From the NCBI RefSeq assembly GCF_000585375.1, contig NZ_KK073874.1, positions 8,715,913 to 8,779,912 on the forward strand: a DNA stretch of 64,000 bases, read 5' to 3'. This document shows, one piece after another, positions 1 to 64,000 of the stretch (position 1 is the first letter of the stretch; each line of letters begins with the position of its first letter). This DNA is from Cryptosporangium arvum DSM 44712 (GTDB lineage Bacteria > Actinomycetota > Actinomycetes > Mycobacteriales > Cryptosporangiaceae). The translations under genes were made by a program, and so were the position numbers. The notes under the pieces were generated by a model, which saw only the letters and a list, made by a program, of their open reading frames with translations, was not told the origin of the DNA and ran no database searches.

Positions 1-931
1 CCTCGCCACCCTGGGCGGGCGTACCGGCGCCGAGGGCCTCGTCGAAGCCTTTCAGCGAGCGCAGAGCGCTCAGGCGCAACGCCATGTTCGCCCCGACGCC
101 GAACGCCGGCAGTGGGTAGAGCGGGCTCTGCGCGGTGAGCGGGCCGAACTCGTCGGCGGTGAACCCGCGGCCCTTGCTGTGCCCGCCGAACTGCTCGAAC
201 CAGACCTGCGCGTCGGTGCGGAGCTCGGCCGGCACGACGACGCCCGACACCGCCGCGGCCGCCGGGTTCTCCACGAACGCGCGGACGATCTCGGCGACCC
301 AGTGCGGGTCGGCCCGGACGTCGTCGTCGGTCCAGGCGACGATCCGCTCACCGGGCTCGCGGCTGAGCGCGGCGAGCGCGGCGTTGCGGGCCCTGGACAG
401 ACCGGGGCGCGACTCGACGACGTACTCGATCCGCAGCCGCGAGGCGAACTCCTCCACCACGTGCCGGGTGCGGTCGCTGCTCGGCGCGTTGTCGACGACG
501 AGCACGTCGAACCGGTCGAACTCCTGGTCGGTCAGGCTGATCAGGCAGTCGCGCAGCTCGTCGGGGTGCTCCCGGGTGCAGATGACGACGGTGACCGGCG
601 GCGCCAGCTCCAGCGCGCGGGCCCGACCGGCCAGGAACGGCGGGGTCGCGGGCAGCGCCGCGAGCGGGACGCCGTCCGGCGTGAGCGACGAGACGTCGAT
701 GCGAGCCGCGATCGCCTCGCGGCACTCCGCGAGGATGCCGCCGAGCAGGTCCTCCGGGCTCAACTCGTCGTCCGACGGCAGGTCGAGCCGCACCATCGCG
801 AGCGGCTCGGTGAACAGCCGGACGATCACCCAGGCCGCCTCCCGGCGATGTCCGAGCGTGTCGACGGCGTGCACGGAAGGCAGCGGAGCGGAGAGCTCGA
901 CGTCCAGCACGACGCCGGGGATTCGAGTCAT
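1..931 (-). CDS. Family 2 glycosyltransferase (C-terminus off the window)
   Basis: Read from an ATG at 931 and open to the window edge, so the C-terminus is missing. About 130 residues of an unassigned N-terminal part precede the GT-A fold, whose first strand reads PVTVVICTREHPDELRDC, followed by LVVDNAPSSDRTR and the acidic metal/nucleotide-sugar motif WTDDDV. These are hallmarks of inverting GT2 enzymes, which transfer sugars from nucleotide donors at the cytoplasmic membrane face. It is the fourth gene of a minus-strand operon, 10 bases after the deacetylase. The sugar and acceptor cannot be told. The family call is firm; the substrate is unknown. Confidence 0.85.
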   Translation of the reverse strand, partial: MTRIPGVVLDVELSAPLPSVHAVDTLGHRREAAWVIVRLFTEPLAMVRLDLPSDDELSPEDLLGGILAECREAIAARIDVSSLTPDGVPLAALPATPPFLAGRARALELAPPVTVVICTREHPDELRDCLISLTDQEFDRFDVLVVDNAPSSDRTRHVVEEFASRLRIEYVVESRPGLSRARNAALAALSREPGERIVAWTDDDVRADPHWVAEIVRAFVENPAAAAVSGVVVPAELRTDAQVWFEQFGGHSKGRGFTADEFGPLTAQSPLYPLPAFGVGANMALRLSALRSLKGFDEALGAGTPAQGGE

Positions 932-941
932 CGGGTCTCCC

Positions 942-1697
942 TCAGGTGAGCTCGTGCATCAGGACGCGGGTGCTCGCCAGGCGGGCCAGCCGCCAAGCGG
1001 GTTGAAGCGCGCGTTTCACGACCGGGCTGAGCCCCGGCTCGCCGGACGCGACCATCCACCGCAGTTCGTCGCGGCTCATGCCGGGTAGCGGCTGGAGACG
1101 GGGTAACGCGAACCGGTCGTCGCCCGGGCGGGCCAGCCGGCGTCCGATCACGCACGCGTTCAGGTAGCCGGCGTCGGCGACCGCGCGACGGGCCCGGCCG
1201 TTGCTGTAGCCGTGCGGGTAGCAGAACGACCGGATCGGTACGTCGAGACGTGCGGTCAGCTCGGCGCGGCTGCGCACGAGTTCGTCGCCGAGCATCGTCG
1301 GCGGGAGCGTGTCCATCGGGTGGTGCTGCCGGGAGTGACTGCCGATCTCGACGCCCGCGGCCGCCAGCGCGCCGAGCTGGTCCCAGCCGAGGTAGCCGGG
1401 GCTGCCGACCGATCCGGTCGGCACGTAGAGCGTCGATCGGGCCCCGAACTCGGCCAGCACGGCGGCGGCGTTCAGGAAGTCGTCGTAGGCGTCGTCGAAC
1501 GTCAGCGCGACCACGGGACGGTCGGGGTCGGCGGCCTTGGCGCCGAGCGCTTCGGTGAGGCCGAGCAGTTCCCAGCCGTCGGCGGTGAGCGTGGAGATCT
1601 GGGCCCGGAAGTCCGCCGCCGGAACCCGGAGCGGGTCGGGCACGGCGTCCGGCTCGGCCGGGACGCCGTGGTACATCAGGATCGGCAACGCGGTCAT
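942..1697 (-). CDS. Polysaccharide deacetylase (NodB/CE4 fold)
   Basis: 251 residues. It carries the CE4 motif 1 TFDDAYDDF (catalytic base and metal Asp), motif 2 SHSRQHHP (metal-binding His pair) and motif 3 FCYPHGYSN. The family removes N- or O-acetyl groups from polysaccharides in a metal-dependent reaction. No signal peptide is evident, so it may act on an intracellular or lipid-linked intermediate. Its ATG overlaps the stop of the upstream glycosyltransferase by four bases (ATGA), pointing to translational coupling. Longer in-frame extensions upstream are read-through of the neighbouring gene. Confidence 0.88.
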   Translation of the reverse strand: MTALPILMYHGVPAEPDAVPDPLRVPAADFRAQISTLTADGWELLGLTEALGAKAADPDRPVVALTFDDAYDDFLNAAAVLAEFGARSTLYVPTGSVGSPGYLGWDQLGALAAAGVEIGSHSRQHHPMDTLPPTMLGDELVRSRAELTARLDVPIRSFCYPHGYSNGRARRAVADAGYLNACVIGRRLARPGDDRFALPRLQPLPGMSRDELRWMVASGEPGLSPVVKRALQPAWRLARLASTRVLMHELT

Positions 1698-2608
1698 CGG
1701 GCCAGCCCGGTCCGGGCCAGCTGCAGCGCGAACCCGACCCCGGTCGACGCCACGCCCGCGAGCACCATGCCGGCCTTGGCGACGTCGCCCCGCTGCAGGT
1801 AGGCGCGCACACCGCGGGGCAGCACCCGACGCAGGTAGCTGCCCTCCTCCGACAGCGCGGCCGCGCGGTCGGCGCGGTCGCGGGTGAGCGTCGCCAGCCC
1901 GGCTTTGCCGCGGCCCTCCAGCCAGCAGCGGCGCAGGAAGAACGCGACGCTCGACCGTTCGGCCGGCACGTGGTGGCGGATCACGGCGGCCGGGACACGC
2001 AGCCACTGCCCGTCCGGACGGCTACGCGACATGCGCAGGCAGAGCTCGGTGTCCTCGGGTTCGGAGACGTTCCCGACCTTGCCGAAGTCGGCGCGGAACC
2101 CGCCCACTTCGGCGAACACCTCACGGCGGACGATCATCCCGCCGGTCCAGACGTTGCGGACCGGGACCGGCTCGGCCGAGGCCTCGGGCAGCGTCGCGCC
2201 GATCACCCAGCCGAACTCTCTCGGGAACCAGCGGGGCTCGCTGGTGTGCCAGACCGGCAGGATGCGCGAGCCTGCGCCGATGACGTGCCCGGCGTCCATC
2301 GCGCGTACCAGGGCGGTGAGCCAGCCCGGCTCGGCGAACGCGTCGTCCTCGAGGAACACCACGAGCGGCGTGGTGGCGGCGAGGGCGATCGTGTTCCGGG
2401 AGCCGGACACGCCCCGCTGGTACCGGTTCTCGACGACCTCGATCTCGTCGCCGAAATGCTCGGTCAGACGCTCGTGGAGCGCGCGATTGTGGTCGACCGA
2501 CACGACCAGCCGGTGCGCGTGGTCCTGGCCGCGCACCGAGGCGATGGCCTCGAGCAGCTGGGTCCACCGCTCCTCGGTGTGGCACGTGATGCCGACGGTC
2601 ACCGTCAT
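1694..2608 (-). CDS. Family 2 glycosyltransferase
   Basis: 304 residues. The N-terminus MTVTVGITCHTEERW starts a GT-A fold; NRYQRGVSGSRN (nucleotide site), the acidic motif FLEDDAF and GGMIVRREVFAEVGGF with EPEDTELCLRM follow in the expected GT2 order. No transmembrane segment is obvious. It overlaps the preceding gene by one base and the following deacetylase by four, so the three are probably translated together. It likely builds part of a surface glycan or glycolipid; donor and acceptor are unknown. An unbroken longer frame through the next gene is a high-GC artefact. Confidence 0.88.
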   Translation of the reverse strand: MTVTVGITCHTEERWTQLLEAIASVRGQDHAHRLVVSVDHNRALHERLTEHFGDEIEVVENRYQRGVSGSRNTIALAATTPLVVFLEDDAFAEPGWLTALVRAMDAGHVIGAGSRILPVWHTSEPRWFPREFGWVIGATLPEASAEPVPVRNVWTGGMIVRREVFAEVGGFRADFGKVGNVSEPEDTELCLRMSRSRPDGQWLRVPAAVIRHHVPAERSSVAFFLRRCWLEGRGKAGLATLTRDRADRAAALSEEGSYLRRVLPRGVRAYLQRGDVAKAGMVLAGVASTGVGFALQLARTGLAR

Positions 2609-3420
2609 CAGGCAGCGCTGTTCGTACTGGTGGGGGTCATGACCGCTGCATCGACCGGCCGCTGCGGAACCTGAGTCACGATTCGGGTCGCGGATGGGAG
2701 CTTCCGGCTGAACCGCTCGCGCACGATCGTGACGAGCACACGCCAGCCGTCGCGGAACGTCCGCAGGTTGCTCTCGCCGTGCAGGCGGTCGGACTCGAAG
2801 CTGGGCACCTCGGCGATGACCAGGTCGGCCCGGGCGACCCGGATGTTGACGAGCGTCTCGACCTCGAAGCCGTCGCCCCAGTGAGCCTCGGACAGGTGCG
2901 CGGGGGCTAAGCCGAACGTCGGGATCACGCTGCGGCGGAACGCGTTGTAGCCGTAGCAGAGGTCGGTATAGCTGGTGAGGAACAGCAGGTTGGTCAGGGT
3001 GTTCAGGCCCCAGTTGCCGGCTCGGCGCAGCGGGCTGATGTCGTCGCTGCCGCCGCCGTCGACGAAGCGGCTGCCCTTGACGTAGTCGGCGCCGTTGTCG
3101 AGCTCGGTCACGAACGCGTCGATCTCGGCCGGGTCCATCGAGCCGTCGGCGTCGATCATCACGACGTAATCGCCGGTGGCGGCCTCGAAGCCGGCCGCGA
3201 GCGCGTTGCCCTTGCCGCGCCGGGTCTGGCGGATGACCGTGGTGTCGGGGCGGACCGCGAGTGCGGCCTCCACCGTGCCGTCGACCGAGCCGGCGTCGAC
3301 CAGGACGACCTCGTCGACGTAGTGCGGCAGCGCGGCGAGGACGACCGGGATGTTCCGGGCCTCGTTCATCGTCGGGATGACGACGCTGACGGTGCGGTGC
3401 GTGACGCGCTTCTCGAACAT
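2608..3420 (-). CDS. Family 2 glycosyltransferase, Dpm1/DPG-synthase-like
   Basis: 270 residues. VSVVIPTMNEARNIP, EVVLVDAGSVDGT and MIDADGSMDP (the DxD-type metal site) match dolichyl/polyprenyl-phosphate mannose or glucose synthase-like GT2 proteins. The C-terminus lacks the two membrane spans some family members have, so it should be peripheral. It is the first gene of the four-gene polysaccharide operon. Its ribosome binding site AGGGAG lies inside one arm of a perfect inverted repeat (3427-3459), which could limit translation of the operon's first gene. Function is inferred from family only. Confidence 0.86.
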   Translation of the reverse strand: MFEKRVTHRTVSVVIPTMNEARNIPVVLAALPHYVDEVVLVDAGSVDGTVEAALAVRPDTTVIRQTRRGKGNALAAGFEAATGDYVVMIDADGSMDPAEIDAFVTELDNGADYVKGSRFVDGGGSDDISPLRRAGNWGLNTLTNLLFLTSYTDLCYGYNAFRRSVIPTFGLAPAHLSEAHWGDGFEVETLVNIRVARADLVIAEVPSFESDRLHGESNLRTFRDGWRVLVTIVRERFSRKLPSATRIVTQVPQRPVDAAVMTPTSTNSAA

Positions 3421-3426
3421 CGCCGT

Positions 3427-3459
3427 TCTCCCTGCTCTCTCGCGGATTCAGCAGGGAGA
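3427..3459 (-). promoter_or_regulatory. Hairpin that can hide the operon's ribosome binding site
   Basis: TCTCCCTGCT (3427-3436) and AGCAGGGAGA (3450-3459) form a perfect 10-bp inverted repeat with a 13-base loop. On the minus strand the proximal arm contains the Shine-Dalgarno sequence and ends six bases before the ATG at 3420. Pairing would occlude the ribosome site. Seen directly; regulation is inference. Confidence 0.55.
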
Positions 3460-3535
3460 GCGCCGAGGGAGGAGCGGTGATACTCAGGGCATTTGTGACG
3501 TGGGTCGCATTGCGCCCGGGAGGGACACTTGACTC

Positions 3536-3958
3536 ATGAGCGCCATTCGCCTTCTGCTCAACGTCATCTGGGTTTTTGTCGCCGGCTTCTGGCTCGCCGT
3601 CGGCTACGTGATCGCCGGCCTGATCTGCTGCCTGCTCATCGTCACGATCCCGTTCGGGGTCGCCTCGTTCCGGATCGCCGGGTACGTGCTCTGGCCGTTC
3701 GGGCGGGAGATGGTCCGCAAGCCCGGCGCCGGGGTCGGAGCCGGGTTCCTCAACGTCATCTGGTTCGTGGTGGCCGGCTGGTGGCTCGCGCTGGGCCACC
3801 TGTTCACCGCGGCCGCGCTGGCCGTGACGATCATCGGTATCCCGATGGCCTGGGCCAACCTCAAGCTGATCGGGATCTCACTGGTGCCGTTCGGGCGCGA
3901 GATCGTGGACAGCGACCGGTTCGTCCCGGCGCCACGCGTGCTGGAGCGTCAGCACTGA
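3536..3958 (+). CDS. YccF-family inner-membrane protein
   Basis: 140 residues, almost entirely hydrophobic. Two tandem copies of a unit are visible: LNVIWVFVAGFWLAVGY...PFGREMV and LNVIWFVVAGWWLALGH...PFGREIV, the internal duplication typical of YccF (DUF307) proteins. Four membrane segments are likely. The family has no settled function. The gene runs toward the TDT transporter and their 3' ends overlap by 81 bases, an unusually long antisense overlap for two convincing genes. Confidence 0.85.
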   Translation: MSAIRLLLNVIWVFVAGFWLAVGYVIAGLICCLLIVTIPFGVASFRIAGYVLWPFGREMVRKPGAGVGAGFLNVIWFVVAGWWLALGHLFTAAALAVTIIGIPMAWANLKLIGISLVPFGREIVDSDRFVPAPRVLERQH

Positions 3959-4906
3959 CACCAGCGCCCACAGGGTGAGCAGTAGCAGGAAGAGTCCGAC
4001 TGCGGCGGCCGTCAGCACCGGGGAACCGGTGTCGGCGGCCGCCGCGGTCGTCCCGGTGACGAGCGTCCCGGTCGGGAACGTGAAAGCCCACCAGGGGAGA
4101 CCGAACGGCGGTCTCGCCCGGAGCGTGACCGCGCCGGCCAGCGCGAGCCACAGCAGCGCGAAGCCCCAGACCGGCAGCGTGTACGGGAGCGGGCGCTCCC
4201 ACAGCAGGTGCGCCGCGGTGATCGACTGGCCGAGCGGCCCGAGCACGATCCAGAGCGTGGGGACGAGCTTCGCCGGCATCGGCGGGCCGGCGACCAGCCG
4301 CCCCCAGAGCTGCGAGGTCACCAGCAGCGCGGCGATCAGGGCGGCCCCGAACAGCGCGGTGCAGATGATCTCGAGCTCGGCCCCGAACGGCACGTGCGGC
4401 GCGAGGAGCGCACCGTTCGCCGCCGACACCATCGGCGGCACGACCGGCATCAGCCATCCGCCGAACGGGAGCTCCCGGTGTTGGCGGGTGATCATCAGGT
4501 ACGGCACGCCGACCGCCGTCACCAGGCCGCCGAGGGTGCCGAGCGTCCACAGCACCGCGTCGAGCGCGACGGCGGCCGGAGCCGCCCCGGTCAGCACGAG
4601 CGCACCCCCGCCGACGGTCATCAGCGCCATCGGCGGCGCGCCGTAGAACTGCAGGGTCGTCGGGTCGGCCAGGTGCCGGGCGAACCGTCTCCACTGCGCC
4701 GCCGACGCCACGAGCAGGCCGACGAGCAAGCCGGCCGCGGCGAGCCAGGTGACCGTGGCGAGCACGCGCAACCCGGGAACCTGAACCGGTAGCCCGGCCG
4801 CGGAGACGGCGACGATCCCGGTACCCATCACCGCGGCGAACCAGTTCGGGAGCACGTCAACCCGGCGGGTGACCACCGCGGGGGGCAAAAGCGGGAGCGT
4901 CGTCAC
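3878..4906 (-). CDS. TDT/SLAC1-family transporter (TehA-like)
   Basis: 342 residues with about ten membrane segments. The opening LPNWFAAVMGTGIVAVSAA is the usual N-terminal signature of the tellurite-resistance/dicarboxylate transporter family, which moves small anions such as sulfite, malate or nitrate-like ions. It is transcribed divergently from a LysR regulator 71 bases away, a common arrangement for sulfite-exporting TDT members. The substrate is not readable from sequence. A second TDT gene lies at 29595-30563. Confidence 0.85.
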   Translation of the reverse strand: MTTLPLLPPAVVTRRVDVLPNWFAAVMGTGIVAVSAAGLPVQVPGLRVLATVTWLAAAGLLVGLLVASAAQWRRFARHLADPTTLQFYGAPPMALMTVGGGALVLTGAAPAAVALDAVLWTLGTLGGLVTAVGVPYLMITRQHRELPFGGWLMPVVPPMVSAANGALLAPHVPFGAELEIICTALFGAALIAALLVTSQLWGRLVAGPPMPAKLVPTLWIVLGPLGQSITAAHLLWERPLPYTLPVWGFALLWLALAGAVTLRARPPFGLPWWAFTFPTGTLVTGTTAAAADTGSPVLTAAAVGLFLLLLTLWALVSVLTLQHAWRRDEPVAVHDLAPERHQ

Positions 4907-4964
4907 GCCCCTCAGCCTCGGGCGCGCCGGGGTGGGCCGGTAGGGAGCAGATCAGGCTGAGCTC

Positions 4965-4979
4965 ATAATCTACGGTTAT
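4965..4979. promoter_or_regulatory. Putative LysR box, T-N11-A type
   Basis: ATAATCTACGGTTAT between the divergent transporter and lysR has ATAA/TTAT arms and fits T-N11-A (T 4966, A 4978). It overlaps the lysR start codon. CATAAT at 4964-4969 also resembles a -10 element eight bases before that ATG, so the lysR transcript may be leaderless and autoregulated. Confidence 0.45.
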
Positions 4980-5901
4980 GCCTCTCGCGCCGCTCTTCGC
5001 CGACCTGGGCAGCTTCGACCTGCTGCTCTCGGTCGCACGGCTCGGCAGCGTCGGGCAGGCCGCCCGCGAGCACGGCGTCTCCCAGCCCGCGGCGAGCGCC
5101 CGGCTGCGCCAGCTGGAACGCCGCCTCGGCATCGCGCTGCTCAACCGGACGCCCCGCGGTTCGACGCTCACCGGCGAGGGCGCGCTCGTCGCCGACTGGG
5201 CGCGCGCGGCGATCGAAGCCGCCGACGCGCTGGCGGCCGGTGTCGGCGCGCTCCGGGCCGCGCACGACAGCACGTTGCGGGTGGCCGCGAGCCAGACCGT
5301 GGCCGAGTACCTCTTCCCGGGCTGGCTGGTCTCGGTGCGAGCCGCGCACCCGGCGCTCGGCGTGACGCTCGACGCGGTGAACTCGGCCGACGTCGCCCGG
5401 CGCGTGCTGGCCGGCGAGGTGGACCTCGGGTTCGTCGAGGGTCCTGATCTACCGTCCGGCCTGCACGCCGAGACCGTCCACCACGACCGGCTCACGCTCG
5501 TCGTCGCACCGGACCACCCGTGGGTCCGGCGTCGGCGCGGTGTCCCGGTGAGCGAGTTGGCCGCCACGCCCCTGGTCGCGCGCGAGTCGAGCTCCGGCAC
5601 CCGCCGCGCGTTGGAGAGCGCGTTGCACGCGGCCGGCGTGACGACGATCGCTCCGCCGCTGCTCGAACTCTCGTCCACCACCGCGATCAAGTACGCGGTG
5701 GCGGCCGGGAGCGGACCGGCCGTGCTCAGCTCGCTGGCGATCGCCGGCGAGCTGAGCAGCGGAGCGCTCGTCGAGGTCGCGGTGAAGGCCGACCCCGGCG
5801 CGCCGCCGCTGGTGTTGCGGCGCGAGCTCCGGGCGGTGTGGCCCACCGGACAGCCGCTCTCGGGCCCGGCGCGCGACCTCTTCGCGATCGCGCGGAGATA
5901 G
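4978..5901 (+). CDS. LysR-family transcriptional regulator
   Basis: 307 residues. The N-terminal winged helix reads FDLLLSVARLGSVGQAAREHGVSQPAASARLRQLE, the standard LysR helix-turn-helix; the remainder fits the two-lobed periplasmic-binding-like effector domain (LRVAASQTVAEYLFPGWL, VDLGFVEGPDLPSGL). It probably controls the divergent TDT transporter gene. No Shine-Dalgarno sequence precedes the ATG, consistent with a leaderless transcript. The inducer is unknown. Confidence 0.88.
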   Translation: MPLAPLFADLGSFDLLLSVARLGSVGQAAREHGVSQPAASARLRQLERRLGIALLNRTPRGSTLTGEGALVADWARAAIEAADALAAGVGALRAAHDSTLRVAASQTVAEYLFPGWLVSVRAAHPALGVTLDAVNSADVARRVLAGEVDLGFVEGPDLPSGLHAETVHHDRLTLVVAPDHPWVRRRRGVPVSELAATPLVARESSSGTRRALESALHAAGVTTIAPPLLELSSTTAIKYAVAAGSGPAVLSSLAIAGELSSGALVEVAVKADPGAPPLVLRRELRAVWPTGQPLSGPARDLFAIARR

Positions 5902-5991
5902 CGTCCTTTGTGGATTGACTGTTGCCTCGCGGCGACGGAACGACAAGGATGTAAGGCGCGTGTCGTTTCTCGGTAGGGCGGGTGTTCAGGC

Positions 5992-6453
5992 GTGCTCGAC
6001 TTCGGCTTCTCGTTAGCCATCGCTGCGGTTGCGGTGTTCCTCACGATCGCCCTGGTCACGACGCTCTTACCGGTCGGTGTCGGCCTCGGAGGCGTCGCCG
6101 TCACCTTCCTCGGGCTCACCGGCGCCCTGTCCGGTTACTCGGCCTGGCGCTGGGTTCGCTGGGTTCGCTCCCGTGTGGAGCGCATGCACTGGTCGGTGAT
6201 CGCCTCGCTCGGCGCCGCCGCGACCGCGTCCGAGCTCTACGGAATGACCCGCCTCGCCACCGACTCGCTGGTCGGCATGCCGCAGCAGCTCGCCGGGCTG
6301 GCCGGTTTCAGCCTGCTCGCCGCCGTGACGGTCGCGGTCACCGGCGTGTCGAGCCTGGGCCTCTACCAGCGCTCGATGACCGACCAGGCGCTCACCCGGT
6401 GGGCCGAGCGTCGTCTGAGCCGGCTCTCCGCGGGCGCGCTGACGGTCGCCTGA
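5992..6453 (+). CDS. Small membrane protein of unknown function
   Basis: 153 residues from a GTG. Two hydrophobic stretches lie at about 5-45 (LAIAAVAVFLTIALVTTLLPVG and GLGGVAVTFLGLTGALSGY), then a basic loop WRWVRWVRSRVERMH, then further spans around 65-85 and 100-125. The basic, Trp-rich loop suggests a cytoplasmic face. I do not recognise the family. The ribosome site is weak (GGTAGGGCGGG well upstream). It converges on the lamin-tail gene with only seven bases between stops. Confidence 0.55.
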   Translation: MLDFGFSLAIAAVAVFLTIALVTTLLPVGVGLGGVAVTFLGLTGALSGYSAWRWVRWVRSRVERMHWSVIASLGAAATASELYGMTRLATDSLVGMPQQLAGLAGFSLLAAVTVAVTGVSSLGLYQRSMTDQALTRWAERRLSRLSAGALTVA

Positions 6454-6460
6454 CCGCCGG

Positions 6461-6916
6461 TCAGCAGGCCACCGGCTGGGTTCCCTTCTTCCAGCTGCAC
6501 GTGTCGATCTGGGTTCCGGCCGGGTCACGCAGATAGGCCGTGTCGCCGGTGTTGTTCCAGATGTAGTTGCCGGAGTTCCAGTACCGGTGGCTGGCGTCGT
6601 CCGTGCCCCGGCCGGTGTGCAGCCACAGCGTGGCACCCGGTTGCACCGTCACGTTCCCGGCGAACGTGTAAACGTGGTTGGCCTTGTCGCGCACCGTCCA
6701 CCGATTGAGGTCCACCGGAGCCTTGCCGGTGTTCTTCAGCGTCAGGTACTCGGCATTCAGACTGCTGTTCGTCCGGGTGTCGGCACCCGGGGAGTTGTAG
6801 ACCGAACGAGTGAACTGGACGACCGGCGCAGCCGCGGCGGGAGAGGCCGGCACGAGGGCGAACACGACAGCAGCGGCCGCAGTGGCCGCGGAGGTCAGAC
6901 CCGGGATCAGACGCAA
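6461..6916 (-). CDS. Secreted lamin-tail domain (LTD) protein
   Basis: 151 residues from a TTG start, chosen because GGAG sits seven bases upstream and it directly opens a signal peptide (MRLIPGL, hydrophobic Ala/Val core, cleavage near AAAA-PVVQF). The mature part is a single LTD immunoglobulin-like domain: NAEYLTLKNTGKAPVDLNRWTVRDK, YTFAGNVTVQPGATLWLHTGRG, YIWNNTGDTAYLRDPAG. LTD domains occur in secreted nucleases and structural proteins; here no catalytic domain is attached. Two cysteines in the C-terminal region (TCSW and the final residue) could form a disulphide. Its role is probably extracellular; no partner is evident. Confidence 0.75.
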   Translation of the reverse strand: MRLIPGLTSAATAAAAVVFALVPASPAAAAPVVQFTRSVYNSPGADTRTNSSLNAEYLTLKNTGKAPVDLNRWTVRDKANHVYTFAGNVTVQPGATLWLHTGRGTDDASHRYWNSGNYIWNNTGDTAYLRDPAGTQIDTCSWKKGTQPVAC

Positions 6917-7127
6917 CGTAATGCTCCATCTCCATTGATTCGCAGCACGAAGTGGGTCGACCGTATCCACAACGCAGCCGGAAAACCTCAGCCGCCGGGA
7001 CGTGTCGGGCGGGCCGTTCATCCACAGGGGAATCTGCGTTCGGCGCCGGCGGTGGAGAAACGGCCGAGCCGGCATCGGGTTCCCTACCGTCACCGACGAA
7101 CCCGCTTCGCCGGCTGATGGGAGCACC

Positions 7128-7601
7128 GTGGACGTGTACGACGGCTGGGGCGTCGAACCCGCACCCGACTTCGGCTGGGTAGCGCGGCGGATACTTCTCG
7201 ACGCCGTCGACGAGATCCTCCTGACCGGCTCGGCGGCGCCCGCCGACGACGCCACCCGGCGGCTGTGGGTCACCGAGCGCCGGGCCGAGTTCGAGCTGAG
7301 CCCCGGCGGCGCCACGCTCACCGGTGAAGCGGTCGCGGCGAGCCAGCTGCTCGCCCTGCGGTCCGGCTGGACGCCGCTCGACCCGGCGGCCGTCATCGGC
7401 TGGGTCTCCGATCGGCTCGGCGCCGAGCACGGGCGCCGAGCGCTGCGCGTGGCGGGCCTCCTCGGCCACCCGGAGGCTCCGCGGTGGTCGTCGGTCCGCC
7501 CGCCGCCGCACGGCGGAGGCCCGCTGCTGCCCGCACTGGTTCTGCTCCTCGCCGGTGTCGCGGCCGTCGTGAACGAGGCTTCGGCCGATCACGCGCCGTG
7601 A
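7128..7601 (+). CDS. Hypothetical protein with C-terminal membrane anchor
   Basis: 157 residues from GTG 7128, preceded by GGGAG at close spacing; the open frame extends further upstream without a credible start. The first ~120 residues are soluble and acidic (PAPDFGWVARRILLDAVDEILLTG), and residues ~135-150 (LLPALVLLLAGVAAVV) form one membrane helix near the C-terminus, i.e. a tail-anchored layout. No family recognised. It is followed by a short Fur/Zur-like site and the CooC-like gene, with no sign of coupling. Confidence 0.5.
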   Translation: MDVYDGWGVEPAPDFGWVARRILLDAVDEILLTGSAAPADDATRRLWVTERRAEFELSPGGATLTGEAVAASQLLALRSGWTPLDPAAVIGWVSDRLGAEHGRRALRVAGLLGHPEAPRWSSVRPPPHGGGPLLPALVLLLAGVAAVVNEASADHAP

Positions 7602-7642
7602 CGCGACACGCCGCCATCCCTTCGACTCGATCTAGATCTTCA

Positions 7643-7657
7643 TGATATTCATTTTCA
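7643..7657. promoter_or_regulatory. Fur/Zur-like operator
   Basis: TGATATTCATTTTCA matches 12 of 14 defined positions of the Fur-family 7-1-7 consensus TGATAAT-N-ATTATCA and stands out as AT-rich in this GC-rich DNA. It lies 33 bases before the GTG of the ATPase gene, a position suited to repression. Which Fur-family protein (Fur, Zur, Nur) binds is not decidable. Confidence 0.45.
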
Positions 7658-7690
7658 GGTCAAGGCCAACCGTCTATCGAGGAGTCACCC

Positions 7691-8644
7691 GTGAAGATCG
7701 CGTTCGTCGGAAAGGGAGGGAGCGGCAAGACGACGCTGAGCGCGCTCTTCATCCGCCGGCTCGCCGCCGAGGGCCGGCCGGTGCTCGCCTTCGACGCCGA
7801 CATCAACCAACACCTCGGTGCCGCGCTGGGGCTCCCGGACGACGTCGGGATCACCCCCTTGGGCCAACACCTCGACGAACTCAAGGACTACCTGCGCGGC
7901 GACAACACCCGGATCGCGTCGGCGGCCGAGATGATCAAGACCACGCCGCCGGGGCGTGGCTCACGGCTGCTGCGGGTCGGCGACGACGAGCCGCTCTGGG
8001 CGAAGTACGGCCACCCGGCCGCGGGGGCCCGGCTGCTGGTCACCGGGCCGTTCGCCGAGTCCGACCTCGGCGTGGCCTGCTACCACAGCAAGGTCGGCGC
8101 GGTGGAGCTCCTGCTCAACCACCTGGTGGACGGTGCGGACGAGTACGTCGTCGTCGACATGACGGCCGGTGCGGACGCGTTCGCCTCCGGGCTGTTCACC
8201 CGGTTCGACCGGACGGTGCTCGTCGTCGAGCCCACCCGGAAGAGCGTCGGCGTCTACCACCAGTACTGCGGGTACGCCGCCGAGCACGGCGTGGCGGTGT
8301 CGGTCGTCGGCAACAAGGTGCTCGACGACGGCGACGTCGCGTTCCTGCGTGAGCAGGTGGGCGGCGATCTTCTCGGCTGCGTGGGGCTCTCGCCCGCGAT
8401 CCGGGCGGCCGAGCGCGGCGAGCCGCTGCACCTCGACGACCTGGCACCGTCCGACCACTCGGCGCTGGCCGCGGTCCGTGCCGCGCTCGACGCGACTCCG
8501 CGCGACTGGCACCGCTACACCCGCCAGGCCGTCGACTTCCACCGGCGGAACGCGGCGGCCTGGGGCGACGAACGCACCGGTACGGAGCTGGCCGATCAGA
8601 TCGATCCCGACTTCGTGCTGGGCCCCGACGCACTCATCCACTGA
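7691..8644 (+). CDS. CooC/MinD-like ATP-binding protein (SCO5388-like)
   Basis: 317 residues. MKIAFVGKGGSGKTT is a deviant Walker A with the signature lysine (K8) and P-loop lysine (K13), defining the SIMIBI class that includes CooC, the nickel-insertion ATPase of CO dehydrogenase, and MinD/ParA. FDADINQH supplies the A' aspartates and VVVDMTAGADAFASG the switch II region. No membrane helix is seen. GTG start with AGGAG six bases upstream. It is followed 14 bases later by a SCO5389-like gene, a pair conserved in actinobacteria as I recall. Its client protein is unknown; a metal-maturation role is plausible given the Fur/Zur-like site upstream but is inference. Confidence 0.8.
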   Translation: MKIAFVGKGGSGKTTLSALFIRRLAAEGRPVLAFDADINQHLGAALGLPDDVGITPLGQHLDELKDYLRGDNTRIASAAEMIKTTPPGRGSRLLRVGDDEPLWAKYGHPAAGARLLVTGPFAESDLGVACYHSKVGAVELLLNHLVDGADEYVVVDMTAGADAFASGLFTRFDRTVLVVEPTRKSVGVYHQYCGYAAEHGVAVSVVGNKVLDDGDVAFLREQVGGDLLGCVGLSPAIRAAERGEPLHLDDLAPSDHSALAAVRAALDATPRDWHRYTRQAVDFHRRNAAAWGDERTGTELADQIDPDFVLGPDALIH

Positions 8645-8658
8645 TCGAAGGAGAAATC

Positions 8659-9051
8659 ATGTCCCTCAACGTCCCCACCGCCCTGCTCGAGCGGGCCGAA
8701 CACGGCGAGGTCAGCGACGCCGAGTTCGTCGACTGCGTCCGCGAGTCGCTGCCCTACGCCTGGTCGACGATCACCCGGGTGATCGCCGATCTGGAGTCCG
8801 GCTCCGACCCGTTCGCCGACGACTCGACGCCGCCGCCGAGCGAAGCCGAGCGCGGGCAGCTGCTGCGCGCGCTGGCCAGCGATGCGATCCGCGGCGGCCT
8901 GGAGCGGCACTTCGGCGTGGCGCTGGCGTTCCAGAACTGCCATCGCGTGGCGGCGTTCCGGCCGGCCGCGGTCGGCGGCCCGGAGCACCGCGCGTTCACG
9001 TCCACCCGGGGCCAGCTGCTCAACCAGTCCCCGGAGCTCCGCGACTGCTGA
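8659..9051 (+). CDS. SCO5389-family protein
   Basis: 130 residues: MSLNVPTALLERAEHGEVSD, FVDCVRESLPYAW, SDAIRGGLERHFGVALAFQNCHR, and an ending in GQLLNQSPELRDC. From memory this matches the protein annotated as SCO5389 family in Streptomyces and relatives, always small and next to a CooC-like ATPase. Three conserved cysteines (FVDCV, FQNCHR, final DC) could bind metal. Good ribosome site (AAGGAG). It shares the operon of the ATPase, so the two probably act together. No biochemical function is known to me. Confidence 0.72.
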   Translation: MSLNVPTALLERAEHGEVSDAEFVDCVRESLPYAWSTITRVIADLESGSDPFADDSTPPPSEAERGQLLRALASDAIRGGLERHFGVALAFQNCHRVAAFRPAAVGGPEHRAFTSTRGQLLNQSPELRDC

Positions 9052-9056
9052 CACCA

Positions 9057-9091
9057 GGGTAGCGCCGGCCGCCCCGCGGCCGGCGCTACCC
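9057..9091. terminator. Bidirectional hairpin terminator
   Basis: A perfect 16-bp stem (9057-9072 with 9076-9091) and three-base loop sits between two convergent genes. It includes the TAG stop codon (9086-9088) of the minus-strand GH18-like gene. There is no long U tract, as is common in actinobacteria. Confidence 0.7.
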
Positions 9092-10306
9092 CAGGAACGA
9101 ACGGGCGAGGTGGTACTTGCTGTCGCTCGCGCCGGAGCAGGAGTCCGAGCTCGCGTTCGCCTCGGCGCCGTCCGAGCACGGCTGGTCCCGGGCGAGCTGC
9201 CAGAACGACGTCCACGCCGCGCCCCGCGAACGCGCGAACGCGCTCAGCTGCTGGGCGTCGGAGGCGGTGAACACCTCGGTCGAGGGCTCGTTGACGCCGA
9301 TCAGCGTCGTGACCGCGACCCGGGACCAGGCCGCGGCCTCCGACAGCCCGAACGCGCTCTTGATCTGCTTCTGCGTGCCCTTCATCGACTGGATCGCGTA
9401 GTACCCCATCCGGCCGTCCGGGTCCGGCGCCGCCTCGCTGCCGAAGTCCATCGCCATGACGTTCACGGCGTGGATCGTGGCGCCGTTGCTCGCCGCGCTG
9501 TTGAGCAGGTTGACCCCGTCGGAGGTCAGGCCACTCGGGTTCACCGGAAGGGTCACCGAGACTTCGAGCGACTTCCCGGCCGCCGAAGCGGTCCGCTCCA
9601 GGATCGCGATCGCCTGTGAGCGCCGGTCGACCGACGCGCTGTCACCGAGCACGCCGCCCTCGACGTCGAAGTCGACCCGGGTGAGCCCGTACGCGTCGAT
9701 GACGCTCTGGTACGCCGACGCCAGCTCGTCGGCCGACGAGCAGCTCGCCGCGAGCTCGGTGCCGGACTCCCCGCCGAACGAGACCCGCACCTGGCCGCCG
9801 GCGGCCCGGTACGCCGACACCTTGCTCTTGACCGACGAGTCACCGACACCCACCTGGCCGTCCCACGCCGGGGTGCAGCCGTTGCCGGAGATGATGAACG
9901 CCAGGTTGAGGTGCTTGACCCCGGCGTTGCGAACCTCGAGCAGGTCGGCTTCCGAGTACTGCAGCACGTCGACGTAGGGCGAGAACTCGGTGCCGTTGGA
10001 GTTGGTCGGCCTTGGCGACGGCGAGGCCTTGCCACCCGCGGCCGGGAGGTGCGATCGACGCACGTGCGGCCGCTTCGACTCCGCGGACGGCGCCGGCTCG
10101 GCCGAGGGCGTCTCGTCGTCTTCGCACTCCTCCGCGCTGCAGCCCGCAGCGAGCGGCGAAGCGGTGTGCCGGATCGTCGGCCCGACCGCGGCGTACGCAC
10201 CGGCGGTGGTCATCACGAACGCCACGACGAGACCGGCCGAAACGACGAGGCGTCGGGGCGTTCGGCGTCTGTGGGCACCCCCGGCACCCTTGCTCGATCG
10301 ATGCAC
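9086..10306 (-). CDS. Secreted or membrane-anchored GH18 (chitinase-like) protein
   Basis: 406 residues. A basic start with RRRTPRRL leads into one hydrophobic segment (about 20-40), either a signal peptide or an anchor, then a Pro/Ser/Glu-rich linker to about 105. The rest is a GH18 TIM barrel: YVDVLQYSEADLLEVRNAG, KHLNLAFIIS, VRVSFGGESG, and the catalytic DxDxE as VDFDVEGG (D212, D214, E216). These acidic residues hydrolyse beta-1,4-GlcNAc bonds in chitinases by substrate assistance. All are kept, so activity is likely. A role in chitin or peptidoglycan turnover is inferred. The C-terminal cysteine pair (QPCSDG, DSCSG) may form a disulphide. Confidence 0.82.
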   Translation of the reverse strand: MHRSSKGAGGAHRRRTPRRLVVSAGLVVAFVMTTAGAYAAVGPTIRHTASPLAAGCSAEECEDDETPSAEPAPSAESKRPHVRRSHLPAAGGKASPSPRPTNSNGTEFSPYVDVLQYSEADLLEVRNAGVKHLNLAFIISGNGCTPAWDGQVGVGDSSVKSKVSAYRAAGGQVRVSFGGESGTELAASCSSADELASAYQSVIDAYGLTRVDFDVEGGVLGDSASVDRRSQAIAILERTASAAGKSLEVSVTLPVNPSGLTSDGVNLLNSAASNGATIHAVNVMAMDFGSEAAPDPDGRMGYYAIQSMKGTQKQIKSAFGLSEAAAWSRVAVTTLIGVNEPSTEVFTASDAQQLSAFARSRGAAWTSFWQLARDQPCSDGAEANASSDSCSGASDSKYHLARSFLG

Positions 10307-10491
10307 GGGGACGTTGCACTCCAGACGTGGCGGTTGTTTCAGTCATCAACAATATCGGTCCAGAGCAACGATCCGTTACCACCGTCCACCGGACTTAAGG
10401 CAGCGTTAGGCTGGCATCCAGCCTGCTCACAGCCTTGGCACCAGAACCGTGACGGTGCCCACTCAGTCGCGATCGGACGATCACAGCACGA

Positions 10492-10530
10492 CGCCGGGCG
10501 ACCGCCCCCCGTGGTGGCGGTCGCCCGGCG
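10492..10530 (-). terminator. Hairpin terminator after the lipoprotein gene
   Basis: A perfect 15-bp stem (10492-10506 with 10516-10530) closes on a nine-base loop, 13 bases beyond the minus-strand lipoprotein stop. The rest of the 236-base gap (10307-10542) holds no gene and should contain the GH18 promoter. Confidence 0.7.
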
Positions 10531-10542
10531 CGGTGCGTCGGA

Positions 10543-11349
10543 TCAGCTGGCGAGAAGCTCGTAGACGGAGTCCGGGGTCTCGGCCGTCTCCGCGGCCGTC
10601 GGCGCGGTGATCGGGGTACCCGAACCGGGCTTCTGGTAGGTCACCGTGTAGGTCTGGGCCTTGCTGACGCCGGTCGCGGGCGCCGAGAGCACGAAGTCGG
10701 TGAGCTTGCCGTCGGCGACCGAAGCCGTGAACGGCACCGCCTTCGCCGTGTCACCGAGCGCCTTCATCGTCTCGGCCGAGAAGAACTCGCTGTCGGGCTG
10801 CTCGGCCAGGTTGATCGTCCCGCTGAACTTGCCCGGCGACTCCTCGGTCGCGTCGACGATCGAGGTGAACAGCGCGTTGAGGCGCTGCGGGTCCTCGTCC
10901 TGCGGGCCGAAGACCAGCTTCGTCGCCAACCGCGACTGGTCGAGCGCCATCCACTTCTTCGGGTACTCGACGAAGCCCGCGTCCGGGTCGGCCTCGAGGT
11001 TCACCTTGACCCAGGACTTCTGATCGATGACCACCAGGTCCAGCGTCAGCGTGTACTCCTCGGTCTTGCCGACGGACTTCTGGTGGTACGCCTTGTCCGG
11101 CGGGTTGACCGAGCCGGTGAACGTCTCGGCCTCCTTCGGCTCTCCCTGCTGCACGACCGTGTAGTCGTACAGCGCGGTGGTGGGCTTCACGGTGGCGTCG
11201 ATCAGCTTTTCCTGCTGGGTCTGGACGGCTTCCTTCACGGTCTCGGCGACGTCCGACGCGCCGCAGCCGGTGAGCACGACGGAGGCGGCCAGAGCCAGAC
11301 CTGCTCCCAGCACGCGGACTCGGCGGCTGGTCTTCACTGCAGAACGCAT
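10543..11349 (-). CDS. LppX/LprAFG-like lipoprotein
   Basis: 268 residues. A type II signal peptide ends in the lipobox VVLTGC (Cys at about 29), so the protein should be lipidated at the outer face of the membrane. The mature region has the LppX_LprAFG pattern: repeated beta strands such as TALYDYTVVQQG, SWVKVNLEADPDAGF and KFSGTINLAE. This family carries lipids or glycolipids across the periplasm in mycobacteria (LprG, LppX). The ligand here is unknown. It stands alone, divergent from the SARP gene, with its own terminator. Confidence 0.8.
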   Translation of the reverse strand: MRSAVKTSRRVRVLGAGLALAASVVLTGCGASDVAETVKEAVQTQQEKLIDATVKPTTALYDYTVVQQGEPKEAETFTGSVNPPDKAYHQKSVGKTEEYTLTLDLVVIDQKSWVKVNLEADPDAGFVEYPKKWMALDQSRLATKLVFGPQDEDPQRLNALFTSIVDATEESPGKFSGTINLAEQPDSEFFSAETMKALGDTAKAVPFTASVADGKLTDFVLSAPATGVSKAQTYTVTYQKPGSGTPITAPTAAETAETPDSVYELLAS

Positions 11350-11378
11350 GACTTCTCAACTTCCAATTCGATTAGGGG

Positions 11379-11410
11379 CTGCGGTAACGCGGGAGCCGCT
11401 GTTACGGCAG
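11379..11410. promoter_or_regulatory. Inverted repeat between lipoprotein and SARP genes
   Basis: CTGCGGTAAC (11379-11388) and GTTACGGCAG (11401-11410) pair with one mismatch across a 12-base spacer, in the 246-base divergent gap. It could be an operator for either gene. Function is a guess; no other clear element is seen in this gap. Confidence 0.3.
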
Positions 11411-11595
11411 GGGCACGAGTTGTCGCGCTTCGGAAGCCTGTCGAGACCGGCTGCCGAAGTGCTGCGGCTCCGCTGCCGCGCACTGCCGAACGACTTCCCC
11501 GCCCCGCTGAACTGCGCTTTCGCCAGGTCACAAATCGAATTCCGAGGAAGTTGCTAAGGTCGCGTGCGCGCGCACAGACGGTCGAGGAGGTACGG

Positions 11596-13398
11596 GTGGA
11601 CGTCGACGGCGCCGAACCGGCGCTGCGTTTCGCCGCCCTCGGTCCACTCCGGATCTGGCGAGGCGGCCAGGCCCTCGACCTCGGTCCGGGAAAACAGCGG
11701 GCAGTGCTCGCCGTACTGCTCCTCGACGCCAACCGTGCGGTGCCGGCGCAGCGCATCGTCGAAGCGGTCTGGGACGACGATCCGCCCGAGAACGGCGCGA
11801 ACGTCGTCCAGAAGTACGTCGCCGGGTTGCGCCGGGTGCTGGAGCCCGAACGCTCGCCACGCACCCCGTCCCAGGTGCTGACGCTCGGCGACGGCGGGTA
11901 CCGGCTGCACGTCGGCGAGTACGACGTCCAGACGTTTCAGAGTCGGGTTCGCCGGGCGGAGACGTCACGGAGGAGCGGTGACGCGGTCGGAGCCGCCGCC
12001 GAGTTGCGCCGTGGCCTCGAACTCTGGCGCGGGATTCCGCTCGCCGGGCTCGCCGGCCGGTGGTTCGACGCCCGGCGCCAGCAGCTCGGCGACCACTACG
12101 CCGCCGCGTGGGAGTCGCTCGCCGAGCTCGAGCTCGAGCTCGGACGGCACGCCGCTCTCACCACCGAGCTGGGCCGCCTGGTCAACGAGTACCCGGGGCG
12201 CGAAGGCCTGCGCGCGGCGTTGATGCTCGCGCTCTACCGCTCGGGGCGCCAGGTCGAGGCGCTGGCCGCCTACCGGGACGCCCAGGACCATCTGCGCGAG
12301 GAGTTCGGCGTCGATCCCGGCGACCACCTCCGCGAGCTGCACCAGCAGATCCTGTCGTCGGATCCGGCGCTGGTGTCGGTGCCGACGCAGCGGGTCGCCG
12401 AGCAGCTCCCGGAGACGCCACCGCCCCTTCCGGCGCCGGCCCACGCGACGGCCCCGGCCCCGGCGGCGACCCCGGCCCCGGCCGCGGCCCGGATCGCGCC
12501 GCCGGTGGCGCCTCCGCCGGCCGCGCAGTGGCACCCGGTCGGCTCGCCGGCGGTGCCAGGCCCTCCGCCGCTCGGCTCTCCGCCGCTCGGCCTACCGCCG
12601 CTCGGCCCACCGGGGTTCAGTACTCCCCCGTACAGCCCGCCGCCGTACCCGATGCCGTTCCCCTCGCCGCCGTACGGCGTCGGGCACTCCCCGCCCCCGC
12701 TGCCCATCCCCAAACCGTCCGGTGACAACCGGGTCGTGCTCGGCTGGATCAAGGCGTCCCTGTTCACGTTGCTGGCCATCTTCACGTTCGGTCACGCGAC
12801 GTTCCTGCTGATCGGTTACATCGGCATCCGTCGGCGCAGCATCCTGAACGTCGCCGCCGCGGTCGTCTACCTCGCGGCGACCCTCGGGTTCTGGATCGCG
12901 GCGTTCACGATTCCGGCCGAGTACAACGAGGTCGACAGCCCGTGGACGATCTGGGACTGGTTCATCCTGTCCGGTCTGGTGATCTCCCCGCTCGTCGGCG
13001 CGGCCCACGTGTTCACGCTCGTGATGTACGACGAGAACAGCCGGCGCAACGTCGACCAGGCCGCGGCGATCACCGGGCAGATGGACCGGGAGCGGGCGCT
13101 GCAGATCGTCACGCACCACCCGGAGATGGCCCGTGAGCTCCGGATCGGCCGCCCCGACCTGCCCCGCTGGTTCGGCGACGGCGGCCTGATCGACGTCAAC
13201 GGGGTGCCGGAGTACGTCCTGGCTCAGTTGCCCGGGATGTCGGTGGAACAAGCCGGTCGGATCATCGCCGACCGGATCGTGCGCGGGCCCTACACGTCGG
13301 TCTACGACCTCACCTGCCGCCACCCCGACCTGCGGCTCAACGTCGCCGCGCTGCACCGCTTCGTGGCCCTCGTCGTGCCCAGCAACTCAACTACGTGA
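11596..13398 (+). CDS. SARP-type (BTAD) regulator with membrane and helix-hairpin-helix domains
   Basis: 600 residues from GTG 11596, set by GAGGAGG five bases upstream; the open frame runs on upstream without a better start. Order of parts: OmpR-like winged helix (about 10-100, LGPLRIWRGGQALDLGPGKQR), bacterial transcriptional activation domain (about 110-255, ELRRGLELWRG, LRDQ-type helices ending HLRELHQQIL), a Pro-rich linker (270-375), three hydrophobic segments (about 380-480) and a C-terminal helix-hairpin-helix (DVNGVPEYVLAQLPGMS...GRIIADRIVRGPY). SARPs usually are cytoplasmic activators of secondary metabolism. This fusion implies a membrane-held activator with a second DNA- or protein-binding module. 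The target is unknown. Confidence 0.82.
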   Translation: MDVDGAEPALRFAALGPLRIWRGGQALDLGPGKQRAVLAVLLLDANRAVPAQRIVEAVWDDDPPENGANVVQKYVAGLRRVLEPERSPRTPSQVLTLGDGGYRLHVGEYDVQTFQSRVRRAETSRRSGDAVGAAAELRRGLELWRGIPLAGLAGRWFDARRQQLGDHYAAAWESLAELELELGRHAALTTELGRLVNEYPGREGLRAALMLALYRSGRQVEALAAYRDAQDHLREEFGVDPGDHLRELHQQILSSDPALVSVPTQRVAEQLPETPPPLPAPAHATAPAPAATPAPAAARIAPPVAPPPAAQWHPVGSPAVPGPPPLGSPPLGLPPLGPPGFSTPPYSPPPYPMPFPSPPYGVGHSPPPLPIPKPSGDNRVVLGWIKASLFTLLAIFTFGHATFLLIGYIGIRRRSILNVAAAVVYLAATLGFWIAAFTIPAEYNEVDSPWTIWDWFILSGLVISPLVGAAHVFTLVMYDENSRRNVDQAAAITGQMDRERALQIVTHHPEMARELRIGRPDLPRWFGDGGLIDVNGVPEYVLAQLPGMSVEQAGRIIADRIVRGPYTSVYDLTCRHPDLRLNVAALHRFVALVVPSNSTT

Positions 13399-13471
13399 CG
13401 TAACCGCACGTATGACCTGATCCGGGATGGGTAGCCACTCCACGAGCTATCTCGACGATCCCGGAGGACCC

Positions 13472-14128
13472 ATGAGCACCGAGCACTTCGCCGAATCGGT
13501 CACCGACCCGGAGGCCGAGGGGCTGCCGGGGTATGCCGACGACGACTCGTTCGCGGACCCGGAGCGTAACGCCGCCCGCGCGGCGGACGGTCCTTCGGCG
13601 GCGGCTCTCCCGACCGACCGCCCGATCGCGTCGACGGAGTTCGGCACGACGGCCGAGGAACAACGCGAGGGCGAACCGCTGGAGGACCGGCTGCGTCGCG
13701 AGGAGCCCGACGTCATCGAGGAACTCGACGCTCCCACGGTGGCCGACCCGGTCGGCGAGGCCGAGGCCGAGTGGGAGTCGACGAACACCGACGAGACCGA
13801 CCTCGACACCGGGGGCAGCCCGCGTGACGACTACCCCGAGGTGCAGGCGCGCCCGCTGGACGCCGACGACGTCGCCACCGAGATCGACGGCGTCGCTCCC
13901 GAGGCGGAGGACCCGGAGACCGCGGCGGCCCTCGACGGTCTCGACCCGCGCACCGACTCGCCGGTCTCGGTCTACGACCGGGACTTCGACGACCAGGCCG
14001 GCCGCCTGGTCGAGCCGGACGAGGGTGCCCACGTCGACGACGAGAAGGACGCGATCGCCGACGAGCGGGGTTTCGGCGGCACCTCGGCCGAGGAACAAGC
14101 CATTCACGTGGTGCGCGACCTGCCCTGA
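13472..14128 (+). CDS. DUF5709-family acidic protein
   Basis: 218 residues from ATG 13472 with GGAGG four bases upstream. Extremely acidic (many Asp, Glu) and low in hydrophobic residues; runs such as EGLPGYADDDSFADPE, PLEDRLRREEPDVIEEL and DEGAHVDDEKDAIADERGF match the actinobacterial DUF5709 family as I remember it. No membrane segment or enzyme motif. Probably a soluble, partly disordered protein; such proteins are often stress-associated, but that is inference. Confidence 0.7.
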   Translation: MSTEHFAESVTDPEAEGLPGYADDDSFADPERNAARAADGPSAAALPTDRPIASTEFGTTAEEQREGEPLEDRLRREEPDVIEELDAPTVADPVGEAEAEWESTNTDETDLDTGGSPRDDYPEVQARPLDADDVATEIDGVAPEAEDPETAAALDGLDPRTDSPVSVYDRDFDDQAGRLVEPDEGAHVDDEKDAIADERGFGGTSAEEQAIHVVRDLP

Positions 14129-14222
14129 CGAACCGTCCTCAATAGAGAGTGGTTAGTCACGCTCAGAACCGGGAACCACAGCAGCAACACAGTCGACGCA
14201 CAGCTCCCTGGGGAGGAAGCTC

Positions 14223-14513
14223 ATGGCGAACGTCTCCGGACACCCCGAGATGGGTTACGACAACGCACCGGCCCGCTCGGCCGGTAACGGCCTCGCGATC
14301 GGCTCGCTCGTCGTCGGTATCCTCGCGATCGTCGCCAGCTGGGTGCCGATCGCCGGTTGGATCCTCGGCGCGGTGGCCGTCGTACTCGGCTTCCTGAGCC
14401 GCCGTCAGGCCAAGGCCGGCAATGGTCTCGGGCTCGCCGGCCTGATCCTCGGTGCGGTGGCGTTCGTGATCTCGACCGCGCTGTTCCTGGTCGCCGTCAG
14501 CCAGACCACCTGA
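14223..14513 (+). CDS. DUF4190 small membrane protein
   Basis: 96 residues. After a short hydrophilic start (APARSAGNGLAIGSL) there are two to three membrane helices with the DUF4190 pattern: ILAIVASWVPIAGWILGAVA, then LGFLSRRQAKAGNGLGLAGLILG, then AFVISTALFLVAVS. DUF4190 proteins are small actinobacterial membrane proteins of unknown role. GGGGAGGAAGCTC upstream gives a good ribosome site. A strong terminator follows. Confidence 0.8.
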   Translation: MANVSGHPEMGYDNAPARSAGNGLAIGSLVVGILAIVASWVPIAGWILGAVAVVLGFLSRRQAKAGNGLGLAGLILGAVAFVISTALFLVAVSQTT

Positions 14514-14531
14514 CGTCACGAGCATCTTCGA

Positions 14532-14561
14532 CACGGGCCGCCCCGCCAGGGGCGGCCCGTG
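14532..14561 (+). terminator. Intrinsic terminator
   Basis: A perfect 13-bp GC-rich stem (14532-14544 with 14549-14561) and four-base loop GCCA, followed by CTGTCTTATCT, starts 18 bases after the DUF4190 stop. Confidence 0.8.
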
Positions 14562-14643
14562 CTGTCTTATCTAGACCTGTCGTCGACTTAGGGCCCATTT
14601 AAATAGCTGCCCGGCAACCTTTTTTTGTATTCTCACCATTGAT

Positions 14644-14671
14644 TTGACGGCACTTTTTCCGTGGCTAACAT
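14644..14671 (+). promoter_or_regulatory. Candidate promoter of the sigma factor gene
   Basis: TTGACG (14644-14649), a 16-base spacer and TAACAT (14666-14671) lie in an unusually AT-rich stretch about 60 bases before the sigma factor start. It resembles a housekeeping-sigma promoter. Inferred by pattern only. Confidence 0.45.
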
Positions 14672-14728
14672 TCGATTTGTTTCCAGGCGCTGACTACGCA
14701 CCCGGCAGCGCTGTGGGAGGTGGAAGGC

Positions 14729-15304
14729 GTGTTCGATCGGCCCCGCGAACACGCCTTCCACAATTTTTTTGAAGCCCACCACGGAGAGCTGGCCCGCATG
14801 GCGTCGCTGATCACCGGGGACAGCAGCGTCGCCGACGACCTGGCCGCCGACGCCCTGGCCGAGATCTGGCGCTACTGGGATCGCGTGAGGGCCGCGGACG
14901 ACCCGCTGGCCTACGCGCGCGGAGTCCTGGTGAACGTCGCCCGGAGCTGGAACCGGCGCAACGGGTTGGAAGAACACAGCGCCCGCCTGCTGGGCCTGTT
15001 CCGCCGGGACGAGCGCACCGCCGAGGCCGACGTTCCCGCCGCGCTCGACGTCCGCGCCGCGCTGGCCCGCCTTCCGTACCGCCGGCGCGCGTGCGTCGTG
15101 CTGCGGTACGCGTTCGACGTGTCCGAGCGTGAGGTCGCGGACATCCTCGGCATCTCCGTCGGCACCGTGAAGAGCCAGACGTCCCGCGGCGCCGCGCAAC
15201 TCGCCGCGTTGATCGCGGCCACCGACGGGTCGGTCGATCCGCGGGCCGCGCTGGTCCGGAGCGTGGCCGGTGGCCGCCGGGGCGCGACCGGGGGCGCGAG
15301 ATGA
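14729..15304 (+). CDS. SigE-family ECF RNA polymerase sigma factor
   Basis: About 191 residues. Start GTG 14729 is preferred since GGGAGG lies eight bases before it; GTG 14720 is an in-frame alternative. Region 2: FFEAHHGELARMASLITGDSSVADDLAADALAEIWRYWDRV; region 4: LARLPYRRRACVVLRYAFDVSEREVADILGISVGTVKSQTSR, the helix-turn-helix that reads the -35 element. The pattern matches the actinobacterial SigE family. The stop overlaps the next gene's start (ATGA), so the downstream membrane protein is probably its regulator. Confidence 0.88.
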   Translation: MFDRPREHAFHNFFEAHHGELARMASLITGDSSVADDLAADALAEIWRYWDRVRAADDPLAYARGVLVNVARSWNRRNGLEEHSARLLGLFRRDERTAEADVPAALDVRAALARLPYRRRACVVLRYAFDVSEREVADILGISVGTVKSQTSRGAAQLAALIAATDGSVDPRAALVRSVAGGRRGATGGAR

Positions 15305-16233
15305 CGCCGGGCCACCGCGAGGAGGAGCTGCGCCTCCGCCTGCGCGCGGCGGCCGACGAGCACCAGCCCGACCGCGACGCGATCCTCGCCCGGATCGAAC
15401 GCCGCCGCGCCGAGTCCGCGGCCGGCCCGGGCGCGTACGGCTCGGCCCGGCGAAGCACCGACCGAGCAGGCCTCGGGCGAGCAGGCGGACGCCGGGCCGC
15501 CGGGCCACTCGGCCGGGCCGGCGGATTCGGCGGCTTGCGGCCGCTGGCGGCGGCCGGGGCCCTGGGCGCCGTCGTGGCGCTGGGAGTCAGCGGCGCCTGG
15601 CTCGTCGGCGGCTTCGGGTCGACCGAGCAGCCCGATGCGGCGAGTGCGCCACCCCCGCCGCCGGTGACCGCGGTCGCGCCCACCGAGGCTTCCGGAGAGG
15701 CGACCCCACCCGCACCGACGTCGTCGGCCGCATCGCCGTCCGCGGCGTCACCGTCCGCGCGGTCGGCGTCCCCGCGCGAATCCTCGACGCCGCGGTCGAG
15801 CCGGTCCCCCGAGGCGTCGCTCCCGATCGAGACCTTCCCGGGCGGGAGCGCCCCCGAGCAGGGCTGGCTCTGGTCGGACGGCTCGATGGACCCCAACTCC
15901 AACGACAACTACGCGCAGAGCACGGTCACGCTCAAGAGCAAGACCGAGATGACCGCGCTCGACGTGACGATCCGCGTCGCGCTGTCGTCCGGTGTCCGCG
16001 CGACCGGCAACTGGAGCACGATCGCGAAGGACAAGCTCGTCGTCACGACGCGGGAGCGGTCCGGGTGGCTGTACTACCGGTTCCAGCTGCGCGCCGGAGC
16101 CACGATCGCCCCGGGTGACTACACGTTCGCCGGTCAGTACGACCCGGGCGGCCCGCGGAGCACCGGCAAGGACGCCTACCTCGCGTCGGCGAGCGCGCGG
16201 ACCTCGGACGTGCGGGTGCACGGCGGGTTCTGA
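15301..16233 (+). CDS. Membrane protein coupled to the sigma factor, possible anti-sigma factor
   Basis: 310 residues. The N-terminus EEELRLRLRAAADEHQPDRDAILARIERRR is typical of proteins encoded after SigE-family sigma genes. A Gly/Ala/Arg region precedes one membrane helix at about 80-102 (LAAAGALGAVVALGVSGAWLVGG), then a Pro/Ser/Thr-rich stretch and a C-terminal beta-rich outside domain (GWLWSDGSMDPNSNDNYAQS ... YYRFQLRAGATIAPGDYTFAG). There is no HxxxCxxC zinc anti-sigma motif, so if it restrains the sigma factor it does so in another way. Its stop abuts the convergent permease stop. Confidence 0.65.
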   Translation: MTPGHREEELRLRLRAAADEHQPDRDAILARIERRRAESAAGPGAYGSARRSTDRAGLGRAGGRRAAGPLGRAGGFGGLRPLAAAGALGAVVALGVSGAWLVGGFGSTEQPDAASAPPPPPVTAVAPTEASGEATPPAPTSSAASPSAASPSARSASPRESSTPRSSRSPEASLPIETFPGGSAPEQGWLWSDGSMDPNSNDNYAQSTVTLKSKTEMTALDVTIRVALSSGVRATGNWSTIAKDKLVVTTRERSGWLYYRFQLRAGATIAPGDYTFAGQYDPGGPRSTGKDAYLASASARTSDVRVHGGF

Positions 16234-17754
16234 TCAGCGGTGGTACGAGTACGTCTCGTGCACCGGAACGTGCTCGGCGACCGGCGGCACCGCGGCGACG
16301 GGCGGGACGGCGTCGTCGTCGGGCCGGCCGATGCCCGCGTGAACGGACGGACGGCGGAACCGCAGCACCATCGCCCACGCGACCCCGGCGGCGAACGCCG
16401 CACCGATCAACGCGGCGAGCAACCACGACGGCCGGCCACCGGCCGGCGGGAACACCGACGACAGGCGTAGCAGGCCGAAGACGAATACGAAGCCGGTCAC
16501 GACCGCGGCGACCGCACCGGCGACCGCGCGCAGCTCCCAGCCGCCGACGTCGGTCTCGTCCTCGTCGCTGCGCAGGAACCAGAACAACGCGCTTATCGAC
16601 GTGAGCGCAAGTGCGCCGGTGATGCCGAGCCCACTGGCCAGGCCGAGCCAGAGCGCGTAGATGCGGTCGCCACTCGCGACGACGGCGACCGCGCCGATCG
16701 CGGCCAGCGCCGGGACGGCGGCGCGGACGTGCACGGCTTTCCGCGCGCCGAGCCGGAACGCCGGCGGCAGCACACCGTCGAGCGCGAGGCCGGACAGCTG
16801 CCGGTTCACGGCCTTGTGCAGCACGACCGCACAGCCGACGACCGCGAGCACGAGCGTGAACATGATCAGCCGGGCGACGTTCGCCGCCGCTTCCGGGCCG
16901 ACGATGCGGCCGATCAGCGTGAACAGCGACTGGCCGGTGGTGCCGGTTGTGGCGGCGACGTCGTCGGGCGCGACGGCGGCCCGGGCCTGGCCGCTGGTGG
17001 CCGCACTGACCGCCCAGGCGCTGAACGCCGACGCGGCCGTCATGATGATTCCCGCCAGGTAGGCCGCCCGCGGGACGTTGCGGCCGGGGGCGCGCACGTC
17101 GCGAATGAAGTTGAGGCTGGTGTCCAGGCCGATGAACGCGGTCACCGCGAAGCAGAGCGCGATCCCGAACGAGCCGCTGAACAGCCAGCCCGGATCGAGC
17201 GGCGCGGTGAGGTCGCCGTCACGCATCGGCAGTTGCAGCGCCCGGACGTCGAACCAGATCAGGATGACGGCCTGCGCGACGAGCAGCGCGCCCAGCAGCC
17301 AGATCACCCGGCGCAGCCGGACCATGCTCAGCAGCGAGACGAGCACCACGCCGATCAACGCGGCGGCCTCACCGGGCAGGTCGACGCCGAGCACGTCGAC
17401 CGACAGGCCGGAGAGGGTCAGCGCGAACACGGCGTAGAGCGAGACGAGCGACCCCAGGTACGACACGAGCACCACGGCGGCGACGCCGAGCCCGAGCGTC
17501 GGGCCGAGCCCGGCGGAGACCAGCGCGTAGAGGCCGCCGGGGTGCCGTACCCGGCGGGCCATGCTGGTGAAGGCCAGCGCCGCGCAGAGCAGCGCGACGC
17601 CGCCGAGCACGTAGACCAGCGGCATCGCGACCACGTGCCCGAACTGGAAGGCGCCGGGGATGGCCACCCAGGCCACCAGCAGGGGTGCGTGGCTCATCGT
17701 GGCGACGATCGCCAGTTGCCAGCCGGCGAGTGTGCCCTCGTGCGTTCTGGACAT
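16234..17754 (-). CDS. APC-family amino acid permease
   Basis: 506 residues with about twelve membrane segments. The N-terminal MSHAPLLVAWVAIPGAFQFG...VMPL-type opening, FTSMARRVRHPGGLYALVSAGLGP and FIGLDTSLNFIRDVRAPGRNVPRA fit the amino acid-polyamine-organocation superfamily, which imports amino acids or amines by cation symport. The C-terminus is hydrophilic. Divergent from a TetR gene, with a palindrome and direct repeat reaching into its start codon, so TetR control is likely. Substrate unknown. Confidence 0.82.
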   Translation of the reverse strand: MSRTHEGTLAGWQLAIVATMSHAPLLVAWVAIPGAFQFGHVVAMPLVYVLGGVALLCAALAFTSMARRVRHPGGLYALVSAGLGPTLGLGVAAVVLVSYLGSLVSLYAVFALTLSGLSVDVLGVDLPGEAAALIGVVLVSLLSMVRLRRVIWLLGALLVAQAVILIWFDVRALQLPMRDGDLTAPLDPGWLFSGSFGIALCFAVTAFIGLDTSLNFIRDVRAPGRNVPRAAYLAGIIMTAASAFSAWAVSAATSGQARAAVAPDDVAATTGTTGQSLFTLIGRIVGPEAAANVARLIMFTLVLAVVGCAVVLHKAVNRQLSGLALDGVLPPAFRLGARKAVHVRAAVPALAAIGAVAVVASGDRIYALWLGLASGLGITGALALTSISALFWFLRSDEDETDVGGWELRAVAGAVAAVVTGFVFVFGLLRLSSVFPPAGGRPSWLLAALIGAAFAAGVAWAMVLRFRRPSVHAGIGRPDDDAVPPVAAVPPVAEHVPVHETYSYHR

Positions 17755-17784
17755 GCGAACAACTCCAATGCGAACAACGTTCGC
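17753..17784. promoter_or_regulatory. TetR operator with direct and inverted repeats
   Basis: ATGCGAACAAC occurs twice (17753-17763 and 17768-17778), 15 bases apart, and the second copy forms the palindrome GCGAAC-AAC-GTTCGC (17770-17784). It lies between the permease and tetR starts and overlaps the permease ATG on the minus strand. Likely the site of the adjacent TetR protein. Confidence 0.6.
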
Positions 17785-17824
17785 GTAATAATAGGTCGAT
17801 TGCTCGATGCGTCAAGATGAGCCA

Positions 17825-18541
17825 ATGAGCTCCGCGACCGAGATCGGGCGGCCCGGCAGCGCCGCGTGGTGGCACGACCGCCGCGCCGCGCGGCACCGGC
17901 GCCGCCACCGCCCGGGCGGCTTGACGATCGAACAGATCACCAAGTCCGCGCTGGTGATCGTCGACGACGAAGGGCTGAGCGCGCTGACCATGCGCCGGCT
18001 GGCCGACGAACTCGGCACCGGGGCCGCATCGCTGTACCGGCACGTCGCCAACCGCGAGGAACTGCTGGTCGAGGCCGTCGACCACGTCCTCGGCGAGGTG
18101 GAGTTCGGCACCCCGAAGCCGACCTGGCGGGAGGACTTCGCCAACCAGGCGCACCTGCTGTGGTCAACGCTCATCGCGCACCCGCATCTGCTGCCGGTGG
18201 TGCTGCGCACGCCGCTGCTCGGGCCGAACGCGGTCGCCGGACGCGAAGCGAGCCTGCGCCGGATGCTCGACTTCGGCTTCGACCCGGTCGACGTCCAGCC
18301 GATCTACACCGTCATCGTCACGACCGCGCTGGGCCACGCCGCGTTCGCGGGGGCCATCGAGCGGCCCGGCCCGCTACGCCCGGAGGTGTACGCGGCGCTG
18401 CCGGCCGAGGAGTACCCGACGGTGACCGCGCTGGCCGAGCGCACCGAACCCCAGACCTCGTCGGCCCTGTTCGCGCTGACGATCGACATCATGTTGGACG
18501 GCATCAACACCCGTTATCCCCGCAAGGAGCGTTCGTGCTGA
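17825..18541 (+). CDS. TetR-family regulator
   Basis: 238 residues from ATG 17825 (an ATG at 17807 is possible). The DNA-binding domain sits at about 34-80: LTIEQITKSALVIVDDEGLSALTMRRLADELGTGAASLYRHVANREELL. The C-terminal part resembles the tetracycline-repressor type dimer/ligand domain. Located between the divergent permease and a downstream CE7 esterase whose start it overlaps by seven bases, it probably represses both sides. Confidence 0.85.
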   Translation: MSSATEIGRPGSAAWWHDRRAARHRRRHRPGGLTIEQITKSALVIVDDEGLSALTMRRLADELGTGAASLYRHVANREELLVEAVDHVLGEVEFGTPKPTWREDFANQAHLLWSTLIAHPHLLPVVLRTPLLGPNAVAGREASLRRMLDFGFDPVDVQPIYTVIVTTALGHAAFAGAIERPGPLRPEVYAALPAEEYPTVTALAERTEPQTSSALFALTIDIMLDGINTRYPRKERSC

Positions 18542-19497
18542 CCGATCTACCCCTAGACCAGCTGATCACGTACCGCAGCAGCCAGACGCGACCCGACGAT
18601 TTCGTGGAGTTCTGGGACACCACGCTGGCCGCGGCCCGCCAGCACGACATCGACGTCTCGGCGGAACTCGTCCAGACCGGCCTCACGACGATCGACACCT
18701 ACGACGTCTCGTTCGCCGGGTACGGCGGCGAGCGGATCCGGGCCTGGCTGCGGGTCCCGGCCGGGGCTTCCCAGCCGCTGCCGACGATCGTCGAGTACAT
18801 CGGGTACGGCGGCGGTCGGGGGCACGTGCTGGAGAACCTGACCTGGGCCTCGGCCGGCTACGCCCACCTGTACATGGACACCAGGGGCCAGGGCTCGAAG
18901 TGGAGCGTCGGGCACACGCCGGACTCGGCCGCGTCCGGGCCGCAGATCCCGGGGTTCGTCACCCGGGGCATCGAGGACCCGTCGACCTACTACTACCGGC
19001 GGCTCTACACCGACGCGGTGCGCGCGGTCGACGCCGCCCGAGCGCTTCCACAGGTCGACGCCGAGCGCATCGCGGTGCACGGCCGGAGCCAGGGCGGCGC
19101 ACTGACGCTTGCCGTCGCCGGGCTGCGCAACGACGTCCGCGCCGCGCTGGCGTTCGTGCCGTTCCTGTCGGACTTCCCCCGGGCGACACGCATCACCGAC
19201 GCGCAGCCGTACCGCGAGGTGGCCGACTACCTGGCCACCCACCGCGAGAACGTGGCCAAGGCGCACCGCACGCTCTCGTACTTCGACGGGGTCAACATGG
19301 TCTCGCGGGCGAGCGCACCGGCGTTGATCTCGGTGGCGCTGATGGACCCGGTCTGCCCGCCGTCGACGGTGTACGCGGCGATCAACGCGTACCCGGGGCC
19401 GTGCGAGGTGCTGACCTGGGACTACAACGGCCACGAGGGCGGCGGGCCGGTCGACCAGGAGCGGGCGCTGACGTTCCTGAAGGCTCAGCTGGGCTGA
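18535..19497 (+). CDS. CE7 acetyl xylan esterase / cephalosporin-C deacetylase
   Basis: 320 residues from GTG 18535 with AAGGAG five bases upstream. The alpha/beta-hydrolase CE7 markers are all present: RGQG in YMDTRGQGSKW, nucleophile elbow GRSQGG, acid in VALMDPVCPP, and base in YNGHEGGG. This family removes acetyl groups from small acetylated sugars, xylo-oligosaccharides and cephalosporins in the cytoplasm. Cotranscription with tetR and closeness to an APC permease suggests a small uptake-and-hydrolysis module, though an amino acid permease and an acetyl esterase are an odd pairing. Confidence 0.88.
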   Translation: MLTDLPLDQLITYRSSQTRPDDFVEFWDTTLAAARQHDIDVSAELVQTGLTTIDTYDVSFAGYGGERIRAWLRVPAGASQPLPTIVEYIGYGGGRGHVLENLTWASAGYAHLYMDTRGQGSKWSVGHTPDSAASGPQIPGFVTRGIEDPSTYYYRRLYTDAVRAVDAARALPQVDAERIAVHGRSQGGALTLAVAGLRNDVRAALAFVPFLSDFPRATRITDAQPYREVADYLATHRENVAKAHRTLSYFDGVNMVSRASAPALISVALMDPVCPPSTVYAAINAYPGPCEVLTWDYNGHEGGGPVDQERALTFLKAQLG

Positions 19498-21191
19498 CCC
19501 TGGCGGTGCACGTGGAGGTGGTAGCCGAGGTCGGCGGCGACCCGGGCGAGGTGCGCGGCCAGCGCGTCCGGTTCGGCCTCGTCGTCGCCGCCGAACTCGG
19601 CGTCGAGGACACCGAGCACCTCGTCGGCCCCCGGCACCGGGACGGCGATCCCGGATCCCGGGCCGACGGCCGGGGCCGCGGTGGCCAGGGCCGAGCCCAC
19701 CCGGCCCTCGCCCCGGCGCACCGCGGCCGGCCGGCACTCCCCGGACGAGTCGGCGACCAACCGGAGCTCGGCGTCCTCGGTGAGCCAGAGCCGGACGCGG
19801 GTGCCGGGCTGCGCGTCGGCCACCGCACCGACCAGGCGCTGCGCCACCTCGGCCGAGTAACCGCAGCGCAGCAGCAGCCGGGCGACGGCCAGCTCGCAGG
19901 CCCGCCGGCCGCGGTCCTGGCTCGCGACCGTGACGTCACGCAGGGCCACGACCGCACCCTCGGCACCGTCACCGACGACGATCCGCTCGGCGTTGGCGAG
20001 GAAGCGCCGGACCGGTCGGCCCGGGACGTGGAAGACCATCGGGGCGTCCCGGACGTGCTCCCCGGCCAGCGCGCGTGCGCTCGGGTAGTCGGCCGGCTCC
20101 ATCACGGTGCCGTCCGCCCCGAGCAGGTACTGCCGCAGCTGCAGTGCGGCCCCGGCGAGCGACGCCGGCTCGGCCTCCATCACCTCGAGCAGGGCCGGGT
20201 TGCCGAACAGCGGGCGGCCGTCCGCGTCACACACGTAGACCGCGGTGGTGAGGCTGTTCAGCACCGCCTGGAGCAGCCCCTCGCGCCGATCGGCGTCGGC
20301 TTCGGCGTCGAACCGGCCCGAGGCGTCGAGCAGCGAGACGCAGATCCGGGTGCCACCGGCCCCGGACACCGCGCGGATCGACGCGTCGACAGGCATCCGC
20401 CGGCCCGCCTTCGTCGTCGCCCACATGGTCTGACGTCGGACCGCGCCGCGCCGCTCGGAGGGCAGCGCGGACAGCGTCGCCAGGATCGCGCGGATCGTCA
20501 CGGCGTCGCGGTCGGGGAACAGCAGCTGGTGCAGCGGGGTACCGAGGACCTCCTCGCGGGTCCAGCCGAACGTTCCGGTCGCCGCCGCGTTCCAGGCCAG
20601 GATCGCGCCGTCGCCGTCGACCACCAGGAACGCCTCGGCCAGCGCGTCGAGCAGCGGGACGAGGTCGAGCAGGTTGACCGTGAGCTCGGCGGCCATCCCC
20701 GCGACGCCGGGCAGCAGGCCGGCCGTCGTCGCGACTCCGGACAACGCGGCACGCTGAGCCACGCTCCACGGCCGCGGGCCGTGGTCGAGCGCGCAGATGC
20801 TCCCGACGACCGCACCGTCCGACCCGAGCAGCGGCACCGCGGCGAACGCCCCGATGCCGAGGTAGGAGACCACCGCGGCCCGGGCCGCCGCCGGATCCTC
20901 GGCGGTGTCGGCGAGCCAGACCGGTTCGCCCGAGGCCACCACGCTCCGGCACAGGGAGTCGGCGACCGCGATCCGCCGGGTCAGCGCGAACACACCGCCG
21001 ATGCCGTGCAACCCGACGAGCCGGTCCCACTCGCCGTCGACGAGCGAGACGACACCGATCGGCGCGCCCGTGACGCTCGCCGCTGCGCCGGCGATGGCGT
21101 CCATCGAGAGCGGGACTCCGGACAGGATCGCCGCCGCCCGATCGACCGCCGCGAGCCGTCGCTCGTCGTGGAGCTCGCAGTTTTCGTCCAT
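19485..21191 (-). CDS. GAF-PAS-PAS-GAF sensory protein without output domain
   Basis: 568 residues, soluble. An N-terminal GAF domain (about 20-170: VTGAPIGVVSLVDGEWDRLVGLHG...ADSLCRSVVASGEPVWLADTAEDP...FAAVPLLGSDGAVVGSICALD) is followed by a PAS domain (about 185-300: DALAEAFLVVDGDGAILAWNAAATGTFGWTREEVLG), a second PAS (about 305-425) and a divergent C-terminal GAF (about 435-560). No kinase, cyclase, phosphatase or DNA-binding domain follows. It may act by protein contact. Its 3' end overlaps the convergent esterase gene by 13 bases. Confidence 0.75.
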   Translation of the reverse strand: MDENCELHDERRLAAVDRAAAILSGVPLSMDAIAGAAASVTGAPIGVVSLVDGEWDRLVGLHGIGGVFALTRRIAVADSLCRSVVASGEPVWLADTAEDPAAARAAVVSYLGIGAFAAVPLLGSDGAVVGSICALDHGPRPWSVAQRAALSGVATTAGLLPGVAGMAAELTVNLLDLVPLLDALAEAFLVVDGDGAILAWNAAATGTFGWTREEVLGTPLHQLLFPDRDAVTIRAILATLSALPSERRGAVRRQTMWATTKAGRRMPVDASIRAVSGAGGTRICVSLLDASGRFDAEADADRREGLLQAVLNSLTTAVYVCDADGRPLFGNPALLEVMEAEPASLAGAALQLRQYLLGADGTVMEPADYPSARALAGEHVRDAPMVFHVPGRPVRRFLANAERIVVGDGAEGAVVALRDVTVASQDRGRRACELAVARLLLRCGYSAEVAQRLVGAVADAQPGTRVRLWLTEDAELRLVADSSGECRPAAVRRGEGRVGSALATAAPAVGPGSGIAVPVPGADEVLGVLDAEFGGDDEAEPDALAAHLARVAADLGYHLHVHRQGQPS

Positions 21192-21270
21192 GTGCGCGTG
21201 CCTGCCGTCGTCTGACCGCGGGGGAGGTTCGACGCGCGGGACGATAGCAGTATTAACGACATTTTCGGCG

Positions 21271-23616
21271 CTATGCGGCAGGTACCTGATCTGACACCGT
21301 TACGAGCTGCTCATCCGGTTCGTCGGGCACGGGGAGGTTCCACGGGCTCAGGCCGTCGAAGAGCCGGGCGAGCATCCCCATCGCCGAGAGCAGGATCAGC
21401 GGGAAGACCGGGCCGAACGCGCGTGCGCCGGAGGGCGTCCCGCTCGCGACCTCGAGCACGACGGCGGCCACGATGCCGCCGAGCGCCAGCGCCGCCATCG
21501 GGTCACGGAGCGCCCCCAGCGACGACGCGACCACCGCGAGCACGAGCACCGAACAGAGCACGGCGTCCTCGGCGAGGTACGTGCCGTCGATCCGGACCAG
21601 CACCCCGAGCCCTTTCCCGAGGCTTCCGAGGTACCGGGCGTCGGCGATCGTCGCGACCTGCCCGAGCGCGACCAGCCCGACCGCGAGCCCGGACGCGACC
21701 GCCAGGTAGGGCAGCCAGACGTTGCGCACGGACCGCTCACGCACGGCCGTGAGCACCCAGACGGTCCCGACGGCGGCGACGAAGGCCATCGCCGGTGCCC
21801 TGCTGGCCAGCAGCAACGCGGTGAGCACCGCGAACACGACGAGCGCTCGGCGCCCGCGCCGACCGTCGAGCGGCAGCGTGAACAGCAGTGCGCAGCCGAG
21901 CGCGAGCGCGAGCATGTCGGCCGTGCCGGTCAGCGAGGTGGCGACGATCTGGTCGCAGACCAGGAACACGACCGCGGTGACGGTGCCGGCGAGCGCACCC
22001 CAGCGTTTGGCCGTGAAGAACGTCAGCAGCCCGACCGCCACGAAGAACGACACCACCGGGACGACGATCAGGCCCCGATCGCCGAACAGGGCGACGAACG
22101 GCGCCGAGAGCACCGGGTAGACCAGGTTCGGGTCGGCCGAGGTGGCGTGGCCGAACAACCAGTCGGAGCCGGTGCCGAAGCACGAATCACGGCCGCAGAA
22201 CGTCGCCGCGAACGGCTTGTCGTGCAGCTCGGCGTAGGTTCGTTCGGCCGCGTCGCCCGGCGAGAAGCCGAGGACCCGGTACGACCACGCCAGGTGGTAC
22301 ATGCTCGCCGAGTAGAAGTGCCAGATCCGGTACGACAGCACGGCCGGCACCAGCACCGCGAGGCTCACGACCGTGGCCACCGCGTGGGCCGGCATCCGTC
22401 CGATCCGTCGGGCGCGCTGTTCGAGCGCGATCGGTTCGCGAGGGCCGGCTTCGGTGGAGCGGGACGGGTGCCGCCGGATCGGCCCCCACAGGTCGACCAT
22501 GAGCGCGACGACCGCCAATACCAGCAGCGGCACGATCGGCGCGTGGTAGCGGAACGCGGCCGGCCAGAACTCGATCACGTTGAACGCGCTGACCACGAAG
22601 AACGCTCCGGCGGCAAGCGCGGAGATCTCACTGCGCAACCGCCGGACCACGGCCACGGTCGACGCCGCGAGCAGCGCCACCAGCGCGAGGTCGTACCGCA
22701 CGGCCAGTAGATCGGAGCGGATGATGTTCCAGGTGACCTCAGGGATAGCGGCGATCCCGGCGCTGCCGAAGTACGTGAGCGTGAGTTCGTCGAGGCGCTG
22801 CAGCAGCGACAGATCCTCGCCGCCGAAGATCATCGGCGTGATCACCATCTGCGCGGCCAGCACGACGAACGCGACGACGTTCCCCCAGACCGCGAACGGC
22901 AGCCAGGGATTGCGGAAGGCCCGGTCGCGGACCGCGACGAGTAACCAGGCCGCCGCGACGGCCACCGGAAGCGCGATCGCGAACTGCCGGTTGAGCATGC
23001 CCAGGAACACCAGCACGGCGTAGACGATCAGCTGCTTGCGGCCGACCTTCCGGGCCAGCGGAAGCACGAGCAGCGGCAACGCCAGCAGCGCGAACGCGGG
23101 GCCCTCGGTGTGCGCGACGACGCTCCAGCGCGACACGTAGACCGGCAGCAGCAGCATCGCGCCGGCGACGAGCGCCCAGCGCGGCCCCCACAGCCGGGAG
23201 GCCAGCAGGACGGTCGCGAGGATCGTCACCGCGTAGCCGACGATCGGCACGACGAGCATCCCGGCCGGCCCGAACAGCGCCACGAACGGCGCCGAAAGCA
23301 CCGGGAGCAGAACGCGCGGGCCCACCACGGCCGCGTACGGGCCGGTGAAGAAGCTCTCCTGGAAGTCGGCCGGCCAGCAGGTCAGGCAGGTGGCCAACCC
23401 CGGGTCGTCGCGCAGGTAGTCGTACGACAGCTGCGCCGCCTCGGCCTGCGGATGCCCCAGGTACCAGTAGGTCCAGGCCAGGTAGATCCGCGAGTCCGGG
23501 CCGTACTGGGCGTTCGTCACCAGGGCCAACACCACGGCGAGGACGCAGAGCGCCCCCAGTACGAGCCAACCTCGGGGCGGCAGAGCGTTGCGCAGCGATC
23601 GGGCCATCGTCTTCAT
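21271..23616 (-). CDS. Large polytopic membrane protein with internal duplication (GT-C-like)
   Basis: 781 residues, some 18-20 membrane helices, hydrophilic C-terminus. Two related halves are visible: YPVLSAPFVALFGDRGLIVVPVV in the second half repeats LPVLSAPFVALFGPAGMLVVPIV in the first, and each is preceded by a loop after a Tyr/Trp-rich helix (LAWTYWYLGHPQAEAA; LAWSYRVLGFSPGDAA) and a cysteine pair (CLTCW; CGRDSC). The layout resembles lipid-linked sugar glycosyltransferases of the GT-C superfamily, but no DxD/ExD loop is clear. Function unproven. A CTCCGCT/AGCGGAG hairpin lies at 23650-23669 upstream. Confidence 0.65.
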   Translation of the reverse strand: MKTMARSLRNALPPRGWLVLGALCVLAVVLALVTNAQYGPDSRIYLAWTYWYLGHPQAEAAQLSYDYLRDDPGLATCLTCWPADFQESFFTGPYAAVVGPRVLLPVLSAPFVALFGPAGMLVVPIVGYAVTILATVLLASRLWGPRWALVAGAMLLLPVYVSRWSVVAHTEGPAFALLALPLLVLPLARKVGRKQLIVYAVLVFLGMLNRQFAIALPVAVAAAWLLVAVRDRAFRNPWLPFAVWGNVVAFVVLAAQMVITPMIFGGEDLSLLQRLDELTLTYFGSAGIAAIPEVTWNIIRSDLLAVRYDLALVALLAASTVAVVRRLRSEISALAAGAFFVVSAFNVIEFWPAAFRYHAPIVPLLVLAVVALMVDLWGPIRRHPSRSTEAGPREPIALEQRARRIGRMPAHAVATVVSLAVLVPAVLSYRIWHFYSASMYHLAWSYRVLGFSPGDAAERTYAELHDKPFAATFCGRDSCFGTGSDWLFGHATSADPNLVYPVLSAPFVALFGDRGLIVVPVVSFFVAVGLLTFFTAKRWGALAGTVTAVVFLVCDQIVATSLTGTADMLALALGCALLFTLPLDGRRGRRALVVFAVLTALLLASRAPAMAFVAAVGTVWVLTAVRERSVRNVWLPYLAVASGLAVGLVALGQVATIADARYLGSLGKGLGVLVRIDGTYLAEDAVLCSVLVLAVVASSLGALRDPMAALALGGIVAAVVLEVASGTPSGARAFGPVFPLILLSAMGMLARLFDGLSPWNLPVPDEPDEQLVTVSDQVPAA

Positions 23617-23723
23617 CGGTTCGGAACGCTAGGCAACTCCGGCCCCGATCTCCGCTCTGAGCAGCGGAGTTCGCGGGGTGTACAGCAGCTGTTCGACGGC
23701 GCGGCGCCGGTTGGTCGGCAGTC

Positions 23724-23796
23724 TGACAGCGTGTAAAGAACTCTTGACATCGTGTCAGCTCTGCCTGACATTGGAGGTGTCAAGAATGCTTTACAT
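23724..23796. promoter_or_regulatory. Dyad operator array upstream of an XRE operon
   Basis: GTGTAAAGAACTCTTGACA (23731-23749) is repeated inverted as TGTCAAGAATGCTTTACAT (23778-23796), with 14 to 15 of 19 positions matching. TGACA/TGTCA half-sites occur five times (23724, 23745, 23753, 23766, 23778). TTGACA at 23744 could double as a -35 box. Likely autoregulatory site of the small XRE protein encoded downstream. Confidence 0.55.
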
Positions 23797-23808
23797 CGGA
23801 GGTCGGTC

Positions 23809-24234
23809 GTGACGCTCACCGAGAAGCGGGCGTGGATCACGTTGGTCGTCACCGTCGTCACGTACTCGGGGTACGTGATCACGGTCCTTCGCCGGGCGGA
23901 CGGGCGGGCGTTGCACGACGTTTCTTACGCCGGGCCGCTGCTCTCCACGATCGGCATCGCGATGGTCGCGGCGATCGTGCTGGAGATCCTGGTCGGCATC
24001 GTCACGCCGAACGCGTCCCGCGCCACCGACGTCCGCGACAAGGAGATCGGCCGCCTCGGCGAGTACATCGGTCAGTCGTTCGTGGCGATCGGTGGCGTCG
24101 CGGCGCTGCTGATGGCGCTGGCCGAGTGGGACTGGTTCTGGATCGCCAACGTGATCTACCTGAACTTCGCCCTGGCCGCGGTGCTGGCCGCCGTCGCCAA
24201 GGTCGTCATCTACCACCGCCCCTTCCCCCTATGA
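23809..24234 (+). CDS. Small four-span membrane protein in an XRE operon
   Basis: 141 residues from GTG 23809, chosen for GGAGGT five bases upstream. Four membrane helices: AWITLVVTVVTYSGYVITVL, LLSTIGIAMVAAIVLEILVGIV, SFVAIGGVAALLMALAEW and VIYLNFALAAVLAAVAKVVIY. A charged loop RATDVRDKEIGRLGEYIG joins helices 2 and 3. Small membrane proteins of this shape are commonly encoded next to a YgzD-type XRE regulator. Function unknown. The XRE gene follows after 13 bases. Confidence 0.68.
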   Translation: MTLTEKRAWITLVVTVVTYSGYVITVLRRADGRALHDVSYAGPLLSTIGIAMVAAIVLEILVGIVTPNASRATDVRDKEIGRLGEYIGQSFVAIGGVAALLMALAEWDWFWIANVIYLNFALAAVLAAVAKVVIYHRPFPL

Positions 24235-24247
24235 GCGCGGGTCCCGA

Positions 24248-24475
24248 ATGGTGAAGCCGACCAGGGTCACGAACTCGATCCGCGCCCTGCGGTTCACCAA
24301 CAGCGAGATGACCCAGGCCGACCTGGCCGAACGCATCGGCGTCACCCGCCAGACCGTGATCGCGATCGAGCAGGGGCGGTACTCACCCTCGCTGGAGATG
24401 GCGTTCCGCATCGCCCGCGTGTTCTCGGTTCCCCTCGACGACGTTTTCCACTACCCGGAAGAAGAGGTGCCATGA
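24248..24475 (+). CDS. Small XRE-family helix-turn-helix regulator
   Basis: 75 residues, a lone helix-turn-helix: SIRALRFTNSEMTQADLAERIGVTRQTVIAIEQGRYSPSLEMAFRIARVFSVPLDDVFHYPEEE. It matches short XRE regulators with the TRQTVIAIEQGRYSPSL core, which usually control their own operon together with a membrane protein. It overlaps the following dehydrogenase start by four bases (ATGA). The dyad at 23724-23796 is its probable site. Confidence 0.85.
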   Translation: MVKPTRVTNSIRALRFTNSEMTQADLAERIGVTRQTVIAIEQGRYSPSLEMAFRIARVFSVPLDDVFHYPEEEVP

Positions 24476-25443
24476 AAGCGTGCATCCGCTCGGTCTACGG
24501 CTCCGCCGACGTGCTCCAGGTCCGCGACGTCGAGACACCCACCCCGGCCGACGACGAAGTCCTGGTCCAGGTCCGGGCCAGCAGCAACGATCGCGGGGTC
24601 TGGCACATGATGACCGGGTACCCGCTGGTGATGCGGCCGGTCATCGGTCTGCGAGCCCCGAAGGTCCAGGTTCTGGGCCGGGCCTTCGCCGGGGTCGTGA
24701 CCTCGGTGGGTTCGTCTGTGACCCGGTTCTCCGCCGGCGACCAGGTGTTCGGCACCACGAACGCGGGCAGCTGGGCCGAGTACACGGTCGCGCCGGAGCG
24801 TCTGCTCGCTCCGCTGCCGCCCGAGGTCACGTTCGAGCAGGGCGCGAGCGTCGGCTGCTCGGGCACCACCGCGTTACAAGCACTCCGCAGCGGCGACGTG
24901 CGCGCCGGGCAGCGCGTGATGGTGATCGGCGCCGGCGGTGGGGTCGGATCGTTCGCGGTGCAACTCGCCGCCCTTCGCGGCGCCGGCGTGACCGCGGTGT
25001 GCGGCGCCTCGAAGCGCGAACTGGTGACGTCGCTCGGCGCGGACGAGGTCATCGACTACACCCGCGAGGAAGTGGACGCGCGCGGGCCGCGGTACGACGT
25101 CATCGTGGACTGTGCGGGCAACCGGCCGCTGTCGCTGCTGCGGAAGGCACTCAAGCCGGGCGGTGCGCTGGTGTCGGTGGGCGGCGAGGACCACCCGGGG
25201 CGGCTGATGCAGGGCTTCCAGTGGCAGATGTTCCGGCCGATCGCCGGGATGTTCGTCAAGCGGCGGATCCGCAGCGTGATCGCGCGCGAGGGCGGCGAGG
25301 ACCTGGTCGAGCTCGGCCGTTTGATGGCAGCCGGCGAGCTGACGCCCGCGATCCCGCGGACGTACTCGCTCGCCGAGGCGCCGGAGTGCATGCGTTACCT
25401 GGCCGAGGGGCATCCGGCCGGCAAGGTGCTGATCTCGATGTAG
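24472..25443 (+). CDS. MDR-family NAD(P)H oxidoreductase (quinone-oxidoreductase-like)
   Basis: 323 residues. GroES-like N-terminal domain (DVETPTPADDEVLVQVRASSNDRGVWHMMTGYP) then a Rossmann fold with VIGAGGGVGSFAVQLAALRGAGVTAVCGASKRE and LGADEVIDYTREEV. The catalytic-zinc Cys/His ligands of alcohol dehydrogenases are absent in the usual places (RASSND instead of a C-containing motif), so it is a zinc-independent reductase of the QOR/enoyl reductase kind. Translationally coupled to the XRE regulator, so it is the likely effector of this operon. Substrate unknown. Confidence 0.82.
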   Translation: MKACIRSVYGSADVLQVRDVETPTPADDEVLVQVRASSNDRGVWHMMTGYPLVMRPVIGLRAPKVQVLGRAFAGVVTSVGSSVTRFSAGDQVFGTTNAGSWAEYTVAPERLLAPLPPEVTFEQGASVGCSGTTALQALRSGDVRAGQRVMVIGAGGGVGSFAVQLAALRGAGVTAVCGASKRELVTSLGADEVIDYTREEVDARGPRYDVIVDCAGNRPLSLLRKALKPGGALVSVGGEDHPGRLMQGFQWQMFRPIAGMFVKRRIRSVIAREGGEDLVELGRLMAAGELTPAIPRTYSLAEAPECMRYLAEGHPAGKVLISM

Positions 25444-25462
25444 TGGCGCCGTTCGGCGAGTG

Positions 25463-27883
25463 TCATTTGGTGAGTGAGCCCAGGGCGGCGCCGACGCCGA
25501 TGCTGATCGCGGCGACGACCAGTACCACGATTGCCAGGACGATGAGGACGCGACGCGGGACACCCTCGTCCTCGGTGACGTCGTCGGGGTGCGGTTGCGA
25601 GCGCGACGTGCGCTGCTGGGAGGTGCGCTGCTGGGAGCGGAGCTCTTTGCGTCGCTCGGCCCGGCCGCGGCGGGGTTTCCCGTCGGACGAGTTCGGGCCG
25701 TCGGAGGCGGTTCCTCCGCCCGATGTGGGCCGCAGATCCAGACCGGAATCCGCGTCGTTCCCGTAGGGCGGCCGACCTCCGGGCCCGGGGTCCGTTCCGT
25801 AGGGCGCCGGACCGCCGGAGACCGGGCCGGTCACGTACGGCGGCCGTCCGGAGTCGGTCGCGTAAGGCGGCCGGCCGGAGTCGGTCACGTGAGGCGGCTG
25901 GCCTGGGTCGGTCGCGTAAGGCGGCCGTCCGGGGTCGGCCCCGTGCTGCGGCTGGCCGTGGCTGGTCGCGTACGAGGGCTGACCGGGGTCGGTCGGGTAC
26001 GGCGGCTGGTCGTCGAGCGCGCGGTGCGAGCCTGTTCCGCCGTCGGTGCGGTACGGCGGCCGGGCGGTCGGCGGCGGGGTGGGGGTGTACGGCGGCTGCG
26101 GGGCTGCCGACGGCGGAGGCGTGTCGTAGACGGGGTACGAACCCGACGGGGACCGCACCGCCTGAGAGCCCAGCACGGGGTGCGAACCGGAGACCGAGTG
26201 CGCCCCGGGCCCCGACGTTCCACCGGCCGGAGGAGCCGAGGACCGCGGCCCGGCCACCGGCGCCCCGGAGGTCGGCGGACTGTCCACCGACGGGCCGGCA
26301 TCGGGTGCACCGGAAACCGACAGCCCAGAAACCGGCGAGCCGGAAACCGGCAGCCCGGAGACCCGCGGCCCGGAAACCGGCGGCCCGGAGACGAGCGGCC
26401 CAGAAACCGGCGGGCCAGAAACCGGCGGGCCTGAAACCGGCGGGCCGGGTACTGGCGGCCCAGAAACCGGCGGGCCGCCGACCGGCGGCTCACCGACCGG
26501 AGGGGCCGACACCGGAGGCGCGGAAAAACCCGAAATCGACGGCGCCCCGGACATCGACCCGGCCACCGGCGAAGCCCCCGAAACCGACCCCGCCGAATGC
26601 CGCCCCGACCGAACCCCCGAAGACGAGGACCCCGGCGACGAAGACCCGGGCGACGAAGACCCCGAAGACGAAGACCCCGGCGAGGGATTCAGCGGCGACG
26701 GAGCAACCGGCTGCGACGCCCCCTCCGACGGCGTACCGAAGAACGCCTCGGCCCCGAACGGCCGCGCATCCCCCGGACCGCCGAATCCCGGCGTCGTCAA
26801 CCCGCCGGGAGGAACCCCGTGCCCGTACGACGACAAAGGGTTCGGCGTCGCGGCCGGATAGGACTCCGCCTGATAAGGCTCCGGCACCGCGAGATGCCCG
26901 GGCGGCGGCGTCCGCAACTGCAGCGAGGCCGCATCGGCCTGCGCCCGCATCGGCGTCGACCGAACCCGCGTCGCCAGCGAGGCCTGCGCGCCCCGTGTCG
27001 TCATCGCCATCACCGCGCGCACGTCGTCGTCCACCCGCAGTGGCGTGTCCGCGTGAGCCGACCAGCTCGACCCGAAATCGGCCACCGCCGCCGTCGCGAG
27101 CGCCAACGCGAACGCCTTCGCGGACTCCGGCCGCGCCGCCGGGTCCTTCTCCAGCGCCTGCCCGACGACCGCGGCGATCTGCGGCGGCATCCCGGCCGGG
27201 AGCTCGGGCCGCATGTTCAGGTGGTGGTGCAGCATCGCCGAGAACGGCAGGTCCAGCGAGAACGGCGTCCGGCCGGTGAGCATGTGATAGATCAGCCCGC
27301 CGACGGCGTACACGTCGGTGGCCGGCCCGACCCGCGAACCCAGGATCTGCTCCGGCGCGGCGTACGCCGGCGTCCCGACGAGCGTCCCCGTGGTGATCGA
27401 CGAGCCCTCGAACAGCTTCGCGATGCCGAAGTCGGTGACCTTCACCGCGCCGTCGCCGGCGAACAGGACGTTGTCCGGTTTGATGTCACGGTGCACGATG
27501 CCGCGCTGGTGCGCCGCGTGCAGTGCGTCGGCGATCGCCAGGCCGATCGCGCACGCGGATTCCGGCCGTAGCCCCTCGGCGATCCGAGAAGTGAGCGTGC
27601 CACCCGGAAGGTGTTCCATGACTATCAGACAGAGACCGTCACTTTCCGCGTAGTCGTGCACGCGGACGACATGCGGATGGTCGAATACGGCCATCACTTG
27701 CGCTTCGGCGAGAAATCGCCGTTCCACATCCGGGCCGGAAATCGTCAGAATTTTGATTGCGACGGGTCGTCCGAGACGCCGATGTCGGCCCTCGATGACC
27801 AGCCCGAAGCCTCCGCGACCCAGCTCGGCTCCCACCTCGTACTGGGGTAGCGCGGCCGTGAGCTGGGCCCGGTCGAAAAGCAT
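25463..27883 (-). CDS. Eukaryotic-type Ser/Thr protein kinase with long repeat linker
   Basis: 806 residues. Kinase domain about 15-270: G-loop GRGGFG (22-27), K44 in VAIKI, HRDIKPDN (131-138), DFG (151-153), GTPAYAAPE (170-178), so catalytically complete. It is followed by about 450 residues of Pro/Gly/Ser linker including a run of five-residue VSGPP-type repeats, then a basic stretch and one membrane helix close to the C-terminus (about 777-800: VLIVLAIVVLVVAAISIGVGAALG). There is no external sensor domain; only a few residues follow the helix. Phosphorylates proteins on Ser/Thr; targets unknown. Confidence 0.88.
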   Translation of the reverse strand: MLFDRAQLTAALPQYEVGAELGRGGFGLVIEGRHRRLGRPVAIKILTISGPDVERRFLAEAQVMAVFDHPHVVRVHDYAESDGLCLIVMEHLPGGTLTSRIAEGLRPESACAIGLAIADALHAAHQRGIVHRDIKPDNVLFAGDGAVKVTDFGIAKLFEGSSITTGTLVGTPAYAAPEQILGSRVGPATDVYAVGGLIYHMLTGRTPFSLDLPFSAMLHHHLNMRPELPAGMPPQIAAVVGQALEKDPAARPESAKAFALALATAAVADFGSSWSAHADTPLRVDDDVRAVMAMTTRGAQASLATRVRSTPMRAQADAASLQLRTPPPGHLAVPEPYQAESYPAATPNPLSSYGHGVPPGGLTTPGFGGPGDARPFGAEAFFGTPSEGASQPVAPSPLNPSPGSSSSGSSSPGSSSPGSSSSGVRSGRHSAGSVSGASPVAGSMSGAPSISGFSAPPVSAPPVGEPPVGGPPVSGPPVPGPPVSGPPVSGPPVSGPLVSGPPVSGPRVSGLPVSGSPVSGLSVSGAPDAGPSVDSPPTSGAPVAGPRSSAPPAGGTSGPGAHSVSGSHPVLGSQAVRSPSGSYPVYDTPPPSAAPQPPYTPTPPPTARPPYRTDGGTGSHRALDDQPPYPTDPGQPSYATSHGQPQHGADPGRPPYATDPGQPPHVTDSGRPPYATDSGRPPYVTGPVSGGPAPYGTDPGPGGRPPYGNDADSGLDLRPTSGGGTASDGPNSSDGKPRRGRAERRKELRSQQRTSQQRTSRSQPHPDDVTEDEGVPRRVLIVLAIVVLVVAAISIGVGAALGSLTK
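26317..26500 (-). repeat. 15-bp tandem repeats coding for VSGPP in the kinase linker
   Basis: About a dozen near-identical 15-base units of the form GAAACCGGCGGGCC occur head to tail, each encoding a variant of PVSGP (also PLVSG, PRVSG, LPVSG). Length variation between strains would be expected. Confidence 0.7.
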
Positions 27884-28114
27884 TCGATGGATCCCATCAC
27901 GTCGAACGGTTATCTACTGCACTACTCGTTGTCTCGATGAAACACCATCCGGTGAGCGCTTTCAGGAGAATTCCCGTTCCAGCGAGGTGCGTTACAACAC
28001 TTCACCGAGTTATTGCTCGGCTACGCGTCAGTACTATTACGGAAAGTGATTGTCGGCACGCAATTCCCCTGATTTCGCACGCAATGAAGTGCGCCGGGAT
28101 GGCACAGTGGAGCG

Positions 28115-29626
28115 GTGACCGGTTCCGTGCTGTCGCGCCGTGGTTTCCTCGCGATGGGTGGCCTCGCCGCCGTGGCGGCCTGCACCGACACCAAGGCGGC
28201 GCACACCGCGGCGGCGACTCCGTCACCCTCGTCGGCGGCGGCGTCCCCGTCCCCGGCCGCCCTCGACCTCCCCGGTCTGCGGAGGGCGCTGAAAGGCCAA
28301 CTGCTTCTTCCGGGCGACGCCGGATACGCCACCGCCGCCCAGCCGTTCAACGTCGCGCTCGGCACCCGCAAGCCGGCCGCGATCGCCAAGGTGGCGACCG
28401 TCGACGACGTGCGTGCCTGCGTCATCCGCGCCGGCGGTCGGGGCGTGCCGCTCGCCGCCCGCTCCGGCGGGCACAGCTATCCCGGATACTCCACGCCCGA
28501 CCGCGGTGTCGTCGTCGACCTCGGTGCGTTCCACTCGATCACGGTGAAGGACGACGGCACCGCGGTCGTCGGCGCCGGAGCCCGGCTGATCGACGTCTAC
28601 ACCGCGCTGGCCGCCCGGGGGCGTGCGCTCCCGGCCGGTTCCTGCCCCACGGTCGGTGTCGGCGGAAGCACGCTCGGCGGCGGGCTCGGCGTGGTCGCCC
28701 GCCCGTACGGTCTCACCTGCGATCACCTACGTGCGGCGACGATCGTCACCGCCGACGGGGAGGTCCGCACCGTCAACGCGAACCGCGACGCCGACCTGTT
28801 CTGGTCACTGCGTGGGGGTGGCGGCGGGAACAGCGGCATCGTCACCGAGTTCACGTTCGACACCGTGCCCGCGCCCAGCGTCACGATCTTCACGCTGCGG
28901 TTCCCGGCCGCGTCCAGCGCGCGGGTGCTGGCGGCCTGGTCGGCCTGGATGGCGGCGGCTCCGGACCGGTTGACCGCGCTCTGCGCCGTGACCGCGGCCG
29001 GTACCCCGACGAACCGCGTCACCGGCACCTGGACCGGTGCGGTCACCGGGCTCCCCGCGCAGCTGAACGCGTTGATCGCCGAGGTCGGCGCGGCCCCGAC
29101 GTCGCGCACCACGAACACGTACGGCTACCTCGACGCGATGAAGTCGTTCGGCGGCTGCCTGAGCAAGACCGCCGCTCAGTGCCGCCCGGAGTCGGCCGGT
29201 GGCGTCCTGCGCCGGGAGACGTTCCGCGCCACGTCCCGCGTGGTCGGGAAACCGATCGACCGGTCGACGGCGAACTCGATCGTCCAGCTGGTCGGGCGCC
29301 GGTCCGGGATGGTGCTGCTGTTCGATTCGCTCGGCGGCAAGGTGGGAGCGCTCGCTCCCGGCGACACCGCGTTCGTGCACCGCGAGGCGCACGCCAGCGT
29401 GCAGGTGTACAGCGGCCGGGCGAACAGCGGGCCGGCGGTGAACGCCGTGCAGGCGGCCCTGCGTCCGCTGGTGGGCCCGGGCGCGTACGTGAACTACCTC
29501 GATCCGCAGCAGGCCGACTGGGCCACCGCCTACTACGGCGCCAACCTGCCTCGGCTACGCACGACCGTGCGCCACTTCGACCCCGACGGCGTCTTCACTT
29601 TCCCCCAGTCGATCCTGCGGGCGTGA
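28115..29626 (+). CDS. Tat-exported BBE-type FAD-linked oxidoreductase
   Basis: 503 residues. The twin-arginine signal LSRRGFLAM ends at VAAC (Cys 23), so export by Tat and lipidation are likely, followed by a Ser/Pro/Ala linker. The FAD domain has RSGGHSYPGY with H120 and GSCPTVGVGG with C177, the two residues that bind FAD covalently in berberine-bridge-type enzymes. The C-terminal BBE motif reads VNYLDPQQADWATAYYGANLPRLRTTVRHFDPDGVF. It oxidises an unknown, probably sugar or aromatic, substrate outside the membrane. The preceding 231 bases are gene-free and relatively AT-rich. Confidence 0.86.
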   Translation: MTGSVLSRRGFLAMGGLAAVAACTDTKAAHTAAATPSPSSAAASPSPAALDLPGLRRALKGQLLLPGDAGYATAAQPFNVALGTRKPAAIAKVATVDDVRACVIRAGGRGVPLAARSGGHSYPGYSTPDRGVVVDLGAFHSITVKDDGTAVVGAGARLIDVYTALAARGRALPAGSCPTVGVGGSTLGGGLGVVARPYGLTCDHLRAATIVTADGEVRTVNANRDADLFWSLRGGGGGNSGIVTEFTFDTVPAPSVTIFTLRFPAASSARVLAAWSAWMAAAPDRLTALCAVTAAGTPTNRVTGTWTGAVTGLPAQLNALIAEVGAAPTSRTTNTYGYLDAMKSFGGCLSKTAAQCRPESAGGVLRRETFRATSRVVGKPIDRSTANSIVQLVGRRSGMVLLFDSLGGKVGALAPGDTAFVHREAHASVQVYSGRANSGPAVNAVQAALRPLVGPGAYVNYLDPQQADWATAYYGANLPRLRTTVRHFDPDGVFTFPQSILRA

Positions 29627-30563
29627 CCGGCAGGAACTGCCGGCGGGCCAGCGCCATCGCCGTACGCAGGGCGACGGCGCCCACCAGCACCGTGACGACG
29701 ACGAGCACGACGTACTCCCACACCCGGTAGCCGCCCGGACGGAGCTCTTCCAGCCACAGCAGACCGGCGGTGGCGACGGCGGCCCAGCTGAACGTGAACG
29801 ACCACGTGCTCGGCGCGAACGGCAGACGCACGAACAGCGGCAGCAGCCGCACCTGCGCGAGCACCATCAGCAGCCCGTAGCCGCCCAGCGCCAGCGCGAC
29901 GGTGTCGAGGCCGCCTCCGCGCAGCTGGAACCAAGCGATGCTCGCCACCGCGGCCGGCGCCACCTCGATGGCGAGCGTCGGCACCAGCGGGGTCGGCAGC
30001 ATCGGCCGCACCAGCAGCCGGGCGAGCACTATCGATCCGAGCACCAGCCAGCAGACCGCTCCGAGCCCGAACAACACCCACCCCAGCCGGGGCTGGCCCA
30101 CCACCGCCGCGCTGTACGCGGCGAGCAGCCCGCCGGCGACGGTCGGCAGGAAGTAGCCCGGGTGCAGTTGGTCGACCCCGATCGGGCCGTAGATCCACTG
30201 GCCGGTGAGCCAGCCGCCGAGCAACACGACGAGCACGAGCAGAACGTCGACCACCCACCGGGCGACCGATTCCGCGTGCGGGTGCAGCGCCTGCGCGGCG
30301 AGCAGCATCGGGGTGATCAGAACGAGGGCGGTGAACGGTGACGCGATCGGGTCGGCCAGGTCCCGGCCGAGTGCGCCCCGGTCGGTGGCCAGGTACCGCC
30401 CGTACGCGACGAGCGCCGCCAGCCAGGTCAGTGCGGCCAGCGCGAAGATCACGGTGGCGATCACGTCCGGCACGCGGTCGTGACGGGCCAGGACGAGCCA
30501 GACGTTGCCGAGGCCGGTGAGCCCGAACGGGATCCCGAACACGTTCGGAGGAATGCGAGTCAC
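29595..30563 (-). CDS. TDT/SLAC1-family transporter (second copy)
   Basis: 322 residues from GTG 30563, about ten membrane helices. IPPNVFGIPFGLTGLGNVWLVLA is the usual opening of TDT proteins, and the middle PTPLVPTLAIEVAPAAVASIAW and late FAPSTWSFTFSWAAVATAGLLW fit the family. It moves a small anion across the membrane. It is the third gene of the histidine kinase-response regulator operon, eight bases after the regulator stop, so the two-component system may control it. It overlaps the convergent flavoprotein gene by 32 bases. Confidence 0.84.
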   Translation of the reverse strand: MTRIPPNVFGIPFGLTGLGNVWLVLARHDRVPDVIATVIFALAALTWLAALVAYGRYLATDRGALGRDLADPIASPFTALVLITPMLLAAQALHPHAESVARWVVDVLLVLVVLLGGWLTGQWIYGPIGVDQLHPGYFLPTVAGGLLAAYSAAVVGQPRLGWVLFGLGAVCWLVLGSIVLARLLVRPMLPTPLVPTLAIEVAPAAVASIAWFQLRGGGLDTVALALGGYGLLMVLAQVRLLPLFVRLPFAPSTWSFTFSWAAVATAGLLWLEELRPGGYRVWEYVVLVVVTVLVGAVALRTAMALARRQFLPVTPAGSTGGK

Positions 30564-30571
30564 GCCGCAGG

Positions 30572-31228
30572 CTAGCTGTCGCGGGCCGAGACCAGGCCGC
30601 TCTCGTAGGCGGCGATGACGAGCTGGGCCCGGTCGCGGGCGGTGAGTTTGTCGAGAAGGCGGCCGATGTGGGTTTTCACGGTGGCCGCGCTGAGGTGCAG
30701 GCGGTCGGCGATCTCGGTGTTCGAGAGGCCGCGGGCGACGAGGAGCAGCACCTCGCGCTCGCGGGGGGTGACGCCGTTGAGGGCCGGGGTGGGGAGCGGG
30801 CGTTCGGCCTCGGTGAAGCGGGCGATCATCCGCCGGGTGATCGTGGGGGCGAGCAGCGCGTCGCCGGCCGCGACGACGCGGATCGCGGCCAGGAGGTCGG
30901 CCGGGGGTGCGTCCTTGAGCAGGAAGCCGCTGGCTCCGGCGCGCAGTGCACCGTAGACGTACTCGTCGAGGTCGAACGTGGTGAGGATCAGGACGTGGCT
31001 GCCAGGCACCCGCTCGCAGATGCGCCGGGTGGCCGCGACCCCGTCGAGCTCGGGCATCCGGACGTCCATCAGCACGACGTCGGGGCGCAGGCGCACGGCG
31101 AGTTCGACCGCCTCCAGCCCGTTGCCGGCCTCCCCGACCACGGTGAGCCCCTCGGCGGTCTCGACGAGCAGCCGGAAACTCCCCCGCACCAGCGCCTGAT
31201 CGTCCACCACCAGCACCCGGACGCTCAT
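30572..31228 (-). CDS. NarL/LuxR-type response regulator
   Basis: 218 residues. Receiver domain with VVDDQ (metal site), phospho-acceptor D55 in VLMDVRMPE and K105 in FLLKDAPP. LuxR-type helix-turn-helix at the C-terminus: LTPREREVLLLVARGLSNTEIADRLHLSAATVKTHIGRLLDKL in slightly varied form (starts GVTPRE). Its ATG overlaps the stop of the sensor kinase gene by four bases, so it is that kinase's partner. Confidence 0.92.
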   Translation of the reverse strand: MSVRVLVVDDQALVRGSFRLLVETAEGLTVVGEAGNGLEAVELAVRLRPDVVLMDVRMPELDGVAATRRICERVPGSHVLILTTFDLDEYVYGALRAGASGFLLKDAPPADLLAAIRVVAAGDALLAPTITRRMIARFTEAERPLPTPALNGVTPREREVLLLVARGLSNTEIADRLHLSAATVKTHIGRLLDKLTARDRAQLVIAAYESGLVSARDS

Positions 31229-32436
31229 GCGCTCTCCTCCCGGGCCGACGGGACCGCCGCCGCACGGCCGGCGGGAAGCGTCGCGATCAACCGGAAACCC
31301 GGCGGGCCCGGGCGTGGGCCCGCCTCCAGCTCGCCGCCGAAGAGGGCCACTCGTTCGCGGAGGCCGACGAGACCGTGGCCGCTCGGATCGGGCGCCGGCG
31401 GCGGCGACGTGGGCCCGTCGTCCTCGATCACGATCCGCAGGGTGCCGTCGGCCTCCGACAGTTCCACCCGGCACGTGGTGGGCCCGGCGTGCTTGACGAC
31501 GTTGGTCAGCCCCTCCTGCACCACGCGGTAGACGGCCAGCTGCACGGCGTCCGAATAGTGGCGTGGATCCACTCGCACGTCGGACGCGACGCGGACCCCG
31601 CCGGCGACCGCGAGCTCGACCACCGCGGGCAGCTCGGCCAGGCCGGGCGTCGGCGCGAACTCGGCGTCGGGGGTGCGCAGGACACCGAGCAGCCGGCGGA
31701 TGTCGGTGAGCGCGCCCCGGCTGGTCGCCTCGATCACCCGGAGCGCGTCGCGCGCCGCCTCCGGACGCTGCTCGACGACGTGGTTCGCGACGCCGGCCTG
31801 CACCGCGATCAGGCTCATGCTGTGCGCCACGACGTCGTGGAGCTCGCGGGCGATCTGCAGCCGCTCGTCGGCCACCACCCGCTCCGCGTCCCGGCGCCGG
31901 GCCTCCGCCGCCGCCTCCCGGCGCTCCCGCATGATCACCCCGGCCACCCAGAACCCGCCGTTGACGAACCACACGTAGGTGAGCACGGCGACGGCCGACG
32001 CCAGATCGCCGCCCTCGGCCCCGGACACGATCAGCGTGCCCGCGCTGACCACCAGCGTGGCCGCGAGCGCACCGACCACCCACCGCCAGGTGCAGCGCAA
32101 CGCGATCACGTACAGGACGATCGCGGTCGGGAACCATGGTTCGAGCGTGATGTCGAGCAACGTGGCGGTGATCAGCCCGCTCGCCGAGACCGCCCAGGCG
32201 GCCCGCGGCCACCGGCGACGCACCGCGATCGGGACGCCGATCACGAGCGCGAGCAGCACGGCCAACCAGAGGGGACCGCCGTAGTGCGGCTGGTCCGGCG
32301 GGAAGTCGGCCGGGTCGAACGTGCCGAACGCGATGTACAGGGTCACGTAGAACACCGCCGCGGCGACGTCGACGGCGACGAGCACCGCGTCGTTCACCCG
32401 GGGGGAGCGCACCACCCTGCGCAGCGCCGAAGTCAC
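31225..32436 (-). CDS. Sensor histidine kinase (HisKA_3 type)
   Basis: 403 residues from GTG 32436. Four to five N-terminal membrane helices (about 12-165) with little outside sequence, then a coiled stretch RERREAAAEARRRDAERVV, the HisKA_3 box ARELHDVVAHSMSLI with phospho-acceptor H200, and an HATPase domain with EGLTNVVKHA (N box), IEDDGP and GHGLVGLRERV. The layout resembles DesK/LiaS-like kinases that sense envelope stress within the membrane. The ABC exporter genes start divergently 131 bases away, as in many antibiotic-stress systems. A longer reading upstream is unlikely because it would run into the ABC promoter. Confidence 0.88.
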   Translation of the reverse strand: MTSALRRVVRSPRVNDAVLVAVDVAAAVFYVTLYIAFGTFDPADFPPDQPHYGGPLWLAVLLALVIGVPIAVRRRWPRAAWAVSASGLITATLLDITLEPWFPTAIVLYVIALRCTWRWVVGALAATLVVSAGTLIVSGAEGGDLASAVAVLTYVWFVNGGFWVAGVIMRERREAAAEARRRDAERVVADERLQIARELHDVVAHSMSLIAVQAGVANHVVEQRPEAARDALRVIEATSRGALTDIRRLLGVLRTPDAEFAPTPGLAELPAVVELAVAGGVRVASDVRVDPRHYSDAVQLAVYRVVQEGLTNVVKHAGPTTCRVELSEADGTLRIVIEDDGPTSPPPAPDPSGHGLVGLRERVALFGGELEAGPRPGPPGFRLIATLPAGRAAAVPSAREESA

Positions 32437-32567
32437 CGGCCGACCGTATCGGCCGCCCCCGACGAAAACATCCGACCGCGGCACGTCATCCCTGGGTAGG
32501 ACCCCGCCGGTCACGTCCAGACCCCGGTCCGATCCGGGCGGCGCCGGCACCGTCCACGGTGGAAACC

Positions 32568-33266
32568 ATGATCCGCATCGACACACTCACGAAGCGGTAC
32601 GGCAGCACGCTCGCCGTCGACCGCCTCTCGTTCACCGTGCCGCCGGGGCAGGTCACCGGCTTCCTCGGCGCGAACGGCGCGGGCAAGTCGACGACGCTGC
32701 GCGCGATCCTCGGCCTCGACCGGCCGACGTCCGGGCAGGCGCTCGTCCACGACCGGCCGTACTCCTCCTACCGGCACCCGCTGCGCGTGGTGGGCGCCGC
32801 GCTCGACGCGTCCGCCGCCCACGGCGGCCTCCGCGCCCGCACCCACCTGCTGGCGCTCGCCCGCAGCAACGGCATCACGGCCGAGCGCGTCGACGCCGTG
32901 CTCGACGAGGTCGGGCTGGGGAACGTCGCCCGGCGGCGGATCCGCGCCCTCTCGCTCGGCATGAGGCAACGGCTCGCGATCGGCGGCGCGCTGCTCGGCG
33001 AGCCCGAGGCGCTGCTGTTCGACGAACCGCTCAACGGCCTGGACCCGGAGGGGATCCGCTGGTTCCGCGCTCTCACGGCACGGCTGGCCGGCGAGGGACG
33101 GGCGGTGCTGATCTCCAGCCACCTGATGTCCGAGATGGCCAGGACCGCCGACCGCGTCGTGATCATCGGGCAGGGCCGGCTGCTGGCGGAGGAGCCGCTG
33201 GCCGAGCTGGGCCCGTCGCTCGAAGAGGCCTACGTACGACTCACCGAAGGAGCAACCCGTGTCTGA
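32568..33266 (+). CDS. ABC transporter ATP-binding protein
   Basis: 232 residues. Walker A GANGAGKST, signature LSLGMRQRL, Walker B ALLFDEPLNGLDP and switch histidine SSHL are intact. IRIDTLTKRYGSTLAVDRLSF is typical of single-domain export ATPases of the bacitracin/daunorubicin type. ATG 32568 is preferred over GTG 32559. The permease gene starts within its last eight bases. Divergent from the two-component operon, which probably controls it. Confidence 0.9.
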   Translation: MIRIDTLTKRYGSTLAVDRLSFTVPPGQVTGFLGANGAGKSTTLRAILGLDRPTSGQALVHDRPYSSYRHPLRVVGAALDASAAHGGLRARTHLLALARSNGITAERVDAVLDEVGLGNVARRRIRALSLGMRQRLAIGGALLGEPEALLFDEPLNGLDPEGIRWFRALTARLAGEGRAVLISSHLMSEMARTADRVVIIGQGRLLAEEPLAELGPSLEEAYVRLTEGATRV

Positions 33267-34023
33267 CGTCGTCTCGTCCCAATGGCTCGTGCTGCGGTCG
33301 GTGCGGTCCACCGCCTGGCTGCTCGGATCGCTGCTCCTGTTGCTCGCCGGGTGCTGGGGCGCGGGCACGCTCATGGTGTCGGCCTGGGACGCCGCGTCCC
33401 CGGCCGACCGTGCGCTCTTCGAGAGCGCGGACATGACCGTGATCTCGGGTCCGCTGGCCCAGCTGGTGCTCGGGATCGTCGGCGTGCTCGCGGTGACCGC
33501 CGAGTACCGCACCGGCTCGATCACGACGACGCTGACCGCGGTGCCGAACCGGCTGCGGCTGCTGGGAGCGAAGACGCTCGTGGTCGCCGGGCTGGCGACG
33601 GCGGCGGCGCTCGTCGTCGCGGTGGGGTCGGTGGTGCTGTCGCTGCAGATCGCCGGTGACCGGCCGGCGCCGATCGATCCGTGGACGTCGGCCGGTGACA
33701 TGGTGGGGACCGGAGCGGCGAACATGGCGGTGTGCCTCGCCGCCGCGCTCACCGGGGTCGGGCTCGGGGCCGCACTGCGTTCGTCGGCCGGTGCGGTGAT
33801 GGCCGTCGCGGGGCTGTTGTTCGTCGCCCCGGTGATCGCGGTCTACCTTCCGGACCCCTGGGACACGCGGATCGCGAGCGTGCTGCCCTCGTCGCTGGCG
33901 GCTCAGCTCTCCGGTGACGACTACTACTCGCTGGGGGTGGCCGGCGCGGTCTGCGCGCTGGTCGCCTACCCGCTGGTGGCTCTGACCGCCGGTGGCCTGA
34001 CCCTGCTCAAGAGGGATGCCTGA
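33259..34023 (+). CDS. ABC-2-type permease
   Basis: 254 residues from GTG 33259. Six membrane helices: TAWLLGSLLLLLAGCWGAG, LAQLVLGIVGVLAVTAEY, LVVAGLATAAALVVAVGSVV, and three more to the C-terminus. ITTTLTAVPNRLRLLGAKTL follows the pattern of ABC-2 permeases. It pairs with the overlapping ATPase gene as an exporter of an unknown, perhaps antibiotic or lipid, substrate. Confidence 0.84.
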   Translation: MSDVVSSQWLVLRSVRSTAWLLGSLLLLLAGCWGAGTLMVSAWDAASPADRALFESADMTVISGPLAQLVLGIVGVLAVTAEYRTGSITTTLTAVPNRLRLLGAKTLVVAGLATAAALVVAVGSVVLSLQIAGDRPAPIDPWTSAGDMVGTGAANMAVCLAAALTGVGLGAALRSSAGAVMAVAGLLFVAPVIAVYLPDPWDTRIASVLPSSLAAQLSGDDYYSLGVAGAVCALVAYPLVALTAGGLTLLKRDA

Positions 34024-34024
34024 G

Positions 34025-34074
34025 GAGGCGTGCACGCTTTGGTGGGCTCCACGTCACCAAAACGTGCACGCCTC
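34025..34074. terminator. Strong bidirectional hairpin terminator
   Basis: GAGGCGTGCACG (34025-34036) pairs with CGTGCACGCCTC (34063-34074); after a single mismatch TTTGGTG (34038-34044) pairs with CACCAAA (34055-34061). It begins right after the ABC permease stop and ends 15 bases before the stop of the minus-strand conservon operon. Confidence 0.8.
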
Positions 34075-34088
34075 AGGACCCGGGGCCG

Positions 34089-34658
34089 TCAATCCCGGGG
34101 GCTGGGGAACAGGCTCGACCAGAACGAGCCCGATTCTTCGGTGGTCGGAGCCACCGAGGGCGGCGGAGCCGCCGGTGCGGAGCTGGAACGGCGGGTGGGC
34201 TTCGGCCGCGCGGACCGGGACGCCGGAGCCTGCACCTCCGGTGCCGGCCCGCGCGGGGCCCGGGCGGACGGTGACTTGCTGACCGGCGAAGGGGTCGGGG
34301 AAGCCGACGGCGAGCGAGTGGAGGGTGCCGTCGACTCCCCCGGGATCGGTAGCGCCGAGTCCGCGTCGACACCGCCGAGCATGCTGGCGGCCAGCGCCAC
34401 CGTGTACAGCAGGCCGCCGACCGCGGCCAGGGCCAGCGCCCAGGTGACCCGCCGCTTCCGACGTCCACTGCGGTCCACGAAGATCGCACGCTCCTGGGAC
34501 ACTCCGCCGCGCCGGTGACGCCCGGCCGCCGGCAGCACCTGCTGCAGGACGGTCGGGTCGTCACCGGCCCCGGACCGGGGAACGGGTCCGGTCACGGGTG
34601 CTGGCCCGGGCACCGGTGCCAGCACCGCGGTCTCGGCGTCGCGTGCGGAGCGAACCAT
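34089..34658 (-). CDS. Single-span membrane protein, last gene of the conservon operon
   Basis: 189 residues. A cytoplasmic N-terminus of about 70 residues ends in RSGRRKRRVTWALALAAVGG; the membrane helix runs about 72-95, and the outside part is Ser/Pro/Ala-rich (SPSASPTPSPVSKSPS) ending in SFWSSLFPSP. No known domain. It starts four bases after the binding-protein gene, so it belongs to the same transcript. A protein of the same layout is encoded next to the second binding protein (41298-41972). It may tether or present the lipoprotein; this is inference. Confidence 0.68.
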   Translation of the reverse strand: MVRSARDAETAVLAPVPGPAPVTGPVPRSGAGDDPTVLQQVLPAAGRHRRGGVSQERAIFVDRSGRRKRRVTWALALAAVGGLLYTVALAASMLGGVDADSALPIPGESTAPSTRSPSASPTPSPVSKSPSARAPRGPAPEVQAPASRSARPKPTRRSSSAPAAPPPSVAPTTEESGSFWSSLFPSPRD

Positions 34659-34662
34659 CGGA

Positions 34663-35862
34663 TCAGCCCTTGATCGTGGTCCAGGCCTGAGCCCAGTCCT
34701 CGTAGTCCTTGCACCTGATGTTCGTCCGTCCGTCCAGGCACGAGGAGATCGGCGTCGTCCAGTACCAGATCTTCCGCGCGTAGGACGCGTCGCCGGCGTG
34801 GAACGTCTTGCAGTGGTTCGGGTCGGTCGTGAACGCGCACGACTTCGAGTTGCCGGGCGACTCCCCGAAGTACTCCGCGACCTGCGCGTTGACCTGCGGG
34901 CTGACGATGTGGTCGAACCACTTGTACGCGCAGTTCTTGTGCGGCGACTTCGCCCCGACCATCCAGGTGTCCGACCAGCCGGTGGCGCCCTCCTCGGGCA
35001 GGATGGCCTTGATGTTCGTGCCCTCGGCCTCGGTGAGGTTCGCGATCACCTGCCACGCGGTACCGACGATCGCGTCACCGGCCTTGAACGCCGCGACCTC
35101 CTCGGTGTAGTCGCTCCAGTACTCGCTCACGCTCGACTTCTGCTGTTCGAGCAGCGCGATCGCCGCGGCGAACTGCGTGTCGTCGAGCGCGTACGGGTTC
35201 TTGATGCCGAGGTCGGGCTGGTGGCGCATCAGGTACAGCGCGGCGTCGGCGATGTAGATCGGCGAGTCGTACGCGGTGACCTTGCCGACCACCGACAGCG
35301 GCGGCGCGAACACCGCCGACCACGACGTCGGCGCGGGCTTCACCTTGTCCTGGTGGTACATCAGCAGGTTCGCGCCCCAGCCGTGCGGGACGCCGTAGGG
35401 CACTCCCTTCACGCTGTTCCAGGTCTGCTTCTTCAGGAAGCCGTAGATGTCCTTGTAGTTCGGCACCAGGTCGGTGTTCACCGGCTCCACGTCACCGTCG
35501 GCGATCAGCCGCAGCGACGCGTCGCCGGACGCCGAGATGACGTCGTACTTCCCGGTCTTCATCAGCGTCACGGCTTCGTCGGACGTGTTGAAGACCTTCA
35601 CCGACACCTGACAACCGGTCGCCTGCTCGAACGGCGTGACCCAGTCGATCGCCGGGTCGGTGCTGCCGTCCTCGGCGTAGCCGGCCCAGGACAGCACGCT
35701 CAGCGCGCCCTCGCCCGGGCCGACCTGCTCGAGCACCGGGAGCTTCGGCGGCGTGAACTCGCCACCGGCCTCGCTGGTGTCCGAGCTGTTGTCCTTGCTG
35801 TTGCACGCGGTCGCGGCGAGGACGAGGGCCAGGACGGCTGCGGTCACGCGGATCGCCCTCAC
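34663..35862 (-). CDS. PotD-like solute-binding lipoprotein in a conservon operon
   Basis: 399 residues from GTG 35862. Signal peptide with lipobox AATAC (Cys about 20). The mature part resembles extracellular solute-binding proteins of the spermidine/putrescine PotD group: ALSVLSWAGYAEDG, FEQATGCQVSVKVFNTSDEAV, YDVISASGDASLRLIADGDVEPV, GVPYGVPHGWGANLLMY, TAYDSPIYIADAALYLM. Six or more cysteines in the mature chain suggest disulphides. Its GTG overlaps the CvnD stop (GTGA), i.e. translational coupling to a signalling GTPase. No permease or ATPase is nearby, so a sensing rather than import role is suggested. Confidence 0.82.
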   Translation of the reverse strand: MRAIRVTAAVLALVLAATACNSKDNSSDTSEAGGEFTPPKLPVLEQVGPGEGALSVLSWAGYAEDGSTDPAIDWVTPFEQATGCQVSVKVFNTSDEAVTLMKTGKYDVISASGDASLRLIADGDVEPVNTDLVPNYKDIYGFLKKQTWNSVKGVPYGVPHGWGANLLMYHQDKVKPAPTSWSAVFAPPLSVVGKVTAYDSPIYIADAALYLMRHQPDLGIKNPYALDDTQFAAAIALLEQQKSSVSEYWSDYTEEVAAFKAGDAIVGTAWQVIANLTEAEGTNIKAILPEEGATGWSDTWMVGAKSPHKNCAYKWFDHIVSPQVNAQVAEYFGESPGNSKSCAFTTDPNHCKTFHAGDASYARKIWYWTTPISSCLDGRTNIRCKDYEDWAQAWTTIKG

Positions 35863-36458
35863 GTGAGCGGAACCGGTGTGCGTGCGGCGAGCGGAGCGGT
35901 GCCCCGGGCCCGGAGCACGTACTCGACGAGCGCGATGAGCAGCTGCTTCGTTGAATCCCGCCGACGGGCGTCACAGGTGAGGATCGGCACCTCCGGCCGG
36001 ATCGTGAGCGCTTCGCGCAGCTCACGGATGGTGTTGGGCTGCACGCCGTCGAAGCAGTTCACCCCGACGACGTAGGGCAGGCCGCACTGCTCGAAGAAGT
36101 CGACGGCCGAGAAGCAGTCCGCCAGCCGGCGCGGGTCGACGAGCACGACCGCGCCGATCGCACCGCGCACCAGCTCGTCCCACATGAACCAGAAGCGGTT
36201 CTGGCCGGGCGTCCCGAACAGGTAGAGGATCAGTTCCTGGTCGATCGTGATGCGGCCGAAGTCCATCGCGACCGTGGTGGTCTTCTTGCCGGCCACCGCC
36301 GTCGTGTCGTCGACGTCGACCGAGGCCATCGTCATTATCGCTTCGGTGGTGAGCGGGCGGATCTCGGAGACCGAGCCGACCATCGTCGTCTTGCCGACGC
36401 CGAAACCGCCGGCGACCACGATCTTGGCCGAGGTGGCCCGAGGGCTGGTCATGTCCAT
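35859..36458 (-). CDS. CvnD-type small GTPase (conservon)
   Basis: 199 residues. G1 P-loop GGFGVGKTT, switch region with FGRITIDQELILYLFGTPGQNRFWFMWDEL (G3-like), and GVNCFDGV (G4-like N-x-x-D variant) identify the conservon GTPase, related to MglA/Rab. It likely cycles between GDP and GTP under control of the roadblock protein CvnB. Gene start is 13 bases after the CvnB stop; in typical conservons a DUF742 gene (CvnC) sits here and is missing. The stop overlaps the solute-binding protein start. Confidence 0.88.
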   Translation of the reverse strand: MDMTSPRATSAKIVVAGGFGVGKTTMVGSVSEIRPLTTEAIMTMASVDVDDTTAVAGKKTTTVAMDFGRITIDQELILYLFGTPGQNRFWFMWDELVRGAIGAVVLVDPRRLADCFSAVDFFEQCGLPYVVGVNCFDGVQPNTIRELREALTIRPEVPILTCDARRRDSTKQLLIALVEYVLRARGTAPLAARTPVPLT

Positions 36459-36471
36459 GCTGATCCCTCCC

Positions 36472-36894
36472 TCACAGCGCCAGCGACGTGTGCAGTTCGG
36501 AGCGCAGCGCCGGGGTCAGCACCTGGCCGACGCGCTCGACGAGAAGCGCCATCTCGTACCCCACCTGGCCGATGTCGCAGGCCCGGGAGGCCAGCACCGC
36601 CAGCGACGAGCCGTCGCTTATCGACATCACGAGCAGGAATCCGGTGTCCATCTCGACGACGGTCTGGCTGACGCTGCCACCTTCGAAGCACATCGCCGCG
36701 CCGTGCGTGAGGCTCACCAGACCCGAGGCGATCGCGGAGAGCTGATCGGCCCGGTCCCGCGGCAGGCCGTCGGAGACCGCAAGCAACAGCCCGTCGGCCG
36801 AGACGGCGACCGCGTGGGCGATACCGGGAACGCGGTTGGCGAAGTTGCCCACCAGCCAGTTGAGGTTCTGCGCATCGTGGCTCAGCGAGCTCAC
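36472..36894 (-). CDS. Roadblock/LC7 protein CvnB (conservon)
   Basis: 140 residues from GTG 36894, with AAGGAGG directly upstream; longer in-frame readings fall inside cvnA. Roadblock fold: [63 protein letters not shown], then [27 protein letters not shown]. Roadblock proteins regulate small GTPases and bridge sensor and GTPase in conservons. It overlaps the CvnA stop by four bases and precedes CvnD. Confidence 0.9.
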
Positions 36895-39800
36895 ATTTCC
36901 TCCTTGGAGCCGGTCCCTGCGGGGCCGCCGGCCTGCCGGCCCTGCTCGAGACCACTGCGGTAACTGGATAGAACGCCTCGCACCGCCTCGGGTGAACGGC
37001 GAGTGGCGGGAAGAGCCTCGGAGCGCTCCACCTTGCCGGGCACGTAGTGCGCCATCGGGACGCGCTTCGGGAGCCCCGACGACGTCGTGCTGGTCGGCTG
37101 GGTTTCCGCGGCCGCCTGCGCGGCCCGCCATCCGGCGTCCGCCGGCGACTTCCAGCTCTCCATCGGTTCCGACGCCTTGAGCGGTGCCGCGGGAACCGGG
37201 GACGCCACCGGTGCGGCGGGAGCCGCCGGTGCGGTGGTCGCGACCGGACGCACGGGCAGCGACGGGGTGGCCGGAACCGACGGAGCCGGCGGGGCCTGAC
37301 GCACGGGCGGCGCGACGAGCGTCGTGCCGTTGGCGTGGTGGGTCAGCGGGGTTTCGCCCACCGTGACGTGCACCCGAGGTGCCGGGGGCTGCACTCCCGC
37401 CGCTTCCGGGACGCGCGGCAGGTTCCGGACCCGGAACCAGTCGTTCTCCGTCGCCTCGAAGATCGGCAGCGGCATCTCGATCGTCGGATCGGGAGCCGGT
37501 GCCGGCTGAGCCGGCAGCGCGTGCACCGGCAGCGGCGCCAACGCCTGCGCCGGAACCGGCCGGTCCGAGAACGGCGACCGGGTCGGGAGCGGCTGCTCGT
37601 CGGAGGGCCGCACCGGCAGCGCGGGCTCCGGCCGGGACGGGGTCCTGGTCGGCAGCGACGGCTCCGCCAGTGACCGGGTGGGCAGGGGTTGGGTGGGCAG
37701 GGGTTGGGTGGGCAGGGGCTGGGTCGGCTGCGCCCAGCTGGCCTCGATCGGCTCGACCGGTGTCGCGTCGATGATCGGTGCACCGTACGAGGTGTACGTG
37801 CCGCCCAGGGCCGAGGTCGCCGAGGGCGGAGTCTCGACGACCTCGGCGGTCCAGTTCGCCGCGAGCGGCGAGGCGTCCACCGCGGCGGGCGTCTCGGCCG
37901 CGCGCCGCTCGGCGGCCGTCTGGAACCCGTTCCACGACTCCGCCCGCACCACCGGAGCCGGCTGCCGCCGCGGCATCGACGGCTCCGCCGGTGCCGGAGG
38001 CGGTACGGGCGCCGCGGCGGGTGCCGACGTCGTCCCGGTGCCGTGGAACGTGGTCGAGTGGGCGCCGTTCTGCGCGTCGTACTGGTACGCGGTGGGCCCG
38101 CCGAATCCACCGGTCGGCACGTACGAGCGCGGCTCGGGCCGGTCGACCCGCTCCGAGACGACCCGCTCCACCGGACGCATCGACACGTCCCGCGGCCCGG
38201 CCGGCGGCTGGTCCCCGTGCAGCACGCCGGTCGGCAGCGTGATCATCACCAGGACGCCACCACCGGCGGCGTCACGCAGCATGACCTTGATGCCGTGCCG
38301 CGAGGCCAGCCGGCCGACCACGAACAGGCCCATCATCCGCGAGACCGCGATGTCGAACACCGGCGGCTTCGCGAGCCGCTCGTTGAACTCCGCCAGCTGC
38401 GTCCGCGACATTCCGATGCCCTGGTCGATCACCTCGACCACGAGCTGGTTGCCCTCGCGGCGGGCGTCCACGGTCACGTCCGTGCGCGGCGACGAGAACG
38501 ACGTCGCGTTCTCCAGGATCTCCGCGATCAGGTGGACGGTGTCGTTCACCGCGCCCGAGGCGATCTGGACCGAGTCGTCGATGGAGCCGAGCTTGACCCG
38601 GGTGTACTGCTCCACCTCGGCCGCGGCCGCGCGGAGGACGTCGACGAGCGGAGCCGGCTTGGACCAGCTACGACCGGAGTCCGCGCCGCCGAGCACCAGC
38701 AGGTTCTCGTCGTTACGACGCATCCGGGTGGCCAGGTGGTCGAGCTTGAACAGCTCGGCCAGCCGGTCCGGGTCACGCTCGCCCTGCTCCAGACCGTCGA
38801 TCAACCGGATCAGCCGGTCGACCAGCAGCTGCGAGCGGCGGGACAGGTTGACGAACATCGCCGAGACGCTCTGCCGCAGGCGCGCCTGCTCGGACGCGAC
38901 CCGGACCGCCTCCAGGTGAATGGCGTTGAACGCCTGTGCCACCTGGCCGATCTCGTCGGTGGAGCGCACCTCCAGGGTGCGGGCCACGGTCTCCGCCGAG
39001 GCCTGCTCCGCCGTTTTCGAGTCGGCTTCCTGCAGCTTGCGGACGACGTCGGGCAGGCTCTGGTACGCCACCTCCAGCGCGGAGGAACGCAGGCTCACCA
39101 GCGGGCGGATCATCGAGCGGGCGACCGCGAGCGACACCAGCAGCGCCACGATCAGGGCCGCCAGCGCGGCCGAGATCACGCCGATCGCCTTGCGCACCGC
39201 GTCGGACCGGAAATCGCCGGCCGCTTCCACGGTGATCGCGTTGATCCGCGTCTCGACCGACCGGAGCAATTTGTTCTCGCGGTCGCTGGTCTCCAGCCAC
39301 GTCTCGAGGCTGAACGACAGCTTGTTGCCGAGACCGGCGTTCTGGGCCCGGGTCCGCAGCTGCTGGTAGGTCAGCTCCTGGGTCACCGTGCTGTTACGGA
39401 TCTCCTGCTGCTTCGGGGTGCCGCTCAGCGCGAACTGGGCGCGGTAGGCGCTCTCGTCCGAGACCGCGGCGCGGAAGGATCCGAACGTGTCGTTCGTGAA
39501 CTGGCTGTTGCCGTCCTCCAGCGCGGTACGCACGACGATCTGCTGCTGCCAGACCGCTTCCTTGTACTTCGCGAACGCGGCGACGGCAGTGAGCTGATTG
39601 GACAGCGTCTCGTCGCCGGCGGAGGCGGCAGCGAGCCGCTCTTTCATCTGCAGCAGGCTGGTGATCAGCTGGCCGTAGATCGTCACCGCCGCGCCCACTC
39701 GGACGCCGCTGCCCTGCCGAGCCTGCTCGAGCACCGCGTTCCGGTTACGGGACAGCGTGCTGAATCCGCGCTTCACCTGCTCGTATTCGGAGCTGATCGG

Positions 39801-40286
39801 GGCGGCGATCTCTTTGTCGAGCTGCTCGTACTCGGCGAGGAACAGACGGAGGTCCTCGTCGGTGGTGCGGGCGTGCGCGGTGAAGCTCTTCAGCGTCGAC
39901 GCCTCGGCCCCCTGGCCGGGCGTGGTGACGTAGGCCGCCGCGGCCGAACGCTCGGTCTGCAGCACGTCGACGAGCGACGACGACTCGTTGCCCAGCCGCG
40001 CGTAGTCCTGGATGCGGTTCGCGGCCTGCGCTTCGTCGATGACCGACCGGGCGAGCACGCCGGAGAACACGAACATCGCGACCAGCGGGACCACCGTGAT
40101 CAGGATGACCTTGGTGCGGATCGAGGTGTTGCCGAAGAACCGGCTACCCGGCAGGCGGGTGCGCTGATCGGAGCCGCCGATCTCGGTGGAAGTTCTCTCC
40201 CCGGTGGGCGGGCCGACCGTCCGGAATCGCTCCGACGAGTCCTCCTCGGGCCGCGCCGGGCTGGGGTCCAGAAGGGACGTGGACAC
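36891..40286 (-). CDS. CvnA-type sensor with nitrate/nitrite-sensing (NIT) domain
   Basis: 1131 residues from GTG 40286, set by GGAGG four bases upstream; an in-frame GTG at 40334 has no ribosome site. After a cytoplasmic start and helix 1 (about 58-78, [20 protein letters not shown]) comes an outside NIT domain (about 95-345; [20 protein letters not shown] is its typical opening). Helix 2 (about 367-390), a HAMP-like region and an HATPase follow: [12 protein letters not shown] (N box), [11 protein letters not shown] (G1). A clear DHp histidine box is not seen. The last 400 residues are Pro/Ala-rich. Family members sense small ligands; ATP binding is expected, phosphotransfer uncertain. Confidence 0.88.
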
Positions 40287-40399
40287 GACTCCTCCGTCCT
40301 GTGACGAAACACTTTCGCGGAGGAATTTGACCACAACGGAATGGAGAAAGGAAAGCCGGAACGCAATTTCCGTAGCTCACCATTCACTTCATCAATTCC

Positions 40400-40429
40400 T
40401 CATGAACGGACTTCATGAAATCCTCATGA
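40400..40429. promoter_or_regulatory. TCATGA direct repeats in the cvnA/response-regulator gap
   Basis: TCATGA occurs at 40400, 40413 and 40424, the last two 11 bases apart (CTTCATGAAATCCTCATGAG). Half-sites one helical turn apart fit OmpR-type regulators. The same arrangement recurs at 43403-43419. The remainder of this 245-base gap shows nothing else I can name. Confidence 0.55.
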
Positions 40430-40531
40430 GGACGGTCACCGAGCGATGCGCGACCAATACGCCGAGCGCTTCGGATAACCAATTACATCTGACGGACACA
40501 CGAACTCGGTATCGGCTGGCAGGATGAACCG

Positions 40532-41218
40532 GTGCGCGTACTTGTGGTCGAAGACGAGGCCGAGCTGGGATACGCGGTCGCCGCCGCTTTACGCGGAACC
40601 GGCATGGCGGTGGACCTGGTCGGCGACATTCCCCCCGCCGACGAAGCGATCTCGACACATCCCTACAGCTGCGTGGTCTTCGACCGGATGCTCCCGGCCG
40701 GCGACAGCATCGGCTACGTGGACGCCCGGCGGCGTGGCGGCTGGTCCACGCCGGTGCTGTTCCTGACCGCACGCGACACCGTCGCCGACCGCGTGGCCGG
40801 CTTCACCCACGGCGGCGACGACTACCTGTTGAAGCCGTTCGCGGCGGCGGAGCTCGTCGCGCGGGTGCGCAGCCTGTGCCGACGCACGGCACGCAGCGGC
40901 TCGCAGCCCCCGCCGATCGCCCGCGTCGGCGACCTGGAGATCGACGTCCGGCGCCGCCAGATCCGGCGCGCAGGCGTCCTGCTGACGATGACCGCCAAGG
41001 AGTTCGCGGTGCTCGAGGCCCTGGCCGCGGCGGACGCCACAGTGGTCAGTCGCTCGCAGCTGATCGAGCACTGCTGGGACTCCGGCACCGAGCCGATGTC
41101 CAACGTGGTCGACGTCGTCATCGCGCAACTTCGGCGCAAACTGGGCTTCCCCGCGCTCATCCACACCGTGCGCGGCGCGGGTTACGTGCTCGAGGTACGC
41201 CAGCCGGAAGGCGTCTGA
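40532..41218 (+). CDS. OmpR-type response regulator, orphan
   Basis: 228 residues from GTG 40532. Receiver with VVEDE, phospho-acceptor D51 in VVFDRMLPAGD, and K101 in LLKPF; winged-helix DNA-binding domain about 130-223 (RVGDLEIDVRRRQIRRAG, LTMTAKEFAVLEALA, LRRKLGFPALIHTVRGAGYVLEV). No conventional histidine kinase is adjacent; the divergent CvnA protein is the nearest ATP-binding sensor. Probably binds the TCATGA repeats in its own promoter region and at 43403-43419, though this is inferred. Confidence 0.9.
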   Translation: MRVLVVEDEAELGYAVAAALRGTGMAVDLVGDIPPADEAISTHPYSCVVFDRMLPAGDSIGYVDARRRGGWSTPVLFLTARDTVADRVAGFTHGGDDYLLKPFAAAELVARVRSLCRRTARSGSQPPPIARVGDLEIDVRRRQIRRAGVLLTMTAKEFAVLEALAAADATVVSRSQLIEHCWDSGTEPMSNVVDVVIAQLRRKLGFPALIHTVRGAGYVLEVRQPEGV

Positions 41219-41297
41219 CCAGCATCCTCACCAATGCACAACGGTGGAATCATCAGCCCATCTGTGCACAACTGGTCACACGGTTTAACATGCTTCC

Positions 41298-41972
41298 ATG
41301 GCTCGAGTGTCGTTACCGGGCGTACTAGAAGACGCTCCACCCACCGAGACAACCGAACCCACACCGAACGAAACGTCCAGATCGGGCCGCCATCGGGCGC
41401 CCGAGAAGGTGACCGAGAGTCCACGACCGCGGCGCGAGCGCCCGGCGTTCTCGTCGTCACCTGCTGGCCGTGCGTTCCGGGTGACGTTGTGTCTGGCCAG
41501 CCTCGTGGGGCTGGCCTATGCGACGGTCATGGTCCTCGGCCTGCACAGACCGACCGGCCAGGAGGCCCTCGGGTTACCCACCCGGCAGTCCGGCGAAGGC
41601 GGCCAGGTCGCCACGATCGGACCGATCGACGTCCAGGCCGAGGACGAAGCACTCAGCTCCTCCTCGGCGTCCCCCTCCGCGACCTCGACCCCGTCGACCG
41701 CGCCCAACGACGCTTCGCCGTCGCCGGTCGCGGACGAGCCGGCGGGTAACGCCGCGGCACCACCGCCGGCTTCGGACTCGGGCTCCGGCAACGACTCGGC
41801 CGGGGCTCCACCGGCCGACGACTCCGCCCCGACCGCCGGATCCGACTCCAGCGGCTCCGAGTCCAGCAGTTCCGGCTCGAGCAGTTCCGGGTCCAGCAGC
41901 TCCGACGACGAAGACGACGACCGCGGCAAGCTCATCGACGTCAACCTCCTCGGAATCCGTATCTCGATCTGA
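41298..41972 (+). CDS. Single-span membrane protein next to second binding protein
   Basis: 224 residues. N-terminal cytoplasmic part of about 55 residues rich in Pro, Glu and Arg, then one helix (about 57-78, RVTLCLASLVGLAYATVMVLG), and a long outside region rich in Ser, Pro and Asp (SSSASPSATSTPST, GSSSSGSSSSDDEDDD) ending hydrophobically in VNLLGIRISI. No domain recognised. Same layout as 34089-34658, including an RVT entry into the membrane helix; homology is possible but weak by eye. It follows the response regulator and converges on the second solute-binding gene. Confidence 0.62.
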   Translation: MARVSLPGVLEDAPPTETTEPTPNETSRSGRHRAPEKVTESPRPRRERPAFSSSPAGRAFRVTLCLASLVGLAYATVMVLGLHRPTGQEALGLPTRQSGEGGQVATIGPIDVQAEDEALSSSSASPSATSTPSTAPNDASPSPVADEPAGNAAAPPPASDSGSGNDSAGAPPADDSAPTAGSDSSGSESSSSGSSSSGSSSSDDEDDDRGKLIDVNLLGIRISI

Positions 41973-41979
41973 CGGACGT

Positions 41980-42021
41980 ACACGGCCCGCTGGGAGTGTC
42001 GGGACTCCCAGCGGGCCGTGT
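41980..42021. terminator. Bidirectional hairpin terminator
   Basis: An 18-bp perfect stem (41980-41997 with 42004-42021) closes on a six-base loop between the convergent membrane-protein and binding-protein genes. Confidence 0.8.
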
Positions 42022-42027
42022 GCTCAC

Positions 42028-43239
42028 TCAACCCTTGATGGACGTCCAGGCTTGGGTCCAGGCCGAGTAGTCCTTGCACTTCACGTCGGTGCGGCCGTCC
42101 AGGCACTGGCTGATCGGCGTCGACCAGTACCAGATCTGCTTGGCGTACGACGCGTCACCGGCGTGGTAGGTCGTGCAGTGGTTCTTGTCCGCGGTGAACG
42201 CGCACGCCTTCTCGTTGGCCGGCGACTCCCCGAAGTACTCCGCGACCTGCGCGTTGGCCTTCGGCGACACGATGTGGTCGAGCCACTTGTAGGCGCACGT
42301 CTTGTGCTTGGACTTGGAGCTCACCATCCAGGTGTCCGACCAGCCGGTCGCACCCTCGGTGGGCAGCACCGCGTCGACCTTCGCACCCTCGGCCTTCGCC
42401 ACGTTCGCGATGACCTGCCAGGTCGTGCCGATCACCGAGTCACCGGACTTGAACGCCGAGACTTCCTTCAGGTAGTCCGACCAGTACTCGCCGACGTTCG
42501 CCTTCTGCTTCTTCAAAAGGGCGACCGAGGCGTCGAACTGCTTGTCGTCGAGCGCGTACGGGTTCTTGATCCCGAGTTCCGGCTTGGTCTTCATCAGGTA
42601 CAGCGCGGCATCGGCGATGTAGATCGGCGAGTCGTACGCGGTGACCTTGCCCTTGGTCGCGGCGTTGTCCTCGAACACCGCGCTCCACGACGTCGGCGCC
42701 GGCTTGACGACGTCCGTCCGGTACATCAGCAGGTTCGCGCCCCACCCGTGCGGCACCCCGTACGAGACCCCGTCGACGCTGTTCCACTTCTGGTTCTTCA
42801 GGAAGTCGAAGACGTCGGCGTAGTTCGGCACCAGGTCGGTCGTCACCGGCTCGACGTCACCGGCGGCGATCAGCCGCAACGACGCGTCACCCGACGCGGA
42901 AACCACGTCGTACTGGCCGGTCTTCATGAGGCTGACGGCCTCGTCGGACGTACCGAACACCTTCGCGTTGACCTGGCAGCCGGTCGCCTTCTCGAACGGC
43001 GTGACCCAGTCCACCTTCGGGTCGTTCGAGCCGTCCTCGGCGTACCCGGCCCAGGACAGAACGTTCAGCGCGCCCTCGGGCGTCCCGAGCTCCTTCAAGG
43101 CCTCCAACTTCGGGGGCTTGAAGCCGGAACCGGAGTCCGACGATTCGGTCTCGTCACTCGTCCCGCAGGCCGCAGCGGACAGCACCAGCGCTGCGACGAC
43201 AGCACCGGCGAACCTGCGGCTTAACGGACGGATCTTCAT
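42028..43239 (-). CDS. PotD-like solute-binding lipoprotein, second copy
   Basis: 403 residues from ATG 43239. Lipobox SAAAC (Cys about 25). The mature sequence matches the protein at 34663-35862 along its whole length, by eye about 70-75% identical (not computed), including NLLMY, TAYDSPIYIADAALYLM, GATGWSDTWMV and the cysteines near the C-terminus (CLDGRT, KCKDY). It is a single-gene unit; its promoter region carries TCATGA repeats like those beside cvnA. No membrane permease or ATPase is linked. Ligand unknown; the PotD-like group binds polyamines among others. Confidence 0.84.
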   Translation of the reverse strand: MKIRPLSRRFAGAVVAALVLSAAACGTSDETESSDSGSGFKPPKLEALKELGTPEGALNVLSWAGYAEDGSNDPKVDWVTPFEKATGCQVNAKVFGTSDEAVSLMKTGQYDVVSASGDASLRLIAAGDVEPVTTDLVPNYADVFDFLKNQKWNSVDGVSYGVPHGWGANLLMYRTDVVKPAPTSWSAVFEDNAATKGKVTAYDSPIYIADAALYLMKTKPELGIKNPYALDDKQFDASVALLKKQKANVGEYWSDYLKEVSAFKSGDSVIGTTWQVIANVAKAEGAKVDAVLPTEGATGWSDTWMVSSKSKHKTCAYKWLDHIVSPKANAQVAEYFGESPANEKACAFTADKNHCTTYHAGDASYAKQIWYWSTPISQCLDGRTDVKCKDYSAWTQAWTSIKG

Positions 43240-43402
43240 CGTGCCTGCCTTCTGCAGAATCTCACTCCTAACGAATAGCGGCACCTCGATGGCTGAGGGG
43301 TGCCGCAGCGCGCAACGCCTCCCAACGTCGCGCGGCGCAATTCCACCACAGCCGGAGCGAACGAGGAAGTAGATCCCTCCAGATTGGAAAGAATTGCTTT
43401 CC

Positions 43403-43419
43403 TCATGAATTCTTCATGA
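43403..43419. promoter_or_regulatory. TCATGA direct repeats upstream of the second binding-protein gene and MFS gene
   Basis: TCATGA at 43403 and 43414, exactly 11 bases apart, in CCTCATGAATTCTTCATGAT. Same half-site and spacing as 40413-40429. It lies between the divergent lipoprotein and MFS starts, so it could serve either. Confidence 0.5.
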
Positions 43420-43460
43420 TGGACGTAATTGCAAAAACCCGAGCCGGTAGGATTGTTGCA

Positions 43461-44675
43461 GTGAGCAATAGACTGACCTGGCTGTTCGCGGTCGCCGGCG
43501 GGACGGCGGTCGGCAACCTGTACTGGGCGCAGCCGCTCCTCGAGTTCATCGCGCGGGACCTGCACTCGTCCCCCGGCACCGCCGGGTGGTTGGTCACCGC
43601 GACGCAGATCGGGTACGCGGTGGGCATCCTGCTCGTCGTCCCGCTCGGCGACGTGCTCGACCGCCGCAAGTTGGTGCCGATCATGATGGTGTGCGCCGCC
43701 GCCGCGCTCACCGCGTGCGCGCTGGCCCCGTCGCTCGGTGCGCTGCTGGTCGCGATCGCCGCGGTCGGCGTGACGACGGTCTCCGGGCAGATCCTCACTC
43801 CGCTCGCCGGTGACCTGGCCGACGACACGAACCGGGGCCGGGTCGTCGGCACGGTCGTCTCCGGCCTGCTGATCGGCATCCTGGTCTCCCGGACGATCAG
43901 CGGATTCGTCGCCGACGTCGCCGGCTGGCGCACGATCTTCGCCGCCGCGGCGGTCGTCGCGCTGGTGCTGGCCGGCGTGCTCTACCGGTCGATCCCGGCG
44001 CTGCCGCCGAAAGAGCGGCTCCGGTATCCGGCGCTCATCGCCTCGGTGGCGACCGCGGTGGCCCGGGAGCGCGCGGTGCGCTGGACGCTGCTCCTCGGCG
44101 CGATCGGCTTCGCGCTGTTCACGATGTTCTGGACGTCGTTGACGTTCCTGCTCAGCGCGCCGCCGTACCGCTACCCGGTGTCGGTGATCGGGCTCTTCGG
44201 GCTCGCCGGTCTGGCCGGGGCGCTCGCCGCCCAGCGCGCCGGCCGGCTGCACGACCGCGGCTGGTCGCTCCCGGCCACCGGTATCGCCTGGGTGTTGACG
44301 CTCGTCGCGTTCGCGGTGGCCGGGTTCGGCGGCCACTCCGTCGTCGCCGTCCTGGTGGCGATCGTGCTCCTGGACGTGTCCGTCCAGGGGATGCTCATCC
44401 TCAACCAGGCCCGGGTGTTCTCGGTCTCGACCTCGGCCCGCAGCCGGCTCAACACCGCGTTCGTGACGAGCAACTTCGTCGGCGGGGCGGTCGGCTCGGC
44501 CGGGGCTTCGGTGCTGTGGTCGGCCGGTGGGTGGGCGGCGGTGTCGACGGCCGGCGCGGCGCTGAGCGTCGTCGCCCTGGTGGTCTGGTTGTTCGGACGC
44601 CGCGGCGCGCTCGTGGTCAGCGGTGGAACCGACGCAGCGCCGCAAGCGTCGCCGACGGGTTCTCCTCGGGGATGA
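43461..44675 (+). CDS. MFS transporter (sugar-efflux/AraJ-like)
   Basis: 404 residues from GTG 43461; a GTG or ATG start upstream is possible but lies in the repeat region. Twelve helices with the MFS loop motif GDVLDRRKLVP between helices 2 and 3 and AVGNLYWAQPLLEFIARDL near the start. Resembles proton-driven efflux carriers. Its end overlaps the convergent dehalogenase-like gene by 59 bases. Substrate unknown. Confidence 0.85.
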   Translation: MSNRLTWLFAVAGGTAVGNLYWAQPLLEFIARDLHSSPGTAGWLVTATQIGYAVGILLVVPLGDVLDRRKLVPIMMVCAAAALTACALAPSLGALLVAIAAVGVTTVSGQILTPLAGDLADDTNRGRVVGTVVSGLLIGILVSRTISGFVADVAGWRTIFAAAAVVALVLAGVLYRSIPALPPKERLRYPALIASVATAVARERAVRWTLLLGAIGFALFTMFWTSLTFLLSAPPYRYPVSVIGLFGLAGLAGALAAQRAGRLHDRGWSLPATGIAWVLTLVAFAVAGFGGHSVVAVLVAIVLLDVSVQGMLILNQARVFSVSTSARSRLNTAFVTSNFVGGAVGSAGASVLWSAGGWAAVSTAGAALSVVALVVWLFGRRGALVVSGGTDAAPQASPTGSPRG

Positions 44676-45480
44676 AGTGGCCGCTCTCGATCGCCTCGCC
44701 GGTGACGTCGTCGGCCCACTCGCGCCAGACCGCGAGCGGGTCGTACCACGCGCCGACGGCCCCTCGGGAACCCCACAGCACCTGCACCGGGCAGCCGATC
44801 CGACGGCCGGCGGCCCGGTCGGCCTCGTCGGCGGCACGGTCGCACGTCGCCCCGGCGCGGTAGTCCTCGCAGACGGCGTGGATCACCTTCGGGTCGCGGA
44901 CGTGGCGGGCGTAGTCGTCGATCGCCGCGAACGATCGGAGCGCGCCACCGAACTGGGCGTCGAAGAAGAACCAGTCGGGGTCGGCCGCGATGAGCGTCTC
45001 CGGGATCGGCTCCGGCTGCGCCAGCAGCGGCCAGTGCCAGTAGCCCAGCGCGAACCGCGCATCGGCCCGGGCCCACACCTCGGCGGTGGGCACGATGTCG
45101 AGCACGCTCAGCCGGCGCACGACGTCGGGGTGGTCCAGCGCGAGCCGGTAGGAGACCCGCCCGCCCCGGTCGTGCCCGACCACGTCGAACCGGTCGAAGC
45201 CGAGGTGACGCATCAACGCGACGGCGTCACGCCCCATCGCCCGCTTGCCGTAGGTGGTGTGATCGGCGACCGTGCGCGGCGCGCTGCTGTCCCCGTAGCC
45301 CCGCAGGTCGGGCGTCACGACCGTGAAGTCCGCGGCGAGCTCACCGGCGACCGGGTCCCACATCCGGTGGGTCTCCGGGTACCCGTGCAGCAGTAGCAGC
45401 GGCGGCCCGTCGCCGCCGTGGCGCACGTTCACCACCACCTCGCCGACATCGACGCGCTCGGTGACGAACCCGTCAGACAT
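44617..45480 (-). CDS. Haloacetate (fluoroacetate) dehalogenase-like alpha/beta hydrolase
   Basis: 287 residues. Nucleophile elbow GHDRGGR puts Asp at 104 rather than Ser, with D128 (VLDIVP) and H268 (SGHF) completing the triad. R105 and R108 (carboxylate binding), H149-W150 in GYWHW (halide binding) and Tyr207 in EDYRAG are also present, matching the known active-site set of haloacetate dehalogenase H-1/FAc-DEX as I recall it. Epoxide hydrolases share D-D-H but not the arginine pair. It should release halide from short haloacids. Its ATG overlaps the upstream XRE gene end by eight bases, so both are coexpressed. Confidence 0.82.
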   Translation of the reverse strand: MSDGFVTERVDVGEVVVNVRHGGDGPPLLLLHGYPETHRMWDPVAGELAADFTVVTPDLRGYGDSSAPRTVADHTTYGKRAMGRDAVALMRHLGFDRFDVVGHDRGGRVSYRLALDHPDVVRRLSVLDIVPTAEVWARADARFALGYWHWPLLAQPEPIPETLIAADPDWFFFDAQFGGALRSFAAIDDYARHVRDPKVIHAVCEDYRAGATCDRAADEADRAAGRRIGCPVQVLWGSRGAVGAWYDPLAVWREWADDVTGEAIESGHFIPEENPSATLAALRRFHR

Positions 45481-46324
45481 GCACGTCCCCCATCTGTCGG
45501 GTGCCGACCTGTTGGGTGCCGACGACCGAGAGCAGGCGCAGGGCCTCCTCGGACGGCGAGCCCGGTACCGCGGTGTAGATGACCACCCGCTGATCCCGGT
45601 CGGCGATCTCCAGCGCGTCGCAGTTGACGGTCACCGGCCCGACCAGCGGGTGGTGGAACGTCTTGCTCAGCGTCGGGGTGGAGGCGACGTCGTGGGACGC
45701 CCACAGCGCCCGGAAGCGCTCGCTGCCCGCGTGCAGTTCGTCCACCAGCGCGCGCACGCCCCGGTCGTCCGGATACCTGGCGACCACCGCCCGTAGCTGC
45801 CGGGTCGACGACCGCTCGAACTCCGCAGGGTCGGACACCCCGTAGAGGCGGCCGAGGAACGCCCGCCGGAGCAGGTTGCGCTCCCGGCGCGGCACGGCCG
45901 AGAAGTCCTCCATCAGCGCGGCCGCGAGGTCGTTCCAGGCGAGCACCTCGTAGTCCGCGGCGGTCACGAACGCCGCGGAGAGCGGGAGCCGCTCGATCAG
46001 GTCGAGGATGCCCGGCCGTACCTCGCGCGGCGGCCCCGGCGGCGACGTGGGCGGCGCACCCGCGAGCTGGTGCAGGTGAGCGCGCTCGGCGTCGGACAAC
46101 CGCAGCGCCCTGGCCAGACCGCCGAGCACCTCACGCGAGGGCTGTGGGCCGCGGGCCTGTTCGAGCCGGGAGTAGTACTCCGGCGAGATGAACGCCAGGC
46201 GCGCCACCTCCTCGCGGCGCAGCCCCGGGGTGCGCCGGCGCCGCCCCGCCGGGAGGCCCACCTCCGCCGGTGCGATCCGCTCGCGTCGGCTGCGCAGGAA
46301 GTCCGCCAGTTCGCGTCTGTCCAC
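45473..46324 (-). CDS. XRE regulator with MmyB-like ligand-binding domain
   Basis: 283 residues from GTG 46324. The helix-turn-helix covers about 10-75: RRRTPGLRREEVARLAFISPEYYSRLEQARGPQPSREVLGGLARAL. The rest matches the MmyB-like ligand-binding domain (AAFVTAADYEVLAWNDLAAALM, NLLRRAF, HPLVGPVTVNCDALEI). Such proteins control nearby enzymes, often SDRs or hydrolases. It shares an operon with the dehalogenase-like gene and is divergent from the SDR gene, and probably controls both. Confidence 0.88.
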   Translation of the reverse strand: MDRRELADFLRSRRERIAPAEVGLPAGRRRRTPGLRREEVARLAFISPEYYSRLEQARGPQPSREVLGGLARALRLSDAERAHLHQLAGAPPTSPPGPPREVRPGILDLIERLPLSAAFVTAADYEVLAWNDLAAALMEDFSAVPRRERNLLRRAFLGRLYGVSDPAEFERSSTRQLRAVVARYPDDRGVRALVDELHAGSERFRALWASHDVASTPTLSKTFHHPLVGPVTVNCDALEIADRDQRVVIYTAVPGSPSEEALRLLSVVGTQQVGTRQMGDVHV

Positions 46325-46411
46325 GCGTCCGAGTGTGCTCCCGGAGACCGCTCGGCAACCAGGTACCGACGGTGCCTGGATGCGCCCCGCCGGTCGAAAC
46401 AGGCTCGGGCC

Positions 46412-47170
46412 ATGAACCTGCTCGAGAACAAGGTCGCTTTCGTCACCGGCGCCGGCCGGGGCATCGGAGCCGCTGCCGCGCGGCTGTTCGCCCGGGAAGG
46501 CGCGCGGGTGCTGCTCGCGGCACGCAGCGAGGACCAGCTGACCGCGGTCACCGACCAGATCCGGGCGGCCGGTGGCACCGCGGACCACGTCCGCTGCGAT
46601 CTGGCCGACGCCGACGACGTGCGCGCCGCCGTCGACCGCACCGTCGCCACCTACGGGCGGCTCGACGTCGCGTTCAACAACGGGGCGACGATCTCGCCGC
46701 CCGGGCCGCTCGACGAGGTGAGCGTCGAGGACTTCGACCGCCTCTACGGCGTCAACCTGCGTGGCCAGTGGTTGGCCATGCGGGCCGAGATCGCCGCGAT
46801 CCGGGCCACCGCGGGCACCGGGGCGATCGTCAACAACTCGAGTGTCGGCAGCCTGACGGGCAACCCCGCGCTGCCCGCGTACGGCGCGATGAAGCGGGCC
46901 GTGAACAGCCTCACCGAGTCGGCGGCCATCTCGTACGGCCCCGAGGGAATCCGGGTCAACGCGATCGCGCCCGGCAACACGCTCACCGCAATGATTCGCA
47001 CCTGGGAGGCCGAATCACCCGGCCTCCAGGAGCGGCTCGTCGCGTCCACGCCGCTGGGGCGCGGCGCCGACCCGGACGAGATCGCCCAGGCCGCCGCCTG
47101 GCTGCTCAGCGACCGGGCGTCGTTCGTGACCGGCGTCGTGCTCCGGGTCGACGGCGGCGCCAGGGCCTAG
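46412..47170 (+). CDS. Short-chain dehydrogenase/reductase
   Basis: 252 residues from ATG 46412. Cofactor site TGAGRGIG, NNGATIS (NNAG variant), catalytic Ser in NNSSVGS and YGAMK (Tyr, Lys), then APGNTLTAM. Complete classical SDR; NADP preference is suggested by AARSED after beta-2. Substrate unknown. Divergent from the MmyB-like regulator. The TAG stop is the first part of a 170-bp palindromic element, so the final residues GGARA may have been set by its insertion. Confidence 0.9.
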   Translation: MNLLENKVAFVTGAGRGIGAAAARLFAREGARVLLAARSEDQLTAVTDQIRAAGGTADHVRCDLADADDVRAAVDRTVATYGRLDVAFNNGATISPPGPLDEVSVEDFDRLYGVNLRGQWLAMRAEIAAIRATAGTGAIVNNSSVGSLTGNPALPAYGAMKRAVNSLTESAAISYGPEGIRVNAIAPGNTLTAMIRTWEAESPGLQERLVASTPLGRGADPDEIAQAAAWLLSDRASFVTGVVLRVDGGARA

Positions 47171-47336
47171 GCCGTGTCCTGCGAATCCGTGCTCGGCTAC
47201 GGCTCCGCTCAGCCGCCGCCAGGCCGCGTTGTCGGAGCATCCGGATACAACAGCGGTATCCGGATGCTCCTCCGCCTTGCCTGACGACGCCTGAGCGGTG
47301 CCTCGCTGCGAGCGAGATTCGCAGGACACGGCCTAG
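47167..47336. mobile_element. 170-bp palindromic element with CTAG ends (MITE-like)
   Basis: The ends form a 21-bp perfect inverted repeat (47167-47187 and 47316-47336), opening CTAGGCCGTGTCCTGCGAAT. A central hairpin is perfect over 15 bp (47234-47248 with 47256-47270), and the stretches between also pair partly (CCGCTCAG at left with CTGAGCGG at right). CTAG is the target preferred by some IS5-family elements, so this may be a non-autonomous remnant. It has no coding capacity. Stop codons of the two convergent genes (47168-47170 and 47333-47335) lie in its ends, and it would also act as a terminator. Confidence 0.65.
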
Positions 47337-47566
47337 TCGATCAACGTGCCGTCCATGAAGTGTTCGGCCAGGTCCGGACGGGCGGTCAGGCACTGCAGGC
47401 TGGTGAGCCGCCGGTACATCAGCTCCGCGTCCTGCGGTAACGCCGCGGCTGCCCGGCGGCGTGCCTCGGCCAGCCCGTCGAACCGCGCGGCCCGCCGGGC
47501 CTCGTCGAATCGCTCGTGGAACTGCTCGGCCAGCCGCACGACTTCCAACGTCACTGCGTAGTCCAC
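47333..47566 (-). CDS. Small hypothetical protein
   Basis: 77 residues from GTG 47566, chosen for GGAGGAG five bases or so upstream. Helical and charged: VTLEVVRLAEQFHERFDEARRAARFDGLAEARRRAAAALPQDAELMYRRLTSLQCL. No family recognised. Its TAG stop lies in the right end of the palindromic element, so the original C-terminus may have been different. Confidence 0.5.
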   Translation of the reverse strand: MDYAVTLEVVRLAEQFHERFDEARRAARFDGLAEARRRAAAALPQDAELMYRRLTSLQCLTARPDLAEHFMDGTLID

Positions 47567-47653
47567 CTTCGCTCCTCCCCCAGTGGTCGTCACGGGTACA
47601 GAGCCGCGGCAAAGCGGTTTGATACGCCCCACTTGACGGCGCGCCAATCTGGG

Positions 47654-47677
47654 GGTTACCTCTTTTTAATGGTAACC
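47654..47677. promoter_or_regulatory. Inverted-repeat operator upstream of MFS-tetR
   Basis: GGTTACC (47654-47660) and GGTAACC (47671-47677) flank a ten-base AT-rich spacer. TTGACG at 47633 could be the -35 box. Likely bound by the TetR protein encoded downstream. Confidence 0.5.
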
Positions 47678-47697
47678 ACCAGAAAGGCGTGACCGTC

Positions 47698-49134
47698 ATG
47701 ACGAAGTGGTGGGCGCTGGCCGCAGTGAGCACGAGCGTTCTGGTGGTCGGCCTGGACGGCACGGTCCTCTCGGTCGCGCTGCCGACCCTGGCGACCGAAC
47801 TCGGCGCGTCGCAGACCGACCTGGTCTGGTTCACGTCCGGGTACCTGCTCGTGCTCGCGGCCGCCGTGCTCCCGGTGGGCGTGCTCGGAGATCGCTTCGG
47901 CCGGAAAAGGCTGCTGCTGGTATCGCTCCTCGGGTTCGGCGCCGGGTCGGCGATCTGCGCCTACGCGTCGTCGGCCGGCGTGTTCCTCGCCGGCCGGGCG
48001 CTCCAGGGCGTCGCGGGCGCCGGGATCACGGTGATGGCGATGTCGGTGCTCGTCGTGCTGTTCGCGGCGGACGAGCGGCCACGGGCCGTCGGCATCTACC
48101 AGGCCGCGAACTTCGTCGCCCTGCCGCTGGGGCCCCTGCTCGGCGGGTGGATGCTGGCCCACCTGTGGTGGGGGTGGGTGTTCCTGATCAACGTGCCGAT
48201 CGTGGCGGTGGCGCTGGCCGTGACGGCGGCACTCGTCCCGGAATCGCAGGCCTCCGAGCGGCCCGGGCTCGACCCGATCGGAAGCCTGACCTGCGCCTGC
48301 GGTCTGGTGCTCACGATCGGCGGCACGATCAGAGCCGGTGCGCACGGCTGGGGTGACCCGGCGACCCTGGCGCTGCTGCTCGGAGGCGTCCTGTTCCTCG
48401 TCGGCTTCGGCGGGTGGGAGTGGCGTGGTGCGGCGCGGCCGCTGATCGATCACCGGCTGTCGCGGAGCTTCTTCGCCGGCGCCGTGCTCATCGCGATCGC
48501 CGGGGTCGCGATGGTCGGGGTGCTGTTCGCTCTGCCCCAGTTCTTCCAGGAGGTGCGGGGCGCCGACACGCTCGGCTCGGGGCTGCGGCTGCTGCCGCTG
48601 ATCGCGGGGACGGTGGTGGGTGCGGGCACGGCCGCGCCGCTGGCCCGAGCCGTCGGTCGGCGAGCCGCCGTCGTGAGCGGATTCCTCGTCACCGCGGCCG
48701 GGCTGCTCACCGGGGCCACCCGCCTCGACCCGGCGGTCGGATGGACCGCACTGCTCGGGGCCGGAACCGGCCTCGCGCTGGCCGCGTCGACGTCCGCTGC
48801 GCTCTCCACCCTGGACGCCGAGCGCAGCGGCGTCGGATCCGCCGTCGTTCAGGCGTTCAACAAGGCCAGCGGGCCGTTCGGCGCTGCGCTGTCCGGCAGT
48901 GTGCTGATCGCGGTGTACCGGAGCCACGACCTGCCCGCAGGCGCGCGACGCGGGCTCACCGAAGGGCTCCTGGTCGCCGCCGAGCCGGCCCGGGCCGCGT
49001 TCGTGGCAGGATTCCGGGTGTCGCTGCTGGTCTCCGCCGGAGTTGCCGTCGTGGGCGCGGTGGCGGCTGCGGCACTGCTTCCCGGCAGATCGGCAGCGGA
49101 GCGGAGGAACACCGAGGATGTCGTCCACGGCTGA
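47698..49134 (+). CDS. MFS drug transporter, DHA2 type
   Basis: 478 residues from ATG 47698 (GTG 47689 possible). About fourteen helices; LDGTVLSVALPTLATELGAS is the DHA2 motif D1 region, GDRFGRKRLLL the loop 2-3 motif A, and ALQGVAGAGITVMAM motif C of antiporters. Exports drugs by proton antiport. The TetR gene starts within its last 17 bases, giving a self-controlled efflux operon. Next comes helR with its own rifamycin element, so rifamycins are one candidate substrate, but this is speculative. Confidence 0.88.
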   Translation: MTKWWALAAVSTSVLVVGLDGTVLSVALPTLATELGASQTDLVWFTSGYLLVLAAAVLPVGVLGDRFGRKRLLLVSLLGFGAGSAICAYASSAGVFLAGRALQGVAGAGITVMAMSVLVVLFAADERPRAVGIYQAANFVALPLGPLLGGWMLAHLWWGWVFLINVPIVAVALAVTAALVPESQASERPGLDPIGSLTCACGLVLTIGGTIRAGAHGWGDPATLALLLGGVLFLVGFGGWEWRGAARPLIDHRLSRSFFAGAVLIAIAGVAMVGVLFALPQFFQEVRGADTLGSGLRLLPLIAGTVVGAGTAAPLARAVGRRAAVVSGFLVTAAGLLTGATRLDPAVGWTALLGAGTGLALAASTSAALSTLDAERSGVGSAVVQAFNKASGPFGAALSGSVLIAVYRSHDLPAGARRGLTEGLLVAAEPARAAFVAGFRVSLLVSAGVAVVGAVAAAALLPGRSAAERRNTEDVVHG

Positions 49135-49729
49135 GCGCCCCCCGCTCGGGCTGCGTGAACGCAAGAAGGCGCGCACCCGGGCCGCGATCCAGACGCACGC
49201 GCTGCGCCTGTTCCGCGAGCAGGGTTACCAGTCGACGACCGTCGACCAGATCATCACCGCGGCCGAGGTGTCGGAGACGACGTTCTTCCGGTATTTCCCC
49301 ACCAAGGAAGACACCGTTCTGCAGGACGACTTCGACCCGATGATCGCGTCCTCGCTACGCGACCAGCCGGCCGCGCTGTCGCCGGTGGCGGCGGTGCGGC
49401 GCACGCTCCGCGACCACTTCGAGGCGCGGACGCCCGAGCAGCGCCGGGAGATGCACGAACGGCTCGCGCTTGTGGTCGCCGAGCCCGCGCTGCGTTCGAC
49501 GATGCTGGTCCAGGCCACCGGCGCGATGCGGCTGATCGAGCAGGCGCTCGCGGCCCGCGCCGGAGCCGATCATGCGGACCTCGCGACCCGCGCGGTGGCC
49601 GGTGCGGTGATCGGCGTGTTGCTGGCGGCGGTCGAGGAGTGGAGTGAGGCTCGCGGCGAGCTGCCGCCCATCGTCGACGCGGCGCTCGAGCACTTGGAGA
49701 ACGGCCTCTCTTCCCACTTCAACGTATAG
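49118..49729 (+). CDS. TetR-family regulator of the MFS operon
   Basis: 203 residues from ATG 49118. DNA-binding part: RERKKARTRAAIQTHALRLFREQGYQSTTVDQIITAAEVSETTFFRYFPTKEDTVL. The overlap with the efflux gene indicates joint control and autorepression through the dyad at 47654-47677. Ligand unknown, probably the drug that the MFS protein exports. Confidence 0.9.
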   Translation: MSSTAERPPLGLRERKKARTRAAIQTHALRLFREQGYQSTTVDQIITAAEVSETTFFRYFPTKEDTVLQDDFDPMIASSLRDQPAALSPVAAVRRTLRDHFEARTPEQRREMHERLALVVAEPALRSTMLVQATGAMRLIEQALAARAGADHADLATRAVAGAVIGVLLAAVEEWSEARGELPPIVDAALEHLENGLSSHFNV

Positions 49730-49736
49730 CGGAGAG

Positions 49737-49756
49737 GGGGACTTGCGGCAAGACCC
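49737..49756 (+). promoter_or_regulatory. Rifamycin-associated element (RAE) of helR
   Basis: GGGGACTTGCGGCAAGACCC contains the palindrome CTTGC-G-GCAAG flanked by G4 and C3 runs and matches the RAE I recall from actinobacterial rifamycin-resistance genes. It lies 23 bases before the helR start. It predicts induction of helR by rifamycins. Confidence 0.78.
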
Positions 49757-49779
49757 GGGTCAGGGCTCACGCTAACGAC

Positions 49780-51915
49780 GTGAATTTCTTGTCTACCAGC
49801 GCATTCGACCTGCCCGAGCGCCTCGCGGCCAAGGCCGACCCAGCTCTCATCGCCGACGACGAGAAACACTTCGCGGCCATCGCGGAGAGCCTCGAGGAAC
49901 TGATCGCCGACCTGACCGAGCGGCTCGGCGTCGCGCTCAAGGCGCCCGGTGGCATCGGTCAGAAGGCCATGGACCGGGACCAGGAGGTCCATCGGCTCAG
50001 CGCGCGGCTGCGTACCGTGCGACGGTTCGGCCTGGACCTGTGCCTGGGTCGGGTCGTCCGCGACGACGAGCCCGAGCCGGTGTACGTCGGGCGCCTCGGC
50101 CTCACCGACAGCGACGGTCGACGGCTGATGGTCGACTGGCGCTCACCCGCCGCCGAACCGTTCTTCGGCGCGACGCACGCCAACCCGATGGGCCTGGTGA
50201 GCCGCCGCCGGTACCGGTGGGCACGCGGCCGGATCAACGACTACTGGGACGAGGTGTTCACGCCCGACGGGCTGGAGGGCCACGCGGCCCTCGACGACCA
50301 GTCCGCGTTCATCGCCAGCCTCGGCGGCAACCGATCCGACCGGATGCGCGACGTGCTCGGCACGATCCAATCCGACCAGGACGCGATCATCCGGGCCGGC
50401 TCCCGCGGCGCGCTCGTCGTCGACGGCGGTCCCGGCACGGGCAAGACCGTCGTCGCGCTGCACCGCACCGCGTACCTGCTCTACTCCGACCCGAGGCTCG
50501 GTTCCCGCCACGGTGGCGTGCTGTTCGTCGGTCCCCACCAGCCCTACCTGGCGTACGTCTCCGACGTGCTGCCGAGCCTCGGTGAGGACGACGTCCAGAT
50601 CTGCACGCTGCGCGACATGGTCGCCGAGGGGGCGGCCGCTCCCGACGAGACCGATCCCGCCGTGGCCGGGCTCAAAGCGTCGGCCCGGATGGTGAACGCG
50701 ATCGAGACCGCGGTGCGGTTCTACGAGGAACCGCCGCGCACGGGGACGCGGGTCGCGGTCGAGCGGTCCGAGGTCTGGCTGAGCGCCGAGGACTGGGCCG
50801 AGGCGTTCGACGCGGTCGGCCACGGCACCCCGCACAACGAGGCGCGCGGACAGATCTGGGACGAGCTGGTCGAGATCCTGGTCGCGAAGTCGTCCGAGGA
50901 CAGCCGGGCGGCGCTGGAGCGCAACACCGCGCTCCGGGACGCGCTGAACCGGGCGTGGCCGGTGCTGCACGCCGACGACCTGGTCTCCGACCTCTGGTCG
51001 GTCCCCGCTTACCTGCGGAAGTGCGCTCCCTGGCTGAGCGCTCCCGAGGTCCGGCTGCTGCAGCGCGAGGACCCGAAAGCCTGGACGGTCGCCGACCTGC
51101 CGCTCCTGGACGCCGCCCGGCAGCGGCTCGGCGACGCGGGCCTCGACCGGCGCCGGCGGCGACGCGACGCCGAGGTGGCCGCGCGGCAGGAGCAGATGGA
51201 CCAGGTCGTCGATCACCTGGTCGAGGCCGCCGACGACGAGTACGGCTACGGGCTGATGACGATGGTGCGCGGAAGCTTCCAGGGTGTGCTCATCGACGAG
51301 ACCGGTCTGGTCGTCGCCGAGCCCGACCGGCTCGCCGGGCCGTTCGCGCACGTCGTCGTCGACGAGGCGCAGGAGCTCACCGACGCGGAGTGGCAGATGC
51401 TGCTGCTCCGCTGCCCCTCGCGCAGCTTCACGATCGTCGGGGACCGCGCCCAGGCCCGGCACGGGTTCACCGAGTCGTGGGCGGAGCGGCTGACCCGGAT
51501 CGGCCTCAACCGGATCGACCTGGCCTCGCTGACCATCAACTACCGGACGCCGGAAGAGGTGATGATCGAGGCCGAGCCGGTCATCAGGGCCGCGCTGCCG
51601 GACGCCAACGTGCCGACGTCGATCCGGCGCAGCGGCGTCCCGGTGACACACGGTTCGGTCGACGAGCTGGAGTCGATCCTGGCCGAATGGCAGGCGGCGA
51701 ACGACGACGGGATCGCGTGCGTCATCGGCCACCCCGGCTTCACGGCGACGAGCCGGGTGCGCTCGCTGACACCGGAGCTCGCCAAGGGACTCGAGTTCGA
51801 CCTGGTCGTGCTCGTCGATCCGGAGTCGTTCGGCACCGGCATCGAAGGCGCGGTCGACCGCTACGTCGCGATGACCAGGGCCACCCAGCGGCTGGTCATG
51901 CTCACGAGCTCCTGA
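49780..51915 (+). CDS. helR: HelR, RNA polymerase-recycling UvrD-like ATPase
   Basis: 711 residues from GTG 49780. Walker A GGPGTGKT (about 215-222), Walker B VVVDEAQELTDAEWQ (about 525-540), GDRAQARHGFTESW and YRTPEEVM superfamily 1 motifs; N-terminal LMVDWRSPAAEPFFGATHANPMGLVSRRRYRW is characteristic of HelD/HelR-like proteins. HelR removes RNA polymerase stalled by rifamycins from DNA and confers tolerance. The RAE directly upstream supports HelR over plain HelD. No Shine-Dalgarno sequence is visible, so the transcript may be leaderless. The 3' end overlaps the convergent LysR gene by 14 bases. Confidence 0.88.
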   Translation: MNFLSTSAFDLPERLAAKADPALIADDEKHFAAIAESLEELIADLTERLGVALKAPGGIGQKAMDRDQEVHRLSARLRTVRRFGLDLCLGRVVRDDEPEPVYVGRLGLTDSDGRRLMVDWRSPAAEPFFGATHANPMGLVSRRRYRWARGRINDYWDEVFTPDGLEGHAALDDQSAFIASLGGNRSDRMRDVLGTIQSDQDAIIRAGSRGALVVDGGPGTGKTVVALHRTAYLLYSDPRLGSRHGGVLFVGPHQPYLAYVSDVLPSLGEDDVQICTLRDMVAEGAAAPDETDPAVAGLKASARMVNAIETAVRFYEEPPRTGTRVAVERSEVWLSAEDWAEAFDAVGHGTPHNEARGQIWDELVEILVAKSSEDSRAALERNTALRDALNRAWPVLHADDLVSDLWSVPAYLRKCAPWLSAPEVRLLQREDPKAWTVADLPLLDAARQRLGDAGLDRRRRRRDAEVAARQEQMDQVVDHLVEAADDEYGYGLMTMVRGSFQGVLIDETGLVVAEPDRLAGPFAHVVVDEAQELTDAEWQMLLLRCPSRSFTIVGDRAQARHGFTESWAERLTRIGLNRIDLASLTINYRTPEEVMIEAEPVIRAALPDANVPTSIRRSGVPVTHGSVDELESILAEWQAANDDGIACVIGHPGFTATSRVRSLTPELAKGLEFDLVVLVDPESFGTGIEGAVDRYVAMTRATQRLVMLTSS

Positions 51916-52786
51916 CCCGCAGCTCCCGCCGGAACTCCGCGACGGCGGGAGAAGCGTCGGCGGCCCGCGTCGCCAGTTCGACGGTGCGGGCCAGTCCGGC
52001 CGGTTCGGTGATCTCCAGCAGCCGGAGTCCCGGCTGGGGCGCCGCGGCCGACCGGGGCACCAGGGCCACCCCCAGGCCCGCGGTCACCAGCTCCAGCACC
52101 ACCGGGTAGCCGGCCGCGCGGCAGGTGATCCGGGGCTCGAAACCGGCCAGCCGCGCGGTCAGCTCGGTGACCGCCTGGAACCCGCGGTCGGGGTAGGTGG
52201 CGACCCAGTCGGCGTCGGTGAACGCACGCAGGTCTGCGGTGTGCGCCCCGACCGTCGACGGCGCCGCGAGCAGCAGCGGCTCGGTGTAGAGCGTCGTCGT
52301 CCGCAAGCCGTGCGTGTCGGGGGCGGCGAGCAAGTGGTAGCGGTGGGTCACCGCGGCATCGAGCTCGCCGGCCCGCACGGCGGGCAGCGCGTGTTCCGGC
52401 TCCAGTTCGGCGAACGAGAGCCGCAGGCGGGGATGGCGGCGGCGCAGCGTACCGAGGACCGGAACGACCAGTCGGCGCGCGGCCGTCGAGAACGACGCGA
52501 CACGCAACCGCCCGCCGCCGACCGAGCCGGCCGCCGCCACTTCCTGCTCGGCCGTGTCGAGGTCGGTGAGGATGCGCCGGGCGTGTTCGACGAGCAGTTC
52601 ACCGGCCCCGGTCAGCCGCACGCTCCGGGCCGAGCGTTCCAGCAGCTGCGCGCCGCTCTCCCGTTCCAGCAACGTCAGCTGCTGGGAAGCGGCGGCGGCG
52701 CTGCACCCCACCACGGCGGCCGCCCCCGCGATCGAACCGGCGTCCGCGAGCGCGACGAGGACCTGCAGACGACGGGTCGCGAGCAT
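51902..52786 (-). CDS. LysR-family regulator
   Basis: 294 residues. N-terminal helix-turn-helix: LQVLVALADAGSIAGAAAVVGCSAAAASQQLTLLERESGAQL. Effector domain: LRVASFSTAARRLVVPVLGTLRRRHP, LDAAVTHRYHLLA. Divergent from the threonine aldolase gene 70 bases away, and probably controls that operon (aldolase, VOC protein, TetR). Effector unknown; an amino acid is a natural guess. Confidence 0.88.
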   Translation of the reverse strand: MLATRRLQVLVALADAGSIAGAAAVVGCSAAAASQQLTLLERESGAQLLERSARSVRLTGAGELLVEHARRILTDLDTAEQEVAAAGSVGGGRLRVASFSTAARRLVVPVLGTLRRRHPRLRLSFAELEPEHALPAVRAGELDAAVTHRYHLLAAPDTHGLRTTTLYTEPLLLAAPSTVGAHTADLRAFTDADWVATYPDRGFQAVTELTARLAGFEPRITCRAAGYPVVLELVTAGLGVALVPRSAAAPQPGLRLLEITEPAGLARTVELATRAADASPAVAEFRRELRVRSS

Positions 52787-52856
52787 CGGAAAATCTTAGG
52801 CTCAGCGCTTCGAGGACACGGTTTCGCCGCGCAGCCACGCGCCCGAGACTGGCACC

Positions 52857-53882
52857 ATGTTCGCCAGCGACAACTACTCCGGCGTGCACCCCTCGGTCCT
52901 GGCCGCGATCGCCGCGGCCAACGTCGGCCATCAGGTCAGCTACGGCGGGGACGACCACACCGAGCGGTTGCAGGCCGTCTTCCGGTCCCACTTCGGCGAC
53001 CACGCCCGGGCCTATCCGGTCTTCAACGGGACCGGCGCCAACGTCGTCGCGCTGCAGGCCGCCGCGGACCGGTGGGCGTCGGTGATCTGCGCGGACACCG
53101 CGCACGTCCACGTCGACGAGTGCGGTGCGCCGGAGAAGGTGGCCGGCCTGAAGCTGCTCCCGGTGCCGACCGAGCACGGCAAGCTGACCGTGGCGGCCAT
53201 CGCGCGGGAAGCACGCGGCTTCGACGACCAGCACCGCGCCCAGCCGCAGGTCGTGTCGCTGGCCCAGCCCACCGAGCTCGGTACCGTCTACACCCCCGAC
53301 GAGATCCGGACGATCGTCGAGTTCGCCCGCACGAGGAACCTGCGCGTGCACCTGGACGGCGCCCGGCTCGCCAACGCGGCCGCCCACCTCGACCTGCCGT
53401 TCCGCGCGTTCACCACCGACGTGGGCGTGGACCTCCTCTCGTTCGGCGGCACGAAGAACGGCCTGCTGCTCGGCGAAGCGGTCGTGGTGCTCACCCCGGG
53501 GCTCGACCACGCCCTGGTCCGTTCGCGTAAGGCCTCGATGCAGCTGGCGTCCAAGATGCGCTTTCTCTCGGCGCAGTTCGTCGCGTTGCTCGAGACCGAC
53601 CTCTGGCGTTCCAACGCCGCGCACGCGAACGCGATGGCGACGCGGCTGCACGAGCGGGTGCGCGACGTACCCGGCCTGCGGGTGAGCCGTCCGGTGCAGT
53701 CCAACGCCGTGTTCGCGACGCTCCCGCCGGCCGCCCTCGCGGAGCTGCACCAGCGCTTCCACTTCTACGACTGGGACGAGTCGATCCACGAGGCGCGGTG
53801 GATGACGTCGTTCGACACCACCCCGGAGGACGTCGACCGATTTTCGTCGGTGGTGCGGTCCATACTGGCCGCATGCGGGTGA
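52857..53882 (+). CDS. ltaE: Low-specificity threonine aldolase (PLP)
   Basis: 341 residues. MFASDNYSGVHPSVLAAI is the common opening; FNGTGANVVALQAAA, HLDGARLANAA and SFGGTKNG with the PLP-binding Lys near residue 200 fit the beta-eliminating lyase/threonine aldolase family. It cleaves threonine or other beta-hydroxy amino acids to glycine and an aldehyde in the cytoplasm. The VOC gene starts within its last ten bases. The conserved DDHTE motif is present as GGDDHTERL. Confidence 0.86.
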   Translation: MFASDNYSGVHPSVLAAIAAANVGHQVSYGGDDHTERLQAVFRSHFGDHARAYPVFNGTGANVVALQAAADRWASVICADTAHVHVDECGAPEKVAGLKLLPVPTEHGKLTVAAIAREARGFDDQHRAQPQVVSLAQPTELGTVYTPDEIRTIVEFARTRNLRVHLDGARLANAAAHLDLPFRAFTTDVGVDLLSFGGTKNGLLLGEAVVVLTPGLDHALVRSRKASMQLASKMRFLSAQFVALLETDLWRSNAAHANAMATRLHERVRDVPGLRVSRPVQSNAVFATLPPAALAELHQRFHFYDWDESIHEARWMTSFDTTPEDVDRFSSVVRSILAACG

Positions 53883-54223
53883 ATCGAGTCCTGATCAACC
53901 TTCCGGTCGCCGACATCGAGACCTCGAAGACCTTCTACACCGACTTCCTCGGGCTGAGCAGCGAGGAGTTCAACCTGGGCTGGGTCGCCCGGTTCACGTC
54001 CCCGGAAACCGGCGCCAACGTGCAGCTGGTGACGCGGGACGCGACCGCGCCGGAGGATTCGGCGTTCTCCGTCCAGGTCGAGGACGTGGAGGCGGCCTAC
54101 GCCGACGCGCAGGCCCGGGGCTACGAGATCGTGCACCCGCTGACCAGGGAGCCGTGGGGCATCTACCGGTTCTTCGTGCGGACGCCGGACGGCGCGGTGG
54201 TCAACATCGCCCAGCACGCGTGA
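53873..54223 (+). CDS. VOC-family (glyoxalase-like) protein
   Basis: 116 residues from ATG 53873. The beta-alpha-beta pattern of vicinal oxygen chelate proteins: VLINLPVADIETSKTFYTDFLGL, TSPETGANVQLVTRD, FSVQVEDVEAAYADAQARGYEIVHPLTREPWGIYRFFVRTPDGAVVNIAQH. Metal ligands are not clear. Likely a dioxygenase-like, isomerase-like or binding protein. It is tightly coupled on both sides: overlap with the aldolase gene and GTGA overlap with tetR. Handling of the aldehyde product is possible. Confidence 0.84.
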   Translation: MRVNRVLINLPVADIETSKTFYTDFLGLSSEEFNLGWVARFTSPETGANVQLVTRDATAPEDSAFSVQVEDVEAAYADAQARGYEIVHPLTREPWGIYRFFVRTPDGAVVNIAQHA

Positions 54224-54777
54224 CGCTCACGCCCGACCGGGTGGTGCGTGCCGCCGTCGAACTCGCCGACGAGGCCGGGTTCAGCGGTGTGACCGTGTCC
54301 GCGGTGGCCCGGCGCCTGGGCGTCCGCACGTCGACGTTGTATTCGCACGTACGGGGCTCCGACGATCTCCGGACACGGATCGCGCTCGTCGCCCTGGCCG
54401 AGCTGGCCGATCGCGGCGAAGCCGCGTTGGCCGGCCGGGCGGGGCGGGACGCGCTCGTCGCGCTGGCCGACGTGTACCGCGATTACGCGCGTGAGCATCC
54501 CGCGCGGTACGAGGCGGCCCGGACGAGGCTCGATCCGGAGACGGCCGCGGCCAGCGCCGGGCCGCGGAACGCGGAGATGATCAGGGCGATCCTGCGTGGG
54601 TACGACCTGTCCGAACCTGACCAGACCCACGCGGTCCGGCTGCTGGGCAGCGTCTTCCACGGCTATCCGAGCCTGGAGTCGGCCGGTGCGTTCGCGCACA
54701 GCTCCCCCGGCTCGGAGGAGTCGTGGACACGCATTCACGACGCGCTCGACGCTCTGCTGCGGAACTGGCCTAGATGA
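54220..54777 (+). CDS. TetR-family regulator, third gene of the aldolase operon
   Basis: 185 residues from GTG 54220, four-base overlap with the VOC stop. Helix-turn-helix: RVVRAAVELADEAGFSGVTVSAVARRLGVRTSTLYSHVRGSDDLRTRIA, and a C-terminal WHG-type domain (YPSLESAGAF, WTRIHDALDALL). It may regulate the operon together with the divergent LysR protein; no palindromic site is clear. Confidence 0.87.
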   Translation: MTLTPDRVVRAAVELADEAGFSGVTVSAVARRLGVRTSTLYSHVRGSDDLRTRIALVALAELADRGEAALAGRAGRDALVALADVYRDYAREHPARYEAARTRLDPETAAASAGPRNAEMIRAILRGYDLSEPDQTHAVRLLGSVFHGYPSLESAGAFAHSSPGSEESWTRIHDALDALLRNWPR

Positions 54778-54946
54778 GCTTCTTCTGCGCCCGCACGACC
54801 TCGCGGGAGGTCGGGTCGAGCGACCGGCACACCAGCCGGTCGGTGACCTGGGCGCGCTTCGGGTAGGAGCCGGCCACGGTGGCGGTGGGTCGGATCGAAA
54901 CGCCGGCGCGTCGGGTGAGGAGGCAACGGATCTCGGTGATCGACAT
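54770..54946 (-). CDS. Small hypothetical protein, 58 residues
   Basis: MSITEIRCLLTRRAGVSI then basic, with LVCRSLDPTSREVVRAQKKLI at the end; start at ATG 54946, preceded by GGAGG at short distance (an upstream GTG would give 69 residues). No family recognised. Overlaps the convergent TetR gene end by eight bases. Coding status is uncertain. Confidence 0.4.
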   Translation of the reverse strand: MSITEIRCLLTRRAGVSIRPTATVAGSYPKRAQVTDRLVCRSLDPTSREVVRAQKKLI

Positions 54947-54997
54947 GCCTCCAGCCTCGCCGCCGACGAGGCTGAGCACCTGAGTAGTTCTGCGGGA

Positions 54998-56395
54998 TCA
55001 AGCGGAGCGACGGAACCCCCAGCCGACGAGCGCCCCGGCCACCCCGGTGAGCACCAGCCCCGCCACCGTCACCGCCGCGCGGAACTGCGCGGTCTGCCCG
55101 GCGCTCCACCCCGTGGTGGCGATGCTCCCGGTGAACATCGCGGCCAGGATCGTCCCGGCGGCCGCGATGCCGACGCCGGTGGTGACCTCGCTGGCCGTGT
55201 CGACCAGCGCCGCGCCGGTCGTGGTGCGGTCCTCCGGTAGCCCGCGGAGCACGTTGACGCCGGCCACCACCCCGACGACCCGCATTCCCGCCGCCACCAG
55301 CACCAGCGCGAGCGCCACCCACGCGTAGCCGAACCGGCCCAGCACCGCGTAGACCGCGAGCCCGACCACGACCGCACCGGCGCTGAGCCAGGCCGCCCGG
55401 GCCAGGCCGAGCTTCTCCATCAGCGGGCGGACCAGCACACCGCCCGCGATCAGCACGACGACCTGCGGCAGCATCCCGAGCGCGGCGGCGCCGGGCGACC
55501 AGCCCCAGTCGAGCTGCAGTTGCAACGTCACCAGGTATCCGAGGCCGGCGGTCGCGAGCCCGGCCGCCGCCTTGAACGCCAGGCCACTGGAGACCAGCGG
55601 CCGCGCGACCAGGTGCAGGTCGAGGAGCGGGTACTCAGCGAGGCGCTCACGCCGCACGAAGAGCACCGCGGCGGCCAGCGCCCCGACGGTGATCGCCGAC
55701 GCCCCGGCGGTGTCGCCGCTCACGAACAGCGTCGGCGCGACCAGCGCGAGCACGATCGTCACCGTCCCGAGTGCCGCGCCGGCCACGTCGATCGGGTCCC
55801 GGTGCAGTTCGGCCGGGTCGTCCGCGGTGATGCCGAACCGCACCCCGACGATCGCCAGCACCGCGATCGGCACGTTCACCAGCAACAGCGCCTGCCAGGG
55901 CGCGACCGCGAGCACGAGCCCGCCCACCGTCGGGCCGACCGCGAGGCCGACCAGCCCCACCGTCGAGATGAGCGTCGTCGCGCGTACGCGCAGCGCGTCC
56001 GCCGGGAACAGCCGGAACGCCAGCGCGAGCGAGCCGGGCGTGGTCATCGCGGCCGCGACGCCCATCGCCGCCCGCACCGCGATCAGCTGCTCGGCCGTGC
56101 CGACGAACACGGTCGCGAGGCTCGCGACCCCGAGCAGCACCAGGCCGACGATCATGACCAGCCGCCGCCCGTACCGGTCGGCGACCGCACCGAACGCCAG
56201 CATCAGCCCGCCGAACACGACGGCGTAGGCACCGGTGACCCACTGCAGCGCGGTCGTCGAGGCGTGCAGCTCGCGACCGATCGTGGGCAGTGCGACGTTG
56301 AGGATCGAGTTGTCGAGCATCTCGACGAGGAACACCGCGGACAGCCCGGTGAGGGCCAACCACGCGGCGCGCAAGGAAGACTTACCGTGAGCCAT
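54998..56395 (-). CDS. MFS transporter
   Basis: 465 residues from ATG 56395 (GTG 56401 possible). Twelve to fourteen helices; LDNSILNVALPTIGRELHAS is the DHA2 motif and ADRYGRRLVMIVG the loop motif. Exports drugs or metabolites. Start and promoter coincide with a palindromic operator shared with the divergent TetR gene, so it should be repressed by that protein. No ribosome site is visible before the ATG. Confidence 0.88.
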   Translation of the reverse strand: MAHGKSSLRAAWLALTGLSAVFLVEMLDNSILNVALPTIGRELHASTTALQWVTGAYAVVFGGLMLAFGAVADRYGRRLVMIVGLVLLGVASLATVFVGTAEQLIAVRAAMGVAAAMTTPGSLALAFRLFPADALRVRATTLISTVGLVGLAVGPTVGGLVLAVAPWQALLLVNVPIAVLAIVGVRFGITADDPAELHRDPIDVAGAALGTVTIVLALVAPTLFVSGDTAGASAITVGALAAAVLFVRRERLAEYPLLDLHLVARPLVSSGLAFKAAAGLATAGLGYLVTLQLQLDWGWSPGAAALGMLPQVVVLIAGGVLVRPLMEKLGLARAAWLSAGAVVVGLAVYAVLGRFGYAWVALALVLVAAGMRVVGVVAGVNVLRGLPEDRTTTGAALVDTASEVTTGVGIAAAGTILAAMFTGSIATTGWSAGQTAQFRAAVTVAGLVLTGVAGALVGWGFRRSA

Positions 56396-56398
56396 GGC

Positions 56399-56427
56399 CA
56401 CTAAGTTAAGTCACTAAGTTTAGTGAC
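56399..56427. promoter_or_regulatory. Palindromic TetR operator
   Basis: GTCACTAA-GT-TTAGTGAC (56410-56427) is a perfect 8-bp dyad, and CACTAAGTT occurs again at 56399-56407, 13 bases from the copy at 56412. It covers the MFS start region between divergent MFS and tetR genes. Confidence 0.65.
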
Positions 56428-56445
56428 ACAAGAGATCGGGGTCAC

Positions 56446-57021
56446 ATGCCCAGGACCAGCGAGCGCGGCGGGCCCCGGACCCGTGCCCGGATCTCCGAGG
56501 TCGCGACCCGCCTGTTCCTCGAGCGAGGGTTCGACGAGGTCACCGTCGCCGAGGTCGCCCGCGAGGCCGGCGTCTCGAGCGTCACCGTCTTCAAGCACTT
56601 CCCGCGCAAGGAGGACCTCCTCCTGGACCGCACGGACGACGCCACCGAACTGCTGCGCGCCGCCGCCGGGGCCGGCCCGGACGTGTTGGCCGCGCTGCGC
56701 GAGACGACGCTGCGCCTGGCCGACGAGCGGCACGCGCTCTCCGGGCTCGCCGAGGGCTCGGTCCCGTTCTTCCGCACGATCGCGGCGTCGCCGGCGCTCG
56801 TCGCCCGTACCCGGGAGATCGCCGCGGAACTGCAGCGCACGCTGGAGAACGAACTCCCCGGCGACGCGACGCTGCTGGCCGCGTTCTTCGTCGCCGGCTA
56901 CGGCACGGTGCTGGTGGGGACCGCGCGCCGCCTGATCGCCGGGGACCCACCGCACGCCGTGGCCGACGACCACCGGGCCCGGGTGGAGAACCTATTCGAC
57001 GCGCTCCGCCACGGGGTATGA
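56446..57021 (+). CDS. TetR-family regulator of the divergent MFS gene
   Basis: 191 residues. RTRARISEVATRLFLERGFDEVTVAEVAREAGVSSVTVFKHFPRKEDLLLDR is a standard TetR domain. Divergent from the MFS exporter with the palindrome between them. Its 3' end overlaps the convergent aminotransferase gene by 30 bases. Confidence 0.88.
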   Translation: MPRTSERGGPRTRARISEVATRLFLERGFDEVTVAEVAREAGVSSVTVFKHFPRKEDLLLDRTDDATELLRAAAGAGPDVLAALRETTLRLADERHALSGLAEGSVPFFRTIAASPALVARTREIAAELQRTLENELPGDATLLAAFFVAGYGTVLVGTARRLIAGDPPHAVADDHRARVENLFDALRHGV

Positions 57022-58053
57022 GTGAGCCACCGCGTCCAGCGCCGCGCGGAGGTCGTCGATCGGCAGGTGCCCGAAGCCGACCCGGAACACCCGGTCGTCC
57101 TCGCCGAACCAAGAGCCGGGGGCGACCCGGGCGTCGAACGTGGCCAGCCGCTCGTAGAAGTCACCGACCGGCCCCGGGAGACGCACGCAGCACAGCGCGC
57201 CCCCGTCCGGCACCACGAGCTCGAACCGCTGTTCACGCGACCAGCGAACCACCTCGTCGAGGCCTCGGCGGAGGTGTTCCGTACGCGCCGCGAGGATCGG
57301 CTCCCGGCGTCGGAACACCTCGGTCGCGAGGTACTCGTCCACGTTCGAGCACGCGACCGTGGTCAGGAACTTCAGCTCGCGCAGCCGCTCGTAGAGCTCC
57401 GGGTCGGTGGTCGTCAGCCAGCCGATGCGCAGGCCGGGAGCCCCGTGCGCCTTCGAGAGCGACGAGCACGTGACGACGCGCGGCGAGAGCCCCGCGGTCG
57501 ACGGCGGCACGAGCCCGTCGTACGTCGAGGCGCGGTACGTCTCGTCGATGAGCACCACCGCGTCCGGCGCGTACTCGGTGACCTCGGCCAGGAGCCGGCG
57601 CAGCTCGGCGTCGGTGAACCGCACCCCGGAGGGGTTCTGCGGTGACGCCAGCGAGACCAGGCGCGTCTGCGGGGTGAGCGCCGCCGCGATCGGCGGCAGC
57701 CGGTACCCGTCGTCGAACGAGAGCTTCACGACGTCGACCTCGGCCCCGACCGCCTCGGGTGCCGACCGGGCCGGCGGGAAGCACGGCGTCACCAGCAGGA
57801 CCCGCCCGCCGACGACCTGGGCCAGCAGGAACATCGCCTCGATCCCGCCGACCGTCACCAGTACCTGGTCGGGCCGGACCCCGGAGTCGGCGGCGATCAG
57901 CTCGCGCAACTGCTCGCTCCCCGGTGAGGTTCCGTAGCCGAGCGTCAGATCGGGGAGCACGCCCAGCTCGCCGGTGGTCAGCGGCGGGCACGTGCTCTCG
58001 GCGAGGTCGTAGCGGACCGTCTCGTCGATGAGCGAAAGCATCGGGCTGGTCAT
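56992..58053 (-). CDS. PLP-dependent aminotransferase, class I/II fold
   Basis: 353 residues. GYGTSPGSEQLRELIA and TVGGIEAMFLLAQ (cofactor cup), SPQNPSGVRF, VLIDETYRASTYDG (Asp for the pyridine N), and PLP lysine K201 in SSLSKAHGAPGLRIGW are all present. Substrate unknown. Divergent from a MocR-type regulator, whose members usually control a PLP-enzyme neighbour, so this gene is the likely target. Confidence 0.86.
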   Translation of the reverse strand: MTSPMLSLIDETVRYDLAESTCPPLTTGELGVLPDLTLGYGTSPGSEQLRELIAADSGVRPDQVLVTVGGIEAMFLLAQVVGGRVLLVTPCFPPARSAPEAVGAEVDVVKLSFDDGYRLPPIAAALTPQTRLVSLASPQNPSGVRFTDAELRRLLAEVTEYAPDAVVLIDETYRASTYDGLVPPSTAGLSPRVVTCSSLSKAHGAPGLRIGWLTTTDPELYERLRELKFLTTVACSNVDEYLATEVFRRREPILAARTEHLRRGLDEVVRWSREQRFELVVPDGGALCCVRLPGPVGDFYERLATFDARVAPGSWFGEDDRVFRVGFGHLPIDDLRAALDAVAHSYPVAERVE

Positions 58054-58092
58054 GCCCTCGATGATCCGAGCCCGTTCCGCCGCCCGGCAGAG

Positions 58093-58128
58093 CCAATGGC
58101 GCTAAATTGGTTCGCCGATGGAGCCAAT
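58093..58128. promoter_or_regulatory. Three CCAAT/ATTGG half-sites in the MocR promoter
   Basis: CCAAT (58093), ATTGG (58106) and CCAAT (58124) include two copies of GAGCCAAT. The third lies inside the mocR coding start. TAAATT at 58103-58108 could be the -10 of a leaderless transcript starting near 58118. Mixed direct and inverted sites are usual for MocR proteins. Confidence 0.5.
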
Positions 58129-59536
58129 CAAGCTGGTGGAGCGCCTGGGCCGGTGGTCGTCCGGGCGCGGCCCGCTGTACCTGCTGCTCGCCGCGCGGAT
58201 CCGGACCCTCGTCGACGAGGGCGAGCTTCCACCCGGCACCCGGTTGCCGGCCGATCGTGCCCTCGCGGTGGCGCTCGCAGTCGGCCGCACCACGGTGGTC
58301 GCGGCCTACGACCAGCTCTCGGTCGAAGGCCGCATCGTGCGCAGGCAGGGCAGCGGCACCCGGGTGGCCGGACCTCCGGCCGAGTCCATGCGGTCCACCA
58401 CCGACTCGCCCGGCTTCCTGCACCTGCTCGAACCACGCGACGGCGTGATCCTGCTGGCGTGCGCCGCACCCCACGCACCACCCCCGGAGCTCCTCGACGC
58501 GTACGAGCGCACGCTGCCGGCGCTGGCCGGGACCGTCGACATCGGCTACCACCCGACCGGGTTGCCCCGGCTGCGCCGGACGATCGCCGCCCGCTACGCC
58601 GGCCGCGGTCTCCCCACCGAACCCGAACAGATCCTGGTCACCACCGGTGGGCAGCAGGCGCTGTCGCTGATCGCCCGGGCCCTGCTGCGCCCGGGCGACC
58701 GCGTCGTCGTCGAGACCCCGACCTACCCCGGGGCGCTCGAGGCGTTCCGCGAGGAAGCCGCCGTCGTGCGCGGGCTGCCGATCGGCCTGCCCGGGTTGCG
58801 CTCGGCGGTGTCCGAGCTGCGTCCGGCGTTCGTCTACACGATTCCCAGCTTCCACAACCCCACCGGCGCGGTGCTGTCCGAGCCTGCCCGGCGGCAGTTG
58901 GTCCGGGAAGCGGCCGGCACCGTCCTCGTCGAGGACGAGGTCCACGTCGACCTGGGCTTTCCCGGCGAGCCCCCGCCGCCGCCACCGCTGGCGGCCCGCG
59001 CCGAGGGAGTGCTCACGATCGGCTCGCTGAGCAAGATCGCCTGGGGTGGCCTGCGGGTCGGCTGGCTGCGTGCACCGGCCCCGATGATCAACCGGCTGGC
59101 CCGGCTGCGGGCGGTCCACGACCTCGGCGGCAACGTTCCCGCCCAGCTCGCCGCGGCGGAACTACTGCCCCGGTTGGACGCGCTGTGCGAGCGCAGTGCG
59201 TCGCGCCGCCGGGACGGACACGACCATCTGCGCGCCGAACTCGCCCGCGCGCTCCCCGGCTGGCACGCCCCGGCCGTCCGGGGTGGCCAGACGCTCTGGA
59301 TCCGCCTGCCGCGCGGGGACGGCGGGTCGTTCGCCCAGGCCGCGCTGCGCCACGGCGTCGCCGTGCTGCCCGGCGCCGGCCTCGACGCGACCGGCGGCAG
59401 CACGGAGTACGTCCGCCTGCACTTCCTCGCGCCGCACGCCGAGCTGACCGAGGCCGTCCGACGCCTCGCCGCCGCCTGGCAGGCCTACGACCCGTCGTCC
59501 GGACGCCCCGCCGGACCACCGCCGCTGGCGGTCTGA
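58118..59536 (+). CDS. MocR/PdxR-family regulator (GntR plus aminotransferase-like)
   Basis: 472 residues. GntR winged helix about 1-75 (LYLLLAARIRTLVDEGELPPGTRLPADRALAVALAVGRTTVVAAYDQLSVEGRIVRRQGSGTRV) joined to an aminotransferase-fold domain with GGQQALSLIARALLRPGDRV, PSFHNPTGAVL, VLVEDEVHVDL and PLP lysine near 305 in SLSKIAWGGLRVGW. Acts as a PLP-dependent activator or repressor, likely of the divergent aminotransferase. Only one base separates its stop from the convergent acyltransferase stop. Confidence 0.9.
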   Translation: MEPIKLVERLGRWSSGRGPLYLLLAARIRTLVDEGELPPGTRLPADRALAVALAVGRTTVVAAYDQLSVEGRIVRRQGSGTRVAGPPAESMRSTTDSPGFLHLLEPRDGVILLACAAPHAPPPELLDAYERTLPALAGTVDIGYHPTGLPRLRRTIAARYAGRGLPTEPEQILVTTGGQQALSLIARALLRPGDRVVVETPTYPGALEAFREEAAVVRGLPIGLPGLRSAVSELRPAFVYTIPSFHNPTGAVLSEPARRQLVREAAGTVLVEDEVHVDLGFPGEPPPPPPLAARAEGVLTIGSLSKIAWGGLRVGWLRAPAPMINRLARLRAVHDLGGNVPAQLAAAELLPRLDALCERSASRRRDGHDHLRAELARALPGWHAPAVRGGQTLWIRLPRGDGGSFAQAALRHGVAVLPGAGLDATGGSTEYVRLHFLAPHAELTEAVRRLAAAWQAYDPSSGRPAGPPPLAV

Positions 59537-59537
59537 G

Positions 59538-60221
59538 CTACGCGGACTCCTCTTCCTCACCGAAGTAGCCGCGCCGCACCGGACGCACGTCGCCGCGGCG
59601 CCCCACCCAGCCGACGCCCGGCTCGAGCCGCCGGATCAGCGTCGCCGGCGCTCCCCCGACGACGCAGTGGTCCTCGACCTCGCCGCGCACCACCGAACCG
59701 GCCGCGACCACGGCGTTCCGCCCGATCGTGGTGCCGGGCAGGATGATCGCGCCGTGCCCGACCCAGGAGCCCGATCCGATCCGCACCGGCAAGTGGTCGC
59801 CGAACTGGTTGCCGATCGGCAGGTCCGGGTCGAGGTACCCGTGGCTGGCGTCGCAGACGAACACGTCCTGCCCGAACCACACGTCGTCGCCGAGCTCGAT
59901 CAGCTCGTGCGCGACCAGGCCGGACCGGTCACCGATCACGCACCGGTCGCCGATCACCAGCCCACGCTCGGGAATGCCGGGGAAGTCCGGCCAGTAGCCG
60001 ACCGAGAGCGTCACCTGACGGCCGACGATGACCCCGGAGCCGATGTGGATCGACCGCGTGTTCATCAGCGTCGCCGACGGGAAACCGATGCTGGAGTGCG
60101 CTCCGAAGCTGCCGAAACCCGCGGCGGCGCGGGTACCGGGCGTCACCTTGCCGATCTGGTCGAGCCAGCGCCACCCCGCCAGCACGCCCCGGTTCAGCAA
60201 CGATTTGATGCCGATGTTCAC
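59538..60221 (-). CDS. Left-handed beta-helix (hexapeptide) acyltransferase
   Basis: 227 residues from GTG 60221. Hexapeptide repeats run through the middle (IHIGSGVIVGRQVTLSVG, LVIGDRCVIGDRSGLVAHE, VRIGSGSWVGHGAIILPGTTIGRNAVVAAGSVV), with DASHGYLDP supplying the likely catalytic His as in WbbJ/LacA enzymes. Transfers acetyl or another acyl group from CoA to a sugar, probably of a surface glycan. It follows the DUF2142 membrane protein by 17 bases and shares its transcript. Confidence 0.88.
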   Translation of the reverse strand: MNIGIKSLLNRGVLAGWRWLDQIGKVTPGTRAAAGFGSFGAHSSIGFPSATLMNTRSIHIGSGVIVGRQVTLSVGYWPDFPGIPERGLVIGDRCVIGDRSGLVAHELIELGDDVWFGQDVFVCDASHGYLDPDLPIGNQFGDHLPVRIGSGSWVGHGAIILPGTTIGRNAVVAAGSVVRGEVEDHCVVGGAPATLIRRLEPGVGWVGRRGDVRPVRRGYFGEEEESA

Positions 60222-60238
60222 CCACGGAGGTTAAGCGG

Positions 60239-61876
60239 TCAGCGTGCCGCGTGCAGCGGGATCCCCACCTCCTGGTCGCTGGGGGCCCTGGCCGCGATCA
60301 CCGGAGCGGACGCGCTGGGCGGCCGGCGCTTCCCCGGACGCGCCAGCGAGTACGCGACCGCGAGCCCCGCCGTCACCGTGGACGCCATGACGAACAGCAG
60401 CACGGCCGGCGGCAGCGCGTACCAGTGGTAAATGGCCCGCACGCCGATGTCGAGAGCCGACACCCCCGACGCCGACCGCGGCGCCCAGAACAGTTCGAGC
60501 ACCGAGCGCAGGTAGAGCAACTGCAGGCCGACCGCGACGACGAGGACGGCGAGCGGCACGCACCAGCGCACCCGGTCACGCAGCCGGGCCGCCGCCGCGA
60601 CCGCCACCACGCCCAGGCCAACGAGCCCGCCGTACAGGTAGCGCCCCTGCATTCCGCTGTAGAGGTTGCGCTCGGTGACGAAGTTGGCCCACGTCCCGCT
60701 TGCGACGATTAGGAACAGGCCGACGACCGGCACCAGCAGCAGCAACGTCGTCGACCGCGCGAGCGTGCGCAGCGCCAGCGTGACCAGCACGGCCAGCACG
60801 ACGAGGGCGATCGCGAGCCAGGCCGCCTTCCACGACACGTCGTGCAGCCGGCGGCCCGACTGGTCCTGCATGAAGAACAGGGTGCCGACGCGCTCGACGA
60901 GGTTGTGCAGCCAGAGCGCCCCGCCGTCCGACCAACCGTAGCGGGCGACCACCTCGGTCGGCTCCGACGTCCGGCCGTCCGGCTGGATCGAGCCGTAGGT
61001 CAGCTTGTTGTGCGCCCACCACAGCGCTCCGGGAGCGCTGGTCACCCACGCGATCACCAGTGACGTCGACGCGGCCCGGCGGTCGTAGCGGCGGGCGGCG
61101 ACCAGGTACACCAACCCGATCCAGGCCGGTAGCAGCAGCGCGAAGCCCTTGGTGAGCAGGGCCAGCGTGGTGAGCACGCCGATCCAGAGCGCGGTGCGCC
61201 GGGACGTGTCCCCGGTCAGCACCCGCGCCACCAGCCAGGTCACCGCGGCCATCAGCACGACGAGCAGGTTGTCGTTGTTGATCGCCGACTCGTTGCGCGT
61301 CAGCTCCGGAATCGCGAGCGGGACGAGAGCGGCGGCGACCGGCAGCGGTCGCGGTAGTCGCAGCCGGCGCGCGGTCGCCCACAGCAGCAGCGGCAGCGCC
61401 GCGGTGAGCAGCGCGTTCCACCAGCGCAAGAGCAGGTAGACGCGGTCGAACGGGACGTCCTCCCAGCCCGGGATCGCGGACAGGAACGCGGCGCCGGTGA
61501 GGTAGTAGAGCGGCGGGTGCTGGATCAGCTGGTTGAACGACGGTCCGGTCTCGGCCCCACCCGCGTCCACATACGACGCCCGGTCGTCGCGTTCCGGCAC
61601 GGCCCGGTCGGGCAGGTGCATCCGCTCCGGCGCCCGGGTGGAGGTCGTGAAACCGCCGGCCCGGCTGCCCTTCGACACGTCCAGCTCACCCGGCCCCGGC
61701 CAGGGCCAGGCCTTTCCCTGCTCCACCATGACGATGAGGTCGGCGTGCTGCCGCTCGTCGGGCGCGCGGAAGTTGGGGAAGACGGCGGTCTGGCACAGCA
61801 CGATCGCCAGATGCAGGGCGACGATCCCCCACACGACCCGCGGCACGCCAGCAAACCGGTTGATAACGGAAAACAC
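60239..61876 (-). CDS. DUF2142-family polytopic membrane protein (GT-C-like)
   Basis: 545 residues from GTG 61876, about twelve helices. RAPDERQHADLI in the first outside loop and LIQHPPLYYLTGA are the family markers (PDE..H and HPPLYY) of DUF2142, thought to be lipid-linked sugar transferases of the GT-C superfamily. Asp and Glu in the first loop would be catalytic. With the acyltransferase downstream it probably modifies a surface polysaccharide or teichoic acid. Acceptor unknown. Confidence 0.84.
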   Translation of the reverse strand: MFSVINRFAGVPRVVWGIVALHLAIVLCQTAVFPNFRAPDERQHADLIVMVEQGKAWPWPGPGELDVSKGSRAGGFTTSTRAPERMHLPDRAVPERDDRASYVDAGGAETGPSFNQLIQHPPLYYLTGAAFLSAIPGWEDVPFDRVYLLLRWWNALLTAALPLLLWATARRLRLPRPLPVAAALVPLAIPELTRNESAINNDNLLVVLMAAVTWLVARVLTGDTSRRTALWIGVLTTLALLTKGFALLLPAWIGLVYLVAARRYDRRAASTSLVIAWVTSAPGALWWAHNKLTYGSIQPDGRTSEPTEVVARYGWSDGGALWLHNLVERVGTLFFMQDQSGRRLHDVSWKAAWLAIALVVLAVLVTLALRTLARSTTLLLLVPVVGLFLIVASGTWANFVTERNLYSGMQGRYLYGGLVGLGVVAVAAAARLRDRVRWCVPLAVLVVAVGLQLLYLRSVLELFWAPRSASGVSALDIGVRAIYHWYALPPAVLLFVMASTVTAGLAVAYSLARPGKRRPPSASAPVIAARAPSDQEVGIPLHAAR

Positions 61877-61935
61877 GGGCGGAACTTAACCCGAACACCG
61901 CCCGCGATTCCGGAGGCTTCGAGCGTGTCCGCCCG

Positions 61936-62637
61936 CTACCGCCCCAGCAGCGCGTCGGCGACGAGATCGGGCGCGGTGAGGAGCGCCTCGTGACCACCGG
62001 GTACGAGGACGGGCTCCACACCCGCCCGCGCCGCGAGTTCCGCACCCGGCGCGGCCAGCGCCCGGTCGTCGGCCGCCAGCACGTAACCGACCGGCACCCC
62101 CAGCCCGGGAACGTCGACGGACTCGAGCGCGTCGAGCATGTACCCACCGGGCTGCGGGACCAACTGCTCGAAGACCAGCCGCTGCAGCGCCTCGGGCTCG
62201 CCGGGCATCAGCGAGGCCTGGAACGACTCGAAGTCGACGCTGATCGTGCGGTCCGCGGCCGACTCGATCGACGTCCGCAGGAACGCACCGACCTCGGGGC
62301 CCATCGCGTCGGCCATCGACTCCCCGGCGCGGGGGATGAAAGCGCTGAAGAAGTCCAGCCGGGCCAGCCGCTTACGCAGCCGCTCGGCGGCGGCCACCAC
62401 CGGGATACCGCCCCAGCTGTGGCCGACCAGCACGACGTCGACCAGGTCCCTGCGCTCCACCTCGTCGACGAGGAAGTCGACCGCGTCCGCGAGCCGTAAC
62501 CGGCCGGAGTCCTCCCCCAGCGACAGGCCGGGCATCGTCAGCGCGGTGACGCCGTGACCCGCAGCTCGTACCCGGCGAGCCACCGGGTGCCAGGCCCAGC
62601 CACCGTGCCACGCACCGGGCACGAAGACGTACTGCAT
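61936..62637 (-). CDS. Alpha/beta hydrolase (esterase-like)
   Basis: 233 residues from ATG 62637 with GAGGAG six bases upstream; a longer reading is less likely. MQYVFVPGAWHGGWAWHPVARR is the oxyanion region, GHSWGG the nucleophile elbow (Ser), and VPGGHEALLTAP supplies the His. Same group as small plant-type methylesterases and EstC-like proteins. Divergent from a TetR gene across a palindrome. Confidence 0.86.
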   Translation of the reverse strand: MQYVFVPGAWHGGWAWHPVARRVRAAGHGVTALTMPGLSLGEDSGRLRLADAVDFLVDEVERRDLVDVVLVGHSWGGIPVVAAAERLRKRLARLDFFSAFIPRAGESMADAMGPEVGAFLRTSIESAADRTISVDFESFQASLMPGEPEALQRLVFEQLVPQPGGYMLDALESVDVPGLGVPVGYVLAADDRALAAPGAELAARAGVEPVLVPGGHEALLTAPDLVADALLGR

Positions 62638-62665
62638 GATCGGCTCCTCGATATAGGTAGGCATA

Positions 62666-62690
62666 TTCACCAGAGTCAGACTCTGATGAA
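62666..62690. promoter_or_regulatory. Palindromic TetR operator
   Basis: CAGAGTC-A-GACTCTG (62671-62685) is a perfect dyad, extending to 62666-62690 with one mismatched pair. Located between the hydrolase and tetR starts. Confidence 0.65.
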
Positions 62691-62710
62691 CTGACGCCTA
62701 AGGTACGCCC

Positions 62711-63334
62711 ATGGCCGCAGCTGCGAAGAAGCCCCTCCCGGGGCGGCGAGCCGAGTACGCCGCCGCCACCCGACTGGCCATCGAGGAGGCCGCCCGGGAC
62801 CTGTTCGTCGAGAACGGCTTCGAGAAGACCACCGTCGACGCGATCGCGCGGCGGGCACGCGTCGCGCCGGCGACCGTCTACGCGGTCACCGGCGGAAAAC
62901 AAGGGCTCCTGAAGACGCTCATCGAGTCGCGGATCACGGCGCCCGACGTCGCCGAGGACTACGCCCGGATCGAGTCCCAGCCCGACGCGGACTCCTTGCT
63001 CCGGTTCGTCGTCCGGGTCACCCGCGAGCGGTTCGAGCGCTCCTCGCCGCTGATGCGCGTGATCATCGCCACCGCACCGCACCACGCGAACGCGGCCGAA
63101 GCGCTGGCGATGGCCCACGCCTCACTGCGCGGCGCCCTCGAACTCGCGGCCCGGCGGCTGGCCGACCTCGGCGCGCTCCGCCCCGGGATCGACGTCGACG
63201 AAGCGACCGGGCGCCTGTGGTTCCACGTCTGCAACGCTTCGTACTTCACGTTGGTCGACGACAACGGCTGGCCGCTGGACAAGGCCGAGCGGTACCTCCA
63301 CGAGTCGCTGCGTGCCGCACTGCTCACGCGCTGA
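62711..63334 (+). CDS. TetR-family regulator of the divergent hydrolase
   Basis: 207 residues. LAIEEAARDLFVENGFEKTTVDAIARRARVAPATVYAVTGGKQGLLKTLIES is the TetR domain; the C-terminal part (LWFHVCNASYFTLVDDNGWPLDKAERYLHESL) is typical of its ligand domain. Likely represses itself and the hydrolase through the palindrome at 62666-62690. Its end overlaps the convergent small gene by 11 bases. Confidence 0.88.
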   Translation: MAAAAKKPLPGRRAEYAAATRLAIEEAARDLFVENGFEKTTVDAIARRARVAPATVYAVTGGKQGLLKTLIESRITAPDVAEDYARIESQPDADSLLRFVVRVTRERFERSSPLMRVIIATAPHHANAAEALAMAHASLRGALELAARRLADLGALRPGIDVDEATGRLWFHVCNASYFTLVDDNGWPLDKAERYLHESLRAALLTR

Positions 63335-63608
63335 GCTGATCCTCGACCTGCGGCCGGGTGGAGCCCCAGCGCCGCAGCAGCTCCGGCTTCGAGATCGACC
63401 ACTCCTTGACCTGGCCCCATTCGATGCGCACCGCGGGCCGGTCCTCGTCCAGGCACCGGTGGTACCTGGGCATCTGACGACCGAAGTCAGCCTCGAACTT
63501 GGCCCGCAGATCGTCCTCGCTGCGGCCGTACATCCGGATCGGATAAGTCGCCTCGTCGATCGTGAGACTGACGCCGAATTCGACCGGAGGGCGGGTGCCA
63601 GAAGCCAT
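63324..63608 (-). CDS. Small hypothetical protein
   Basis: 94 residues: PPVEFGVSLTIDEATYPIRMYGRSEDDLRAKFEADFG, then VRIEWGQVKEWSISKPELLRRWG. No membrane segment; a mixed alpha/beta soluble protein. No family recognised. It ends within the TetR gene, convergent with it. Upstream (63609-63751) is a gene-free stretch with a short CGAGT-GCT-ACTCG repeat at 63705-63717. Confidence 0.6.
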   Translation of the reverse strand: MASGTRPPVEFGVSLTIDEATYPIRMYGRSEDDLRAKFEADFGRQMPRYHRCLDEDRPAVRIEWGQVKEWSISKPELLRRWGSTRPQVEDQLSA

Positions 63609-63751
63609 GGAGGCAGGATACGTACACGCGTTCGAAAAAGTCGAGACTTCGGCCCGATTTCCGCCCCGTGTTCGCGACCCGTCTCGACCGTCGTCGTCGT
63701 GGCTCGAGTGCTACTCGTAGAGGACCGAGTTCCCGGACTGGAGCCGCGCCC

Positions 63752-64000
63752 ATGACGAACGCCGTTTCCCTCACCACGACGAACCTGCCCGCGATCGCGG
63801 CGTCCGGACGCGTCGACGTCCCGCAGTACGACCGGCAGGGTCTGACGGCAGGCATCGTGCACCTCGGGGTGGGCGCCTTCCACCGTGCGCACCAGGCGAT
63901 GGCCGTGGATCGGCTGCTCACCGCCGGGCTCGGCCGGGAGTTCGCGATCTGCGGGATCGGTGTCCTGCCGTCGGACCGGCGGATGGCCGACGTGCTGACC
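63752..64000 (+). CDS. Mannitol dehydrogenase/fructuronate reductase-family protein (start only)
   Basis: The first 83 residues from ATG 63752; the gene runs off the right edge. AGIVHLGVGAFHRAHQAMAVDRLL is the Rossmann-fold start typical of the family (UxuB, MtlD-type long-chain polyol dehydrogenases), which interconvert mannitol and fructose or mannonate and fructuronate with NAD. Which substrate cannot be told without the C-terminal domain. Confidence 0.82.
   Translation, partial: MTNAVSLTTTNLPAIAASGRVDVPQYDRQGLTAGIVHLGVGAFHRAHQAMAVDRLLTAGLGREFAICGIGVLPSDRRMADVLT

Follow-up and report, generated by a model that had tools for sequence, protein, structure and literature searches.

Within the window, the 64,000-nucleotide stretch of Cryptosporangium arvum DSM 44712 DNA analysed here, lies a conservon that shares with the known CvnA-B-C-D systems a NIT-HAMP-HATPase CvnA, a roadblock CvnB, an MglA-type CvnD and their gene order, but differs from them in having no CvnC, a solute-binding protein (SBP) gene in the operon, and a divergent regulator with private boxes. 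The explanation that we favour, tentatively and with slightly less than even confidence, is that a second copy of the leuA-linked conservon was remodelled into a sensor that the SBP feeds and that commands a private regulon.

The operon comprises five head-to-tail genes on the minus strand that overlap or nearly touch, as the preliminary description had it and as the open reading frame (ORF) calls bear out. The cvnA frame (40334-36891; ORF and Pfam) more likely starts at the GTG at 40286, since its GGAGG site and start codon recur in two relatives (three genomes in all), and it overlaps by 4 bp the roadblock/LC7 gene cvnB (36894-36472; Pfam Robl_LC7). Between cvnB and cvnD (35859-36458 read in reverse, 36458-35859; an MglA-type small GTPase, Pfam ATP_bind_1) are only 13 bp without a DUF742 gene, as had been claimed; this spacing is 25 bp in G001 and 12 bp in G003, the other two genomes that carry the locus. 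The GTGA common to the end of cvnD and the start of the SBP gene (35862-34663) was likewise read correctly, and the 4-bp overlap is retained in G001 and G003, that is, in all three copies. The SBP is of the YdcS/PotD kind (Pfam SBP_bac_8, NCBIfam, AF2) and a lipoprotein by its N-terminus; Pfam and this N-terminus uphold all four domain calls made previously (NIT CvnA, roadblock CvnB, GTPase CvnD, SBP lipoprotein). After a further 4 bp follows an ORF for a single-span protein without a Pfam match (34658-34089), which weakly resembles a counterpart in the regulator/kinase paralogue locus discussed below. This gene is inverted in G003 and is therefore not a fixed member of the operon.

On the plus strand, divergent from cvnA in all three carriers, lies the gene of an OmpR-family response regulator (40532-41218; Pfam and alignment), and the gene 3′ of it in each (41298-41972, plus) encodes another single-span protein, whose C-terminal tail is conserved. 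Beyond these is SBP2 (43239-42028, minus; Pfam), a stand-alone SBP closely similar to that of the importer. The interval first drawn around the locus, 34089-41218, ends at the regulator, on which its text was silent; the SBP conservon without CvnC stands from that reading, while the OmpR-type regulator, SBP2 and the private box had been overlooked. A nearby ABC ATPase gene (32559-33266) is part of an exporter-like gene pair that runs convergent to the SBP operon and lies outside it.

Of the conservon components, CvnA, CvnB and CvnD are present at the locus and CvnC, the DUF742 protein, is missing from between CvnB and CvnD in all three copies. Five family genomes contain 25 CvnD loci. CvnC is present at 21 of these and one does not permit a judgement; the remaining three, which lack it, are precisely the SBP-bearing ones. 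Pfam yields six DUF742 matches in the window's genome, none of them at the SBP conservon; five are above the cut-off and lie in the other five conservons. The sixth, at G000:9002954, was considered as a CvnC acting in trans and rejected, as it falls below the cut-off and scores better as MarR. A CvnC hidden in the cvnB-cvnD gap or fused was also rejected, given the size of the gap and the lack of a DUF742 match. Five CvnD positions are common to the three loci and absent from 22 others, with no clear pattern marking the loss of CvnC.

The proteins that remain closely resemble those of the leuA-linked conservon. CvnB is 92-96% identical in amino acids to its CvnB and 90-93% identical among the three SBP-conservon copies; CvnD is 78% identical to its counterpart. 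Gene conversion was discarded as the origin of the near-identical CvnB, because same-genome pairs are only 59-68% identical at third codon positions. The core of CvnA is 83-89% like the leuA-linked CvnA and its NIT domain only 42%. Within the SBP type (three genomes) the NIT domain is 79% identical, compared with 67% within the leuA type (four genomes); for the other seven segments of CvnA under comparison, conservation is higher in the leuA type than in the SBP type. The leuA-type CvnD of G002 was left out of these comparisons. In CvnA, NIT and HATPase_c score above the Pfam cut-off, and HAMP, at 24.7 bits, falls just short of its cut-off of 25. Together with motifs and hydropathy, Pfam gives the order transmembrane segment (about 70-100), extracytoplasmic NIT domain, transmembrane segment (about 378-414), HAMP, a DHp-like stretch with H533 in LDHLATR and no Pfam HisKA match, and HATPase, after which a long Pro-rich linker ends in LPKR. 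CvnA8 of S. coelicolor is described as autophosphorylating on a histidine (PMC13343842).

The SBP linkage is conserved: the order cvnA-cvnB-cvnD-SBP without DUF742, which the preliminary description proposed to look for in other genomes, is kept in three of the four genus genomes (G000, G001 and G003), and was not found outside the genus in the genomes searched. G002 and G004 jointly lack the sensor locus, the boxes and the importer-type SBP. In the order, the SBP occurs at E<=1e-160 in 26 of 397 genomes, three of them the carriers; the other 23 have one importer-linked copy each. Among the best 80 of 255 named relatives, a set that may omit records from genomes close to that of the window, at least one importer gene adjoins the SBP in 80 of 80 and all three in 77. 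Neither survey supports an association of this SBP with conservons in other taxa. These surveys beside conservons covered this SBP family. The CvnA sensor domain has no match outside the genus in the order at E<=1e-30 (four of 397 genomes matched, all in the genus), and at E<=1e-20 it matched one genome in a phylum sample of 396, the window's own; these searches scored the first four or five candidates per genome (seven in another), and absence from them is not proof.

A leuA tree places the non-carrier G002 beside the carrier G001 (supports 95 and 72), so that the SBP-conservon set was probably lost in G002. A second gene, in which G003 is 84% identical to all three others, would make G003 outermost, and both genes put G002 nearest G001; the ask row of G003 was left out of the comparison. 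The non-carriers trace to few events, a point against the favoured explanation, as is the small number of carriers, three genomes. The probable loss in G002 and the missing cvnC would also suit a decaying duplicate, in which drift removed cvnC and the adjacent genes are hitch-hikers. We regard such decay as very improbable, given that the carrier ORFs are open with coding bias, that the NIT domain and CvnB are conserved among the three copies to the degree given above, and that operators and promoter spacing are conserved as well.

Judged by its sequence, the conservon SBP derives from the SBP of a YdcSTUV/Pot-like importer. Its best NCBIfam match is YdcS, at 329 bits against a cut-off of 725 that the importer's own SBP also misses (356 bits). 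The YdcSTUV/PotABCD importers share its family and fold, the best PDB match of its AF2 model (pLDDT 86.6) being YdcS 6nlp. Unlike in those importers, no importer permease or ATPase gene adjoins it or lies in its operon, and two conserved lysine positions carry glutamate. The importer itself, about 53 kb from the conservon SBP, is present in all three carriers.

This presence allows the SBP to be an extra transport protein that feeds the importer and is merely co-expressed, with the conservon sensing something else directly through NIT; NIT domains are able to bind ligands directly. The lipoprotein-like N-terminus would suit such a role, as would the retention of 147-149 of 153 invariant positions, defined as at least 97% invariant across 106 importer SBPs. 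We nevertheless consider it rather unlikely, since K239E and K254E occur in all three conservon SBPs while SBP2 retains both lysines, since the conservon SBPs form a separate clade on a long stem and, unlike SBP2 in G001, have not been homogenised with the importer SBP, and since the 4-bp overlap with cvnD is kept in every copy. SBP2 was weighed as a second receptor, which its lysines and its homogenisation in G001 make less likely.

K254 aligns inside PotD D212-E222, a segment described as held between PotB and PotC (PMC11414716). It is aligned with N213, beside a two-residue gap, and N213 is listed among the PotD residues that contribute to spermidine binding and contact the scoop loop (PMC11414716); K254E may therefore alter ligand choice instead of docking. 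Also against the favoured explanation, R and V occupy the two lysine positions in E. coli YdcS. The ligand is unsure, because the SBP is below the YdcS cut-off and the acidic PotD residues D168/E171 are not conserved in it. An amine link is offered by relatives of aminobutyraldehyde dehydrogenase in 11 of the 80 importer loci, that of the window's genome included, and by E. coli ydcSTUV-patD.

The private box, TCATGA-N5-TCATGA, forms two candidate operator pairs in the cvnA/regulator interval (40389-40429; exact at 40413-40429, with one mismatch at 40389-40405) and one 5′ of SBP2 (43403-43419). The pattern had been taken from the window, G001 and G003 before the genomes were scanned. Genome-wide, the three carriers have 2, 2 and 3 copies, all before cvnA/regulator and SBP2, where composition predicts about 0.025; the two non-carrier genomes have none, and the reversed-pattern controls gave none. 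With up to two mismatches the window holds three matches against 0.49 expected, a number reached by one of 100 shuffles. Six promoters in the three genomes share the half-site spacing and a second, promoter-like element, CTTYY-N14..16-TGTGRTSRAATK, found on the minus strand before cvnA (40324-40355) and before SBP2 (43339-43369); as the latter pattern was derived from the six, only its absence elsewhere is informative.

The regulator has the phospho-acceptor set D51, T79 and K101 and no kinase of its own adjoining, whereas its nearest paralogues in G000, G001 and G002 adjoin a kinase with a Pfam HisKA match. Its receiver domain is 82% (G000, G001) or 74% (G003) like that of the kinase-paired paralogue, with alpha-1 nearly unchanged, which reads as if the partner had not changed. 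The regulator might thus be driven by another kinase, whether the neighbouring HisKA_3 kinase (31225-32586, with its like beside the locus in G001 and G003), a scattered one, or that of the paralogous locus in G000 and G001. It would then control only the expression of the cvn operon and SBP2, with CvnA signalling through CvnB and CvnD alone and CvnC supplied by another conservon. The five other DUF742 genes above cut-off would fit this, cross-talk with the complete conservon being plausible because the CvnB proteins are so alike, and CvnA has no HisKA match. The latter, set beside a paralogue-side kinase that has one, also counts against the favoured explanation. However, the regulator diverges from cvnA in every carrier, the neighbouring kinase is followed by its own LuxR-type regulator in G000 and G001, and G003 (completeness given as 99%) keeps regulator and boxes although the kinase of the paralogue has no match there at E<=1e-20. 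On balance, we find a foreign kinase unlikely, if a serious contender.

Slightly more probable, though still doubtful, is that the conservon became a receptor-fed two-component circuit in which the OmpR-type regulator functionally replaces CvnC; SBP, NIT kinase, regulator and SBP2 would together close a ligand-sensing loop under an operator of its own, while the roadblock-GTPase pair would persist as a side branch or timer. Because the private box ties regulator and SBP2 to cvnA, regulator-driven transcription may be the output, besides or instead of GTPase signalling. In the published view the GTPase, and not a regulator, is the effector of conservons (PMC4316618), which counts against a link between CvnA and the regulator.

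Under the favoured explanation of a rebuilt leuA-linked conservon, duplication would have given rise to a solute-sensing module whose SBP, copied from the importer, would be a lipoprotein binding an importer-like ligand, at best guess a polyamine-type amine. The SBP would report to the NIT domain of CvnA and not to permeases; a changed kinase state of CvnA would then act on CvnD by way of CvnB, with CvnC no longer involved, and also on the adjacent regulator, presumably by phosphotransfer. The regulator would bind the TCATGA half-sites, spaced by 11 bp, before cvnA/regulator and SBP2, and the probable outcome would be feedback on the sensor and more binding protein (SBP2) for the importer.

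No description of this system was found in print, in keeping with the earlier remark that it was unfamiliar. By gene order, the SBP gene lies in a predicted kinase operon, as expected of an SBP-activated sensor kinase. GlnH-GlnX-PknG, described in Corynebacterium/Mycobacterium, is likewise an actinobacterial SBP reporting to a non-transporter membrane protein, but its output is a Ser/Thr kinase; its SBP and membrane protein are other than those here. AgtS/AruS of Pseudomonas likewise have an SBP gene beside a sensor kinase gene in the published description (PMC11113362), whereas the kinase here is a CvnA whose partners are a roadblock protein and a GTPase. The published conservon accessories, CvnE (P450) and CvnF (GAF), are overwhelmingly found with a CvnA without a sensory domain (PMC13343842), unlike the NIT-bearing CvnA here.

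The locus looks like a signalling module assembled from copies of parts of three further loci in this genome, and points to a dedicated sensor of a small nutrient resembling a polyamine. For one CvnA it provides both an input that can be tested, an SBP whose family is known and whose ligand is likely an amine, and an output that can be tested, two promoters with a private box. It also raises the question of whether CvnC is dispensable for the GTPase cycle; MfpC, a homologue of CvnC, is described as the likely exchange factor (PMC13343842). If the circuit reading is true, this would be the first conservon, as far as our searches reach, in which a candidate extracellular receptor, a candidate ligand class and candidate target promoters are encoded together.

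The minus strand between 40334 and 34089 carries cvnA, cvnB, cvnD, a gene for a solute-binding lipoprotein (the conservon SBP) and a single-span gene, in agreement with the preliminary description: open reading frames support all five, and Pfam assigns families to the first four. CvnA has NIT and HATPase domains, with HAMP 0.3 bits below its cut-off, while CvnB is a roadblock protein, CvnD belongs to ATP_bind_1 and the conservon SBP to SBP_bac_8. cvnA and cvnB overlap by 4 bp; the 13-bp spacing between cvnB and cvnD and the GTGA common to cvnD and the SBP gene were also found as described. Since a GGAGG site is conserved, cvnA probably starts at GTG 40286, directly 3' of the promoter-like element TGTGRTSRAAT.

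A conservon with an SBP and without CvnC had been proposed, and this reading is borne out. None of the six matches to the DUF742 profile in the whole genome falls at the locus. Five score above the cut-off, all in the genome's other five conservons; the sixth was rejected as CvnC, as it scores higher as MarR. The cvnB-cvnD gap measures 25 bp in G001 and 12 bp in G003, the two other carriers in the genus, and therefore leaves no room for cvnC, so that the gap is short in all three. Across five family genomes, CvnC lies between B and D at 21 of 25 CvnD loci and is missing at three, which are exactly the three with an SBP; one locus, in the family genome G004, stops at a contig edge.

The SBP linkage singled out for checking in relatives is conserved, the order cvnA-cvnB-cvnD-SBP recurring in G001 and G003 together with the 4-bp cvnD/SBP overlap. 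The locus is thus present in three of four genus genomes, so that the carriers are three genomes of one genus. In each, the operon is adjoined by an OmpR-type response regulator divergent from cvnA, a second single-span protein (TM2) and a lone second SBP (SBP2). In a leuA comparison G002, which lacks the locus, groups with carrier G001, so the common ancestor of the sampled genomes probably had the locus and G002 then lost it, a reading with little data behind it.

The carriers share a private box, TCATGA-N5-TCATGA, which occurs genome-wide twice in the window's genome, twice in G001 and three times in G003, every copy lying either in the interval that separates cvnA from the regulator or upstream of SBP2. 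Genome scans gave no copy in G002 or G004 and no match to the reversed control; composition predicts about 0.025 copies for the window's genome. The window holds two exact matches against none in 100 shuffles, an excess that weakens when two mismatches are allowed. Half-sites lie 11 bp apart in all six promoters. Where the promoter is that of cvnA, the proximal pair deviates by one base in one half-site or in both. The downstream half-site of the proximal pair stands 58-59 or 72 bp before TGTGRTSRAAT, which itself follows CTTYY by 19-20 bp in all six; this pattern, derived from these same promoters, is confined to the same two places in each carrier genome. Direct repeats about one helical turn apart would fit a candidate site for an OmpR-type regulator.

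The regulator's nearest relatives (73-76%) lie beside a HisKA kinase in the window's genome, G001 and G002, at a locus that also has a deacetylase/glycosyltransferase gene (Pfam on the copy of the window's genome) and a single-span gene weakly like that of the cvn locus. That kinase could cross-talk with the regulator in the window's genome and G001, where the receiver domains of the two regulators are 82% identical; yet it has no match in G003 at E<=1e-20, though regulator and boxes are kept there, and G003 has one regulator match besides its own copy, at 47% identity (E<=1e-45, seven candidates scored). In all three carriers the operon has a HisKA_3 kinase for a neighbour, in the window about 1.5 kb past it, and in the window's genome and G001 this kinase is joined to a LuxR-type regulator of its own. 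CvnA gave no Pfam match to HisKA; it has H533 in LDHLATR, and autophosphorylation of CvnA8 on histidine is reported in a 485-genome survey (PMC13343842). With moderate confidence, CvnA is favoured as the kinase driving the regulator.

Several neighbours deserve mention. The LuxR-type regulator, HisKA_3 kinase, an ABC ATPase and a membrane protein, exporter-like by eye and without a Pfam match, occupy 30572-34023 beside the operon; similar genes flank the locus in G001 (L113 3981-7396), and in G003 the flanking genes are a kinase plus an exporter-like pair (L114 14773-17520). TM2, a disordered acidic protein, adjoins the regulator (window 41298-41972; L114 7232-7843). Its C-terminal tail KLIDVNLLGIRISI is identical over 16 residues in G003 and the window's genome, and G001 has a similar one; this suggests that the protein, otherwise of low complexity, has a function. 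In other families of the order, regulator relatives form divergent pairs about 2-4 kb apart at all five fetched loci (L223-L227), and the neighbour tested at L225 is a HisKA kinase.

The SBP appears to come from an importer. Among the best 80 of 255 named relatives, at least one importer ATPase or permease gene adjoins the SBP gene in all 80, and all three do in 77, the remaining three lying near contig ends; importer genes also accompany the SBP in 23 other genomes of the order with a close match. The window's genome has its own importer copy about 53 kb from the conservon SBP. In a quick tree the conservon SBPs form a single clade (SH-aLRT 100, stem 0.36), and SBP2 and the SBP of the YdcSTUV/Pot-like importer intermingle by genome. 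These two are 98.4% identical in G001, with third positions 64% identical in the first 80 codons and 99-100% beyond, a jump that indicates gene conversion (L113 14959-16170 and L115 8558-9772).

Against 153 positions at least 97% invariant among 106 importer SBPs, the conservon SBPs retain 149, 148 and 147, and SBP2 152, 153 and 152. G21N, V235I, K239E and K254E are common to all three conservon SBPs. In an alignment with E. coli PotD, the spermidine-binding W229, W255 and D257 align with W270, W296 and D298; conservation does not extend to D168 and E171. K254 falls within the stretch aligned to D212-E222, which is held between PotB and PotC, an E220A/G221A/E222A mutant binding PotABC weakly (PMC11414716). 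K254 pairs, next to an alignment gap, with N213, listed there among residues in spermidine binding and scoop-loop contact; the charge reversal K254E could therefore retune the ligand, instead of or besides docking. Where the importer SBPs have the two lysines, E. coli YdcS carries R and V. Both positions lie in helices of an AF2 model (pLDDT 86.6), namely 227-243 and 251-260 in the model's numbering, which is one lower; among PDB structures the model matches YdcS 6nlp best (TMt 0.83).

YdcS is also the best NCBIfam match of the SBP family, below cut-off, and the gene that comes after ydcSTUV in E. coli is patD, for gamma-aminobutyraldehyde dehydrogenase. An Amycolatopsis aminobutyraldehyde dehydrogenase scores above the PRK13473 cut-off; relatives occur in 11 of the 80 named importer loci, one of these being the query's own, and match over at least 300 residues in 10, whereas the three genus importer loci yielded none. 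Our best guess for the ligand is a polyamine-type amine. The carriers have both importer-type SBP and sensor locus, while G002 and G004 lack the importer type (best matches 43% and 49%) as well as locus and boxes; this co-occurrence may go back to one or two events. Beside the importer (L017 10912-12448) stand a GntR/FCD-type regulator, with relatives in 57 of the 80 loci, and a Cache/PDC-like protein, with relatives in 56, a hint that the importer may have its own ligand sensor.

The conservon located between leuA and ask-asd (names by Pfam) is complete, and CvnD of the SBP-linked locus is 78% like its CvnD. CvnB is 92-96% identical to its leuA-type counterparts; third codon positions in same-genome pairs are just 59-68% identical, so the likeness is best read as constraint, not recent copying. 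Between the types, the CvnA core is 85% (TM2-HAMP), 89% (DHp) and 83% (HATPase) identical and the NIT domain 42%. NIT identity is 79% among the three SBP-type copies versus 67% among the four leuA-type copies, a trend opposite to that of seven other compared CvnA segments.

In the 485-genome survey, the accessory conservon proteins are CvnE and CvnF, which overwhelmingly accompany CvnA without sensory domains; cvnC was looked for two genes away from cvnA and cvnD three (PMC13343842). By these fixed positions, the cvnD of a CvnC-less operon would go unscored there. No SBP-linked conservon was found in print, in a search mostly of titles and abstract openings that covered few subscription papers. 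The locus seems built from duplicates of three others, namely a conservon, an importer SBP and a regulator. It differs from a conservon in one defining feature, CvnC, may work like SBP-fed sensor kinases, and may represent a new form of conservon.
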